Positions 1 through 64,000 of a stretch of 64,000 bases of DNA are shown here, piece by piece; position 1 is the first letter of the stretch; each line of letters starts with the position of its first letter. Both the position numbers and the translations under genes were made by a program. A model generated the notes under the pieces. It did not search any database. It was not told where the DNA came from and saw only the letters and a program-made list of their open reading frames with translations. This DNA is from Cristatella mucedo (Eukaryota; Bryozoa; Phylactolaemata; Cristatellidae): contig WPIO01000002.1 of NCBI GenBank assembly GCA_009760855.2, positions 4,930,001-4,994,000 on the forward strand. The letters are read 5' to 3'.

Positions 1-18
1 ATAAAGAAAGGAAATTAC

Positions 19-291
19 TTATATGTAAAAGTGATTAGTTTTTTGTTTTTTGATCATCGAATATTTGATGAAATTTATCAAATACAGTGGTATATTTTTT
101 TCTTTCTTTTTCATTTTATCATATGCATCACAAACATCTAAAAGAACCCACATTTTTGGTGCAGGTATTTTAAACATATACTTATAAAAATCTGTAGGGA
201 TATATGGTGTGTCATCCTCAAAACCACAAAACTTTTTAGCAATTCTTACAGCATATTCACAACAAAGAATTCTTGAAACTTTTTGATTCAT
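19..291 (-). CDS. Small virus-like ORF, paralogue A of a four-member tandem family
   Basis: A 90-residue ORF with an ATG start that I do not recognise. It is the only member of the local family with an unbroken frame. Near the N-terminus it has a VSRILCCEYAVRIAKK segment, and in the middle a LLDVCDAYDKMKKKEK segment. Both recur in the three degenerate neighbours to its right. A TATA-like palindrome (295-305) sits 3 nt before the ATG. The protein is lysine-rich and predicted soluble, with no signal peptide or membrane segment seen. Its place beside a protein-primed DNA polymerase suggests an element-encoded accessory protein; the function is unknown. Confidence 0.6.
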   Translation of the reverse strand: MNQKVSRILCCEYAVRIAKKFCGFEDDTPYIPTDFYKYMFKIPAPKMWVLLDVCDAYDKMKKKEKNIPLYLINFIKYSMIKKQKTNHFYI

Positions 292-294
292 CTT

Positions 295-305
295 CCTATA
301 TAAGG
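295..305 (-). promoter_or_regulatory. TATA-like palindromic motif directly before ORF A
   Basis: On the coding strand this reads CCTTATATAGG and ends 3 nt before the ATG at 291. The same motif, exact or diverged, stands at the same distance before at least five other ORFs of this block. Such short spacing does not fit a cellular TATA box, which lies about 30 bp before the transcription start. A virus-type initiator or late promoter is a better guess. Confidence 0.55.
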
Positions 306-306
306 T

Positions 307-586
307 TTAAATATTTGATTTAATAGAATCTAATTTTCTATTCTCATATATTTTCGTAGCCTCAGCTTCTAATTTAATTGTAGATTTATCAATAGTTTCA
401 TACTGATCAGTAATCTCAAGAAGCGTGTCAATAAATAATGGGTCTGCTTTTTTAAAGTTGATAAGATTTGCATCTAAATTCATATTCAGGTCTACAACCT
501 CCTAATAGACGTGAACAAACTGAAAATATAATATTACGTGCAACATAATGTCCAAGAACCTTTTCAAACTTTTCATCAAAATTTAT
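307..586 (-). pseudogene. Degenerate small ORF, paralogue B
   Basis: This is a broken relative of ORF A. The motif at 589-599 is followed at 586 by ATA where the other copies have ATG, so the start codon seems lost. Reading on from there gives an N-terminal segment like that of A (VLGHYVARNII against ILCCEYAVRIA). A frame change near 490 is needed to reach the C-terminal half, which contains LLEITDQYETIDK, matching LLDVCDAYDKMKK of A. The stop is at 307-309, immediately before the promoter motif of A, so the units are packed head to tail. Confidence 0.5.
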
Positions 587-588
587 TT

Positions 589-599
589 CCTATATAAGG
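589..599 (-). promoter_or_regulatory. TATA-like palindromic motif before paralogue B
   Basis: This is an exact second copy of CCTTATATAGG on the coding strand. It lies 2 nt before the degenerate start triplet of paralogue B. Confidence 0.5.
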
Positions 600-611
600 T
601 TTAAGAATTGT

Positions 612-849
612 TTAATTCATTTTTTTCAATTCTTCAACTTCTTTATTTACTACACGAAAAATGTCATCCTTTATCTCACTGTAAATATCGCAAACGTGTA
701 AAAGACAATCAATAGTTTTTCTATCTAACTCTCTTTTAAACCTATTAAAACTTGTACACCCACGTTTTTCACAATGTTCAAAAAAATCTCTAAGAATTTT
801 TGTTTGCTTCATCACACTTAAAAAATTTTGATAATTCACTTTTCTCCAT
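612..849 (-). pseudogene. Degenerate small ORF, paralogue C
   Basis: The frame from the ATG at 849 stops after about 19 codons. A second frame from about 830 to 612 carries the rest, including LLHVCDIYSEIKDD, which aligns with LLDVCDAYDKMKKK of ORF A. One small indel near the run of T at about 797 would explain the split. A diverged copy of the shared motif (coding strand TTTATAAAGGAA) abuts the ATG. It is the same family as A, B and D; the function is unknown. Confidence 0.5.
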
Positions 850-874
850 TTCCTTTATAAAACTAAAGACTTAT

Positions 875-1159
875 TTAATAGAAATTATTAATTTGTACAC
901 CTTGCCTAGTTTTTGGGGTTTTTGATTTCTTTGCGGCTTCTTCAAGCATTTCATTTATCTTACCTCTACATTCCATTAGTTTATCAGAAGCTTCACACAT
1001 TTCTATAAGAACACTAACAAACGAACTGTCTAAATCTGGAATAATTTTATCAAGAGAGTGTCTAATTATACGTTAATCATTTCCTTTTAGTTTTTGAAGA
1101 CAGATCTTTACAGCCATATCTCTAGATTGTTCACAGCTTAAAATTCTTGAGACGTCCAT
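875..1159 (-). pseudogene. Degenerate small ORF, paralogue D
   Basis: It begins at an ATG (1159) with MDVSRILSCEQSRDMAVK, the closest match to the N-terminus of ORF A (VSRILCCEYAVRIAKK). A stop at about 1075 interrupts it. The other frame continues with LIEMCEASDKLMECRGK, again matching LLDVCDAYDK of A, and ends in a lysine-rich tail with a stop at 875-877. The motif at 1161-1171 lies 1 nt before the start. One frameshift separates the halves. Confidence 0.5.
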
Positions 1160-1160
1160 T

Positions 1161-1171
1161 TCTATATAAGT
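1161..1171 (-). promoter_or_regulatory. TATA-like motif before paralogue D
   Basis: The coding strand reads ACTTATATAGA followed by AATG. It is a one- or two-base variant of the CCTTATATAGG motif, at the same position relative to the start codon. Confidence 0.45.
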
Positions 1172-1182
1172 ATAAATATTTT

Positions 1183-1423
1183 TTATAATTCATTTTCTTC
1201 ATTTACATAATCACTTCGAAATGGAGGTATACCATCAGCTTCAGTGTAAAAAGTAGTCATCTTCAGCGGTTTCAAACCCAGATTCGGATTCGGATTCGGA
1301 TTCAGATTCAGGTATATAATCAGGATCTTCGGATTCTGTATCTGATGTTGACTCCGTATCTGAAATACTTATATCCATAGAGCTTTCTTCAACTTTTAAA
1401 AACTCTGGATTTTCGTTTTTCAT
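1183..1423 (-). pseudogene. Acidic Ser/Glu/Asp-rich small ORF, probably frameshifted
   Basis: An ATG at 1423 opens a 60-codon frame dominated by acidic and serine residues, including an SESESESES run encoded by a short GATTCG repeat at about 1281-1310. The frame stops at 1241. The neighbouring frame continues without a stop to 1183 with a plausible C-terminus (PPFRSDYVNEENEL), so one indel near 1255 is likely. A weak version of the shared motif (TTATTATAGAA) precedes the ATG. The function is unknown; acidic tails occur in many DNA-virus proteins, but nothing here identifies it. Confidence 0.4.
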
Positions 1424-1439
1424 TTCTATAATAATGAAA

Positions 1440-1589
1440 TTATTTTGTTAATATACTTTTCTTAATTGTTTTGACTTCTTTTTCTCCAAACCATTTTGCT
1501 CTTGGTTCTTCCCATTCTCTTTCATTATCAACAGGTTTTATTTTACTCACAACTTCTTCTTTTTTGCTTTCAATCTTTCGTTTAGGCAT
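1440..1589 (-). CDS. Basic 49-residue ORF overlapping the polymerase stop
   Basis: This short ORF begins MPKRKIESKKEE and is strongly basic, with 14 lysines among 49 residues and a nuclear-localisation-like PKRK. Its ATG (1587-1589) lies inside the last codons of the polymerase frame, whose stop is at 1582-1584, so the two overlap by 8 nt in different frames. Such overlap is common in compact viral or Polinton genomes. No family is recognised. It is too short for certainty, but the codon content fits its neighbours. Confidence 0.4.
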   Translation of the reverse strand: MPKRKIESKKEEVVSKIKPVDNEREWEEPRAKWFGEKEVKTIKKSILTK

Positions 1590-4500
1590 TTATACTAGTA
1601 TTAGAAAAACATTTAATACATTTTCCACCAATCTCTTCTATTCTATAATGACCGTAAGAGTAACTATGAATTCCACGATCTAACCAATAACGCTTTGATT
1701 CGAATGATGATAGTGCAACTTTTTCCATCTCACTAGTAAATCATTCGTGTTTATCTTGAGATATTTTATGAAACTTTCTAATTTGATTTTCACCAAACTT
1801 CTCATTTGTTTTACCTTAAAATATTTCTATACTATCATGTAAACAGCTAGCAAATACATTATGCCCCATGGTTTTAGATAAAACCGCTTTCGTTACTCCT
1901 TTTGCAGCAGCTTTTCTTTCAGCATCAACAATACTTACAGAGTATAGCTTTGGTCTTAAAGCACATACTTCTGAAATTACTTTCCCTTCTGCTTCATCTT
2001 TAAAATTACCAATTGATTTATCATCAAAATAATCAGGCATTGCTTTCATATCATCATAGATGTTAGGTGTTTCAATATTCATGATTAAAGAGTCAGTATC
2101 AGTGTAGATTAAACTAACCTTGTCATCATATTTCTTTTTTATAACATCATAATAAAACTTTTGCATGTGTAACTTTGATAAATCTAGAATTGCGCTACCG
2201 ATAAATATTGGTTTATTTAATCTTGTTTTAGATTGATTCATTTGAAATATTGTCAACGATTTTCCAAAGTCTCTAAAGTTAACCATATTTGGGTCTCTTA
2301 TTCGTTTATTGAATTTCTGTTTTCCTACTTCATCAATTGTACTAACCAAATAAGTTTTACCTTTTTTTCAACATCTTCACAAGTTTTTCCATAGAATGAA
2401 TTCATTATAAGTTTCCAAAGGTTTCTTAAAAACTTTTTACTTGAATTCAACGCTTTCATTTCAGCACACATTTCAATATAAGGTTTAAGCCATCTAGATT
2501 GATTAAACTTGAAAAATTTCTTTACATCACAAACCATTCCGTGTGTTAAACAGAAATTTAAATATCTATAATGTAGAAGATAATCCTTTTTTGGTTTAAA
2601 TTCACACATTAACTTTGGAATATTACTTGCTTCTGTTTTGAACTTATATTGAAAATCTGAGTATTCATCACAACTAACAACTCTATTAGAAGCACATAAT
2701 GGATATTCATTGTGTAAGTCATGATAATATTCCTTAGTCTTTGGATCGTACTCAATATCAACAACAAAGAAGTAACCTGTGTCAGATTCGTCTTCTAACT
2801 TAAGAATGCTATCAATATTCCATCCTTCACTTGAAACTTCAACAATGTTCCCTTGTGGAAGAAGCTCTATCATTGCTGTAGGATATAGACTTGTTGCATC
2901 TTGATAAGTTATCCATGTTGTTGGTTTATCCTTATCATAATCAGGAACTAATGGATTATTTGCCTTAACAAGTCTACTACTAACCTGACATATTTCTCCA
3001 CGAATAGATTTTGTTAACATGTCATAATTCTCTCAATCAGACAATAACTCAATCTTTACTCCTGAAAACCAGAATACTGCATTCCATGAGAAGTTTGGTG
3101 TTGTTACAAAGTTTGCAGGATCTAATTTTAGTTTTGATACCAAACCTTTTCTAAAACTTTCGAAACAATCAGCAAGTAATAAGACGTCTATTTGAAGATA
3201 TAAATTATGATATTCTAACATATTTTTACAATCAAACTCTTTCCAAACATCAGTTGCTTTTTTATAACTTTCATCGGATATATCAGTCATGTAAACGCTT
3301 GAATAAAAATCATCTTTACTTGGAAGAGATGAAGTGAAAAACTTCTCAAAAGAATCCATGAACTCGTAAGGATATTCTCCTTTAGTTGTTAGCATATTAA
3401 GGTTTTTATTTGGATAAAGTTCACTTAAAACTTTGTTAGATTTTACCCATTGTTGATGCAATAAAGCTTAATGACCCAAGCATAAATTGTGCACTATCCT
3501 TAAAAACAATATCTTTAACCCTTAACATCATATACTTCTGAAGATTATTAGCTATCGGTTGTGCTTCAACACTAAAATTTTAAAGAGCTTTAACAAATAT
3601 ATGTGATTCATATCCTCTAAAGTTGTGAAATATAACAGGAAGTTGCCATCTTCTAAAGTTAACTCCAGCTTTTAAGTTACAAATATGGTGCGCTGGGCCT
3701 CTGTATTTATTTGTTAGATGACAGTGATCGTGGACTTTTCTCAAATCACTTACTTTTGAATTGAATGGCTCTTTACACATCCAACAGAATAAAGCATTTT
3801 CATATTCATCATATTCACTTTCAGTTAAACTATCCATTCTACTTTCTCCACTATGTTCAATCAATGTGCTTTTCAAAAAATCTGATAATTCAAATAATCT
3901 TCGAAGAAACTTAACAACACAATCAGATCCAACATTAATAAACCTATCAAAAACTTCACCCTTCCAATCAACTATGATAAAAGCAGCTGAACATGGTGTG
4001 TGTGTTGAAGAATGTTCTTGTTTTTTAATTATACACTCAAAATCTGCATAACAAACGTATGGGCATGTATTAAGATGTTTGAAAGAATCAAACTTAATAA
4101 ATTTAATATCACCATGTGGCATTAGATAAACAGTATTTCCAGAGTTCATACTTTCACATATTTCTAAATGATTAGCTACTTGTTTTTTATCAAAGAATCT
4201 ATTTAAGCATCTATGACAATAATACTGTCTTCCTCCAGAGTTTGGTGGTCTACATAATGAATTAAAACTACTAATCAACATATAATGTTCTTTTTTACCT
4301 TTAACAACTAGCAAAAGATTTACATGTCTACCTTCTTTTTCATCTGATTTTTGTACAACTCTCAGTGGTGAAACCCTTGATTCTTTATACCCACACGAGT
4401 AAACATGTATACTAACATTCATTGCTTTCAATAATTTATTAACGTCTTTAACCATTAAAGGCCATTCAATTTCATTAAGAATATTAGAGTGATTGATAGC

Positions 4501-5183
4501 TAATATTGTTTTTAAGTCGTTTATTTTCCACTTATTTCTTTCTACTGGGTTTAGAGATCTTAAAACACACCACAATGCACAAAACTCATCATTAAGATTT
4601 TTTAAATTAATTACACACTTTTTCTTAACAAGATATTCAGGTGTTTCAATGTATGTGCCGCCGCTTAGTGGTATGTATTTAGAAATAACAACAGAGAATG
4701 AATAATAACCAATAAATAACCATCCAGAACCAACATTTTTCTCTACTAACATCTCAGAATTAGTTCCTAAAGAAAGCATTACTTTTTCATATATTGAGTT
4801 AGATGGTTCACTATCCATCGTTAACATTGATTTTGATTGTGCTCCTTTTTTTCTATGTCTCCATTATTAAACATTCTCATGTCGAATGATATTTTAAAAT
4901 GAACTCTAACAAACCTCCATGAACTTCTAACTCTGTTAAGTAATTCATTTGTTTGATATCTAAGAGACTCTTTAAGTGACTCAAAGTCTGCATATGTTCT
5001 TTTTGTTTTATAAGAAAAAGTTAAAGTATTTCCATTAGCAGAAACAACAGGTTCAATGAAACCAACTTTGTTTAGTCTTCCTTTTTTTCCAAAGTATTTT
5101 CTACTTGATGGTTTGAAATCAATGTTCATTAACCTTCTAGATTCAAAAGGGAAATAATTTCTTTGGCTTATTCGAGAAGACAT
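1582..5183 (-). pseudogene. Protein-primed family B DNA polymerase (Polinton/adintovirus type), frameshifted
   Basis: These are fragments of one polymerase, in order on the minus strand: 5183-4821, 4827-3580, 3579-3462 (read by eye), 3461-3033, 3020-2325, 2349-1816 and a tail to 1582. The fragment at 4827-3580 has the conserved GSGWLF...PLSGGTY region, a zinc-finger-like C204/C207/H220/C224, exonuclease motif I (DFE, 262-264), an endonuclease VII-like zinc cluster (C348/C351, HDHCH 366-370, C383) and exonuclease motif II (HNFRGYESH). The next pieces carry exonuclease motif III (YLQIDVLLLAD), polymerase motif A (DATSLYP), motif B (MNSFYGK) and motif C (YTDTDSL). The tail has the family ending SKRYWLDRGIHSYSYGHYRI, with an in-frame TGA at 1741-1743. 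Catalytic residues survive, but at least five frame changes and one stop break the gene. No fragment alone could be active. Confidence 0.9.
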
Positions 5184-5185
5184 TT

Positions 5186-5196
5186 GCTATATAAGG
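5186..5196 (-). promoter_or_regulatory. TATA-like motif before the polymerase
   Basis: The coding strand reads CCTTATATAGC, 2 nt before the polymerase ATG at 5183. It is a single-base variant of the motif before the small ORFs, which ties the polymerase and the small-ORF array into one element. Confidence 0.5.
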
Positions 5197-5231
5197 TAAA
5201 ATATTCATGCTAATTAATGGTGATTTGAATT

Positions 5232-5350
5232 TAGTGATGATAGAATTTTTCCTTTTGCGGTATCGGGAAATTTTTTGACAACCGATGGTGAAACCGAGGC
5301 TGGAGAAAAATTTGACGATGTCGTAAAAGGGAAAATTCCTATCATCACCT
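5232..5350 (+). other. Imperfect inverted repeat / RNA hairpin candidate
   Basis: The arms at about 5232-5287 and 5294-5350 are roughly 75% complementary around a short loop. The outermost 30 bp match best, with GTGATGATAG at the left and its complement at the right. Five of the differences between the arms are transitions that still pair as G-U on the plus strand, against one or two that do not. It may be a folded RNA, a foldback element, or the decayed end of the neighbouring virus-like element. Confidence 0.45.
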
Positions 5351-5415
5351 CTGGCTAATTTACATATGTAGCTTGCTGCAGCACGCACCGTCATTCCTGA
5401 AATTGAACTTGAAAA

Positions 5416-5516
5416 GCTAGAACTTCACAGGACTATAAACATTAAAAAAAGTTGTTCAAAGGCTGGCTAGAACTTCACAGGACTATAAACATAAAAAAAG
5501 AGTTGTTCAAAGGCTG
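5416..5516. repeat. Two-copy tandem duplication, 50-bp unit
   Basis: The unit starting GCTAGAACTTCACAGG is present at 5416-5465 and again at 5466-5516, nearly identical apart from small differences in the A-run. It looks recent. No coding role is seen. Confidence 0.85.
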
Positions 5517-8434
5517 ACCGGCCATGGCATTCCAGCCGCTTGCAGTCTCGGCACTGCGACCCCTTTTCTGTCGCAGAAAGTTATGCCTCCGCGTGGACCA
5601 GCTGAGTTGTCGTATTGAAAAGTTGCCAGAGCAAGCGTGACCAACCGGAAGTCGCACTGTAATTGCCTTTGCTTAGCGATGGACATCCGCAAGTATAATC
5701 TGCCACTGATTCTTCACGGGGGCTTGCTATATAGTTGATGTCCATTAAATCTGGTCAGCACGTCTGTTCGTTTCGTACACGCAACTCAATGCTGATTCCC
5801 TTCCCCAGTGCTGAAAAATAAACTTCATGCAATTTTTCTATGCTCATTTTACGATAAAAATCTAAAAGAAAATTTTGAAATACTATTCAATTTTTTTCTC
5901 CGATACAGATTTCTGTCTATTTACTAAACCGGTTAGCAGTCATTGAATCAGGCTCACCAGATAAGTCAGAGGACACTGAGGCCTGCCTTCCATATCTGAA
6001 CTGGGAGTTGCTCGTGATTTCTCACGGTCCAGGCTAAGCTCCATGTAATAATAATAATAATACATTTGATAAAGCGCCCTTGGAGAACTCAATCTTTCTC
6101 TAGGCACTTAACATGTAAAACCCGCGGTTTCCGCCTGCCACTATCGGCCGGCGAGTTTTCGCAGCAATGGATTGGTAACAAAAGAATTAAAGCCAGCAGG
6201 ATTTGAGCGTACCTATCGTAGACAAAAAGGAGAAAAACATGCAACAAGGGTTATCACTCAGTGTCACACTTCCGAAACTCGACAGAAACTTCGCATGCAA
6301 AACACTCAACAGTAAGAGATTGACGAAGAAGCCCCAGCAGCTTCGTTCTGCGTGAGGTCAGCGAACGCTTCACTATAATAAATATTGAACAGAGAAAGAT
6401 ACTGAACGCCAGAGTCGAGCGCTTCACGAACCAGGTCATGGTATGGAATCCTTGCTCAACAGTAGGCCGGGTTTAACAGCAGGGCTAGATTTACCACTGG
6501 GTCAGCGGACACTGAGGCCTACATTTTAATGCATTGCTGATATTTCCCGTGATTTTTCACGGCCATAAGCTGGTTACATAATAAACGCATCGCAATTACA
6601 CGACCGTCCAGAATCGTATCCGCAAGCATTTATTAGTCAACGAAGTGACCACGGTAGTTGTATTGCCTTAGAATGCAATACAAATAAATTTCGTTAAATG
6701 CAATGCAATTTCAGTTAAATAGTTCCTCTTTATTTTCACCCAACAGAGCAGTAAGGCTGCTTCTTTTGTCGCCCTTCGTGACCCGCTATGGCCTGTCGTT
6801 GCTGGCGTGACGGCGACATTGGTGCAGCATGACAACCGAGTCGTTTCGCTTTTTCTGCTTCCGTCTCGTGGGCAGCGTTGTTAGCAGCGTTCGGGTATGC
6901 TGGGAGTGGCGTGATAGCATTTAACGCACCTGGAAATGGATCTAATGTGTCATCCGTGCGAGTTCTATATTTGCACTGCTGTGCTCTTCGTGTTCACCGG
7001 TTTTTTTTTAATTCTTGGTGCTATATCTTCCTCTGTGGGAAATAGAGCCGAATTATTTGCTGCAAATGCATTATCTGAGCTGAGAACCTAATCTAGTCGT
7101 TCCACTATTAGACATTTAGTATGAACCACAATTTATTTTATGTGTACTTAGTTAATGTTCGACTGGCTGCGAATTAATCGCGAACTTTAAATTCGCAGCC
7201 AGTACTTGCCACAAGGGCAGCAGTCATTAGATCGTGCGTTAGAGCGTTTTCTTTTCGAAGCTTCTTTTTTGCACACGAGGACAGTAAAACGCCGCTGTAA
7301 TGCAAGGAAGGAATCTGGAAAATATTCATGTCTAATTTATAATTTAAAATCAACCAATTTTCCCGTCGTACTTGAAGGGCTGACAGTTATTTATTGAGAC
7401 GTACAGTAAGAGTAGGCTTAGGAATGCATTTTGCCCAGACCGTGGGGAGATACATGAAACCCTAGGGGGAAATACTAACAAAGACATCGAAGATAAGCCA
7501 AGAATTATCGGCAAATCCTCAGTGAGTGGAGCTCGCCAGAAGAGGGGCAGAGAAATGGTTATCGGGTGAACGCCGGCTGATCTGTACCAACGACGAATCA
7601 GAAATTCGTAAAATGGTCCGACGACTTTCGTCCGCAGGGTCGGTCTAGATGAGCCTTAACACTCATGCAGACAATCAATGGCGCCACAGACCGTCGTCTT
7701 GTTTCCGTACTCGTAGCAGTGTCACCAGCGCGTCAGGATTGGGGCGATCCTGACCAGATCGGTCGTAGGATGGAGGCTCAGCCCCGGGGTCTCAATTCTT
7801 TCCAAGACTAGTATAGCACAGTCAGTCCCAGCGGGCCAAGGTAAATGAGGCGAAGCTCGCACACGCTCTATTTCCCTTCTCTTACTGAACATTGACACTC
7901 AGTATTAGAGGGCAATTGTTGCCTTCATTTATTGTTGAGTTCTACCCTGACCGTGTGTAGAAGCGTTGTCCCGATATTCCACCTCAGAGGCGCAGTGCTT
8001 CAACTGACTGACAGCACCTTCGGGGCCCTTCTGTTTTTACCTTCGCGACCATCCCCTGCCTGGTTAGCGGTTACAGATGGTTCAAGTAGCTTATGCTGCA
8101 GCGACGAGCAACATTGTGCTGAGGAAGTACATGTGAGCTCTGCGTGACAGTGCTGCACGCATGCCAACAAGTTGCCGAACAAGTATTCCGAAAGTTGTCA
8201 CCGAACTTGGTGGGTTATCCGTCTCGATGGTTATCTCAGCTCATCGGTGCAGCGTAAGCCGTAGGACGGGCGTTTAATCACCGGTGGAATTTCAACGCTG
8301 GCCCGTCATTCCGTAAGCATCACCTCAGCACCAGCACGAGCAGAGGTGCCCCGACATTTGACAAGTTGGGCTCTGGCTGCAGGCTTTTGGTATCGCTGCC
8401 TGTACCCTGGCAACTAAAAGCTCAGAGAGCGAGT

Positions 8435-8435
<1 letters not shown>
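5517..8435. other. Gene-poor stretch with a dispersed repeat pair
   Basis: No exon or conserved protein was found. A sequence around 5945-6040 (GACACTGAGGCCT...GTGATTTCTCACGG) recurs in diverged form at 6495-6575, suggesting an unclassified dispersed repeat. A LINE tail lies at 6046-6120. The remaining sequence shows no recognised structure. Confidence 0.5.
6046..6120 (-). mobile_element. LINE 3' tail fragment
   Basis: A run of AAT repeats is followed by the conserved tail (TTTGATAAAGCGCCC...GAACTCAATC...AGGCACTTAAC) in reverse orientation. It is a heavily 5'-truncated copy of the LINE family that dominates this window. Confidence 0.8.
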
Positions 8436-8439
<4 letters not shown>

Positions 8440-8520
<81 letters not shown>

Positions 8521-8831
8521 GAGACAGAGAGAGACAGAGAGACAGAGGCAGAGAGGCAGATAGGCAGAGAGGCAGAGAGGCAGAGAGACAGAGAGACAGA
8601 GAGACAGAGAGACAGAGAGACAGAGAGACAGAGAGACAGAGAGACAGAGAGACAGAGAGATAGAGAGACAGAGAGACAGAGAGACAGAGAGACAGAGAGA
8701 CAGAGACAGAGAGACAGAGAGACAGAGAGACAGAGAGACAGAGAGACAGAGAGACAGAGAGACAGAGAGACAGAGAGACAGAGAGACAGAGAGACAGAGA
8801 GACAGAGAGACAGAGAGACAGAGAGACAGAG

Positions 8832-8914
<83 letters not shown>
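8440..8914. repeat. Compound GA / GACAGA microsatellite, about 475 bp
   Basis: About 75 bp of (GA)n is followed by about 315 bp in which AGAGAGACAG units repeat regularly, with a few one-base variants. About 80 bp of (GA)n follow. The interspersed C bases form a higher-order repeat inside an otherwise pure purine strand. The long ORFs in this tract are artefacts. Confidence 0.95.
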
Positions 8915-8915
<1 letters not shown>

Positions 8916-8918
<3 letters not shown>

Positions 8919-10430
8919 CCCACAAACCCCACTTCAGCCGTTCAGTGGCAAGGGCAGGGCGTGGGCAGCATCGGGGGGGGGGGGGGCTCCCTCTATTCCT
9001 GCGAACCACCCCACCCAACCGTTAGCGATGCCAAAACGATGCACTTCGTCTAATCAATGAGCAACCGCCTAGTGCGTTTTGAATATGATTGTGCCCCATA
9101 ATTATTTTCATTACGTTGGGGGTCTGGAACCCCTAAACAGAAATCCCAGCTAAGACTGCTGCTTCGGTGCGTGATTCGCTGCTCCTCAATAAATAAATAC
9201 TGCTCGTCCTGCGAAGTAAATAATTTGAGCTCACAAAACAGGCCGTAGTTTCTGCACTTAGGACATGGAACTAATGATCTCAACGATAACGCTAAAGAAA
9301 TCTGTTTGTTCTAGGAAGGTTACCAAAAAGGCCATTGAATTCACGATGCTGTCTGTTTTCATCTCGGGTTCCACGAATAGACGCGATACACTGCGATACA
9401 GCTGCAATATTCCATATCAATTCCATTCAATTTCCTCACTAGGCGTGGTGATCCTGCGGTTTTAATTCCACATTAAATAGAACAGTGTTCCAGATTTGCC
9501 CCTACATTTCCGGCTACTGTGTTTATGCGTTTTCGCACAGTCGGCTCCGTTGGCTGAGATGGTTGAGAGAGCCGCAATTAATATTCGGACTGCGATTGTG
9601 CCGCAACTTCCTCGAGAAGCATTTCGCATTTCTGTGGCTGCTGCTCCAAATTACACAGAATTATGGTTATTGCTCTGCATAATAGGATTTTTTTGATCCG
9701 GTCAAGTACTAAACAGTATATACATGCATACGACACATAGTTCAATGCGGTAATAAAAATCCATGAAAAATCATCAGTACCGCTATTTTTTTCGATATAT
9801 GTCGTTCGTTTATTTAAATTACACTTCCCGACACTTCTGGAGCACCAGGACGTCCGGCTCCTCCGGGAGCAGGTCGCCGTCATCGATATGCAGTTCCACG
9901 CCGACCTCGATGCGGTCAAACTCGGATGTATCCTCGTCTGGCTCGCCTTCGGGCCCACGCTGAACAGCACCAGCGAGTATGCTTTGGCGAGTACACTATA
10001 CCTGCGATCGCCTGGAGAAGCGTGGACAGCCTGGCGAACAGTTTTTAACTGCGACACAGCTGCCATTTCCACGGTGGGCAGTGGGCAACTACGTTTGTTA
10101 GTTCGATTTGTAGGTAAGAGATTTTACTGGTTTACCCAGCAAATTTCGAGCAATTGGGCGGTACGTCCTATATTTTCGCACTGCGACACAGCTTTCCATG
10201 ACGCTAACTGCGGCTTTGAATCTAGATTGTAGGGAATAGTGTTCCAGGTTTCCCGCCAAACTCACCGACCTCATCTGCAGCGAAACAGCCTCTACAGTGC
10301 CTGCGACCTACACGCGTCATTAACTGAAGAAGCTACATCAAGTGCACAAGCGCCCACTCTTTATGGCACACATTGTTCTGTAAATCGTTCCATTAGTGTA
10401 ACAAGTACCCCAGCTATCCCGTATTTGTGT
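8916..10430. other. Stretch without a recognised gene
   Basis: A 14-base G run lies at 8973-8986. Several ORFs of 60-160 codons overlap on both strands, but none shows a known motif or plausible splice structure. A weak tRNA box-A-like string (TTGGCTGAGATGG) lies near 9549 without a matching box B. Confidence 0.4.
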
Positions 10431-10447
10431 ATTTTATATCACGCAAC

Positions 10448-10566
10448 GTATTTGTATAGTGCTCTAAGAGGACGTATTCTCTATTGAGTAGCTTCACGTA
10501 TGCCACTGGGCTCGAACCCACGACTTCGGTCGGGGCGAGCACCTTTCCCGCTGGGCCTACGATACC
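10448..10566 (-). mobile_element. tRNA-derived SINE, family B
   Basis: On the minus strand the order is a tRNA-like head (CAGCGGGAAAGGTGCTCGCC), a box B (GGGTTCGAGCCC), then the body GTGAAGC...CTATACAAAT that defines the family. It is complete but diverged. Other copies lie at 20.4, 25.9, 36.0, 43.9, 60.4 and 62.9 kb. Confidence 0.8.
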
Positions 10567-10705
10567 GGAGCCGTAAGACACATCAGAATTTGTCTGGAAA
10601 GGGTCACTGGCGTATCGTGTTAAACCGTACTTGGTAAGACTAAAAGCTAATTAAGGCTATTAATGCTCGCATAGATGAACTGAAATACTCTTATGATCAA
10701 GTGGT

Positions 10706-10721
10706 GGCCCTAAAAAGGGCC
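10706..10721 (-). terminator. Histone 3' stem-loop of H3
   Basis: The minus strand reads GGCCCTTTTTAGGGCC followed by ACCA. It is a perfect six-base-pair stem with a four-base loop, 22 nt after the H3 stop. This is the metazoan signal bound by SLBP for U7-dependent 3' processing of replication-dependent histone mRNAs. No obvious purine-rich downstream element was seen. Confidence 0.95.
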
Positions 10722-10743
10722 TTCGTTTCAAGTAATTAAATAC

Positions 10744-11733
<990 letters not shown>

Positions 11734-11757
11734 GCAGCTTCGTCGTTATTCACAAAC

Positions 11758-11773
11758 GGTCCTTTTCAGGACC
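11758..11773 (+). terminator. Histone 3' stem-loop of H4
   Basis: GGTCCTTTTCAGGACC is followed by ACCCA, the textbook six-base-pair stem and TTTC loop. It has the same stem sequence as the H2A stem-loop and differs from those of H3 and H2B. Confidence 0.95.
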
Positions 11774-12730
11774 ACCCACTCATTCGTCAGATTATCTTGC
11801 GTTGGCAATAATAACATTAGCTGAAGTCGCGGTAGTTCAGTGGCAACCACCTATTATTTCAACTAACTCGTCATGCGCAGGTTTGCGACTGAAACCGTTG
11901 ATGAGCAAGGATTCCAAGTTGTACTTGTCAAATGTGTCGTACTCCGGTTGACCCTAAATAGTCAATATCCTGATGTGGGCTAGATTGTCGGTAAGCAACT
12001 TTAGCTTGACCTCTAATCAGTTGTCGCAATATGTGTTCATGATAAAGCATCGCCGTTATTCTCAAGATCGCTTGCTCAACCTGCAGGCTAACTGCATGGA
12101 TCTGTTAAAGCTATAATATCAAGCGGCGAAAGGCAGCCTGTTTGTTACTGCATAATCACTAGGGTGTTAAGTACACCAGTTCACCTGACTTAGTGGAGTT
12201 ACTTTGAGTATAGTATTAGCGCCTACCTAAACCTAGGCTGGAGGCCGGCAAACTCTGGACTTGGGGCCAGATCCGGCCTAGTGGCCCCCTAGCTATTTGT
12301 CAATGGATCCGTAGCCTAATTGAGTTGTCGCGGTTTTCTCTCCGTTATACAGATACTTTGACTTACGAGTATCCCAACTAATGAATTTTAAAGGCCCGAG
12401 GCGTCTCTCGGCGCTTTTTGCATTGAGTTGAGATCTAACTGATATTGCGCTTGATTTTGCGTTTTTTTCATAATTTTCGTGTTTAGCAGTATGATATTAA
12501 AACTGACTTGGCTCTTCGAACGGTTAGCGGCAGCAGCCCGTAGCCGGGGCGGATTTGCGCCAGAAAGCCTTTATGAGGCATGTAAGAGGGTGGAGGGAGG
12601 AACAGCGGTGGTTATTCGTACCCGTAAGGAAAGGGCAGCCGAAGACCGACTCGTGCAAGTTAAGACGACTGCGGCCGGAACCGCTGCAGTATTTTACTTT
12701 ACAGGTACTTTGACCAAGGGTCGGCAAACC
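11774..12730. other. Spacer after H4
   Basis: No gene or histone H1 was seen. A tRNA-like string near 11829-11895 (GGTAGTTCAGTGG) lacks a proper T-arm. The rest is unstructured by eye. Confidence 0.4.
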
Positions 12731-12732
12731 GG

Positions 12733-12757
12733 CCTTTAGGCCAGCCACGGTCGAGCT

Positions 12758-12795
<38 letters not shown>

Positions 12796-12853
12796 CAATT
12801 GTATAGCACCCCAAGAGAACTTTATTAAAGCACTTCACACATATGTATAGCAC

Positions 12854-12888
<35 letters not shown>

Positions 12889-12917
12889 TACTAGCTCGAC
12901 AGTGTCTGGCCTAAAGG
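12733..12917. repeat. 31-bp inverted repeat around (TA)n and a SINE tail
   Basis: The arms at 12733-12763 and 12887-12917 are 31 bp each with 29 positions complementary (CCTTTAGGCCAG...GTCGAGCTAGTACT). Both are followed inward by (TA)n tracts, and the centre carries a SINE family B tail (GAATTATA to AGCACTT, minus strand) at 12790-12840. It could be a small MITE that captured or was entered by a SINE, or a fold-back rearrangement. Confidence 0.65.
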
Positions 12918-12945
12918 TAATTAAATTTGATATACATATATTTAA

Positions 12946-13018
12946 TTCAATTGTATAGCACCCCAAGAGAACTTTATTACAGCACTCCTTAACCACGGGA
13001 CCAAACCAGCTGGGCTTC
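12946..13018 (-). mobile_element. SINE family B, internally deleted
   Basis: On the minus strand the head (CTGGTTTGGTCCCGTGGTTAAGG) is joined directly to the tail (AATAAAGTTCTCTTGGGGTG...CAATTGAATTAA). The box B region is missing. It is a near-duplicate of the tail inside the adjacent inverted repeat. Confidence 0.7.
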
Positions 13019-13492
13019 TAGCCTAACGCCCCCCTAGTTAGTTATTGATGGATCCGGCCTAATTGAATTGTCGCTGTTTTGTTTCCCTTCATTACTGCAG
13101 GCTGCTGCTTAAGCTGTGGCCTGTTTATTTTTTATAACTGACGCCAGGTGCTTGTATAATAAAGCAGTAGCACCTGACCAGAGAGAGAGAGAGAGAGATG
13201 ATGAATGTCTACCCCACTATAATTACACACATATCGTGTGCGTTCGTTGTGACTGTTTGTGCCTCCAACCATGCCCATGCGACCCACTTATACAAGCTAG
13301 TGTGCCTTCTTGACCTCTAGCCTAGTGTGCCTTCTTGACCTCCTGAAATAGCCCAGTAGTCCAAAAAGTTTGCCGATCTCTGCTCTAAGCGATAGATGCA
13401 CTTGATCACCTTATTGATGAAACAGGCATACACGGCAGTAAATCGGTGTAAGCACTAACCTAAGCCGTGACTGCCAATCGTAGCTAATTTAT

Positions 13493-13905
13493 GGTAATAA
13501 TAATAATAATGCACTTGATAAAGCGCCCTCAGAGAGCTTAATCTCTCTCTAGGCGCTTTACATTTGCTGCCAAGTGAAATGCAATTGAATGGTAAGTAAA
13601 ATCATGCTTGAAAAACAAACAAAATGAATAATATGGTTAGGGGTGACATGCACTGGGTCAGCATGCAAGTGTGGTTAGTGGCAGCATGCAGTGTCAGCAC
13701 GCATAAGCACATCAAGGACGAATCACAGGGACCCACTAAATGCTGTCCTAAATAGGTGTTTTTAAGTTCCTTTTAAATGTGGTCAGGTCAGGGAATGTTC
13801 TGACGCAGGTTGGGAGTTCCAGGCTTTGGGAGCATACGAACTAAATGCACGGTCTCCAGAGGATTTAAGGTTTGTACGAGGTATTTCTAGACAGTCGGAT
13901 TCTGA
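13493..13905 (-). mobile_element. CR1/L2-like LINE, 5'-truncated
   Basis: It begins on the plus strand with (AAT)n and the tail GCACTTGATAAAGCGCCCTC. The reverse of the 3' UTR (GGTTAGGGGTGACATGCAC) follows, then the last codons of the reverse-transcriptase ORF (FKRNLK-type ending, AWNSQ). The sequence is more than 85% like the 47.2-kb copy by eye. It lies between the two histone pairs. Confidence 0.85.
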
Positions 13906-13967
13906 AAAGCAATGGTAGCTTCAAGGGAGCCAAGCGAACCTAAGTCACATCGTTTCCAGGTGTCCTG

Positions 13968-14142
13968 AGCTTCTAGCTACTTCCACGGTATCCACTACCT
14001 CAACTGCCCCTCCGACTTAGCAGTGCTTCTTACTTTCTCCTTGTTTCTAGCTACCCAAGGCATACCGAAAGCCGCTTAGGCTTCGAGTGTACGATATGTA
14101 CTCATATTCTTGTGTGGCTTTGTGGAGTTACAGACGGCGAGA
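13968..14142 (+). mobile_element. Short repeat family C, copy 1
   Basis: It is a roughly 175-bp element with the core CATACCGAAAGCCGCTTAGG and the end TTTGTGGAGTTACAGACGG. It matches 30423-30633, and its 3' end matches 38668-38700 in reverse. It has no coding capacity. The class is unknown; it may be a SINE 3' part or a non-autonomous DNA element. Confidence 0.6.
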
Positions 14143-14310
14143 TAATAATAATAATATTGCTCTTGATAAAGCGCCCTTGGAGAACTTAATCTCTTTCTAG
14201 GCGCTTTACATTTACTGCAAAGTGACATGCAATAGAATATTAAGTAAAATCATGCTTGAAAAACAAACAAAACGAATAATATGGTAAGGGGTGACAGATG
14301 GATGCACACA
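14143..14310 (-). mobile_element. LINE 3' UTR and tail fragment
   Basis: It contains AAT repeats, the tail CTTGATAAAGCGCCCTTGG and 3' UTR down to ATATGGTAAGGGGTGACAG. It is the same family as the 13.5-kb copy but independently truncated, directly after repeat family C. Confidence 0.8.
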
Positions 14311-14871
14311 CACATCATTCGACAGGCCATCGCAGTAACGGTTTAGGGCCTACCTCAGGTGAGTAATTCTAGGTACTAATGCCGAAAGGTATTTCGTTGA
14401 ACTTTTCAAGTAAAGGAGAAAGTTGGTGCAATACTACCACTAGGCTTGTCTAAAGAGTGCACTGTTGACAAGCCGCACTGCGGCCTGCCGCGTTACACCA
14501 CACTTCACCTACCAAAGCTGGCTTCCCAAATAGCAGTGTGTAGACTACTAGGTTGTTGTCATTAGGTATTAGGTTGTCACTTGCTCCAGACCCGTACATT
14601 ACTACTCCTACCTATTTACTTATGCTAGGCGTCGCACCAGCAGCCAGGCCGATTCGCGCCGTAGGAACTGCAATCACCAACCTACCCATCACTCCAAAGC
14701 CAACTAAAAGCCTGGTATTCGACCGACTGACGTCATTGACCCCCACATACACTATCAATTGCTGAAAACTGACAATACAGTACTCGAGAGATCAGCATCG
14801 AGCTTCATGTGTTAAAGTCACTTGTGAAAGTAGTTTTCACAGAGAACCAATTACTCAATAGCGAGATTGGT

Positions 14872-14887
14872 GGTCCTGAAAAGGACC
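14872..14887 (-). terminator. Histone 3' stem-loop of H2A
   Basis: The minus strand reads GGTCCTTTTCAGGACC followed by ACCA. It is identical in stem and loop to that of H4 and lies 25 nt after the H2A stop. Confidence 0.95.
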
Positions 14888-14912
14888 GTTTGATTTCGAG
14901 GCGATGCATCAA

Positions 14913-15305
14913 TTAAGCCGACTTGGCTGCTGCAGCAGGCTTGTCCGACTTCTTGGGCAGAAGCACGGCCTGGATGTTGGGCAGCACACCGCCCTGCGCT
15001 ATCGTCACGCCCGCCAGCAGCTTGTTCAGCTCCTCGTCGTTGCGCACGGCCAGCTGCAGGTGACGCGGCACGATTCTCGTCTTCTTGTTGTCGCGCGCCG
15101 CGTTGCCGGCCAGCTCCAGCACCTCGGCCGCCAAATACTCCATCACGGCCGCCAGGTACACGGGCGCTCCGGCTCCCACGCGCTCCGCGTAGTTACCCTT
15201 GCGCAGCAGCCTGTGAATTCTGCCGACCGGAAACTGCAGTCCGGCGCGCGACGACCTCGACTTGGACTTGCCAGCCGCCTTGCCACCCTTGCCACGACCT
15301 GTCAT
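14913..15305 (-). CDS. H2A: Histone H2A
   Basis: Intronless, 130 codons, with the signature [15 protein letters not shown], the acidic-patch helix and the docking domain ending VLLPKK. It dimerises with H2B. Differences from most animal H2A: threonine after the first Met (MTGRG), [12 protein letters not shown] rather than [17 protein letters not shown] rather than RIIPRHLQLAI, and an Ala-rich tail ([11 protein letters not shown]) without an SQ motif. So it is the core form and not H2A.X. It is divergently paired with H2B, 250 bp apart. Confidence 0.98.
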
Positions 15306-15930
<625 letters not shown>

Positions 15931-15956
15931 ATGTCGGCGAGTTATGGCTTAACAAC

Positions 15957-15972
15957 GGCCCTTTTTAGGGCC
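15957..15972 (+). terminator. Histone 3' stem-loop of H2B
   Basis: GGCCCTTTTTAGGGCC is followed by ACCA, the same stem and loop as H3. Confidence 0.95.
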
Positions 15973-15979
15973 ACCAAAT

Positions 15980-17840
15980 TCAATAACGAGCACTCCTGAA
16001 GGCAACTCGTGTAATAGCTTGCCCTATTTAATTGCAAAGCGTTATTGCGTACGATTGAATGTCGTGCTGGTATAATTTGTTGGCCCAGTAGCATTAAGCC
16101 GTTGTGTTTCTCGGGAGCTCCTGGGATTTGAACGGCATCGTAGTGACGTTACGTTATTAGTGCTCTACTGAGCCGTAAATTAGGCCGAATCTAATTCGGT
16201 GCCTCATGCAATGCTAAGCGCCTGACTTTTTGGAAAATAGAAACGTTCTGCAGCAACGCAAACCGACGTTCGCCGTATTCGACATCTTTGTATCGAGTGA
16301 AATACGTCATCGCCAAGCGACTGCTTAAGTTCTCGGGAACTTAACCGACGTACGTGGAACGATAAATTGCCAACCGCTCGGTACTCGACTCAAGGGAAAG
16401 GGATCTAAGTGCTGATCGTTCGTTTGTAGTGTGCGGAAAGTCGGTGTAATTTTCGCGTCGCGACCTTCTAGGCGACTCGGAGCCGTGACGCGGAATCGCG
16501 GCGCATGAGCGCTCGCTCAGTAATCGTGCGTGCTTGGCTCGGACACCTTCGCGCGTACTTTTCTATGCGTGCAAACGCAGGGCTGTGTGCCATTACGCTT
16601 CTTTTTACTTTCAGCAATCGCTGTCTGCCAGACAGTTTCCGCCTAGTGCACGTCCCGCATCTTAAAGCCGCCACCAGTCTGAAGTGAGCAAATCTCGCGT
16701 AGCGTTCGTCGGCGAGCGGCGATGCTTAACTGAAATTGTTAAATCAACACTTAAGACGAGAAGCAGCATACCCCCTTCCTAAAATGCGGTACGAAAATCC
16801 GTTTCACAGATCCCTTCGAGTCCCTTTTCTAGTACACATAGGCACTTTATCTGCGGGCTTACCGTCTGATTTCGGAAGATGCTACGATTTAGTGATAAAA
16901 GCAAGAAATATTTGCTTGAGAAAATTTGCTTTGTACAAAGCCAAAAGTTGATAATTGATTTTAGTGTCACCTTTTCTGGCTTCTGAATGGCGACTGCCTA
17001 CAAGTAATCATCGCAGCAAGTCGCTTACATTAGTTGGTTAGATTTAGCCTCGCTATCCTAGTTGTCCTAGCTCGAGAACGCAGTGGCCAACTGAGCGATA
17101 TTGTAATGAGCCAATGGTCACCCCCGAAACCCCGGAAGGGTTACTAGAATTACAGTGCTAGGTCAGTTTGGCGGTGCAGCTTAGGCACACGGATTCGAGG
17201 CGATTCTCCATTGGCGGGTAAACAGCTTTTTTTTATAGGAAGAATGATCTAGAAAGCCGGCAAAAGTGGCGCATGCAGCAGGCGAATTCAGGGTCGTTTT
17301 TCAAAGGGGAATTCAATTCGTTCTTAGGACGATTTTTAAGAGTTGCTTAAGTAGTAGATTTAGGTAACGTCCATTTAGTCTTTAGCCTCCCTCTAAAAGC
17401 CCAAGAGGAACGGATGCCTTCTTAGTGAGTGACTTCAGATGTCTGAAGGCTGCGCGCGCCTATGGATCCAAGCTTATTCTTTGGCCAACAAGTTCAGTGT
17501 CAATTTCAAAGGCGGGAAATAATTTGTAAGAGAAAGATCGCCTACTTACAGGCACAAAGCCGGTCATTTTTTTAAAGACCGGTTGAAAGAGATGTGGCAG
17601 AGCTGCGCCCAATCGGTTCGGAGCTTCGGGCTCTCATGCCACGGCAGTTCAAAATGGGCGTCTCGGCGGCAGGCTTAGCTAGAGAGCTTCCAGCTCCGCC
17701 AAAAATGTTGTAGCAGTGAAGCTATCATTGACAGTTTACACTTAAGATAAAACGAAGAGTTAAAGTGAAGATTTTAAGAGAGCTCAAGTGCCTTTCTGAG
17801 CATGTTTAGATAGGAAAGCATGAAGCTTAAAATGCACCTG
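15980..17840. other. Spacer after the histone cluster, no gene seen
   Basis: No H1 or other histone, snRNA or 5S rRNA could be recognised on either strand. A tRNA-like string at about 16120-16180 (minus strand, GGCTCAGTAGAGCA...GTTCAAATCC) cannot form the acceptor and T stems and is at best a relic. Confidence 0.45.
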
Positions 17841-17844
17841 TTTA

Positions 17845-18120
17845 TTGCAGCACTTCATGGGTTCTCATGATTTGTCCTTTATGCGGTTATGCGTGCTGAC
17901 ACTGCGTGCTACCACTAACCATATTTACATGTTGATCCTGCGCATGTCGCCTCTGACATTGTGCATGTTGCCACTAACCATTTAATAATAATAATAATAA
18001 TAATAAATGTATATGGGGCCATCAGAGAACTTAAATCTCTTTCTAGGTATTTCACACAGGCTGCTAAAAGAAGCACGATTGTATGGGCAGTGCTAACGTG
18101 CACCATGTCAGATGAAAATG
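17845..18120. mobile_element. Two LINE 3' fragments, tail to tail
   Basis: 17845-17982 is plus-oriented 3' UTR (GCGTGCTGACACTGCGTGCTACC...). It meets, at an (AAT)n run (17983-18006), a minus-oriented tail fragment that runs to about 18120. The two truncated insertions are of opposite orientation. Confidence 0.7.
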
Positions 18121-18201
18121 TCAAATAAGAAAGCGTGTGACTAGCGTCTGCGTTGGTGAGGTGGGCGGTTCGCAGTGAAGCGTAAACAGCATTTATCTGC
18201 G

Positions 18202-18365
18202 AGCCGTGATGGCTCTCTAGGTAAGGTGGTTGCTTTTCACGGCCTCGGACCCAAGATCGTGGGTTCGAATCCTGCGGCGAGCGATTCTTTATCGCCACTG
18301 CAAGCGGTGGATAGCAGTAAAGGCTCTTCTATCGCTATACAAAAGAGTCTGTTTAATCAGCTAGT
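18202..18365 (+). mobile_element. tRNA-derived SINE, family A, copy 1
   Basis: The head is GAGCCGTGATGGCTCTCTAG (box A-like), with a perfect box B GGTTCGAATCC at about 18263-18273. A body GCGATTCTTTATCGCCACTGC follows, ending AAAAGAGTCTGTTTAATCAG. Copies with the same layout lie at 26.4 and 44.3 kb. The 3' part is not related to the LINE tail, unlike family B. Confidence 0.8.
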
Positions 18366-18369
18366 CTAT

Positions 18370-20415
18370 TTGACTGTGAGGGAACTTGATTCTTGCAGCC
18401 TGCGAGCACTGGGCGGAGACCCTACGAGGGCTCAGACTGCCTAAGCAGCTGCAGGCTAACGAATGGTGGAGGGCAGACGATGACTCGGCAGTCCTGCCCA
18501 AATCCATGCATTAGCTGCATCTGTGGGGACGGTTGTAGGATATTAGCACTCTATCCTACAAACCGCAGCCAGTTACCTCCACCGACGAGGAGGTGTTCCC
18601 TCTCCAGGATGAAAATACTTCGGCCGTTAGGCACGTTACCTTATCGAAGGACCCGGCGTTAAACGTATACGTCCAAGGGCAAGGTCGAAAGCAAACGTCA
18701 ATCGGCAACCGCTTAAATCAAAGGCCACAATTCAGTGGCTCGCACACAAGCAGACATAAGAGGATCGTGTGACATCCAAAGCATGAACATCAAGCCACAG
18801 AGCTAGCATTTACATTTTTGGAAGTTAGTTTTCTGTCCAAACGATTTAATTGGTATGACGCTAGCCTCTGGTCTCTAATGCTATTTATAAGTTGAACTCC
18901 AGAGGATGACACGGCGGATTCTTCATTCTTTAAGCGCTATGGTCTCTTTTAGGAGGGTATTTAGCTTTATACATCCAGATGATGATCCGGCTCCATATTT
19001 CTACGTGGGAGTTTAACGGTTGGTTCAAGATGGACGGCAACTTAAATCTAGCACACGCCACATCCCGAAATACAAAATGAACAACTTATGTTCCTTCCTT
19101 TTCCTCGATTCTAGCCGCTTAGACGACAATGTTGGCCAACAGTGCGGTTACAAGAGAGAGCAATTAAAATCAATGTCCGACAGCTAGGATGGGATCGATA
19201 GGTCAACTCCAAGGTCGGCTAAAAGATTTCCTCGTCCATCACCGTCGACCAGCCGAGATAGCCCCAGAGAGCGCAATAACGCATCAAGCCCCTTCGAGCA
19301 GTGCTCGGAGCCACGCTCTCTAAATATGACAACCCCTGAAGATATGGCGTTCCTCTGGACAAGTGACTCGATTAAAATCGCCCACGTGCTTTGTGTAAGA
19401 GTTCGTCTTTGTCCGAAACATTAGTAAGCAAAGCGTCGATTCCTACGGCCAAGGTCACACGTCTGCGAACCTTGGTCATTCATCTGCTTTCAGCTAGGGG
19501 TGTGAATAAATGCTAGACACTGCTGCTGTGGTCTCGTGTTACCACTGAGCGTTAGCGGGACTGCAATGCCCGAACAACTCCGGCGCTTCGCCCGCCCGCG
19601 GCTAGCTGCGGTCAGCAGGGCTGACGAAGCCGTCCGGATGAGTGGGTGGATGCTTCGGCTCACATTTGTATCTTATTAGCTAGCTGCACACCGTTCGGGT
19701 ATAGCCGCCCTCCGCGTAGACCGAAATACTTCCAGCAGGACGCCATCTATGGCTTCTCAGCCAGAGATAGCCATAGCGTCTAATGAGAGTAACGATTTCG
19801 CGAAATGTGCTCCATTTAAAATACATAACAGTACGCTGCTTCGTCAACAAGCGACGGACTGATACTTTTGCCTAAATCCTATCAAGTTCGAATTGCTTCA
19901 CTCCTCGTCTAATGTGTCCTCTAATGTGTGCACACCCGAGTTCACACCGTCGGTCGTGTCGAAACGGTAACGATCGATTGAAATTATCCGGAATTAATTG
20001 CAGCAAGCAACCTGCGTAACTAGCGTGTAATTAGTTTCTTGTTATTTAGAGTTTACGGCTGTTCAGGCACTAGCACAGGCACAAGTGATCGAAAGCTGGA
20101 TCAAATTCTGGACATGCGCGTTGCTTCGGAGCAGGCCACTGCCTGCACGGCGGTTCCGCTCATGCCTACTTTTATCAAGCCACTCATAATCCGCTCTGAT
20201 TCATCGTCTGATATAAATCTCAACAGTCACAATCCAGATGCATCTCGTGATGCCTTCGACGGCGCTGGAAAGCATGCTACGTTCAGCGGAAACTGGACTA
20301 GGTACATAGCTTGGATGTAGCAGAGAATCAAAACGCGCTGGACGCGCATCGCGATCTAAATCGCTTGATAGCTGGTTTCGAAGCGTGGCGCGGCATCAAT
20401 AAATATAAAATAAAT
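18370..20415. other. Stretch without a recognised gene
   Basis: Scattered ORFs under 95 codons show no known motif. The open frame at 20039-20320 has no supporting splice sites or recognised domain. No repeats of the main families were seen. Confidence 0.35.
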
Positions 20416-20419
20416 ACAT

Positions 20420-20547
20420 ACACATTATTTATATATCGCCCCAACAGAACTTAATCTCTATTCAGGCGCTTCACATATGCCTCGGGGCTCGAGCCCACGA
20501 CCTCAGTCAGACCTTGGTCGGAGCAAGCACCTTAACCGCTAGATCGA
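20420..20547 (-). mobile_element. SINE family B
   Basis: The minus strand has the GCGGTTAAGGTGCTTGCTCC head, an extended D-loop region (AAGGTCTGACTGAGG), box B GGGCTCGAGCCC, and the body GTGAAGCGCCTGAATAGAG. It then runs into ATATAAATAATG. It is a near full-length copy. Confidence 0.85.
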
Positions 20548-20559
20548 TAAATGGTAATG

Positions 20560-22190
20560 GTGGACAGTAGCAATATAATTCCATGACAGACCTCTTGGTA
20601 GGCCTACTGTCACTCTCTACGAATTTTCAAATCGAAAGTACGAAGCAGGTGGGTTTTTTAAACAAATAAGGCAGCCATGTCATTGTAACCCGCATTGACT
20701 TCAGCTGATACGTGGGTCGGCTCGGGAAGGTCGAATCGACTGCGTACAGTGCCTTGCACCCCTCGCCCAACGGACTACCCTTCGTTTCGCGATGACCGCC
20801 AGAGCTAAGCAAGCGGATCGGATCCCTGCAGCAGATTCCTGCGGCAGAGGCCGTTTAGCGGTGCCAGAGCGGGATCCAAGTGCGGTTATACCAGCGAGCG
20901 AGCCAGACAGTCTTGGACGACATCTTCTGCTCTCGCCAAGTGCAACGAAACGCGGCAGAGGGGCTCGCCAAAGAGCAGCTCGCAGGGCCCACAGTAAAAG
21001 CAAAGCTTAAGCTCCCGAGCAGAGCAGCGCCAAAATAAATGTAAACAGTGGCTAAATTAAGGTATCTTGCATCGATAAGAAATACGGAGCGCCTAGGTGC
21101 TGACAGGCCGCTGCGCGCAGGCTGGTGAAGCTCCCTTTGCTACACAGCTTCAACGGGGGGGGGGGGGTCAACGACCGCTTGGCACTGCACATGCCGCACC
21201 AGGGCCGCTGCCTGCCTGCCTGCATTGACGAGCTACCGACGCAGGCGAGCCAATAGTAGCGCTCGCTGGCCGTGTGAAAGTCGGCACCGCTCGGGCAACT
21301 CTTTCTAACCGCCCTTTCTACCTTGGCGCGGTCTCGAACCGACGGCGTATCCTCTCTCTTTCTTCTCCCGACTTGGAGCGACCAACTCAGGCCAGCAATC
21401 AGAACGCATCCCCTATATACGCGGGAGCCACGCGAGTTTCTACGCTACTTTTCGAGGAGCAGGCTCGCCACGCGCTCTCCCTTTGAAATGCATGCTTATC
21501 GAGCTTTGTGGGCGCGGCTTAGTTCGCTTCGCGAGAGTCAGCTTGTTGTGCGCCGCTGCCAAGGCGGACCAGCACGGAAATGCAGCTGAGCTGTCGAGAG
21601 AATTCTCCCGCCGATTGGCCACGGCCTTCCTATCCCGCAACGAGTTGCCTGTCGCGGCAAACAGTTGGCGGCTTAGTTGAACGCATTGCCATTCAGTATA
21701 GGATCCTATGAGTTTGAGTGCCCACAAACTCGTCACTTCAAAAGTGTCTTAAAAGGGCACAATTTTTATCAGATGCAGCGTTCTTCATTAACGCTATATC
21801 CTATTACTTTATTATCTCAATTTCCCCCTTTTGCCTATTATATAGCCCTTTTCTTTACGTTCTTTTGCTCTTTTCCATTTTTTCTCTTTTCGAATCGGCG
21901 TCCACCCCGGCCCACACCCGTTGTCCCTTCTTTCACTCAGCCGTTTGTGTGCCTTAAGTTTTGTCATTCAGACGTGGACCGAACGCTCCTTTGTGCGTAT
22001 GCACAGGCAGAACATTTTGCTAGGTGTAGGCGTTTGTTTCAGCTTGCCCATCGTCATTCCGACTAAACAACAGGAGTAGGCGGGTGGGTGTGTGACTCCG
22101 CAGCTCTAACATGACCCTCGCTAAGGCTGTTCGTGTAAGGTCTTTTACGAGACAAAAATGATCTATTAAATTAATTGTAAACAGAGCCAT
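20560..22190. other. GC-rich stretch upstream of HSBP1, no gene recognised
   Basis: Several overlapping ORFs of 60-130 codons occur on both strands without a known domain. A 13-base G run lies near 21156-21168. It may include distal promoter or unrecognised exons. Confidence 0.3.
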
Positions 22191-22285
22191 AACATTATCC
22201 AGTGTGCAAATGCAAAACGAAGCTGGACCGTTTGGTGACCGCCGACTACAGCTGGAGAGCGGAAGAAGAGTCGGGGAGAGCAGAT

Positions 22286-22298
22286 CCGGAAGTTCCGG
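22286..22298 (+). promoter_or_regulatory. Palindromic ETS-type site before HSBP1
   Basis: CCGGAAGTTCCGG is a perfect palindrome made of two overlapping CCGGAAGT ETS cores, 64 bp before the HSBP1 ATG. No TATA box is near. ETS sites close to the start are typical of housekeeping promoters; function here is inferred. Confidence 0.45.
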
Positions 22299-22361
22299 TG
22301 TCTGGCTTACTGGATAGCCGCAGCCTTTCCAAATTTTGACAAACCGTCACAGAAAGTCGTC

Positions 22362-22436
22362 ATGGCGGATGTGTCGAAAGATGTAGCAAATGCTAGCAAT
22401 CCAGATCCGCAAGAGGTTCAGGAACTAACCGTGTTC
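22362..22436 (+). CDS. HSBP1: HSBP1 exon 1
   Basis: This is the first coding exon of heat shock factor binding protein 1. Twenty-five codons start MADVSKDVANASNPDPQEVQ, and the exon ends in phase 0 before a GTAAGT donor at 22437. HSBP1 is a small nuclear coiled-coil protein that binds the trimerisation domain of HSF1 and damps the heat-shock response. The N-terminal extension is slightly longer than that of the 76-residue human protein; the helix begins at QEVQELTVFVQ. The intron to exon 2 is 752 bp. Confidence 0.9.
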
Positions 22437-23188
22437 GTAAGTAGAAGCCTGCCGCTAGTTGCTCGCGATAGCTGCACCCGGGTTGCTTCCGTCGTGGGTT
22501 TCTAATCTTGAATTCGGTCTAGATCGACAGGTGATTAAGATTTCTCTATTGAGATGTTGAAAGCAGACTGGATTAATTAGAAGGTGTGCGAGCTCCCCCC
22601 GTGGGATATTTCTCGTGAATTGGAGGTGATTGGTCAATGATTACCAGTGCAGATTCGCTCAAAAAACTCGGGACTGGTGTGTGTGTGTGTGTGTCTGGTA
22701 AGTGAAGGCCTTTTTTCACATGTCTTTCAGACCTCGTCATGAGGAGCTCAAGTATAGCTCGCGTAGTTTTAACCTCAGGGCAGCTGTTTGTCGGGTGATT
22801 CGAGCGCTTTGGTAGCCCCCCACCACTCAGGTTCAGTATTTGTTGTTCCGTTGCTTATCCAGGCTGATTTTAAGAGGTCAATGGGCGATGAATCTGCAAG
22901 TATCACGCATTAAAATTCTTTGCGGCATTTTGAAGATAAGATGGCCCTCATTATTACCTGTTTGTTTGTGAGATTTGTGTATTTCCTCACCAGTTATTGA
23001 GACTTAGTTCAATGATATTCTTCACGGTGGGCTGATTGTCCTGGGAAGCCATTCAACTGCATGGTGGCCGTGTCTTGCTTTTCATTTAAAAATTTGCAGT
23101 GAATGCACAGTGATTGAGTTATTTGCATTTGTTTGCTTGCTTAGCAACAGAGCATGCCACGGCCTTTGCTGGCAATTCCTTTTTACAG

Positions 23189-23255
23189 GTCCAGAATCTT
23201 CTGCAGGATATGCAAGACAAGTTCCAGGTGATGTCCGATCAGATCATAGCTAGAA
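23189..23255 (+). CDS. HSBP1: HSBP1 exon 2, ending at an AT-AC donor
   Basis: An acceptor TTTTACAG leads into VQNLLQDMQDKFQVMSDQII, the most conserved heptad stretch of HSBP1 (hydrophobic a/d positions V, L, M, F, M, I). The frame then needs one base of a split isoleucine codon. There is no GT at the required point; the intron begins ATATCCTTTT at 23256, a perfect match to the U12-type AT-AC 5' splice site. Length 67 nt, ending in phase 1. Confidence 0.92.
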
Positions 23256-23354
23256 ATATCCTTTTGTGGAACTGAAATGCTTGTCGTTGCAGTTGGCTGC
23301 TTTACAATGTTCTCTGAAACTGCTCTGCTTTGGTTTTATGTGACTGTGTGAAGA

Positions 23355-23640
23355 AAGCTGATCAGGGTAGGACCTCTCTGCTAGTTCGCCTTGATTTCTC
23401 AGCAGCACATGACTTAATGTACCACAAAATCGTTCTAGAGCACCTCTTGACCTTTGCTTAGGTATCACTAGCACAGTACTAAACCGGGCTAGGTCCCACA
23501 TCAGTGAGAGATACCAGAGTGTTGATGTAAATAGCTGCCGGTCGTCCTACTAGACCTTTGAGTATGGGAGTACCTCAGCGTTCGGACTTAGCCTCTTCTT
23601 TTCACTCTCTAAACTCGCTGTAGCATTGCCCTTTATTGCT
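23355..23640 (+). mobile_element. Degraded LINE reverse-transcriptase fragment
   Basis: Broken frames give LLVRLDFSAAHDLMYHKIV and MGVPQRSDL, matching the LLVWLDLSAALDTIDHKVL and GVPLGSVLG stretches of the 47.2-kb LINE. Several stops and indels show it is old. Confidence 0.65.
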
Positions 23641-24254
23641 GGAAAAATCCGGTTCTGACTTTTGGGAAGCATAACGTTTTATTCGACCAATTATGCCCAC
23701 TATGTATTCATGTACGTGGGCAGCCACTTACACTCCACTGTATTATGCATGCATAATACCTGCTTGCTGCTACTGGGATGTCACCCTACTATCTGCTCTC
23801 GGTCGATTGCCTATCAGCTAAACAGCTCTAAAACTGCATTTACAAGGTCACATTTTGCCTTGGTAAAGTCTTGAACTTTCACTGATGGCTGTGAACTTTC
23901 ATTAATGGCACGGATGTTCTGCAGCATTTTCTGGTTGTCGTACCTTTCTTCCTTCGGGGATCTTTCTAGTTCGTGAGTTTTTTAATGGTGAAATATAAGA
24001 AAACTGCTCAACAAATTTGACCAAAAATGGGTGTTGTTTGGGGTCAATTTCAAAAGACACACCTCTTAGAAATGAATCTAAAGTTTTTATGGTTTCCAGA
24101 TTATAGGAAAGCATTAAAACAATGATTATATGGGCTGTATCTAAACCGGAAGCAAAATGTCTACAAATAACAAATTTACCGATCTCTGCATCATATGCAG
24201 CTTTTGTTGTCCCCTACTTGCTGATTCTCGACACATTGGGGTACAGGTTCATAG

Positions 24255-25706
24255 CTTCTAAACTTTCTCAAATTAAATGACGATAAAACCAACTTACTAG
24301 TTATGGGCAAACCAAGTGTGAATCACAAATTAGAAATCTTAGTGATTGAAATCGGCTCTGCCAGCATATTTCCTGTTGCATCTGCACGAAATCTAGATAT
24401 CCTGTTCAAATGACTTTGCACTAGATGACCACATCAGCTCCACAGTAAAGTCTGTGTAATTTCAGCTACATGACATTGCTAAAATTCGGACTTGCTTAGA
24501 CAGGGATACTACATTCAATTGACATTGCTAAAATTTGGACTTGCTTATACAGGGATACTGCATTCAATTTGGTCCATCCACTTTAGACATTGTGTCTCGA
24601 CTTTTATAACTCACTGCTTGCTGGTCTGTAGTCGAAAAATTCTGCTGCTAGGCTTGTCGTTCGTGAGCACTGCAATGGTCATATTACACCATTTCTTGCT
24701 GACATGCACTGGCTCCCAATCCAGCAGTGCATCGACTTCAAGCTTCTGTCACTCACTCTTAAGTCCCTTCATTCTCTGGCTCCAGCCTACCTGTCAGAAC
24801 TGCTCCCCCAACCAGGCTAGGCATCGTACCACCCACTTTTCTGAATCAAATCGCTTACATACCCCTCGTAGGAGCCGCAAATCCTTTGGAGACCACGCCC
24901 TTAGTTCGTATGCTTCCAAAGCCTGGAATTCTCTTCCGACTGACGTCACGGCAACACCCCTCCCCGACTTGACGACATTTAAAAAGAAGCCGAAAACGCA
25001 CATGTTTTTGACAGCATTTGATGGGTCCTTGTGATTATATGCTTATTCGTGGTGACACTACATGTTAACACTAACCACATTTACGTGTTGATACTGTGCA
25101 TGTCACCAAGCATGTCGCAGCTAGGCTTGTCTGTCGTGTCACAGTTGCCACATTACACCACTTCTCCCGATCTGCATTGGCTCCCAGTCAAGCAATGGAT
25201 CAAATTCAAGGTTTTGTCAATCACTTTTAGGTCACTTCATTCTTTGGCTCCAGCCTATCTCTCAGATCTACTCCTCCACCAGGCCAAGCATCGTACCACC
25301 TGCTTTTTGGAATCCAATAGTTTACCAATACCTCGTACAAACCTCAAATCTTATGGAGACTGTGCATTTAGTTCGTATGCTCCCAAAGCCTGGAACTCCC
25401 TCCCGATTTGCGTCAGAACATCCCCAGACTTGACCACATTTAAAAAGAACGTGAAAATACACCTATTTAGGACAGCATTTACTGGGTCCCTGTGGTTCGT
25501 CCTTGATGTGCTTATGCGTGCTGACACTGTGCATGCTGCCACTAACCACACTTACATGCTGACCCTGTGCATGTCACCCCTAACCATGTTTTCATGTTTG
25601 TCAAGCATGATATTACTCACCTCACCATTCAATCGCGTTTCCCTTTGCAGTAAATGTAAAGCACCTAGAAAGAGATTGGGTTCTCTGAGGGTGCTTTATC
25701 AAGTGC

Positions 25707-25737
<31 letters not shown>

Positions 25738-25860
25738 CAGGCAAGTTTTGCTTGTTGACATTGTGCATGTTACCACTAACCGTTTTATCATGCTTCCTTT
25801 ACAGCTCATGTAAAGTGCCTAGAAAGAGATCAAGTTCTCTGTGGGTGCTACACAAATATA
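24255..25860 (+). mobile_element. LINE copy interrupted by a second LINE
   Basis: From FLKLNDDKTNLLVMGKPSV-like sequence at about 24260, the copy runs through the C-terminal HWLPV region to the 3' UTR at about 25107. It resumes at about 25738 with TTGACATTGTGCATGTTACC and ends in the tail GTAAAGTGCCTAGAAAGAG at about 25860. The interval is filled by another copy. Stops and frameshifts occur, and part of the ORF (near 24480-24550) is duplicated. Confidence 0.75.
25108..25735 (+). mobile_element. Younger LINE inserted in the 3' UTR of an older one
   Basis: It starts abruptly at the codons for QLGLSVVSQLPHYTT and stays largely open through AWNSLPICVRTSPDLTTFKK. The full 3' UTR, the tail GTAAAGCACCTAGAAAGAG and (ATT)8 at 25709-25732 follow. 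Less decay than its host copy gives the order of events. Confidence 0.8.
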
Positions 25861-25880
25861 TTACCACTTTGTATATATAT

Positions 25881-26022
25881 ATATAATTCATTTGTATAGC
25901 GCCCTAAGATAACTTAATCACTATTTAGGTGCTTCACATATGCCTCGGGGCTCGAGCCCACGACCTCAGCCAGACCTTGGTCTTGGCGAGCACCTTAACC
26001 ACTGGACCAATCCAGCTCGGCT
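25881..26022 (-). mobile_element. SINE family B
   Basis: This is a full-length minus copy. The head is GGATTGGTCCAGTGGTTAAGG, box B is GGGCTCGAGCCC, and the body ends CGCTATACAAATGAATTATA and (TA)n. It sits at the 3' end of the nested LINE pair. Confidence 0.85.
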
Positions 26023-26149
26023 AATTTTTATCACCAAGCATAATTTTGGCTTTTATTTCTAGGACGATGGTACCTGTCCCTGACCCTGAGCCTTACTAAG
26101 CCAGCATCCATAAAAAATTCCTGTGCAGCCTAAATCGACCACACTGGCC

Positions 26150-27190
26150 TGTGGGATTGACGATAAGACCAACCTAATAGTTATGGGCAAGCCTAGTGCC
26201 ACATTATAGTTTAAAAATTTCGTTCTCAAGATTTGTTCATCTAACATCACTCGAGTGTTATCTGCCCGTCATCTGAGCGTGCTGTTCTAAAACGACTTGT
26301 TATTGGATGAGCACATATGCCTCCACTTTGAAGTCAGCCTACTTGCAGCTTAAGAGCACTGCCAAACACAGGGCCTGCATTGAACAAAGTACGATAGCTA
26401 AACTGGTTCACAATTCGTGTCATTGCGTCTAGATAAAGGGCCGTGATAGCCCCAGGAGGTAAGGTGCTCGCTCTTTGCGATCGAGGTCGTGGGTTCGAAC
26501 CGTGCAGTGGGCTATCTTTTATGGCCAACTGCAAGCCCTGGTGGTAGCTGTATAGGCTCTTCCGCCACTATACAAATTATACAAATGCGGCTGTTAAGTC
26601 AGCTAATTATTGTAATTGTCCCTATTTAGGACTCCTAACCCGAGATCTTAATCGGCTGAAACTAGCGAAAAACGCAGCTGCTCTCTGGTCTGTCTGCACC
26701 AGTGTAGGTGCCACATCACATTACTTCTGTTTGAGCTTCACTGGCTCCTTATCAAGCATCGATCAACTTCAAGATCTTCTGTCTCGATTGCATGTCACTT
26801 CGCTCGATCCCACCAGACTCTTTGTCCGATCTTGTTGCTCCCCCAGTGGCCTCAAGTCGTATTGCCATTACTCTACTAAATTAAAACTTTTGGTGGTCGG
26901 GCCTGCTGTTTATATGCACCGAAAGTCTGGAGCTCGCATCCGACTTCAATCACCACCTTCATCATTTAAGTATCAGCTACAGCTGCATTTGTTCTGCTCA
27001 GGTTTCTTTGCACCCCCAGCGAATGTGTCTTTTATGTTCTATGTGCCTTGTGTGCTTACCTTCGCATGATGTGTATGTTACTAAACCAGAGTCCTAGTAA
27101 CCGGTATTGATCCCCCCAGTGTCCTCCTGTGTGCCCCTTGCGTGCTTGTCCGAGCATGATATTGGTGTGATTTTGCATTTACATCTAAGC
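26150..27190 (+). mobile_element. Old LINE copy split by a SINE
   Basis: Diverged LINE sequence (DDKTNLIVMGKPSA-like at 26160, LLDEH at 26305) is interrupted by SINE family A at 26438-26612. It continues with ASLAP-type C-terminal codons and 3' UTR to about 27190. It is heavily decayed, with no (ATT)n tail identified. Confidence 0.6.
26438..26612 (+). mobile_element. SINE family A, copy 2
   Basis: GGGCCGTGATAGCCCCAGG head, box B GGTTCGAACCG, and body GGGCTATCTTTTATGGCCAAC through TACAAATGCGGCTGTTAAG. It is inserted in the old LINE of the HSBP1 intron. Confidence 0.8.
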
Positions 27191-27239
27191 ATGATATATT
27201 GCTTGTCATTAGTTTTTCTTAACTAGGTTTCAGTCCGTC

Positions 27240-27484
27240 AGGGAAAATTTCGACCCCGAATTTGTCGTGCTTCTGCTTTTTCCTCGCTCTCTTCAGCACG
27301 ATGTTGCTGGCTAGAACGACCCCTTTCAGCTTCTGCTGATACTGAATCTTGATTGGTTTTCATCCAACAAATGTACTGGATGTGACTTTTAAGCCTACCA
27401 TTTATTTGCCACCGTTTTAACAGCACCGGAACTCGAACTGTACAGTGATCGGGCAGCTTTTCCAATACGCCAACTCAGCTACGC
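27240..27484 (-). mobile_element. Probable third tRNA-derived SINE (single copy here)
   Basis: On the minus strand, TAGCTGAGTTGGCGTATTGG (box A) is followed about 40 nt later by AGTTCGAGTTCC (box B). An unrelated 3' body follows, reaching about 27240. No second copy was found in the window, so the boundaries are estimates. Confidence 0.5.
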
Positions 27485-27810
27485 CAAGCTGAAGAACGGG
27501 AAGTGCAGTCGTCACTTTGGGTGTGAGTGCAAGCGAGTGCAATCTTCTGCAATACTGGGGCTGCCCATATACATTCTTTTCAAGCTAAAACCCGTTTAAA
27601 TTTTTCAAGTTTTCCATGTTTAATATCAATTATGAGAACCCACGTTGCAGCTACATTGTCAAGTTAGTTCGATCGAAGTACTTTTGTCCATCTACATTTG
27701 GGTCACATCCTCTTAAATGCTGATGCTGTGCATGTCTGCCGTGCATCGTCGCATTCTCCCTGTTTGTGTTGCCTGGTCATATTGGATTGCTGTTCTTAAC
27801 CTGTGAATAC

Positions 27811-27893
27811 TAGACGACATGGGTACACGAATAGACGACTTGGAGAAGCACATTAACGATTTGATGACACAGGCAGGAACAGAAGGGAAGTAA
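27811..27893 (+). CDS. HSBP1: HSBP1 exon 3 (terminal)
   Basis: It completes the split Ile codon and encodes DDMGTRIDDLEKHINDLMTQ followed by AGTEGK and TAA (27891-27893). Animal HSBP1 proteins share [20 protein letters not shown] here, so the match is very strong. The total protein is 74 residues over three exons, close to the human 76. The short acidic C-terminus of vertebrates (VEELESENK) is replaced by TEGK. Confidence 0.93.
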
Positions 27894-27899
27894 CTGGTG

Positions 27900-28470
27900 T
27901 CGTGTGGACTGTTGCTTCGACTTCTGATCTAACCGGCTCTGATGTGGACGATATCCATAAATACGACACGGTGGCTTGCCTCAATACTATCATAAGAAAC
28001 GTGCTTATGGCCTTTGCTGGCTTGATCGTGCAATATTTTTCTCGAATCGGGTACCATGTGAAGTGTTTCCTCAACGAGGTCGTATGTTTTCCTTCGGAAT
28101 ATACATTATACTTGCGAAGTCATCAACCAATGCTCGACTGCAGTAATTGTTTTCCTGTTCCACTGCATGCTTCCTAGCAAGCTTCAATCCCAGCGGTGTT
28201 TATATTGTGGAGGCTGTTATAATTAAATTTGCTATTTAATCAAGAGATGTTGTATATGTAAGGGCTTATGGGCTTTTTTATGTAGTACTAGTACTCCCCC
28301 TCGGAAAGAAATAATGGCAGGAACACTCGAGAAGTGCTTACCGGGGCTCCCCGTGCTTCTGGTCTCCTTTAAGTAGAATAAGCAAGTTCTCCCTACACCC
28401 CGACTGCACTCTCCTCCATCTTAATATCTGGATTATGTACAGTTAACATTAATAGTCCTTTTCCCTCTTA
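27900..28470. other. Downstream of HSBP1, probable 3' UTR, nothing else seen
   Basis: This presumably starts with the HSBP1 3' UTR. No AATAAA was identified with confidence; ATAATG and AATATA strings occur. No repeat family was recognised. Confidence 0.3.
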
Positions 28471-28479
28471 TTTTTCTCT

Positions 28480-28563
28480 CTTATCTCTCTCTCTCTCTCT
28501 CCCGTCTCTTCTTCCCTGTCTCTCTCATCTCTTGCTCACCCTCCCTCCCTCCCTCTTAATGTT

Positions 28564-28597
<34 letters not shown>

Positions 28598-28725
28598 ACT
28601 CTCTCTCCCTCTCTCTCTCTCTCCCTCTCTCTCTCACTCTCTCTCTCTCTCTCTCCATCTCTCTCACTCTCTCTATCTCCCCTCTCCTGCTACCTCTCTC
28701 TCTCTCTCTTCCCTCTCCTGACTGT
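28480..28725. repeat. CT-rich microsatellite tract
   Basis: Imperfect (CT)n with CCCT interruptions, about 245 bp. ORFs across it are repeat artefacts. Confidence 0.9.
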
Positions 28726-29789
28726 CTCACATTTATATGTGCTGTGCTTCATTTTAAGTTTGAGTAAAGATTGGGCTGCACCGCCGATGCTAGTGCTTGA
28801 GTTTATGTCGGGATGGCTCTTCAGACATGACACTTGGGTAGGTGTGAGTAATTTGATGGAGTCTTAGTGGGGTCAGAGTAAATTCGGTGCAATCTAAATT
28901 AAATCGTTTTGCTCATCTGGTTCGCGGCTCTTAACCTGCTTCACGATTTACATTTTCAATTTCATGTAATTGCCGAATATGAGGCAGATGTGGTGGCTTC
29001 ACAAAATTCATAAGTACAACGCTATTTTTCGAGCTAGTTTGTAAAAGACAGAAAATGCTTCCCCCTTTGCGGCTAACTTCACAGTAAAGCAAAGGAAAAG
29101 TTGCTTAGGATACTTCAAAAACATCTTCCGTTGCCGTTGTATAGGCTATGCACATTTTGGATCGAAAAACAGCTGTCAGCCTCCTAGAGATGCAATTGGC
29201 TGTCCCGATTCTGAAACTAGTGGACAACTGTGGATGGATTAAGTGTGTGTCATTACGTGACAGCTGTGAGGTTGTAGTAGAAGAGTAGTGGAGAGCCTAA
29301 ATCCATTTTCCCATTGTTTCCCGAATTGCACTTTGATGCAAGCTTAGATACAGTGCCATTAAATGGCTCCGCATGCTGCTAGCAATATACTCTAAACACT
29401 GCTGTTAAGTTGATTTAAGATGGTTACGTTGTTAAAGCATATCGATTTTCTGAATGTTCGTCGTCGATTCCGTCTGCCTCTACAGACCGTAATATATTCA
29501 CAAGTGCACCATCGTTTGGTCAAATATATCTAGCTTGGAGCAGGCCCAAAGACTGCAATTTATTCAGTCGACTAAACATAACCAAAAGTCACAGGACGTC
29601 ATCATGAGGATGATATTCCCCGCCCAAGAGCTGAACTAGCCGAAAGCAGACGCGGATCCCTGTTTAAGACACCAGATTGACTGGAAAAATTGAAGGTTTG
29701 AGTACCAGAGAGCTTAGGAATGTAGAGACCGTGTAGTTTCCTGTTCGGTTCCGGAGGCTCGAAAAACCCCGTAAACCTTCACCTTCACC

Positions 29790-30190
29790 TGGTCGGGTCT
29801 GAAGCGTATCCAATCTTCTAGTCAGGTTTTAGAACAAATCACTCCACCGAGTTAGCATTGCCGCTAGTGCATAATGACCTCAGAAGTGCTGACTGAAGTA
29901 TAGTCTCTCGGTTAGTGATGGAAAATCCTTTTTGAACGCCTGTCGTCTCGCGTAAGCATCACAGGCGATGCTCTAAAATGGTGAAGCCCTGCCTCAGTGG
30001 GATAATTTAGATACAACAGCCGAATGTCATTCACTAAGCATCTGAAATAGAGGTTGGCCCAGAGATCCGCTGCAGGCCCACTTTCTTTCACAAGCTATAT
30101 TCTTCTTTTTGTCCCTGTAATCGCCAAGCAGAAATCTAGTTTTTAGTATTTTTATTCTGATCACTCAAACTGTACTTGTGCTTGAATTGC
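29790..30190 (+). mobile_element. Old LINE reverse-transcriptase fragment
   Basis: Broken frames give pieces like SQVLEQITPPS, RLSSRVSITGDALKW and PVIAKQ. They match consecutive parts of the 47.2-kb LINE ORF (SGFRANHSTES, LSSRLGITGTALQW, DVIAKH). It carries many stops. Confidence 0.6.
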
Positions 30191-30283
30191 TTGCCTGTCT
30201 GCACCTACAACTCGGAGCTCTCTAGCTGTAGCTGACACGTGCACTGTGATGGCAGCATGCTTTTCAAACTGAATGACAATGAT

Positions 30284-31640
30284 AATAATAAGAATAAAAA
30301 TAATGTACTTGATAAAGCGCCCTCAGAGAACTCAATCTCTTTCTAGGCGCTTTATATTTGCTGCAAAGGGAAACGCGATTGAATCGTGAGTTGAATCATG
30401 CTTGATAAACAACATGAATGACTTCTATGCTACTCACTACCTCAAATACTCTCCTGACTCTGCTATGCTTCCCACTTTCTCTTTGTTTCGTGAGACGAAG
30501 TCTGTTGGGTACCGAATGCGTACCGAAAGCCGCTTAGGCTGTGAGTTCGCTATACAAAACTCTCCTGCGTAACACCCACATGGTCTTTATGACTTTGTGG
30601 AGTTACTGACGGAGATACATTACACTACATTACAATGACATGGTTAGGGGTGACATGCACAGGGTCACCATGCAAGTCAAGGTTAGTGGCAGCATGCACA
30701 GTGTCAGCACGCATAACCACATCAAGGACGAACCACAGGGACCCACTAAATGCTGTCCTAAATAGGTGTATTTTCAAGTTCTTTTTAAATGTGGTCAAGT
30801 CTGGGGATGTTCTGACGCAAATCGGGAGGGAGTTCCAGGCTTTGGGATCATACGAACTAAATGCACGGTCTCCATAAGATTTGAGGTTTGTACGAGGTAT
30901 TGGTAAACTATTGGATTCCGAAAAGCAGGTGGTACGATGCTTGGCCTGGTGGGGGAGTAGATCTGAGAGATAGGCTGGAGCCAAAGAATGAAGTGACCTA
31001 AAAGTGATTGACAAAACCTTGAATTTGATCCATTGCTTGACTGGGAGCCAATGCAGATCGGGAGAAGTGGTGTAATGTGGCAACTGCGACACGACAGACA
31101 AGCCTAGCTGCAGAGTTTTGCACCAGCTGTAATCAATCGCCTGATTGCACATACCGGTAGGCCAGCAAGCAGTGAGTTGCAGAAGTCAAGACAGTATGTC
31201 ACAAATGCATGGACCAACTTACATGTGGTATCCTTATCTAAACAAGCCCGATTTTTAGCAATGTTATGTAGCTGAAAGTAGGCAGACTTGATTGTGGAGC
31301 TGATGTGGTCGTCTAACGAGAGGTCACTTTGGAACATGACACCTAGATTTCGAGCTGATTCAACAGGAGATATGCTGGCAGAGCCAATTTTGAGTTTCAG
31401 CCTTTCCAATTTCTGAACCACACTGGGTTTGCCCATAACCAGTAAGTTTGTTTTATCATCGTTTAGTTTTAGAAAATTTGCCGCCATCGATGTGCGAATT
31501 CCATCGATACGTGCAGCAAGTGAGTTGAGAGAATTCGAGGTGCTCGAAGGCTGGGAGGGATCAAAGCAAAGGTACAACTGAGTGTCATCCGGATAGAAGT
31601 GAAACCCTAGATTGTGCACTTTACAATCAAATAAGCGTTG
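30284..31640 (-). mobile_element. CR1/L2-like LINE, 5'-truncated, interrupted once
   Basis: It runs from the AAT-rich end (30284) and tail through the 3' UTR, then the reverse-transcriptase ORF (30640-31620) up to the catalytic region. That region reads FYPDDTQLYLCFDPSQ, with proline replacing alanine in the usual FYADD box. Two overlapping frames (30625-31152 and 31104-31619) show one frameshift near 31130. Repeat family C is inserted at 30423-30633. Confidence 0.85.
30423..30633 (+). mobile_element. Repeat family C, copy 2, with target-site duplication
   Basis: It interrupts the 3' UTR of a LINE whose uninterrupted form is known from other copies (AACATGAAT...ATGGTTAGGGG). AATGAC occurs at both edges (30417-30422 and 30634-30639), a 6-bp duplication. 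The core GCGTACCGAAAGCCGCTTAGG and the end TTTGTGGAGTTACTGACGG match the copy at 13968-14142. Confidence 0.7.
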
Positions 31641-31649
31641 GAGAACGTA

Positions 31650-32320
31650 GCGGTACTCGGGAATTTGAAGGCCAAACCCTCCAAATGAGCTCGGCCAGCA
31701 TATCTCCTATAGCATTTGCACGGAGTCTGGACGCCATGTTCCAATGGACAATCACCAAATAGCGAATCCACAGTCAATACTGCCTACTTTCACCTACATA
31801 GCATTGCAAAATGTTGGGTTTGCTTATTGACACCACAGCCAAGCTGATAAATGGATTTGTTTCCCGACAAAACTTGTCTAATTCGCAACTTTGTTTTCCC
31901 CTGACAAAAAATAAGCTGGTTAAATTTGATGCGATTCTCTGCTGCTAGGCTTGTCTGACGTAAAGGTCGCAACTGCCACACTAAACCAGTTCTCACTAAT
32001 CTGCACGTGTCTCCGTCACGCATAGTATCGACTTTAAGACTCTTGTCCCTCGTCTTTCGGTCTCCCTTTTTTCTCGCACCGGCCTACGAATGTGAATGAC
32101 ATCATAAATGGGCCTCGACTCTGGTCTTTTGGCTGTGCCTCTAACGAACTTCTAATCTCTTGGAGACCGTGCTTTCAGTTGCTATGCTCTCAAAGCCGTG
32201 AACTTATTATCGACTGGCATCGCACCCATCTCCTGATTTGACATTCAAAAAAGAAACCGACCATCTACCTGTTCCTCATATAGCTTTTACTCCTTCAGAG
32301 TTAATTGTCCTCTGCGAGCC
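31650..32320 (+). mobile_element. Old LINE fragment, plus orientation
   Basis: Decayed matches to the ORF (ASISPIAFARSLDAMFQ, then SAARLV, and LSTGIAPIS near the end) run opposite to the adjacent 30.3-31.6 kb copy. It is heavily mutated. Confidence 0.6.
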
Positions 32321-32329
32321 CGTGTGCTC

Positions 32330-33150
32330 AGAAACTGCGTATGCTATGACTAGCCAATTGAGTGCTGCATATTCAACATAAATCGAATGCATCTTAAGAG
32401 ATTTGGTTCTATTGGGGTGCTATGTAGACTTTTTATTGAAATGCAGAGGGACGCTCAGGGACGAGGAGTATTTCGCCCAGCGGCGCAGCTCACTCCCGAG
32501 TGCCGCATGGGTGTGCTGGGTGCGCGATAAGCAGGTCGCCACGCCTACAACGTTCCTGGCGCTATCCCACTTGCCGCTACCAAGAGTTCAAGAGTCGCTG
32601 GCGTGAGCTTGGCCAAGTTGCTATGCTAAGGAAGTTTTTTAACTGAACTTTATAAAGCTTTTTTACTGAACTTTATTCCGAGCGCACAATGCCACTGCAC
32701 GTCTAGTTTCATCTGATCGCCACACTCCCAGCAAAAACTTACCACAGCAAACGCACGTGCCTCGCCCTACGCGCAGGGCACTTTAATAGAGGAAATACTT
32801 TCCGCCTACTTGAGGCGCTACCGCCTACGCTAGGCGCGGCGTTACCTGCGCAGACCGAGGACTATAATGTCAAGGCTAGCACGGTCAGAATGCCGAATAT
32901 CACGACTAGCAGCGCCCGTTCGTGCACCCAGTAGCTCCGAAGATAAGTAGAATTTGGAAATGTGTTGCATCTGGAGCTGTACTGTCTACATTATGTGGTG
33001 ATTGAGAGCAGACTCATATCCCACTCATATAAGCAATTTACTTCACATTCAGCTGCTGCACTTGACGATACGATACATCTGGAGCCGTTTAGTTTTCTTT
33101 TCCATGAGCCTTAGCATGATAATTCCTTCTTTATATAAGAAATTTATTTT
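32330..33150. other. Stretch without a recognised feature
   Basis: No gene or known repeat was identified. A direct repeat of a short A/T-rich phrase (GAACTTTATAAAGCTTTTTTAC / GAACTTTAT) lies near 32645-32680. Confidence 0.3.
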
Positions 33151-33154
33151 CAAT

Positions 33155-33236
33155 CCAGAAAATGTAAAGCGCCTAGAAAGAGATTGAGTTCTCTGGGGAT
33201 GCTTTATCAAGTGCAGTATTATTATTATTATTATTA
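33155..33236 (+). mobile_element. LINE tail fragment
   Basis: AATGTAAAGCGCCTAGAAAG, the GTTCTCTGGGGATGCTTTATC segment and (ATT)6. A typical young 3' end, strongly truncated. Confidence 0.85.
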
Positions 33237-33539
33237 TGACTTCCCATTTGACAGGTGCATTTTTTCCTGTTAGGTGGCAGCAGCCCAGTAGCTCCGCAGA
33301 AAACCCCTCGCGCTCCGCATGCCTTTCGAACGAGAGCCCGTTCCCTTCCGCCGGAAGCGTTCCTCCTTCCACCTCCTAACTAGGAGTAGGAAAACTCAGA
33401 AACCGAATCGCTATCAGGGAAACGACCCTGCTTCTATTCGCCAAACGGAAAATGCGAACAGCGTGAACGCAAACTGCTTGCGCTTATACGAACATGTCGG
33501 ACGTCCGCGACTCGAGCCTTCTCGGCGAGCACCCGACTT

Positions 33540-33690
33540 TAATAATAATAATAATGCACTTGATAAAGCGCCCTCAGAGAACTCAATCCCTTTCTAGGCG
33601 CTTTACATTTCCTGCAAAGGGAAACGCGATCGAATGCTGAGTAATATCATGCTTGATAAACAACATGAATACCATGGTTAGGGGACTTTG
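33540..33690 (-). mobile_element. LINE 3' UTR and tail fragment
   Basis: (AAT)n followed by GCACTTGATAAAGCGCCCTC and 3' UTR to ACCATGGTTAGGGG. Well conserved. Confidence 0.85.
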
Positions 33691-34299
33691 GAGCGCCTTC
33701 TGTTGCCAATAGGTGGTTAAAGTGTCTGCCTCCCTCCCCCCCTGCGTGGCGGAGGCCCAAACCCGGTAGGTCGCTGGCTAGGCGACTCGCTGGCTGGCTT
33801 AGCTGACGCCGTCGCTGACTCTGCCAGGCTGGCTGGATGGCTGCTCTGTCGCTGTCACTCGGACTCAATTTATAGTTAGGGCAAAAGCTGACCTCCGCCC
33901 GGCCAACATAAAACCGCAGTTCACGTGCAGGACAAGATGCCGGCGACCTGTCCTGGTGGAGATGCAATTGACCAAAATCTGCACTGCCGCGCTTACGCAT
34001 CTAAAATAGTCTCTACGCACCTAAAAAAAAAGTCGTTAGCAGTTCGCAGCAAAGACCTGCAGCTTCGCCGGCACGTGTCGCGCGTCTGCAACGTGCGGAA
34101 CCGTTACGAACGCCATGTTTGTTTGCGGTCCAAGAACGCCGCCGCGAAGGCAGCGCTTGGGCGACAGCACGTTCGAACATTCTCGCGAAACGTCCTACGA
34201 CTTGGCCAGTGCCTCTCGCAGCGGGCCCGGGAGAGCTGCAGCCGACGAGGACGCGAACGCTGCCAACGATTTCAATCGAGAAAAGTTCATAAACAACGA

Positions 34300-34540
34300 A
34301 TAACAGCAATAATAAAAATACGTCTGTATAGCATAGCGCCCCCAGAGAACTTAAATTTGTCTCTTTCTAGGCACCTTACATATGCTGTGAAGATAGTATA
34401 GCCGCGAGGTACGTGATAGCATGCACGTTTCACCGCGCACAAGCACACAAAGGACAAATCAGAAGGACCCAGCAAGTGCTGCGAGGAGCGGGTGCGCGTT
34501 TAGATTGTTTTTTAATGTCGAGCTGAAGAGACCCACTGAA
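34300..34540 (-). mobile_element. Diverged LINE 3' fragment
   Basis: The tail has an insertion (CCCAGAGAACTTAAATTTGTC), with 3' UTR words (GCACGTTTCACCGCGCACAAG) and the last ORF codons. It is older than the neighbouring copies. Confidence 0.65.
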
Positions 34541-34544
34541 AGAG

Positions 34545-35383
34545 CTCCACAACGTAGAGAACCGGATGGAAAATGCCAGTCCCTCAACCAAAGCTTTGAG
34601 CATTGACAGAGAGACTTTCCCTAACTACTCAAGACTAATCGGATCAGCTGACCCTCATCCGTGCGGTGGATCTAATGAGGCCTCAGCAAAGCCGTTCACT
34701 CTGTCGACTTCTAAGCCTAGGTATGATAACCAGCTGCTTGTCCAATGCCCGAGGGAGGGGGAGAGTGTAATGAAAGTGTTAGAGCTGCCTTGCCTTTCGA
34801 GATAAAACAACCACGCTTACATAGTTGCTGAGATCGGACGACGCGCTTATGTACGCAGGTCCCAGAGGACCATACAACTGTGGGAACTGCTCTCGGAGCG
34901 CCGAGCCGGCAATGACCGTTTATATCCCTAGGAAATTTGCTCGAGTCCTTGCCACGCCGCCGGGCACCGAGCAGGTAATTTTCGGAGCTGAAATGGACGA
35001 TACATTCCTTAGCTTCCCATAATAGGCCGTCGCTGGCGCAGCAACTCCGCAATTGAACGTGACTCAGCAACGAACGCGAACGTGAGCGGGTGGGATAACT
35101 CCCAGTCATCCGACGTGATCGTCAACGTGCGCCGTCTGTAGGTAGCGAGCGCTTCAGTCGTGACGTAGGAGCTTGAAATGAGGTAAATATAATTAAATTT
35201 GTGTAAAATTTACGAAATAAAAAATACAGTGATATTATTCGGTCGTAAACGTCATTGACCAACTCTCGGACGTGCGGCGGTAGGTGCGGACCTGGAAACT
35301 GGCGTGCCCTTGCATCGCTGTCGCGAGGGCCGCGGTCGCTGCCTCGTAGCCTGTACCAGCCGGGCACCAGCCATCTGATCCGA
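34545..35383. promoter_or_regulatory. Region upstream of SCAPER, possible promoter and 5' UTR
   Basis: The frame leading into the SCAPER ATG has no earlier ATG after the last stop. No TATA box is clear. GC content rises from about 35260, consistent with a CpG-rich promoter or 5' UTR. The start of transcription cannot be placed. Confidence 0.35.
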
Positions 35384-35542
35384 ATGAGTGAGGCGCGCAG
35401 GAGAAGCGTCGGGAGCGACAAGCGTGGCGCCAGTGGAAAGAGCGGCGCCGCGCCGACGGTTGGTTATGAGCTCGCCGCTGACAATGGTGTCAACGCGACC
35501 GGCGCCGGCAGCGCCAGCTGCAGCCCAGTCGAGCGCAAGCAG
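35384..35542 (+). CDS. SCAPER: SCAPER exon 1
   Basis: Residues 1-53 from the first in-frame ATG: a Ser/Gly/Ala-rich leader not conserved in vertebrates. Donor CAG/GTGAGT, phase 0. Confidence 0.75.
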
Positions 35543-36479
35543 GTGAGTTGCGGCGCGCCGCGGAGGCTGCGAGCAGAGCCTCTCGACGCGGTCGACTCTA
35601 TCCAGTGCATCTACTGCGCCGTCTTCGATGGGGTGATTTGTCGTTCGCGCGCGGTATTGATCGACACGCGCCGGCACTGAGCTGTCTCAGCACTGGGCGG
35701 CGTCTTTTTTTGTGTGGCAGGCGTCGGGCAAAAGCGGCAGTAAAAGCGCGAGTCACGATAGAGTGAGGAGGATCGTGCAGGAGGAAGGTCGCACCGCTCG
35801 GAACTTGATAGCGTGGAGCGTGCCCATCGAAGATGCCGACAAACCGTCGCAGCCGCTGCCGACGACCTCAGGTAACCAGGTCGCTTCGCTGCTCGGTTGC
35901 GTGCGACGGCAGCTAGGGCACGCGGCATCTCGAGTGACTCGACACCGATGCCGCGTCTGCCGTCACCGAACGAGCGCCGATGAGCTGCTGCTGTACCCTC
36001 GTGAGCGTTCGCCCTAGTTCGACCGAGGGGTAAGGTGCTCGTCTTTGATCACCGACGCTCGTTGGCTCGAGCCCTGCGGCACATGTGAAGCGCGTGGATA
36101 GTGATTGAGCTCTTATAGGGCTCTATACAGGTGAATTGGTGAATTATATATATATATATATATACACACACGCATATATATATATATATTTATATATATG
36201 CGCGTGTGTGATCCTATATATATTTAATATCGAGTAAAAGATTTTTAACTAGTATATATACATTAGCCGGCGGTGCCCTGCCCTGCCCTGCCCTGCCGGG
36301 ATCGAGCATGCTACCCGGGCCTCCCGGTTCAGGAACAGGGACCGCACTGCTTCCTAGCCGGTAATGGCATCCGAGCGGCAGTGCTGCTTCAATGCTGTTC
36401 TCTCTTCTCTCCGAGCGTGGAATGCCGAGGTCAGCCAGGCAGACTTCATTGACAAGAAGCCAGCCTATATCAATGAAGC

Positions 36480-36519
<40 letters not shown>

Positions 36520-36550
36520 GTATATATATATGTATATGTATATGTATATG

Positions 36551-36598
<48 letters not shown>

Positions 36599-39500
36599 CA
36601 CTCACACATCTGTGGGGAGCTTCCCCTCCCCTCGAAGCAGCTCCCCCCAAAGCAGGAATCTGTGGTCAGCAGCTGCCATTGCGTCTGCACTGCTGCTGTG
36701 CCACATCCTGCCAAAATGCTGGCGCCGCCTGCACGCGACGGGCAAGCACACGGTAGGGTTGCCTTTTAAGCTTTGGCCCTGCTGGGATCTTCGTCCTGTG
36801 CAGGCACCACCGCCGGCTCTACTGCAGCAGCTGCCGGGCCGAAGTCGAGCTCGACGTCCCGTTCGCCACACAAGCGCCCCACGGCTGCCGCGGGCTCGGC
36901 TCGCGAGGGCAGCCCGAGCGTGGCACGCCGTGGTGCGATGGCAGCGCCTCTGCCGGATGAAGCCTCGCGCTCCAGCGGCAGCCGTGCATCGAGCGCCACC
37001 GGCGGCCGCAAGGCCGACCTGCGGGCACGCTACTGGGCGTTTCTGTTCGATAACTTGAAGCGAGCCGTCGACGAGATTTACCGCACGTGCGAGTCGGACG
37101 AAAGTGTCGACGAGTGCAAGGTGGGGCTGCACTCGGGCCGCTGAGCGAGCCACGTGTGGGCGTGAGGCGCGGCTTCGCGTCGCGGCCAGCTGGCTGTGCT
37201 GCTTTTTCGACGTGCCGAGCCGGGCATGCACCACTGCTTGTTTGGCTTGCCACTGGCAAGATGGTCGCTTGTCGCTATGACCGTGTGGCTGCGACCGAGC
37301 TTCGGCCGTACTATCCTTAGCCCCTTCGTGTGCGCTTCGACCGAGCGACAGCCGCCGTTACTCTCTCTCTCTCTCTTTTTCCGTCGTAGGAGGTCATGCT
37401 CATGCTGGAGCAGTGCATCAAGGATTTCAAGTCATTGATTAGCCAGTGGAGTGTCCTGAAAGAATACGAGTGCGCCGAAGAGAGCGGCAAAAGGTGCGCC
37501 TTCGTGCGAGATCCACGCACGCTGCAGCGGTGGCAGCTAATGGGTTCGCTGTTTTCTGGGGGAGGGGGTGCACGCGCTGCGCTGCGCTCGGCGTCCATTA
37601 TCATGCGTCGTGCCGCCGCTCACCGCCTGCTCCTCTATTCTCGCAGGCCGACGTCTCTTGCCTGGGACTTGCGGAAGACGTCGCCCGGGAAGCCGTACTC
37701 GCACGATCGCGTGGCGATGGGGGGAAGTCCGGGCACGGTGCAGCAGGCGCCGGCGGCAGCGGCTGCTGCTGCGATGCACCACTCTCTAGAGCACCCGGTC
37801 CGGCAGGCCGCTGGCGGCGGTGGCGGTCTGCAGGCTGTCGTTAGCCCGGGTGACAGCTACGGGCGCACCAGCAGCTGGGCGGAGAAGGCGAAGGGCAGGC
37901 TTGACCGCGCCAGCGGCCGAGCAAGCAGCGGCGGTAGCGGCAGCAGCAGCGGTGGCGGCAGAAGCTCTCAGCAGCAGCAGCAAGCAGGACCGCCAGTGCG
38001 GGGTGTGGACAGCCCGCGGCTGCCCACTGCCGAACCGCCGGCGGACACTGTGAAGCCGGCGCCCATCAAGCCTGGCCCAGAGGGTGAGCAGCCGCTCCTC
38101 TTTGTGCAAGGCGTGCAGACAGAGGAAGCAGGAGCCTTCCTGCTTCCTTCCTGCTTCCTTCCTGCTTCCTTCCTGCTTCCTTCCTGCTTCCCCTGGTCTG
38201 CAGGCCTTGCACAGCCTGCAGTGATCTGGGCGTGCAGTGTCAGGCAACTGGTGTTCGTTGTTGTCGAATTGCTATCGATTCCTCAAATGTTCGACTTCTG
38301 CAGCTGTACGCTGTGCACCTGTAGGTTCCTTTTGCACGATTCACACCACCATTTGTGCTCATATATGGGAGGCCAGCTATGACATCATGTACGTGTCCTT
38401 TGTGTGCACATGTGCCCTGATGCTCTGAATGTCATCCCTAACCACATTGGCATGCTTCTTTTACAGCAAAAAGGGCCTAAAAGAGATCCAAGTTCTCTGA
38501 GCGCTCTACACAGATGTGTTAGTATTACTGTTACTACAGAAGAAGCTTCTTTTCTCCATCTTAATTAATGCTTGCAGAGTCGTATGAGCGGTGCCTCATT
38601 GAAGGTGGCCACTGCTGTACAAGAAGTGCCATTGGCCACGACAGCGATGTGTACCTACATGTCCTGTGTGTATCAACTCCACAAAGCCACAAAGAGTAGA
38701 TGTTGCGCTGAAGTCCTTTTTATAGCGTGCTAGAAGTGCATAGTGCATAGAAGTCTAGGTGGATTTCGGTGCGCATACATACGTTAGCCAACACTTCATT
38801 TCCTGCAGCCAACAGAAAGTCAAGAGGCCTAGCTGAGTCAGGAAGACAGCCAAGGATGTCAGTAGTATGGGAGTAGCGATGCGGGATGGCTGGGAAGGAT
38901 GTAGTACTACAGTCGGCAGCAAGAGAGACGATTTCATCATTTATGGGTTGAGGTGATTTTGATTTCCAGGACGTGCAGAGCTAAAGCTTCTGTTACCTAC
39001 GGTCTTTCTTTGAAAGAATGGAACAGCTAATTGATTGTCCTGAGAAGTACCCCTGCACGAGGAGGCTGGGACTAATGCAGCAGTTCAGCTAGGTATGAAA
39101 GACCAAATTCGCTGTGGGTCTCGTTGGACAGGACAAGAGTTTGCTCTGTATGTGCTCATCACTAGTGAGCCATCCCAGCTCCTTTAGCAATGCAGGTGCA
39201 CGGCCATGTTTGTACCTGTAGCATAGGTCGTGTAGAAGGCATGCAATGCTGCAGCGCAATAGATGGATCAGCACCTAGGTTAGGTGCTGACAGCTCTGCT
39301 AGTCTCCTAGACCATCTCAAGCGTAACCGTTGGTAACTATCAGTGGGCTGGTAGTCAATGTTTGGAATCCTACATGAATGCGTAGACTATGAGTTTTCCC
39401 TGTGGGCGCTGCATGCCTAGGACGGCCCAAGTGTATCCTGCAGCAGGGAGCGCGCCGTGCTGCTGCCGGTGCTTTGTTTACATGATTATAAATGCTCTCT

Positions 39501-40742
39501 CGATGCCTGCCTGTCAGTGTAGATTGCAAATGAAGCTTGAGCATGCAAAACCTGTTATGACAGCTGCATTTTTGATCGACTTGCCACTTTATTGGCTGAG
39601 TCAACTTGGTCGTTCGTGCCTTTCTCATATCTTAGTCGCGAATACTTACGACGCTAGCCCGCGGGCTAGCGCTACCAACTGTCAAGGCGCCTTTCTTGGC
39701 AAGCGTTTGTCGTGTTCCGAGTAATTAGTTTACTGTAAGCATATCGGGGAGGAGTCGAGAGTCCTCTTTCCCGAGCTTCGGCTTTGCCTCACAGACCTTG
39801 CTTTCGCTGCCCTTGCTTCTGTGCATTGCCTTGCTCCTGACCTATTGCAGATGCTGACGGCTGGGAGACGGTCCGGCGGGCCAAGTCATCTAAGGCATCG
39901 CCCTGCAGCTCTGTGGCCAGCTTGAGTAGCGGCCGCTTCCGGAAGCCCGGCACGGATTCGGAGTGCTCGTACTCGTCCGAGACGGCCACCCAGCAGGGCA
40001 GCGTCTCCTCTGACGGCGCTGTAGCGGCCGATCGCAGCTCGAGCGACCTTGTCGCTGCCGCCGCCGCTGCTCGAAGGCCGGCACCTGCCGTCGGCAGCGG
40101 TCCTGCCGACAAGCCCGGTGGTAGCAGGCCAATTCGAGGTGGTCGTGCAGCGCCACCTGGTGGTGGCCGAGCTTCTACAGCCCGGCATGCCGAGCAGCAC
40201 GGAGCGGCCACCAGTTTTCGGAGCGCTACAGGGGCAGCAGCAGCAGCTGCTACTGCCTCTGCTGCCCAGCCTGCTCCTGCCAACCCCAAGGCATCTGGTC
40301 CCACGTCACGACCGACTGCTGCCTTCACCTCCGCTGTCGTGTCCCAAGCATCGGCACGTAACGCTGGCGGAAGGAAGCCGCCCGGCGTGACTGCTAGCAC
40401 CTGCGGCTCGCAGCCATTGGCCGCTACCACGGCAGCAGTGAAGAGCAGCCAGTCGTGCACTAGTGCAGCCTCACCGAGCAGCGCTTGCGAGGTGGATGCT
40501 CCGCAGGCCGCTGTCACCAGTCGACCGTCGGTGCCCCATGCCGGTGCGTGCGCGGCATCGACGCTGCCCGACGGCGCCATGCCAAGCAGCTATCGCGATG
40601 CCGCGCTGGGTCGTCGCCTGTCGGCCGGCGCTCGTCCGTCGCATAGCGAGCCCGGCATAGCCAGGTGAGTGGAATGAATGGAACATGTGTTTTTCGAATC
40701 AATGTAGACCAGAAATTGGGATATTTTAGATTGATGGTGAAA

Positions 40743-40810
<68 letters not shown>

Positions 40811-40919
40811 GGCATGAATGCACCCTCACGTACACACCGTCAACTAGTTGCACCCTGACATCATTTACCTTATCAGGCACATATACACGCCTGCATACAT
40901 ACACGCACGCACACGCACG

Positions 40920-40963
<44 letters not shown>

Positions 40964-41085
40964 CACGCACACACACACACTTTATCACATTCATACTGTC
41001 ACACTCACACTGTCACACAAACTTACTGTTATGCACATACGCACATACACTGACATTTACATGCACACATGTATGTACGCACAGA

Positions 41086-41160
<75 letters not shown>

Positions 41161-44100
41161 ACACATACACACACATATACACACGCACACACACACACAT
41201 TTCTAGCAGCGGATGTTGGCACACATGCACTGGCTTTCTAGCTGTCGTGCGCTTGATATGTGTATACGTCTTGCAAGAGACGATTTGTGGATACCCTCGT
41301 GCACTCCGTTGGATGCTGATGATAGCCTATTGCAGCCTGGCCCTGTTTTATTGACAATTTCCTTAAGCATCCACGACTGGGGATGTCGTGCATGAAGCTA
41401 GCATGCTTTCCTACTAATACCATTACCGGAGGTCAGCCTCCAGACTAGGATGTACCATAAGCAGTCAAGTTAAAGTATAGGAACTAGATGCTGCTTCACA
41501 TCGTTACAGTCTTTTAAAACGTCTGTCTTGAGATCGAGCGTTCTCAAGGGTGTCAGTATACTGCAATCAATCCAGCTGGCTTAGCAAGGCCTGGTCAGAA
41601 ATAGAGGCTTCTACCAATCATCCGTGTTCCGTTCTTGCTGGATTTTCTGGCGGCCGCATATAACTAGAATGGCAGAAACTCCGCCTGTAACTTTTGAGCC
41701 AATCTGGCACTCATGCCTTGAGGTTTTTTGGTGTGCCTTTCTCCGATATGCCAGAATAGGATGGCAGCATCTTTATATATGAGACTTCAATCGACTTGAA
41801 AAGATTAGATAAGAACACAGGGATTACATCTCAAGAAATCTCGGATGATGAAGATGCATGAGACGCATTTGACCCATCACCTACGAGGGGCAGCCGAGGG
41901 GAAGGGGTTAAAAACAGAGTGCCTGGAATATCTGTGGCCTTGGCATTACACTGAGGCCCAGCAAAGTCTCTCACTGGCGCCATGGGACTCTTGGAGCTGC
42001 CCAGTGAGAAGCGTGAAATCACTGTAAAGCAAAGAAAAAAAGAAAAATTGTGCTATGTTTTAGCTGAATGTATAGGTTTTTTGGTTAGATAAACATTAAT
42101 CCGGAATGCTTTCTCCTTGTGTACTTCCCAAGTCTGGTTTTATCCAGTTAATGTGATGTGCATACTAATGCACGTGGCTGAAGTTTTGTCTCCTGCGCTC
42201 ATTCATGGGTTCTTGGGTTGGCAGCTGCACATGTAAGCTGCCTGTCTATATGAACCACTTTTGGCCAGTCCCTTGGGTGTTGCTTATAGGCAGGTTTGAC
42301 TGTACTATTGACAGAAAACGTTATGCCATATTTTGGCACTATGCACAACAATATTCTTTGACTATGGATTGGACCCATGGGGTTGGAATGACTCCAGAAC
42401 AGCTTTAATGGTTCACAGCAACTTGATTTCGCATTGTTTCCACGAGAATCGAGTGCTGTGCTACCAAGTAACGGAATGAAAACACAAATCTAAATGCAAT
42501 ATGAGAAACTGAAAGAAAGAAGTATGTAAAAACAGCATCAACAAAATATTTCCTATACTCATATGCAGGGTACTTACCACACAGATGTTTCGGATTCCAG
42601 GATCGGTCGCTGGGCGTGTTTTCAGCACACTAAGTCGGCCACATGGCCACTGTGATACTTTATAAATCCATTACTTTTTGGCTAAATTTTGGCACACTAA
42701 GTCGGCCACATGGCCACAATGATGCTTTATTAATCCATTACTTATTGATACATTTTGTAGATTTTCCTTAAAGTGTGCAAGATACAATTGCTTTTGTACC
42801 ACATTTGCGATGGCTTTGCAGGTCCTGTTATGGACTAGCAGTCTATCTTTGGTAGCGTGTGAGTTGCTGAAACCTATCCACCTCCCCGGAGTTCTGATAA
42901 GATGCAAGATTGTTCTGTTTTTGGCCACTTTGCCTCTGTGGTCAGTGAGATCATATTATACGGTATATAAACTTGCCAAATGTTCTTATGGTGTGCTGAT
43001 CCACTAGCTATAGCCATAATTGTTGCTGCTGCTCACTGTGCTTGCGTATTTTCACACCGACGCCTGGTGTGCCACATGGCTTGTCGGTCTTTCTTTTGTT
43101 TTCTTGAATTTTTATTACCTTGGTGGCAAAGAGAAAGAGATTTGGGATGCTTTACAGATAAATACCGTCGTTCTTCACGTTTCTTTTTAGTCATGCTTGG
43201 TATTTACTAACGGAATATCTTTCTGTAGGGAGCCTCCACCATTGGCCGACACAGGTGACAAGCCGAACAGTAACCCTGGCGTGACTTGCTCTGGTTCCGA
43301 CATTCAAATTACTGCTGCTCAAATTGAAACTGATCTCTCAAGCACTGGTGCTGTTGATAATGGTGAAGATGCCAAAAGTGCTGGCCAAGGTGGAGATAGT
43401 CCTTGCGAGGCATCAGAAACGCCGGGCGATGTGAAAGCTGTTGTAGGCGAAGTGAAGAGCGTGTCACCGTTGTCTGGCACAGAGGGAACGTATTTGCATG
43501 TCAGCCTTGCTAGTAGCCTGCCTTTCTCCAACATCAATACTGTGGAAGATGCCAACAAAGAAATTGAACCAGAAAGCAATGCTGAGGATGCCGATGATGA
43601 ATCCTTAGAACAGGAGCTGGAGGAGGTGGGTGCATAAATTATGTTGTGTACTAAGGCCACATCCTCATCCCTCAAAACTTTTCATGCCAAGCATCCTATT
43701 GTGAATAGTTCCTTTTGCTGGTCTGTGCTATGATGCTCTTCTGTGATAGTTACTGCTCTATCGCTTGTTACTTTGGATTCTGCTAATTGAAGTTGGGTTC
43801 ATCGGTATTTTTGATGTGACTATACTGATGTCTTTCTTGCAAGGCTGCACTCCATTGGTCAGAAAAAATTGGTTGGATGCTTACAATACGATGTTGTTTC
43901 TGGTTTGGCCCAGTGGTTAAGGTGCTCGCCCCGACCAAGGTCTAGCCGAGGTCGTGGGCTCGAGCTCCGTGGCATATGTGAAGCGCCCGAATAGAGATTA
44001 GGTTTTTTAGGGCGATATACAAATGAATTATATATATTTTTTTCTGTTGAGCTCAGATTGGGGTGCCTGATGCTGCCGATGGGATGGCTGCTTGTGAGAC

Positions 44101-47100
44101 TTGGTCAGTAGTGTGCCCTTAGCAAACTTTTATAACTGTATTGCGCCTAGCCTTTTTCTGTGTTTTTATGTTCAACGTTTTTTTAACTAGTTGCATTGTC
44201 GTAGGCACAGTGTCATCTTAGCTTGTGCTTTGCACACTAACTCATCTTCATTCATAGTGTACCAGCATACCTGTGGAACCTGTTAGGGTTCTCCCGGTTT
44301 CAAGCCAGAAATATTCCGTGGGCCGTGATGGCACACTGGGTAAGGTGGTTGCTTTTCACGACCTTGCTGTCGAGGTCGTGGGTTCGAATCCTGCAGTGGG
44401 TGATTCTTTATTGCCGCTGCAAGCTGTGGTGATAGCCGTAAAAGCTCTTCTATCGCTATGCAAAAGAGGCTGTTCAATCAGCTAGTATTTTTTTAGTATG
44501 TGCAAAGTGCATTGACTGGTGAGTATTTTGCAGATGAGGGAAAAGTGAAAGAGGTAGTACGAACTATAAGGTCATGCAGCATTCGTCGTGTGATTGATCA
44601 TCGGCACCTGGATCCGAGTCTTGTAAAAGCCAACCGGCGGTGCTCTTTTTCCCTCTACTAGTGCTAAGTTTGCTGAAGACCAGAAATGGGAAAACTGCTC
44701 TTCCGATTTTGAACCACAGTCTGATTTAGTCCCCCCCCCAGCCAGCGATCTTAGCTTGTCGATCTGGCTATTTTTACTTTTAAGCTTTGTGACTGCGACA
44801 ACCGACTGCTGGTAGCAGGGTAGGGCACCATCACTCTTCTGTCAGAGCTGTTCAGACTCACCTGCTGTTGCTGGCATCTAGCCGTATAAGCAGCTAGCGT
44901 GCTGCCACAAACAGTAGCTAATGCATTTCACCTCTGAAGCTTGCTACTTGCTCATTTTGCTCCCCAAGCATCACTTGCGCACATGCTCGGCACACTCCAA
45001 GCTATGAGAGCAGAGTATGCTGGTTCTAGGTGTTTCTAGGTCAGTTTGATGTCTTCCTAAATGCCTCGCCGCCTGCATTGTTTAACCAGCTACAGCAACT
45101 TGTATGTTTCTTTTTGTCGACCATTTGCATTGACTGCATGCCGGTAGTGCACTGCACCAGCGACAGGTTTCTCAATCATATTCAGGCGTTCGAGTCGGCT
45201 CTTAAGGAAGAGGACTTGCTGCAGGCAGAGCTTACGAAGGAACAGGATCAGGCCATCGAATCGGCTATGATGGAGGAGGCCAGCTATCTGGAGGAGATCA
45301 AGCGGGCCGAGCAGGCACTCAGCCTTGATGCCACTGATGCTGAGCTCATGGTATGAATGCAGGCTGGTCACATGCCCTCCTTGCTTTCTGGTCGTGGCTC
45401 GTGTGTGCGTTATGCCTAGGTACCAGTAGTTGAGCCAGCCCATTTGGGATTGACCTGCTATCAGCTTTATGGCTGCTGCCAGGTAGCATTTTATGAGATT
45501 TTATGAATTCAGGGTGAGGCAGAGTAAACTTCATCCTAAGAACTCTGTTGACCATCATTTTCTTTGTTGTACAATAGTCATGCTTGGTTGCACTGACAAT
45601 GGTTACATCAGGTGCTTGAGCCTGATTATCCGATTGACCGAGGTGGGGCCAATAGGCCGATAGGCTGCCTTCAGTAGATGACTGCAGCTGTGGTGCTGCC
45701 CAATATCTCTCCCCGAATGCCTGACCCATCGTCACCAACGTGCCCACCTCCTCGTTACCAGCTGCTGATGGAATTGCTGGTAGGTGCTATTTGTTGCCCG
45801 GCCGAGTGCCCATCATTTCTCTCTGTACCTGCATTCATCACCAACCGGTTGCCACTTGTTTCGGTCCGAATTCCTTGTTAAACCTGATTTGGCAGAGCAC
45901 CCTTGCTGCCACGCATTGGCCAATGCTTGTGGTGGCAAGTGCTGCTTTGCTGTTGGTCACGGCTCGCTTGCACACTCACGGCTGCATCGGCCATCCGGCT
46001 CGAGCTTGTGCTGCATTATCGATCTTGGCAGCAGGCTTGATCACGCCTGTTGGGTTGAAGGTGACAGTGGCGTGTCGTTTGTGCTTGCCCTCATTTTGTT
46101 GCTGCGGATTCGAGTGCATGCATCTCCTCACTGGTGAGCCCAGTTGCATTCTACAAATACCGATAATCTTGGAGAGATTTCTCCATGTCTTTCTTTTGGT
46201 AGCCATAACTTGGCAAATGCTTCATATGAGCTCTAACGTCCCCAGTCGTGCTGCAAGTTTTGCAGCTGTTACTGTAGCTAAAGGCGCTTCTCTGAAGTCC
46301 GTCTTTGTTAAGTCCACTGCTTCCTGTGTGCCTATAGAAGTAATTTTGCCTGATTTCACAGTGCTTACATTAACGAATGCTTAGTTTGCAGCTTTTGCAC
46401 AAGTTTTCGTTCGCATCCTCGGATGCTCTAGACATGCTTTGCTCTGGCTGCTGCATGCAACCTGCACAAAGTAAGGATTGTGGTTGCTTGGTTTCACAAA
46501 TATGGCAACTGGTAACTGACAGATCAATGCCTCCATCTGTCCCTCTCTCTTGCACTCCCTACCTCTCACCGATTCTTCTTTCTCTCTTCTTCCCTCACTC
46601 CTCCCTCCCTCTACATCTCTCACTCTGACCACTCTCTGTCACCCTCCCTCCCTCTCTTGCCTTCCTGCTCTCCATTAGCTGCTCTCTCTCACTCTCTCAC
46701 TGGTAGCACTCTTAACTCATTTAACTGCTAGAAGTGCCACCTTTTCCCGGGGATTTGCAGTTGGCGGGATGGCATTCAGAGGTGAGGTGCCCACCAAGTT
46801 TAGGGGTGCCAACATCCTGCTTCTCACACTACCAACGTTGCTTATGGGCTTTGCTTCCAGACGGGTGCAAACTCTGCAGATGCCGACTCGCTGGGCACGT
46901 CTCAAGAGTCGCAGGCGCTTGACTGGGATACGATGGTGGCCAACTATGAGGCGGAACATGAGAAAAAGAAAGCGCTCGGCTTGACCTGGGGCGACATGGT
47001 CGACGATGCCGAGCCGGGATCTCGCACACCTGGCCGTGGTGCTCATCTGCACGAGAAACTCTCGTCGCCGTCAAGGAAGAGGTGAGGCCGAGGGGAAAGG

Positions 47101-50100
47101 ACAGACTCGAGTTTGGCACCGAATTATGACGGCGGGCTGCAAAGTTTTGCATTGTGGTTGTCATGGCCGCTCTGTGTGTCTTATGCCACAGACACTGGAA
47201 CGGGTCGTGGCGGACCAGCTGAGCTCATATATTGAAACTTCAAACCTTGCTAGTAAGTTCCAGTCTGGCTTTAGAGCTAATCACTCTACAGAATCCGCAT
47301 TGCTTAGGGTGTACAACGACCTACTTAAAAATGCAGAAATAGGTAGAGTGTCTCTGCTTGTTTGGCTCGATCTTTCGGCAGCTCTTGATACTATCGATCA
47401 CAAAGTTCTTCTAGAGTGCCTCTCATCTCGCCTAGGCATCACTGGCACTGCTCTGCAATGGTTCAGGTCCAATCTCAATGGGAGACTCCAGAGTATTGGC
47501 GTGAATGGACAAAGATCATCCGAGGTACCTCTGAAATATGGGGTACCTCTGGGCTCCGTGCTAGGTCCGGTTCTTTTCACGGTTTATACTCTCCCTCTTG
47601 CTGATGTAATTGCCAAGCACAATCTAGGCTTTCACTTTTATGCGGATGACACTCAGTTGTACCTTTGCTTTGATCCCTCCCAGCCTTCGAGCACCTCGAA
47701 TTTTCTGAACTCACTTGCTGCAAGCATTGATGACATCTGCACCTGGATGGCAGCAAATTTTCTAAAACTTAACGATGATAAAACTAACTTACTAGTTATG
47801 GGCAAACCCAGTGTGATCCAGAGATTGGAAGGGCTGATGCTCAAAATTGGCTCTGCCAGCATATCTCCTGTCGAATCAGCTCGAAATCAAGGTGTCATGT
47901 TCCAAAGTGACCTCTCGTTAGACGACCACATCAGCTCCACAATCAAGTCTGCCTACTTTCAGCTACATAACATTGCTAAAATTCGGGCTTGTTTAGATAA
48001 GGATACCACGTGTAAGTTGGTCCATGCATTCGTGACATCCCATCTGGACTTCTGTAACTCACTGCTTGCTGGCCTACCGGTATGTGCAATCAGGCGCTTA
48101 CTGCTGGTGCAAAACTCTGCAGCTAGGCTTGTCTGTCGTGAGCGTCGCAGTTGCCACATCACACCACTTCTCGCCGACCTGCACTGGCTACCAGTCAAGC
48201 AATGGGTCGACTTTGAGGTTTTGTCGCTCACTTTTAGGTCACTTCATTCTTTGGCTCCAGCCTATCTCTCAGATTTACACCCCCACCAGGCCAAGCATCG
48301 TACCACCCGCTTTTCGGAATCCAACAGTTCACCACTACCTCGTACAAACCTCAAATCCTTTGGAAACCGTGCATTTAGTTCGTATGCTCTCAAAGCCTGG
48401 AACTCCCTCCTGACTTGCGTCAGAACATCCCCTGACTTGACTACATTTAAAAAGAACTTAAAAACACCTATTTAGGACAGCATTTAGTGGGTCCCTGTGA
48501 TTCGTCTTTCATGTGCCTATGCGTGCTGACACTGTGCATGCTGCCACTAACCACACTTGCATGGTGACCCTGTGCATGTCACCCCTAACCATGTCATTCA
48601 TGTCACCCCTAACCATGTCATTCATGATCAGGCATGATATTACTCACGATTCAATCGCGTTTCCCTTTGCAGCAAATGTAAAGCGCCTAGAAAGAGATTG
48701 AGTTCTCCGATGGCGCTTTATCAAGTGCGTTATCATTATTATTATTATTATATGCCGCTAAGCTGCTGGTGCACTGGTTGTGTTCACATTGATGGCTCTG
48801 TGCAGGATCACTGAGGGCACTCAAGTGTGTGATTGCGATTTCCCCCTGCTCTACGGGTAGCTGCTATAGGCTGCAAAGGCAAGCATGCAGCTGAATACCG
48901 TTTGCTCGTGGCCGCCGTGCTCCGTTGTATGCGCCGGTGTTACTATGCCTCAGGTGCCTGCTGTCACTGCTCTCGTCTGTGGCATGACACAACAGGCTTT
49001 GGCTTACGAACAAAAAGGGGTCACGTGCACGACAGTCAGAGGCAGCTTAGAGGAGTTGAAACAACCATTTTTTCCTGAGCCATCACCTATGGCTGTGAAT
49101 ACGAGCCTACGACAGTTGCTTAAAATCACGCCAGCCCAAGTCATTGCGGTGCTTCCTCTGAGCGCCATTGGCTCGTGTGATTCGCCTAGTTGTCACAGCA
49201 GAGCCAGCAGCTAGTGAACACTGTAGAGCTAGAGTCCTACGCACGCCCTGCCGCATTTTGCTTATGCCTCCTCCTGGCTCGCCATTCTCCAGGTCCATCA
49301 CCGAGTCGAAGCGGCGTTACGAAGAGAGACAGGAGAAAGCACGTGAGCTGCGTGAAAAGTTCCACAGTGAGAAGACTGAGCGACTGAAGGAACTCTTCAG
49401 AAAGGTTGGCCAATAAGCAGCTGCGTGTTGGTGCAGTCGTGGTGAAAGCCGGCGGCAGTCGGTTGCTGTCTACTGCCTCGCTGTCTACTGCCTCGCTGTC
49501 TACTGTCTCGCTGTCTACTGCCTGGCTGTCTACTGCCTGGCTGTCTACTGCCTGGCTGTCTACTGCCTGGCTGTCTACTGCCTAGCTGACTACTGCCTAG
49601 CTGTCTACTGCCTAGTTATCTACTCCCTCGATCACCGGTGTACGGCTTGACGAGTGGGTGGATTGGTGGGGAGGGGGTTGAGTAGTGACATCATTGCCCT
49701 TTGCTGCCGTGTTTGCTCACCACCACCACCTGCTGCCACAGGATGACCGAGCATGACCCCGGAGCATGGCACGCCACGTGACACCGTGCATTGGCGGCTT
49801 TCTTGTGCAGGTCGAGGAGGTGCGCGCCTGGAAGGAGGAACTGCTGCAGCAGAGGCGCTTGTCGATGGAGTGCAAGCTACAGAGTGCAGAGGCGAAGCGC
49901 AGCCAGCAGCTGCGCCTCAAGGTCAAGAAAGCTCACGAGGAGGACAACAAGGTAGTGTGCCCCAGAGATGGGCTCGCGTGGCTGATACAGCTACAGGTGC
50001 TGCAGTGACGCAGCTCGTGATCAGTGCTGGCAGCACCTGATGTCGCCCTCCTTTGGCCACATGTCGCTCGGGCTGCAGCTTTTGTGTCCTGCTTATTTCC

Positions 50101-53100
50101 TTCCCTGGTTTGCGATTGCAGGCCCACGAGATAGCATTCATCAACTCGCTGGAAGCTCAGAACAAGCGCCACGAGATCCTGTCTCGGCACCAGGGCATTG
50201 AAACGCGGCTGCAGGACCGCCAGGTGCGAGCTTTTGCTGCTGTTGCCGCTGCCGTCGGTCGGTCTGCCCTGTGAGTGTGCGGCAGCTGCAGCGGGGTGTT
50301 GCTGCAGCTGAGTGTCGTCACGTCGATGCTTTCGATCTCACGTCTGTCAGTCACAGCCTGACTGCTCTCGTGCAAGAGCGCACGAACCGACGGATCGTTG
50401 AGCATCCTGGGGGTGAGGCTAGCGAGTGGAGTTTGGCTCTGCGGTCCACGAAGCTTCGTCACCGGGCGGCAGCGCTCTGCGCCTGCTCACTGTCGTCAGT
50501 CCGTGCTGCCCGCGGCTTTCCCATCTCGCTCCGACTACTGCTGGTCTTAGCTGCTTGCCAAAAAGTGATTGCCTTGACTGCTCCCCCCAGCCCCACCCCA
50601 TCTCCCCCAGGGCAGGCTGTGGGACATTGTCATCGGCGTCTCTGAATTTAGACCAGCTTGCCACCTCACTGCCCGCCCATCCTTTCTCATCTGCTAGGAC
50701 GGTGTCAGTGCAGCCAGTTTTGCGTTTGGGCTGCTTCTTGGATTTGATGCATCTAGCTGCAGCGTTGACAGCACTAGCAGCAGCAGTAGTAGGCGGTGGG
50801 AGGTAGGTGGGCAGCGCAGCTGTTTAGGGAGCAGTGGTAGCTGTGAGGAGTGAGATCAGGAGCTGTGGCAGTGACAGCAGCATCGATAGCGGGAGCACTA
50901 GTGGCAGTGGCAGTGGCAACTGCTGAAGCAGCTGCCACAGCTAGAGCGACGGTGGCAGCAAGGCAGCACCAGCAGAAGCAGTGGCAGTAATGGCAACTGT
51001 TGCATTTGCAGTAGAGAGGTAACAATAGCTTGAGCAGTGGCGGCAGCAGCATCCGTTGCATCGCCATCGTGCATCACCAGTCGCAAGCAGCCGGCGGTGA
51101 CTGACTCCCGGCTCATGGCCACTGCTTGCCCTCACGAGCTCTCACTTCTTGCAGGGAGAGAGGCAGAAAAGGATTGACGAGAAAGCGGCCAAGGAGCAGG
51201 CGGCCGAGGTGAGTGCTCGAAGCGGCTGCGGCCAGGTTGTGGCTGCTGCTGCACTCGGACGCGCCCAGAGCTTCCACAGCATTGGTTGTCCTGGTGATGA
51301 CTCCCACTTTCGCCCACTTGCCCTGCATTTTGCTGCGCTTAGCTTGCCCGCATTCTTGCGTCCGGCATTCACGCCTCCGGCTTTTGGCGCGACGTTTGCT
51401 ATCGTGTGTTGCTGCTTGCAGAATAAATCGTGATTATGCACCGTCGTCAGCAACGCATCAGCCCCGTTTGTTAGGTCAGCTCCCACTCGAAGGCGTTCTG
51501 ACGTTACTGCCTACATTGACCTGGCTGTTAACACTAACTCACATGCCTGTTGTAGTTCGTTATCACCTGCCCTTTGCACTTGCATGACCGTTGAGAGTAT
51601 TCGGACGGGCAGATGGTCAGAGGCCCATTCATCCATCCCCCACCAACTTGGCTGCTCCCTCCTTTGCACTGGCTGCTCACTGTTCATTGATGCTGCCGAA
51701 ACGACCAACTGGGGGTGGGTGGGGCAACGACACCCAATGAAGCGCACTGTTGCTTGGAAAAGTCCGATAGTCAAGAGCATGGCCGAAAAAAAACGCCGGA
51801 AAAAAATGCCGTTTCTTGCCAAAGCCGCTTGCGATTGGCCTCTAAATTGAATCGGTCTCCGTCTATCTGTGCCCCTCTTCCCCGGAACCCATCTCCCTCT
51901 GCCTGGACAGGCTTGCTGGCTCCGCTGTGGGCAAATCGCTGAGCCACTTCGGGCGGCACGAGCAGGCATGATGGCGCTCGTTTCCGCCCTGACAGGACCG
52001 CCGGCGCGCCCTCGACGCCGAGCGCTCGGCACGGCTGCTGGAGATGCAGGAGAGGCGCCGGCAGCGCGAGGAGAAGATCGGGCAGCAGCTGCAGGAGCGC
52101 GAAAAGGAGCGCGCCGAGGTGGCCAAGGTGCGCGAGCGAGAGCGCCGCGACCGCCTGGCGGCGCTCGAGATGCAGCAGCAGACGCACATCAAGGAGCTAC
52201 AGAAGAAGATCCAGCACAAGGTGAGAGCGCTCAGCCGGCGCTCGAGCTTGAGCTCAGCGCCGCAGCCTTTGATCGCTGTGTGCTCGCGCGAGCGGCGACT
52301 CTCCGGATCACGCGCTCTTGCACGTGCTTGGTGCTGAAGAGCCTGCTAAGTCTGCCGAGTTCACTTCGATTTGCCCTGAACTTGCCTTGGGCCTCAAGCC
52401 CGCCGTTGCTTGTGCCACTGCGTCAAGTTGATCGCACGGCCTTCTCGGAGGGGCCCGGGGTGTGGGGCGGGGCAGGGACCTTGTGGCAGTCGCACACCCT
52501 AGCACTGCTTGCATTCTTTATTTATTTGTTTATTATTATTATTATAATTTATTACTCATTCCATTCTTTGCATGCGAGCAGCAAGAGGAGAGTGCGAAGC
52601 GCCACGACCACAACCTCAAGCTCATCAGAGAGAAGGCGTTCGTGATGAGCATAATGAAGCACTCCACGGAAGACCACAACGACGCTCCCGAGCTGGTGCC
52701 CTACGACACCAAGAAGCTCTGCGTTGTCTGTGACGTTCTGGTACTTACTCGGCTGTCGCGTCGCGGCTGCAGCTCGGCACTACGTTGCTGCTTGCCTCTG
52801 GCCTGGCCCGTCCTGGTTGGGATATGCCGTCTCATGCGCAAACGCGCACTCGACGGCAAGTGTGCATGATGTTGTCGATGTGCATGCTGTCGCACGCGTG
52901 GGTGCCAGTCCAACTTTGGTGCCATTGGTACCAAAGCAGCAGAAGCCATGTGCGGATCAGAGATAAAGTCTGGCAGTTGAGCCATTTTTGTGTGCAAGGT
53001 GCGCTGTATTCACTAGTATCTGATAGCTTTGTTGGGCATTAAAAATGTCAAGTTGAAACCCACCAGTCAGATTGATGTGGTGCACAGCAGTGTAAAGGGA

Positions 53101-56100
53101 CATCGGGGCACAAGAAAGAAAGAACTTTGTGTAGTCGTTGTCCTCAGGAGTTGAACTGTGGACGACGTGTGGACCCGTGGAAAATGTTCCGTGCGAGAGT
53201 TATGAGTTGTAAGTCGCCATTTCGATATTTCACAGCCTAATCATGCCGTGCGATGCAAACTGCGGCCACTAGGCCTGCCACAGTAATTTTACTAAGTAAG
53301 TTTGTAGCCATCAGATATTTATCCTAAAGACATCATGACTGCCTTAACGATTGTTGCTCAACGCATCTAGTTAATATTCCCTGTGAATCCATGCCGTTCT
53401 ATTTTGGTAGTCTGCCCGAATTTCTCGTTTGTTTTAATAAATTTTGCAATTGTTTTAAGGTGCCGCAATGTAAATGGCCGTGATTTTAGACAGCCTGTAC
53501 TTGCAGACATGCTGAGGACTTAAGTGTCATCACTTGCATCGTCTTGCGGTCGTCAATGCATTCGTGAAAGGCAAGCGTTGATTTTTATTGCATCGTTTGT
53601 GTTCGTAGATTCTGTCGGAAGTGCACCTGCTAAGCCACCTTCGTGGCAAGAAGCACACGCGAATCTTGAAGGAGCACAGCTGTGGCCAGGATATGTCAAG
53701 GAATGACATTGTACGTGCTGCCTGCTACCCTTGCACAGCAAGTGCACGTGCAAATATTTTTTTTTTATTTAGAACGACTGTGCGCACGATGGTTGCCGGG
53801 CTGGGCTTCCCTAACAATTGTTGCTTGTGGTTCATTAGGGCCAAACAGTGGTGCAAAGTGGCATCTCGGTCCCAGTGCCAGTTGCAGGGCACCTTGCTCA
53901 GAATCCCAGCGGCAATCTCCGGTGCGCAGTTCCATTTGCACTCTTCCCGTTCTCTTTCATTCATTATCTTGGTCTTTTCTGGAAGGAAGCAACACCGAGC
54001 CCCCATAGCAGCTTGCATAAGCAGTGGCTGTTTCTGCGGGCTATATAAATGACCGGAGCGCACATTGCAGGAGTCGTTCAATCTGGAGCACATACAAGAT
54101 GCACCAGGCGACTGTCCCGATCCTCGAGCCGAGCAAGAGAAAGAACGCCATAAGACGCAGAAGAAGCGGTGCAAGAAACTTCGCCAGCGAATGGTCGCTC
54201 GGTGTGTGGCCGCCGCCGCTGCTCGCTGCTGCTGCTGCTCGCTGCTCGCCGCTGCTGCTGCTGCACGCCAAGCTCGAGCTACTCAGACTGCGAAGGAGGA
54301 GTCGGCTGCTGCCTGCTGCTCGCGTGACACGCTGCTGTAGCGCGCATGCAGTAGCCAATGCGCATCTGCGTTTTTCTTGCAATCAGCGGCAACGAATATG
54401 AAGCGTCACTCGCTCAGAGGCTGGAGACGTTCGACTCACCATATAAAGCAAAGTATGTGAAGCGTGCCTTGCTATTTATTTACTGTCTGCTTTGTATATC
54501 TCTCTCTCTCTCTCTCTCTCTCGTCACTGTAGGTTGCCGTATATAGCTGAGTGGCCAATGTTTTTTCCAACATCTTCGTGTCCTGCAGTACTGAGGCATA
54601 AAAGTCGTATTTGTAGCTGTGGCAAGTAAGGCCAGCAGCCTAAGTTAGCTCTATTTACTGTAATACACTGGCCTGCTACTCTGTGTGCAGGTTTTACTAA
54701 CCGTTTTTATGGTTCGCTTTCAGCCAGTGCAAAATGCCTAGAAAATGATGTGTGGTCCAAAGATGCTTTGCTATCATTATTATTACTACTGTTATTATTA
54801 TTATTGTTAAGGCAATCATACCTGAGCATATGCCGTCTGAGTGGCCTGATCATTTAGTGCACAGACGTTGTGGGATAGGGGTGGGTGACTCCCCCCAGTA
54901 AAGGCTGCTGGGGCAGAACTTTATGCTGCTCAGCTAAAGCGGCAATATGAAGGGTGCCCCAAAACAAAACAAGAACGCCGTTACCAGGCCACATCTCAAT
55001 GTGGCCTCGATTGTGAATAAGGCCAACCAACATCTCTTTTATATTAGATCTGTTTGTCCCAGCTCACATTTTGTTTGCTGTCCGTGCTGCTTTGGGAGCA
55101 TGCAGCTGGCATGCTCGACTGCTCGCTCCGTTTCTTTTTGTGTCTACCCCCCTTGGTTTTTCATTCATTCGAGACTGAACTGTTTGCACCCCGTGCTGAT
55201 TACATTGAGCTCTCAGACCTCCCCTTCGCTCCTGCCTTGCAAAGCCACCCTCCTTCGGCTGTCCCCACGTGCAGTGTGCGCATCGTATCCCGTGCTATAG
55301 TTTCTTTGCGCGCGGTTCATTTTTCAGGATTAGCAAGGCCGTGAAGGACATATCCAAGTACCTGCAGACCGATGACAAAGGCCCGTGGCCGCAGAGCCGG
55401 GTCTCTGCCCTGGAGAGGTCTTTGGGCGAGCTGGCACGTGTCATTGAGAGCAAGGTGTGTGCTAGCGCCGATGGTGCTCTTAGGGTGCACTGCTGCTGCT
55501 GTTTCGTGTCGTCGTGCGAATTGCCGTTGTCCTGATATCAGCCTGGACACTTGCTTGTCCTTTGCAGTCATCACAGGAGCAAGCGGCATTCAGGGCTCTG
55601 GGCGGATTTGGTGCACTTACACGCGTTCTTCAGCTAGTCTGTGATGCCGACGATACCACACCGGTAATTCCTTTGAAGTAAGTGCCATCCCACTTTTGCT
55701 GGCAAGGCGTGAGAGCTGCGGGAGTGAGTGGTGCTGACTGCATGCAGCTGACTGCATGCATCGAGCATGCTTCTCGCCGGGCAGAAGCAGCAACCGGCAG
55801 AGACGCACTTCTCTGTGGCTGCGCTCTGGCTCGGTTAAACCTCGACAGCCGAGCAGCTGCGGTCTGCACCTGCACCGTCTTGCTGCTCGACACATTGCAC
55901 ATGCTGTGCATCACGTCTGCAAAATTTGTCCTCAGATCAAAGATTTACTCCTTAATATAGCTACATACAATCGGTTTGTCTTCACAGCGCTCTCACTGGC
56001 CGATGTCGCAATCGAGCATTGTGCAAGATTGCGGTGGCTGCCAGGAAGCGCTTGGCTTGCCGGCCCTCGGTCCTCGAGCTTCAGCAAAAGGATTTGGCCC

Positions 56101-59100
56101 TAAATCCCTTTGAAGGGTTTTTCATGAATTGTGCTGCTCCTACATGCAGCATACCAGCTATTCGGAGTAATTTAGTGTCGGCTCGATCACATGGATGGTC
56201 AGCAGCCTGCCTTCCGTATGGCCGGTGCCCTCGTGGGCAGTAGCAGTGTGTCGGTTTTGATTAGGGGAAGATGTTTGGATCCAAATGTTGTCACGTGCAG
56301 ACGAGCAAGATTGACCTTACTTGTGTCGATTATCTACAATCCTTTGCTAGTCTCTTTTTGTAACGGCCGTGACCTCAGTGGGCTCTTGTGGCCGTGCACA
56401 AGGCGGTTCGAGCTCATGGCGATGACCCGATTTGTTCGAATAGTTACCTGAAGCTGAGATACACACCTGCGAGCTTGATACGAGGCAAGAAAATGTCAAT
56501 GTCAAGAAATTTAAGCAGGCAGTAAAATGGGTGAGAAGGAGAAGGACCAGATGGAAATAACCATTTCTGAGCTAGCTGCTGCCTGATCTCCCCAGATCCA
56601 CTCACTAGCAAGTGAATCTGAGGAGATTAAGCAGTGGTTAAGTTGTAAAAACTCTCAATTTGCTCTTGAGTGCAAAAGTATTCTCGAGGCCCATTACAAT
56701 GGCCACTGGATGCAAGAAGCTCCGACTCTGGTCTAAACAAAGTGACTGCAACTTATAATAAAATAAGTTTCTATAGTACTAAAGTAAAGATTCAGTTAAC
56801 GTTTATCAATTTGTAGTGCTATAAGGAAGTTGCACCACACAGTGAATATCAATTGCCTATCTGAGCCATTGGCTGACCTTATTGATCTCCGATGTCATCT
56901 TTCTTTGATAAAAGCAGGTCTTCAGATTTGAAGCGACCTGCCTGGGCTCTGAGCCTTCTATCCACTTTACCATAGAGATACTCGATGAGATACAGGTCCG
57001 GAGATTGACTTACCCACTCCATCAACATAATGGCTCTAAACGAAATTCGAGTTTTTTGGAAACAATATTGAATACTCGTAGCCGTGTGCTTAAAGGTCAG
57101 TGATCAGGTTGGAAAAGATGATTATCTCCACGAAGCACCAGGTATTGCAACGTTCTATAGTAGTTATAAATAAGCGTATCGAGTCATGTTTCCAGGTATC
57201 CCCTACAGCAGCAGCCCCAGACCTTGACCCTTCGGCGGCAATATTTCAGTCTTTGGAAGGCAATTATCATTAAAACATTGATTAGAGCAACGACGTACAC
57301 TTTATATGTTTATAATTGCCAACAATGGTGAATTTACTCTTTGTTTCATTTGACTTTGCTCCGGTCTTCGTGGGTCCTGTGTGCTCCCGTCTAGTGCAAA
57401 ATGAGCCGGTTTGTGCTTGATTGGCAGAAGTGGCTTTTTTTTGCATTCTGAGCGAATGTACCTTGTTCATCTAGTCGACACCTAATGGTATACCTACCAG
57501 CTAGCTTCCCAGCAGCAGCCTGCAGGCCTTGAGCGCCAACCTTCGGCAAAATGTTGCCCAAAGCTCCACTCGTTGTCAGTCTGTACACGTGGGCGACCGG
57601 GTCTCTTTTCGTTATTCATAATACTGGTTGAAGCCACCTTCGTCAGGCTGAGCCACAATGAAGTCGTACCAATTCACGATTGTCTACCAGTTTTGATGTT
57701 GCCAACTCTCATTTGGTGCAAAGCCCAATATTGCTCTTCGAAAAGGTAGTCAACAAGATGACCTTAGGCATGCCTATTGGTAATAGTGTGAGCTTAGGAA
57801 ATGAGCTTAGCCAGTTCACAGTTGTTTTCGTACTGCTGCATGTCATAAGTACCTCCAAAATAGGCAAAGCAGTCGTACGATGAAATTCAGAAATCTTCCA
57901 TATTTAAATGGATTTAAGAGTTGAAGGTGAGGTCTGTCGTTATTTTTCTGTTGTGTACTTGGAGTTTACAAAGCGCCTTCGTGAACAGTAGCTGTCCCCC
58001 GGCAGAGGCCAGCCACCCATGTACACATGCAGTTCATAACATGCATTGGCGATGCACATCGTCTGTGTGGGGACAGAAAGTGATACATCTGGCATGCTTT
58101 ATTCATATTAATTATTCTGATTCGTCTCCAATCGCTTGCTTCTGCTTCATTTGCACCATCTGTTAATACGTTCAGACTTATGTAAAATCATAGGCACACT
58201 TTCCAATAACAAGCTGATCCTTTTGCTGGCTAGAAGCAGTGGCTTTATTACAAATGCAGCTGCAAATGCTTGTCATGTGTATCTGTTGTCGTATTCCTAT
58301 TTCCGGAAGGCCTGTGCATATGCATAGCTGGGAACGCAATCGTTTCAGGTGTGCAGTCAGTGCCTGCAACATCATTCGCCATGCTTGCAAAGGCTTCTAC
58401 GACAACTGCTACCATGTTTTGTTTAGCAATCGCATTGGCATTTTGATCGAGTTACTTCAGCACCGTCTGATGGTAGGTACTGCTTTAGGGTGGCTTAACA
58501 TAATGGTCTGTATGGCATTTTTTTCAAGTCGTTACCGTTTCACACCTATCTGACGTTTCACGTTTCGCATCTGACGATGGCTGTAACTGTAAACATGTGG
58601 CTTTTGCATGGCATTAGCCACCTAGTTCGTTGGGGTGCTAGAGTTTGCATCGCAAGTGTACCAGCCCAAGTCGCTCAGTGTACTGCCTAGAACTTGCTAT
58701 GGGACCTGTTGTCATATTTGGCCAGCTTTTTTGTGGATGGCCCACCTTGAGCATGCTGTTTCTTTTTTGGGCGTTTTTACCAGTGACTAATTATAGCAGA
58801 AGAACTTTGATGGCAAGCCCTTATCCTCTGTTCGATGCACCTGTATCGTGCCAAAAGCTTGTGATGATGTGATCAGATGTGATGCTTGCAGTCAGAATTA
58901 TCTGTTGACATGTTTCTATACTTTGACTATCAGTAATCCTCAGCTCTGTTTCCCAGGAAGATATTATCTCTTAGTTTCTGCTAGTGTTTCCAGGGTGCTG
59001 CATTTTAAATCCACTTATCTTTAGTTGAAAAAAGTTTGGTTATACATGCTTTGCAATTTCCTGGTTGTTTTGACCATACTTGTTAAAAAATTCTCGTCAG

Positions 59101-61470
59101 GAGGGGATACCGAGCTTGAATGAGCCATACCACCATTTGCTGTTTATTTTTGTGCACCGAGAGGTAATAATAATAATAAAAGAGTAGATCTGTATAGCAC
59201 CATAGGAGAATTAAATCTCTTTCTAGGCATTTACATATTCTGGAAAGGAAGCATGTCAATTGGTAAGAACATGCAAGTACGTCTACTCACACAGAGAACA
59301 ATTCACAAGTATGAAGCAAATGTTGTGTGGGGAACAGGTGGTTTTTAGTTTTTTTTTTAATATCGGCGATGTTGTTGCATCGGTCTGAAGTGAGTTCCAG
59401 GCTTTGGTAGCATGATTTAAAGGCACGGTCTCAAAATAATCTGAGGTTGGCTTGAGGCACAGGTCAACGATTTGAGTGAGAAGAGTAGGTGGTGCGATGC
59501 GAAGCCCGAGTTGAAAGTATTTCGGATAGGTATTCTGGAGCAAGAGGATGAACTGACCTGCAAGTGAGTCTACAGAACTCCGAAGTCTGCCGCTTGACGG
59601 GGAGCCAGTGCCGATCGGTGGGTGACAATTGGTATAATTGTAACATTCACGACAGGGAAGCCTAGCTGCAAAGTTTTGCACCCACTGTAGGCATGTTATT
59701 GCACAAGCTATAAGACCTGTGAGTAATGAGTTACAGAAGTCGAGATGGGATGTCGCAAATGCACGGACCAGCTTGGATGTGGTTTCCTGGTTCTAGCAAG
59801 CCCGTGGGTTTTACAATGTTATGTGGCTGAAAGTAGATAGGGTTGACTGTGGAGCCATTGTTCTTCTTGCGCAGTGGTTCTCAACCATCCTAATGCCGCG
59901 ACCCTTTTAAAACAGTTCCCCATGTTGTGGCGACCCCAACCATAAAATTATTGTGTGCAAAATGTGGAAATACGTGTTTTCCGATGGTCTTAGGCGACCC
60001 TTCCTCCCCCCCCCCCCGTGAAAAGGTCGTTCGATCCCCAAAGGGATCGCGACCCACATGTTGAGAGCCTCTGGTCTAGTGTACCCATGATGCCCAGGCA
60101 AGATGAGAGGTGCTCAAGAAGAGCTTGGTGATTAATAGTATCAAACGCTGCCAAAAGGTCATTCAAAACAAGCAGAGAGACTACCAAAGTCTGCATTCCT
60201 GAAAAGGTTGTTGTACATTTGTAGCAGTACTGACTCTTGTGGAGTGATTAGCTCGAAAAACCCGACTAGAACTTACGTGTTTGGTTTGAAGTTTTGATAT
60301 ACGAGTTAAGCTGGTGTGCCTCTATTTGCTCCAGTGTCTTTGGTAGGAATGGTAATAGGGAAACTGGGGGAAAGTTGCTTAAGTTCTTCTTGTTTAGTAT
60401 TGCTCTCTGGTGAGCTGGTTTGGTCCAGCGGTTAAGGTGCTCGCCCCGACCGAGGTCTGGCTGAGGTCGTGGGCTCGAGCCCCGAGGCACATGTGAAGCG
60501 CATGAATAGAAATTAAGTTCTCTTGGGGTGCTATACAAATGAATTATATAACATTTAGCAGATAGGGGCAGAGGCATTATGTAGCACATGAGTAGATTGA
60601 ATCAGAACCGTTATGCCTCAGCACATGGGTCAGTCTTGTAGTCATTAAATTACCTTGCTGAATTCAGAACTGATCAGTTTAGAAGCCGTCGGAGCTTCAG
60701 ACGTCATGCTCTTTAGTCCCCCTTTTCGTTAAGCAACAGCTTTGCTGAATGTTATTATAGCTTTTGGGGTTTTGATGATAAGAATTACTACAATCTAGGT
60801 GATGTCCTGTCCCCGGGTATTCCACGAGTGCCTCCAAGCTTGTGATGAGGATGGTGATCCGTGGAGTGTTTTTTTGCCAATATTTGGTTCAAAATTGCTG
60901 CTCATGCTGCTTCTACAGGATCTGCGACTATCTTCTTAAAAAGACGGATAATTTCGATTATGTCTTGTCCACATTCCCTATGACTCGTCTATCTAGCAAG
61001 TTTATAATTTGCATATTTTGTTTTAATTTGATTTACTACTTAATTTGATATTGTGTATGCATAGTAGATCTTAGTTGCAAGTAATGATTTAATGTCACGG
61101 TTCATTAAATATTATTAATGATCTCTCTTGTGCCATGCCAGACCCGTGAAGAGCTATCACAATGCGTCGGCCTCTCGACTGTGTTTTAGGCGATGCTGCC
61201 GGATTCGAAAGACGGCATTGTAGTGAGCCTTGGTGGCAGGTCTGCTTCTTCATCTTCGGCGGCAGCTGCTCCAAGCACATGCACCGTTGTCCACGTGGCT
61301 GTTGACTCGGTTGCCCCTGCGGCTATACAGACTCTCACAGCATTGCTTGCCTGCCTTGCTTCACACAGCCCGTCTGCTGGGAAGGCAGTGACTGAAAAAG
61401 CCACCCCTCGGGGTAGCTCAAACTCACTCAGCGTCGATGCCTTTGCAAGCCGTGCCAATGATGTTGTCAG
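35384..61470 (+). CDS. SCAPER: SCAPER (S-phase cyclin A-associated protein in the ER), 22 exons, incomplete at 3'
   Basis: Joining 22 exons (35384-35542, 35721-35871, 36804-37120, 37390-37493, 37647-38083, 39851-40664, 43229-43625, 45186-45350, 46861-47081, 49293-49404, 49811-49951, 50122-50223, 51155-51208, 51996-52220, 52582-52740, 53609-53710, 54071-54201, 54387-54452, 55328-55454, 55568-55677, 58349-58472, 61190-61470) gives 4499 nt with no stop and matching phases at every junction. Domains: the N-terminal SCAPER domain (residues about 66-230), low-complexity linkers, a long charged coiled coil (about 920-1135), a U1-like C2H2 zinc finger (about 1178-1205) and helical C-terminal repeats. 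In vertebrates the protein binds cyclin A, associates with the ER, and links tubulin mRNA decay on ribosomes to CCR4-NOT. Roughly the last 400 residues lie beyond the window. The human protein is 1400 residues; the excess here is in exons 5-6. Confidence 0.93.
35721..35871 (+). CDS. SCAPER: SCAPER exon 2
   Basis: Acceptor TGTGTGGCAG. It encodes SHDRVRRIVQEEGRTARNLI and AWSVPIED, the hallmark N-terminal block of SCAPER. Donor CAG/GTAACC, phase 1. Confidence 0.93.
36017..36150 (+). mobile_element. SINE family B, diverged, in SCAPER intron 2
   Basis: ACCGAGGGGTAAGGTGCTCG head, box B TGGCTCGAGCCC, body GTGAAGCGCGTGGATAGTG, then a TATA-rich end that has expanded into (TA)n to about 36235. Confidence 0.75.
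36147..36600. repeat. TA and TG microsatellites, SCAPER intron 2
   Basis: (TA)n at 36147-36235, a CCCTG pentamer run near 36276-36297, (TA)n/TATG at 36479-36560 and (TG)n at 36560-36590. Confidence 0.9.
36804..37120 (+). CDS. SCAPER: SCAPER exon 3
   Basis: Acceptor TCCTGTGCAG. An Ala/Ser-rich linker precedes DLRARYWAFLFDNLKRAVDE and IYRTCESDESVDECK, the core of the SCAPER N-terminal domain. Donor AAG/GTGGGG, phase 0. Confidence 0.93.
37390..37493 (+). CDS. SCAPER: SCAPER exon 4
   Basis: Acceptor CCGTCGTAG. It encodes EVMLMLEQCIKDFKSLISQW, a helix aligned with EVLMMLDNYVRDFKALIDWI of human. Ends AAAAG/GTGCGC, phase 2. Confidence 0.9.
37647..38083 (+). CDS. SCAPER: SCAPER exon 5
   Basis: Acceptor TTCTCGCAG. 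RPTSLAWDLRKTSPGK is the conserved start. A long linker follows with Gly/Ser runs, glutamines and SWAEKAKGRLDRASG (compare SWADKVKAH in human). Donor AGG/GTGAGC, phase 1. Confidence 0.9.
38131..38190. repeat. 11-bp minisatellite in SCAPER intron 5
   Basis: About five copies of CTGCTTCCTTC, 48 bp after the exon 5 donor. Polypyrimidine on the sense strand. Confidence 0.9.
38395..38545 (+). mobile_element. LINE 3' fragment
   Basis: 3' UTR words (GTCATCCCTAACCACATTGG) and a diverged tail (GGGCCTAAAAGAGATCCAAG), ending in a decayed ATT tract. Confidence 0.7.
38735..39285 (-). mobile_element. C-terminal fragment of a different retroelement
   Basis: On the minus strand a 61-codon frame reads CLLHDLCYRYKHGRAPALLK and continues with SKLLSCPTRPTANLVFHT. 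It is followed, after stops, by a SFSSARPGN-like stretch. The pattern (short helix, YRYKHG, basic motif, FHT) resembles the C-terminal region after the reverse transcriptase in several LINE clades, distinct from the main family here. The class is uncertain. Confidence 0.35.
39851..40664 (+). CDS. SCAPER: SCAPER exon 6 (large low-complexity exon)
   Basis: Acceptor CCTATTGCAG. It starts with DADGWETVRRAKSSKASPCS, equal to the AEGWETVQRGRP block of human. About 240 residues rich in Ala, Ser, Gly and Pro then follow without recognised domains, accounting for much of the extra length. Donor CAG/GTGAGT, phase 2. Confidence 0.88.
40748..41205. repeat. GA and CA microsatellites in SCAPER intron 6
   Basis: (GA)29 at 40748-40805. 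An imperfect (CA)n region follows at 40905-41205, with its longest pure run at 41090-41153. Extended ORFs here are artefacts. Confidence 0.95.
41210..43228. other. Rest of SCAPER intron 6
   Basis: No repeat family member or gene was recognised. A direct duplication of about 50 bp (GGCACACTAAGTCGGCCACATGG-like) occurs near 42625-42680 and 42690-42740. Confidence 0.4.
43229..43625 (+). CDS. SCAPER: SCAPER exon 7
   Basis: Acceptor TTTCTGTAG. It encodes an acidic, poorly conserved linker that ends ESNAEDADDESLEQELEE. Donor GAG/GTGGGT, phase 0. Confidence 0.8.
43900..44036 (+). mobile_element. SINE family B
   Basis: Complete plus-strand copy: TGGCCCAGTGGTTAAGGTGC, box B GGGCTCGAGCTC, body GTGAAGCGCCCGAATAGAG and the end GCGATATACAAATGAATTAT. 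Located in SCAPER intron 7. Confidence 0.88.
44319..44494 (+). mobile_element. SINE family A, copy 3
   Basis: GGGCCGTGATGGCACACTGG head, perfect box B GGTTCGAATCC, body TGATTCTTTATTGCCGCTGC, end AAAGAGGCTGTTCAATCAGC. It is the least diverged of the three copies by eye. Confidence 0.85.
45186..45350 (+). CDS. SCAPER: SCAPER exon 8
   Basis: Acceptor CATATTCAG. AFESALKEEDLLQAELTKEQ, then DQAIESAMMEEASYLEEIKR, a coiled coil matching LADRLEKANEEAIASAIAEE of human. Donor ATG/GTATGA, phase 0. Confidence 0.9.
46861..47081 (+). CDS. SCAPER: SCAPER exon 9
   Basis: Acceptor TTTGCTTCCAG. It contains LDWDTMVANYEAE, LTWGDMVDD and LHEKLSSPSRKR, all conserved landmarks of SCAPER. Donor AGAG/GTGAGG, phase 2. 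Confidence 0.93.
47185..48752 (+). mobile_element. CR1/L2-like LINE with open reverse-transcriptase frame, in SCAPER intron 9
   Basis: It is the best preserved copy. One frame runs from about 47190 to 48475 without a stop, beginning TLERVVADQLSSYIETSNLA. It includes FRANHSTESALLRV, LDLSAALDTIDHKVL, GVPLGSVLGPVLF and the catalytic FYADDTQLYL, then the C-terminal HWLPVKQW and AWNSL blocks. The 3' UTR and the tail GTAAAGCGCCTAGAAAGAG follow, ending in (ATT)n at 48733-48752. The 5' part, with the apurinic endonuclease and ORF1, is missing, so it cannot move by itself. It inserted about 100 bp after the exon 9 donor, in the sense direction. Confidence 0.93.
49293..49404 (+). CDS. SCAPER: SCAPER exon 10
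   Basis: Acceptor GCCATTCTCCAG. SITESKRRYEERQEKARELR, then EKFHSEKTERLKELFRK, the start of the long charged coiled coil. Donor AAG/GTTGGC, phase 0. Confidence 0.93.
49470..49628. repeat. 15-bp minisatellite in SCAPER intron 10
   Basis: About ten copies of a 15-bp unit (TGTCTACTGCCTGGC and variants), 65 bp after exon 10. Variants differ mainly at two positions and are grouped, as after unequal exchange. Confidence 0.9.
49811..49951 (+). CDS. SCAPER: SCAPER exon 11
   Basis: Acceptor TTGTGCAG. VEEVRAWKEELLQQRRLSME, then AEAKRSQQLRLKVKKAHEED, coiled coil. Donor AAG/GTAGTG, phase 0. Confidence 0.92.
50122..50223 (+). CDS. SCAPER: SCAPER exon 12
   Basis: Acceptor TGCGATTGCAG. AHEIAFINSLEAQNKRHEIL is nearly identical to the human NEIAFINTLEAQNKRHDVL. 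Donor CAG/GTGCGA, phase 0. Confidence 0.95.
51155..51208 (+). CDS. SCAPER: SCAPER exon 13 (54-nt microexon-like)
   Basis: Acceptor CTTCTTGCAG. GERQKRIDEKAAKEQAAE, 18 codons of charged helix. Donor GAG/GTGAGT, phase 0. Skipping it would keep the frame. Confidence 0.88.
51996..52220 (+). CDS. SCAPER: SCAPER exon 14
   Basis: Acceptor CCCTGACAG. An almost uninterrupted Arg/Glu coiled coil (RRALDAERSARLLEMQERRR and onward) ends LQKKIQHK, as in the human LQKKIQLK. Donor AAG/GTGAGA, phase 0. Confidence 0.95.
52582..52740 (+). CDS. SCAPER: SCAPER exon 15 (first half of zinc finger)
   Basis: The acceptor is GAGCAG, with two AGs three bases apart, so a one-codon alternative start at 52579 is possible. 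It ends VPYDTKKLCVVCDVL, giving the CxxC pair of a U1-like C2H2 finger. Donor CTG/GTACTT, phase 0. Confidence 0.92.
53609..53710 (+). CDS. SCAPER: SCAPER exon 16 (second half of zinc finger)
   Basis: Acceptor TGTTCGTAG. ILSEVHLLSHLRGKKH supplies the two histidines (HxxxxxH) that complete the finger, as in the human SEVYLFSHVKGRKH. Donor ATT/GTACGT, phase 0. Confidence 0.93.
54071..54201 (+). CDS. SCAPER: SCAPER exon 17
   Basis: Acceptor CACATTGCAG. A linker is followed by QEKERHKTQKKRCKKLRQRM, equivalent to KNKKKAKKIKARM in human. I place the donor at TCG/GTGTGT (54201) because it restores the RMxxRxxEYE pattern with exon 18. A donor at 54192 would not. Confidence 0.85.
54387..54452 (+). CDS. 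SCAPER: SCAPER exon 18
   Basis: Acceptor TTGCAATCAG. GNEYEASLAQRLETFDSPYK; DSPYKAK is identical to human. Donor AA/GTATGT, phase 2. Confidence 0.88.
54690..54812 (+). mobile_element. Diverged LINE tail fragment
   Basis: A decayed 3' UTR end, tail (AAAATGCCTAGAAAATGATG) and ATT-rich run in SCAPER intron 18. Confidence 0.65.
55328..55454 (+). CDS. SCAPER: SCAPER exon 19
   Basis: Acceptor CATTTTTCAG. ISKAVKDISKYLQTDDKGPW, then RVSALERSLGELARVIESK, matching KVSALDRTLGEITRILE of human. Donor AAG/GTGTGT, phase 0. Confidence 0.93.
55568..55677 (+). CDS. SCAPER: SCAPER exon 20
   Basis: Acceptor CCTTTGCAG. SSQEQAAFRALGGFGALTRV, then LQLVCDADDTTPVIPLK, aligning with IAFQAAGGLTALEHILQAV. Donor AA/GTAAGT, phase 2. 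Confidence 0.92.
56465..56760 (+). mobile_element. Possible LINE ORF1-like relic
   Basis: Broken frames give QMEITISELAAA and SEEIKQWLSCKNSQFALECK, a charged helical pattern seen in ORF1 or nucleic-acid-binding proteins of retroelements. No firm match; listed because it lies alone in SCAPER intron 20. Confidence 0.25.
56800..57250 (-). mobile_element. Tc1/mariner transposase relic
   Basis: On the minus strand the codons WVSQSPDLYLIEYLYGKVDR match the transposase signature (SQSPDLNPIEHLW) around the third catalytic residue. Upstream, RGDN...PDH resembles the QDNDPKHT block. Asn-Pro is lost and stops are frequent, so it is dead. Terminal repeats were not found. Confidence 0.6.
58349..58472 (+). 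CDS. SCAPER: SCAPER exon 21
   Basis: Acceptor ATCGTTTCAG. CAVSACNIIRHACKGFYDNC, then YHVLFSNRIGILIELLQHRL, matching DVLFSNKITFLMDLLIHQL. Donor ATG/GTAGGT, phase 0. Confidence 0.93.
59165..60310 (-). mobile_element. Old LINE copy carrying a SPIN-like insertion
   Basis: (AAT)n and the tail lie at 59165-59235, then 3' UTR and decayed ORF (KAWNSLQTDATTSP, LHNIVK), the SPIN-like element at 59872-60073, and further ORF (LAAFDTINHQALLEHLSSCL) to about 60310. Sequence between the two ORF parts is missing, so a deletion accompanied or followed the insertion. Confidence 0.75.
59872..60073. mobile_element. SPIN-like non-autonomous hAT element
   Basis: 202 bp starting CAGTGGTTCTCAACC and ending with its imperfect inverse (GAGAGCCTCTG). 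Internal landmarks are those I recall for the SPIN_NA/URR1-type MITE: ATGCCGCGACCC, CATGTTGTGGCGACCCC, AACCATAAAATTATT, TTTTCCGATGGTCTTAGGCG and AAGGGATCGCGACCCACA. The flanking 8-mers (TTCTTGCG, GTCTAGTG) match at 5 of 8 positions, compatible with a decayed hAT target duplication of the LINE's GTCTAACG. It has no coding capacity. Confidence 0.85.
60413..60552 (+). mobile_element. SINE family B
   Basis: Complete: CTGGTTTGGTCCAGCGGTTA head, box B GGGCTCGAGCCC, body GTGAAGCGCATGAATAGAA, end GTGCTATACAAATGAATTAT. Confidence 0.88.
61190..61470 (+). CDS. SCAPER: SCAPER exon 22 (last in window)
   Basis: Acceptor TGTGTTTTAG. AVDSVAPAAIQTLTALLACL aligns with the helix FEGLTTGLLKVSAVVLGCLI of human. 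LSVDAFASRANDVV aligns with GDPFNNRVQDLISYVV. Donor CAG/GTAAGA, phase 2; the next exon is beyond 64000 or was not recognised. Confidence 0.85.
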
Positions 61471-61527
61471 GTAAGAGCAGTCTGTAGTGTTGCTTTTATT
61501 TAGATAAGCAGTTACTAAAGTTCACTA

Positions 61528-62290
61528 ATAATAATACATTTGATAAAGCGCCGTCAGAGAACTCAATCTCTTTCTAGGCGCTTTACATTTGCTTTAAAGG
61601 AAGCGCGGTCGAATGGTTAGTGGTAGCATGCTCAGTAAACAACAACAATAATATGGTTAGGGGTGACATGCACAGGGTCAGCATGCAAGTGTGGTTAGTG
61701 GCAGCATGCAACAGTGTCAACACGCATAAGCACATTAAGGACGAATCACAGGGACCCACTAAATGCTTTAATAAATAGATGCATTTTAAAGTTCTTTTTA
61801 AATGTGGACCAGTCAGGAGATGTCATGATAGGGTACGTCGGGAGTGAGTTGCAGGCTTTGGGAGCATATGAACTAAAGGCACGGTCTCCAAAGGATTTGA
61901 GGTTTGTGCGAGTTTGCACGAGGTTTGTATTTAAAAACCTAGATTCCGAAAAGCGGGTGGTATGATGGGGGAGTAGAGTAGTAGTATGGTGGGGGAGTAG
62001 ATCTAATAGGTAGGCTGGAGCCAAAGAATGAAGGGACCTAAAAGTGAGTGACAATACCTTGAAGGCGATGCATTGCTTGACTGGGAGCCAGTGCAGGTCG
62101 GTGACAAGTGGTGTGATGTGGCAACTGTGCCGCTCACGACAGACAAACCTAGCTGCAGAGTTTTGCACCAGCTATAAGCACCTGAGTGATAGGCCAGCAA
62201 GCAGTGAGTTACAGAAGTCAAGACAGGGTGTCGCAAATCCATGGACCAGTTTAGATGTGGTATCTCTTTTCTGTCTAAACAAGCCCTAGC
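61528..62290 (-). mobile_element. CR1/L2-like LINE, 5'-truncated
   Basis: A short AAT run and the tail TTTGATAAAGCGCCGTCAG, full 3' UTR, then ORF codons back to HNL...LDKKEIPHLN. The frame 62168-61746 is open, with a small internal duplication (HHTTTLLPHHTT). In SCAPER intron 22. Confidence 0.85.
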
Positions 62291-62299
62291 TCGTAGACA

Positions 62300-62940
62300 A
62301 GAATCAGAAAGCTGTTCCGATCCCGACCGCTGGCAAGTGCACCAAATCCTGACCTCACTGTGCACCGGAGCTCATTGCAAGCTGTTTAGAAGCTTATTCA
62401 CGATCGTGCCTTAGCAGAAGTGCAAGCATGAACATGCATTACTCATGCGATGCAGACGTTCCGGTGTTATCATGCGAAATGACGATCGTTGTAATCAGAA
62501 TCTACTACGTGTATATTAAGTACCTCGACTGTTCAGAAGTATGATCGAGTTTAGGCCATTTCACGAGCTTCAGTAACATCTCTCTAGGAATGCAATTTAT
62601 GCTATTAATCTGCAAACTGGAAAACTAATTGACTCGAAGAGATTATTTTTAAATGACGGTCGGATGGAACAGCTTGCAACCACTAAGGCAAGCATTTCAC
62701 AGTAATTATAATCATGTAGCACCTTTATTATAGTTTAATATAACCACGCCACTTTCAAAACATCAGCTAAAAAAGAACCATTTGAACTGATTAGTGATTA
62801 CATTTGTGTAAGAAGTCTGTAGGCTTGATAAATCAGGTTTCACTACTGTCTTCTTTTATAGTTGTGCCTTGTCAATGACATCATGTCTGCTCAAGTACAA
62901 GTTGTTCTCTTATTTTTCCAAGATCAATCCAGCTTTTGCA
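62300..62940. other. SCAPER intron 22, nothing recognised
   Basis: AT-rich intronic sequence; no exon with SCAPER similarity or known repeat was seen. Confidence 0.4.
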
Positions 62941-62943
62941 TAG

Positions 62944-63075
62944 TTAACTAGTTTGGCCTTGGGGTAAGGTGCTCACCTTTACCAAAGATGGCCGTGGGTT
63001 CGAGCCGTTTGGCTTATGTAAAGCACCTCGATAAAGATTAAGTTCACTTGAGGCACTATGCAAGTATATTACATT
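62944..63075 (+). mobile_element. SINE family B, diverged
   Basis: AGTTTGGCCTTGGGGTAAGG head, box B GGGTTCGAGCCG, body GTAAAGCACCTCGATAAAG, end GCACTATGCAAGTATATTAC. Confidence 0.75.
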
Positions 63076-63079
63076 TTTT

Positions 63080-64000
63080 TAATCTTTTTATAATGAAAAT
63101 ATGTCTAGAATTGTAGTTTAGTCATGACAGAGACCGACATACTGTCATTGATAGTATTTAGCTTCTAGGCAAAAACTAGTCTTCTGCAGACAATAAGACA
63201 CATCTGCCGGTTTCAGCGTCTGACTCGAGCTTTACTCTTTTATTATACGACACCCCTGTTGCTGCTGTATCATGCTAGCTGAACCCCAATCACTGTAAAG
63301 CATTCACAGTACCCTAAGGGAACTAAATTGTGTTGTGCACCCATGGCATAGGCTGACAAGAGAGTATATAAACTGACTAATAGCACGCATGCGGCAGTAG
63401 GCAAGCTATAAGTTACTTTAAATGAAGCTGGGCGAAGGCTGCTAGCATGGGAACTCTGAAGTAGGCTAAAAATAAGCCACCAATGCTGGCCCAAAAAATT
63501 CGCGCACCCTGGAAATCTACGGGGAGTCTCGAACAGTGCAGAGGTTTACAAGATCATGGGGGAAATACTGCCACAAGGTAAGCTTAGTATGAGGAAGCTA
63601 TACTTGTTGCAAATTGTGCATGCTGCCACCTTGATTGGCCTACTAAGTGTGAACAACATGCAACATTAAATAATTTGTCTTTGGTGGTTTCAAGTGGATT
63701 TGGAAACAGTTGTGGTTTTTGAAGTTAATTTTTTGATAGCACTATCAAAACATGGTGAAGTCGGAACTTGGAATTTTCCAAATATGCCGGTCTCAAAAAG
63801 GCATTTCTACTTTGTCAGACACTCCTTCAGGAATGGTCAAGGTTTGAGATATCTGGCTTATTACATGCGCAGACATTTGCCAGACCTGGTTTCAGACTAT
63901 GCAAGAAATCGATAGTGCAGTCAATTAGAGCAAGAAACCATCCAACTAGATTTCCGTATGAAAAAACAAGTTTTTGAACCTTTTAAAGTTGCTACATAAG
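63080..64000. other. Right edge of window, SCAPER intron, nothing recognised
   Basis: Small ORFs at 63694-63977 overlap in two frames and show no known motif or SCAPER similarity. Confidence 0.35.

Follow-up and report, generated by a model that had tools for sequence, protein, structure and literature searches.

A tandem gene array of variable length in integrated polinton/adintovirus-like elements of the bryozoan Cristatella mucedo

Genes and features of the locus

The DNA analysed, hereafter the window, is a stretch of 64,000 nucleotides from Cristatella mucedo. Its first 5347 bases belong to the terminal part of an integrated, AT-rich element; G+C content is 29-30% in positions 1-4000, whereas the 2-kb bins past position 6000 have 42-59%. 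All recognisable element genes in the window are on the minus strand, in the order of a broken DNA polymerase gene (PolB), a small basic open reading frame, an acidic Ser-Glu gene and then four small units, D, C, B and A (Table 1).

Table 1. Features of the element end in the window
Feature	Position	Strand	Remarks
Unit A (class U1), 90 aa, 3'-most	19..291	-	sole intact unit frame in window
CTTATATAG box	296..304	-	just upstream of unit A
Unit B (class U3-like)	310..589	-	start codon missing at expected place; two frames
CTTATATAG box	590..598	-	upstream of unit B
Unit C	612..870 (start approximate)	-	two frames; by eye like class U10
Unit D (class U2-like), 5'-most	878..1159	-	one in-frame stop
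CTTATATAG box	1162..1170	-	upstream of unit D
Acidic Ser-Glu repeat gene E	1241..1423	-	between PolB and array; present in 34/40 fetched loci
Small basic ORF F	1443..1589	-	no Pfam match
PolB remains, at least 5 separate pieces	1585..5183	-	DNA_pol_B_2 and weak Endonuclease_7 matches
CTTATATAG box	5187..5195	-	upstream of PolB
Terminal foldback hairpin	5234..5347	.	z -7.9; element stops at 5347 (..ATCA-3'), followed by other DNA

The Pfam profile PF03175 matches PolB at 2325-3020 (E 3.8e-6, 26.5 bits against a cut-off of 25.8), and a second piece scores 22.5 bits, under this cut-off. The polymerase is of family B and, as read from its sequence, of the protein-primed type, in support of the virus-like neighbourhood that the original prediction had assigned to the units. 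The piece at 3583-4827, which has 46 relatives, aligns with them where we take an OTU-like domain to lie; Pfam gave no OTU match in the window PolB pieces. An N-terminal OTU-like domain of PolB is included in the polinton/adintovirus definition in PMC11071296.

Forty stretches of the same genome were read, consisting of 39 other copies (L011-L049) and the left neighbour of the window (L010). PolB C-terminal regions are present in 36 of these loci, and Down1, a conserved gene beyond unit A, in 38. The repeat number of gene E differs from copy to copy. Stretches of four copies (L010, L050, L051 and L068) hold further genes, with fibre-like repeats seen by eye, a PLA2-like domain (E 2.9e-4, under its own cut-off), a DUF5679 match (4.5e-6) and a weak Adeno_PX match (0.0086). 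Two further weak matches came from comparison with the IMG/VR record IMGVR_UViG_3300028392_002905 (L001): its integrase with L010 (26% over 129 aa, E 2.3e-5) and its ATPase with L051 and L068 (52-54% over 24-25 aa, E 0.004). The ATPase-like reading frame of L051 had no Pfam match, and the MCP candidate of L001 matched nothing in the fetched stretches, which cover the elements partially.

Beyond the element end, a 34-nt direct repeat is seen in two copies at 5416-5499, with starts 50 nt apart. The window furthermore contains a host histone cluster at 10744-15930, with divergent H3/H4 and H2A/H2B gene pairs, and reverse-transcriptase-like reading frames of the LINE type at 31104-31619 (minus strand) and 47006-48475 (plus strand), presumably resembling CR1/L2.

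Element ends

The terminal 164 bases, as far as window position 5347, are found at full length in at least 40 places including the window copy (49 alignments, with 40 of 144 candidates scored), and the matches end at query bases 163-173, mostly at 164. A strong hairpin, set within an inverted terminal repeat, is formed by the terminal 115 bases in all four copies folded; for the window, none of 200 shuffles gave a hairpin as strong. Five inverted pairs of ends bound insertions of 20.9, 22.4, 23.0, 18.7 and 13.9 kb. All five elements start with TG, end with CA and have 5-bp direct repeats outside, the target duplications being AACAG, AGGCA, CTCTC, CACCG and CCCCC, of which the third and the fifth lie in low-complexity flanks. 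The element is polinton/adintovirus-like and integrating.

A family of paralogous units

The relatedness of the four units was assessed with an iterative profile built from other genomic copies, the window and its neighbour L010 being left out of training. Among 37 window pieces, this profile recovered A with an E-value of 1.6e-33, D in two pieces (1.1e-13 and 2.4e-11), B in two pieces (1.5e-8 and 4.9e-8) and C at 615-854 (2.2e-6), the best value among 200 x 37 = 7400 shuffled pieces being 1.8e-4; the N-terminal piece of C, at 0.079, was not significant with the profile. Judging by sequence likeness, A to D are true paralogues, as the original prediction had held, and chance resemblance is ruled out by the recovery of pieces of all four with a window-free profile. 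Pairwise comparison within the window, which had been named as a possible refutation, gave a mixed outcome in shuffling tests. The A-D pair is clear (Smith-Waterman score 69, reached in 0 of 4000 shuffles in either direction, with D read with X at its stop), as is A-C (p 0.0057 and 0.0045); D-C and C-B are borderline (p 0.035-0.050), and A-B (p 0.10-0.63) and D-B are not significant.

The reading frames were in part as first described. It is true that A alone is intact and that C is split over two frames. B indeed has no start codon where one is expected, and its split over two frames had escaped notice; D had been thought to need a frame change and is instead one frame with a single in-frame stop. 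Within its family, the copy in the window is atypical and decayed.

The unit domain spans about 64 residues, and its core, RIL...L(D)...LLxxCDxxD, is conserved. The original prediction did not recognise the family, and we found no significant database match either. With 51 family members against Pfam, the best E-value was 0.0062, for one member, and no Pfam family was matched by more than two; one unit-B piece reached 7.5e-4 and 19.8 bits with PF22709, under the 27-bit cut-off. The best value was 0.88 in a PDB profile search of the unit family and 0.021 for the unit domain in PHROGs. A search of 5.8 billion proteins, which needs shared words, gave no match for A or for a five-row alignment, and single-protein scans of IMG/VR, which catch close relatives only, gave none for A or for a D unit. 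A host cellular gene as the identity of A was rejected, there being no match in Pfam or the protein searches. No such array was found in any other record searched, and none is described in the literature searched, the coverage of which lies mostly outside subscription journals. The unit domain appears to be a new protein family, without a significant relative at the sensitivities used.

Structure predictions for the units are all-helical and of low confidence (pLDDT 61.7 and 63.5). A possible likeness of the core to the death fold or the F-box was dismissed, as a PDB profile search up to an E-value of 10 listed no such chain; metal binding through the conserved Cys residues was likewise rejected, since class U3 is without several of them.

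Layout of the arrays

A search of the same 572-Mb genome with unit A gave at least 146 matches at E <= 1e-3, a lower bound (150 of 384 candidates scored) that includes matches to its paralogues; the matches lie in at least 83 loci on 62 contigs. The array sits between PolB and the acidic gene on one side and the conserved Down1 on the other. The genes that follow A leftward are Down1 to Down3, and the additional units for which the original prediction proposed a look on this side did not turn up: in 4.8 kb of L010 the profile has one match, A itself.

In the 39 other copies, the positions within the array are occupied by particular classes. The first unit is D (U2) in 32, broken in 4 and another unit in 3; the last is A (U1) in 32, U10 in 3, broken in 2 and another in 2; the last but one is B (U3) in 19, broken in 10, U9 in 3 and another in 7. 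The commonest array reads D, then 0, 1 or 2 inner pairs, then B and A. Mean amino acid identity within a class is 90% for U2 and 86% for U1 (36 sequences, with A of the window counted twice), 61% for U3 and 59-79% for the inner classes U4-U9.

The number of units differs among relatives, from 2 to 8, as in a gene accordion, and amplification, as predicted, is thereby supported. There are 3 units in 14 arrays, 5 in 8, 7 in 9, 4 in 3, 6 in 3, 8 in 1 and 2 in 1, when broken matches are merged under our own rule. Consequently, 31 of the 39 arrays have 3, 5 or 7 units and 8 have other counts; odd counts exceed even ones with p 3e-4, not corrected for relatedness, and the counts of L015 and L030 are odd solely through an extra U10 after A (and, in L015, a U16 before D). 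Array length changes mostly by two units. Inner pairs can also be fused: of the 26 inner pairs that arrays with 5 or 7 units contain, 9 share a single open frame, most commonly with U6 or U5 ahead of U4, and the two U8-U7 pairs are not in one frame. Two full domains are kept in 8 reading frames from 7 loci, the fully read ones having about 167-210 aa.

Two polymerase lineages and reassortment

Two PolB lineages adjoin the same array. They are 39-51% identical in amino acids over the C-terminal region, and the median nucleotide identity of this region is 95% within lineages and 58% between them; a few outliers (0.52 within, 0.95 between) suggest that some labels are doubtful, that of L045 coming from a 46% match and that of L038 from a 32-aa match. 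No such split was seen in E, D, A, Down1 or Down2. Down1 is 93.1% identical between the lineages and 93.5% and 93.4% within them, and in a tree built from the Down1 genes of 30 copies, 10 changes of PolB label are needed, against 10.2 when labels are shuffled (296 of 500 shuffles as low). Reassortment between PolB and the remainder of the element is free, which implies that elements often recombine with one another and, in turn, that several of them co-occur in one cell.

It could be imagined that the inner units act between elements, blocking related elements in the same cell or protecting against them, with variants rising as PolB lineages and arrays mix. The free recombination of many related copies in one genome, with PolB at 58% as against 95% and Down1 at 93%, is in line with such weapons or immunity, but arrays of 3, 5 and 7 units are found in both PolB lineages, and we consider this explanation improbable.

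Two further observations concern the lineages. By eye, the tail of the window PolB at 1585-1740 is like the second lineage (L026) and the body is nearer to the first; a candidate breakpoint near these positions is suggested. L028 (G000:C332:695500-700000) belongs to a third, distant lineage, with a D-type first unit and the rest different, a Down1 that is 64% identical and a PolB that is about 30-35% identical to the others.

A shared upstream box

The box CTTATATAG occurs four times in the window, each time on the element coding strand, and not in the other 58.6 kb. In the other copies, most separately started units have TATATAG ahead of their ATG, mostly by 9-16 nt. Within 45 nt of the ATG, it is found for U1 in 25 of 32 (without the window copy), U2 in 22 of 31, U3 in 13 of 19, U5 in 11 of 12, U6 in 5 of 5, U8 in 2 of 3 and U9 in 3 of 3. 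Down1 has it in 29 of 33 copies within the same distance and Down2 in 24 of 30 within 50 nt. As a background, 260 of 4626 sense ATGs, true starts included, and 9 of 2347 antisense ATGs have the motif within 45 nt. It is absent before the second halves of fused pairs (U4, 0/10), gene E (0/28), Down3 (0/11), U7 (0/3), U10 (0/2) and the single units U12, U14 and U16; among other element reading frames, 2 of 14 starts have it within 20 nt, both of them fibre-like.

The box, common to PolB and Down1, together with the position of the units, suggests that they are expressed with the replication genes. As a rival explanation, the units might be accessory proteins of replication or packaging, that is, DNA-binding helical proteins amplified for dosage. 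That the array adjoins PolB and, in the window, carries the same upstream box as PolB fits this idea; however, units that diverge to 59-79% identity within the inner classes, and the 14 copies with just 3 units, speak against it, and it seems very improbable. Dosage alone, one of the two forms of selection that the original prediction put forward, is a poor fit to added units that have diverged in this way.

Selection and decay

The other proposed form of selection, diversification, finds partial support. Under five codon models, omega is 0.23-0.49 for U1 and 0.20-0.33 for U2, as compared with 0.73-1.84 for U3, 0.70-2.50 for U4long, 0.59-2.73 for U4short and 0.38-1.39 for U5. The end units A and D are constrained, and B and the inner units are at higher omega, exceeding U1 under the same model by 1.6-5.5-fold in every model. 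Because absolute values depend strongly on the treatment of base composition, the claim is limited to this higher omega: with GY+F3X4, omega is 0.73 for U3, 0.70 for U4long, 0.59 for U4short and 0.38 for U5. An omega above 1 in the inner units is model-dependent, hinging on this treatment, and positive selection is not proven. By NG86, the ratio of summed dN to summed dS is 1.75 for U4, 1.46 for U6, 1.39 for U7 and 2.25 for U10, and 0.97 for U5, 0.94 for U8, 0.89 for U3 and 0.79 for U9. Strong positive selection, as these values might indicate, was rejected, because the U4 estimate by maximum likelihood under F3X4 is 0.59-1.10, and higher values arise only under F1X4 or equal frequencies.

The NG86 ratio is 0.18 for Down1 and Down2 and 0.25 for E, from which it follows that the elements evolved as functional units; U1 and U2 are also within 0.18-0.25, PolB has 0.39 and 0.26, and Down3 has 0.45. 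Within U4long, 10 core codons have an omega of 0.13-0.20 and the remainder 0.98-1.90 in four models; the F3X4 core-column values for U1, U2, U3, U4short and U5 are exactly 1.000, not estimated, and were not used.

In the 31 arrays with 3, 5 or 7 units, counted by position, 10 of 52 inner units and 8 of 31 B units are broken, as against 3 of 62 D and A units (inner units versus ends, p 0.02); the loci had been selected by a match to A, which biases toward an intact A and not toward an intact D. This higher rate of breakage, like the model dependence of omega above 1, detracts from diversification and is what would be expected if the array were a by-product, with unequal recombination multiplying a dispensable gene, weakly constrained inner units drifting and only D and A being of importance. 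Several models give an inner omega near or under 1, and the 14 arrays of just 3 units are also consistent with relaxation. On the other hand, the motif core of U4long is held at low omega, two full open domains are retained in the 8 fused frames, and boxes are kept ahead of U5 and U6 in 16 of 17 cases. Taken together, we regard relaxation as rather unlikely.

A possible role of the array

We favour an array that behaves like an accordion and in which the inner proteins diversify against a factor of the host or of a rival, and give this reading a probability of about one half; we observe the anatomy and infer the target. The units would be expressed together with the replication genes, early expression being read from the shared box. 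Since the ends are constant and the middle changes, a fixed partner is suggested for D and A and a changing one for the inner units. The conserved end units may thus meet a constant partner, and inner proteins, gained and lost through unequal recombination, may diversify against a changing one, most likely an intracellular host antiviral factor. Host antiviral factors are common partners of tandem viral genes. The array would work like a viral gene accordion in which the core is shared by all members and the surfaces differ from one to the next.

A more ambitious reading, which is possible and put forward tentatively, is that the previously undescribed domain forms a modular, expandable, receptor-like array and a diversity-generating antagonist system, with constant ends and paired variable units. 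It also takes in the promoter box that most units have of their own and the reassortment with two PolB lineages, and it places the array in a population of integrating DNA viruses with hairpin ends.

Polinton and adintovirus elements are common in animal genomes and, to our knowledge, little is known about how they handle host or rival defences. The constancy of the ends, the variability of the middle and the preference for one step in copy number point to a gene family with a target within experimental reach, and at least 83 loci in one genome provide statistical power for tests of selection. A middle that changes faster than the ends is often seen in genes that contest a host or a rival.

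Comparison with known systems

As in vertebrate Mavericks/Polintons and adintoviruses (Eupolintoviridae), the element has a DNA_pol_B_2 PolB with an Endonuclease_7-like stretch, inverted termini, a target duplication, a PLA2-like domain (here below cut-off) and ATPase- and integrase-like matches, which are weak here. It differs from them in its terminal hairpins and in the unit array. For vertebrate Mavericks, PMC8097293 reports 6-bp target duplications and AG/CT end motifs; all five elements depart from this with 5-bp duplications and TG..CA ends.

The 17.4-kb contig L001 carries a PolB with about 30% identity in the compared piece, together with a Pox_A32 ATPase and an rve integrase. No match to the unit profile was seen in 15.4 kb of it (284 pieces, best E 0.86), and the TATATA-rich stretches ahead of its ATGs differ from the box of the Cristatella mucedo element. 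In Mavirus-like endogenous virophages too, putative promoter motifs lie upstream of genes in integrated elements, according to the passages available of PMC8547959; the motif differs from TATATAG, and these passages do not mention an array.

An analogy may be drawn with the gene accordions of poxviruses. In K3L arrays, as described in PMC6115191, recombination alters the tandem copy number of a gene that faces host defence, and recombination would likewise alter the number of tandem units here. In the poxvirus accordion, a variant sweeps through the amplified copies, whereas the units of the Cristatella mucedo element have diverged, are position-specific and mostly change in number by steps of two.
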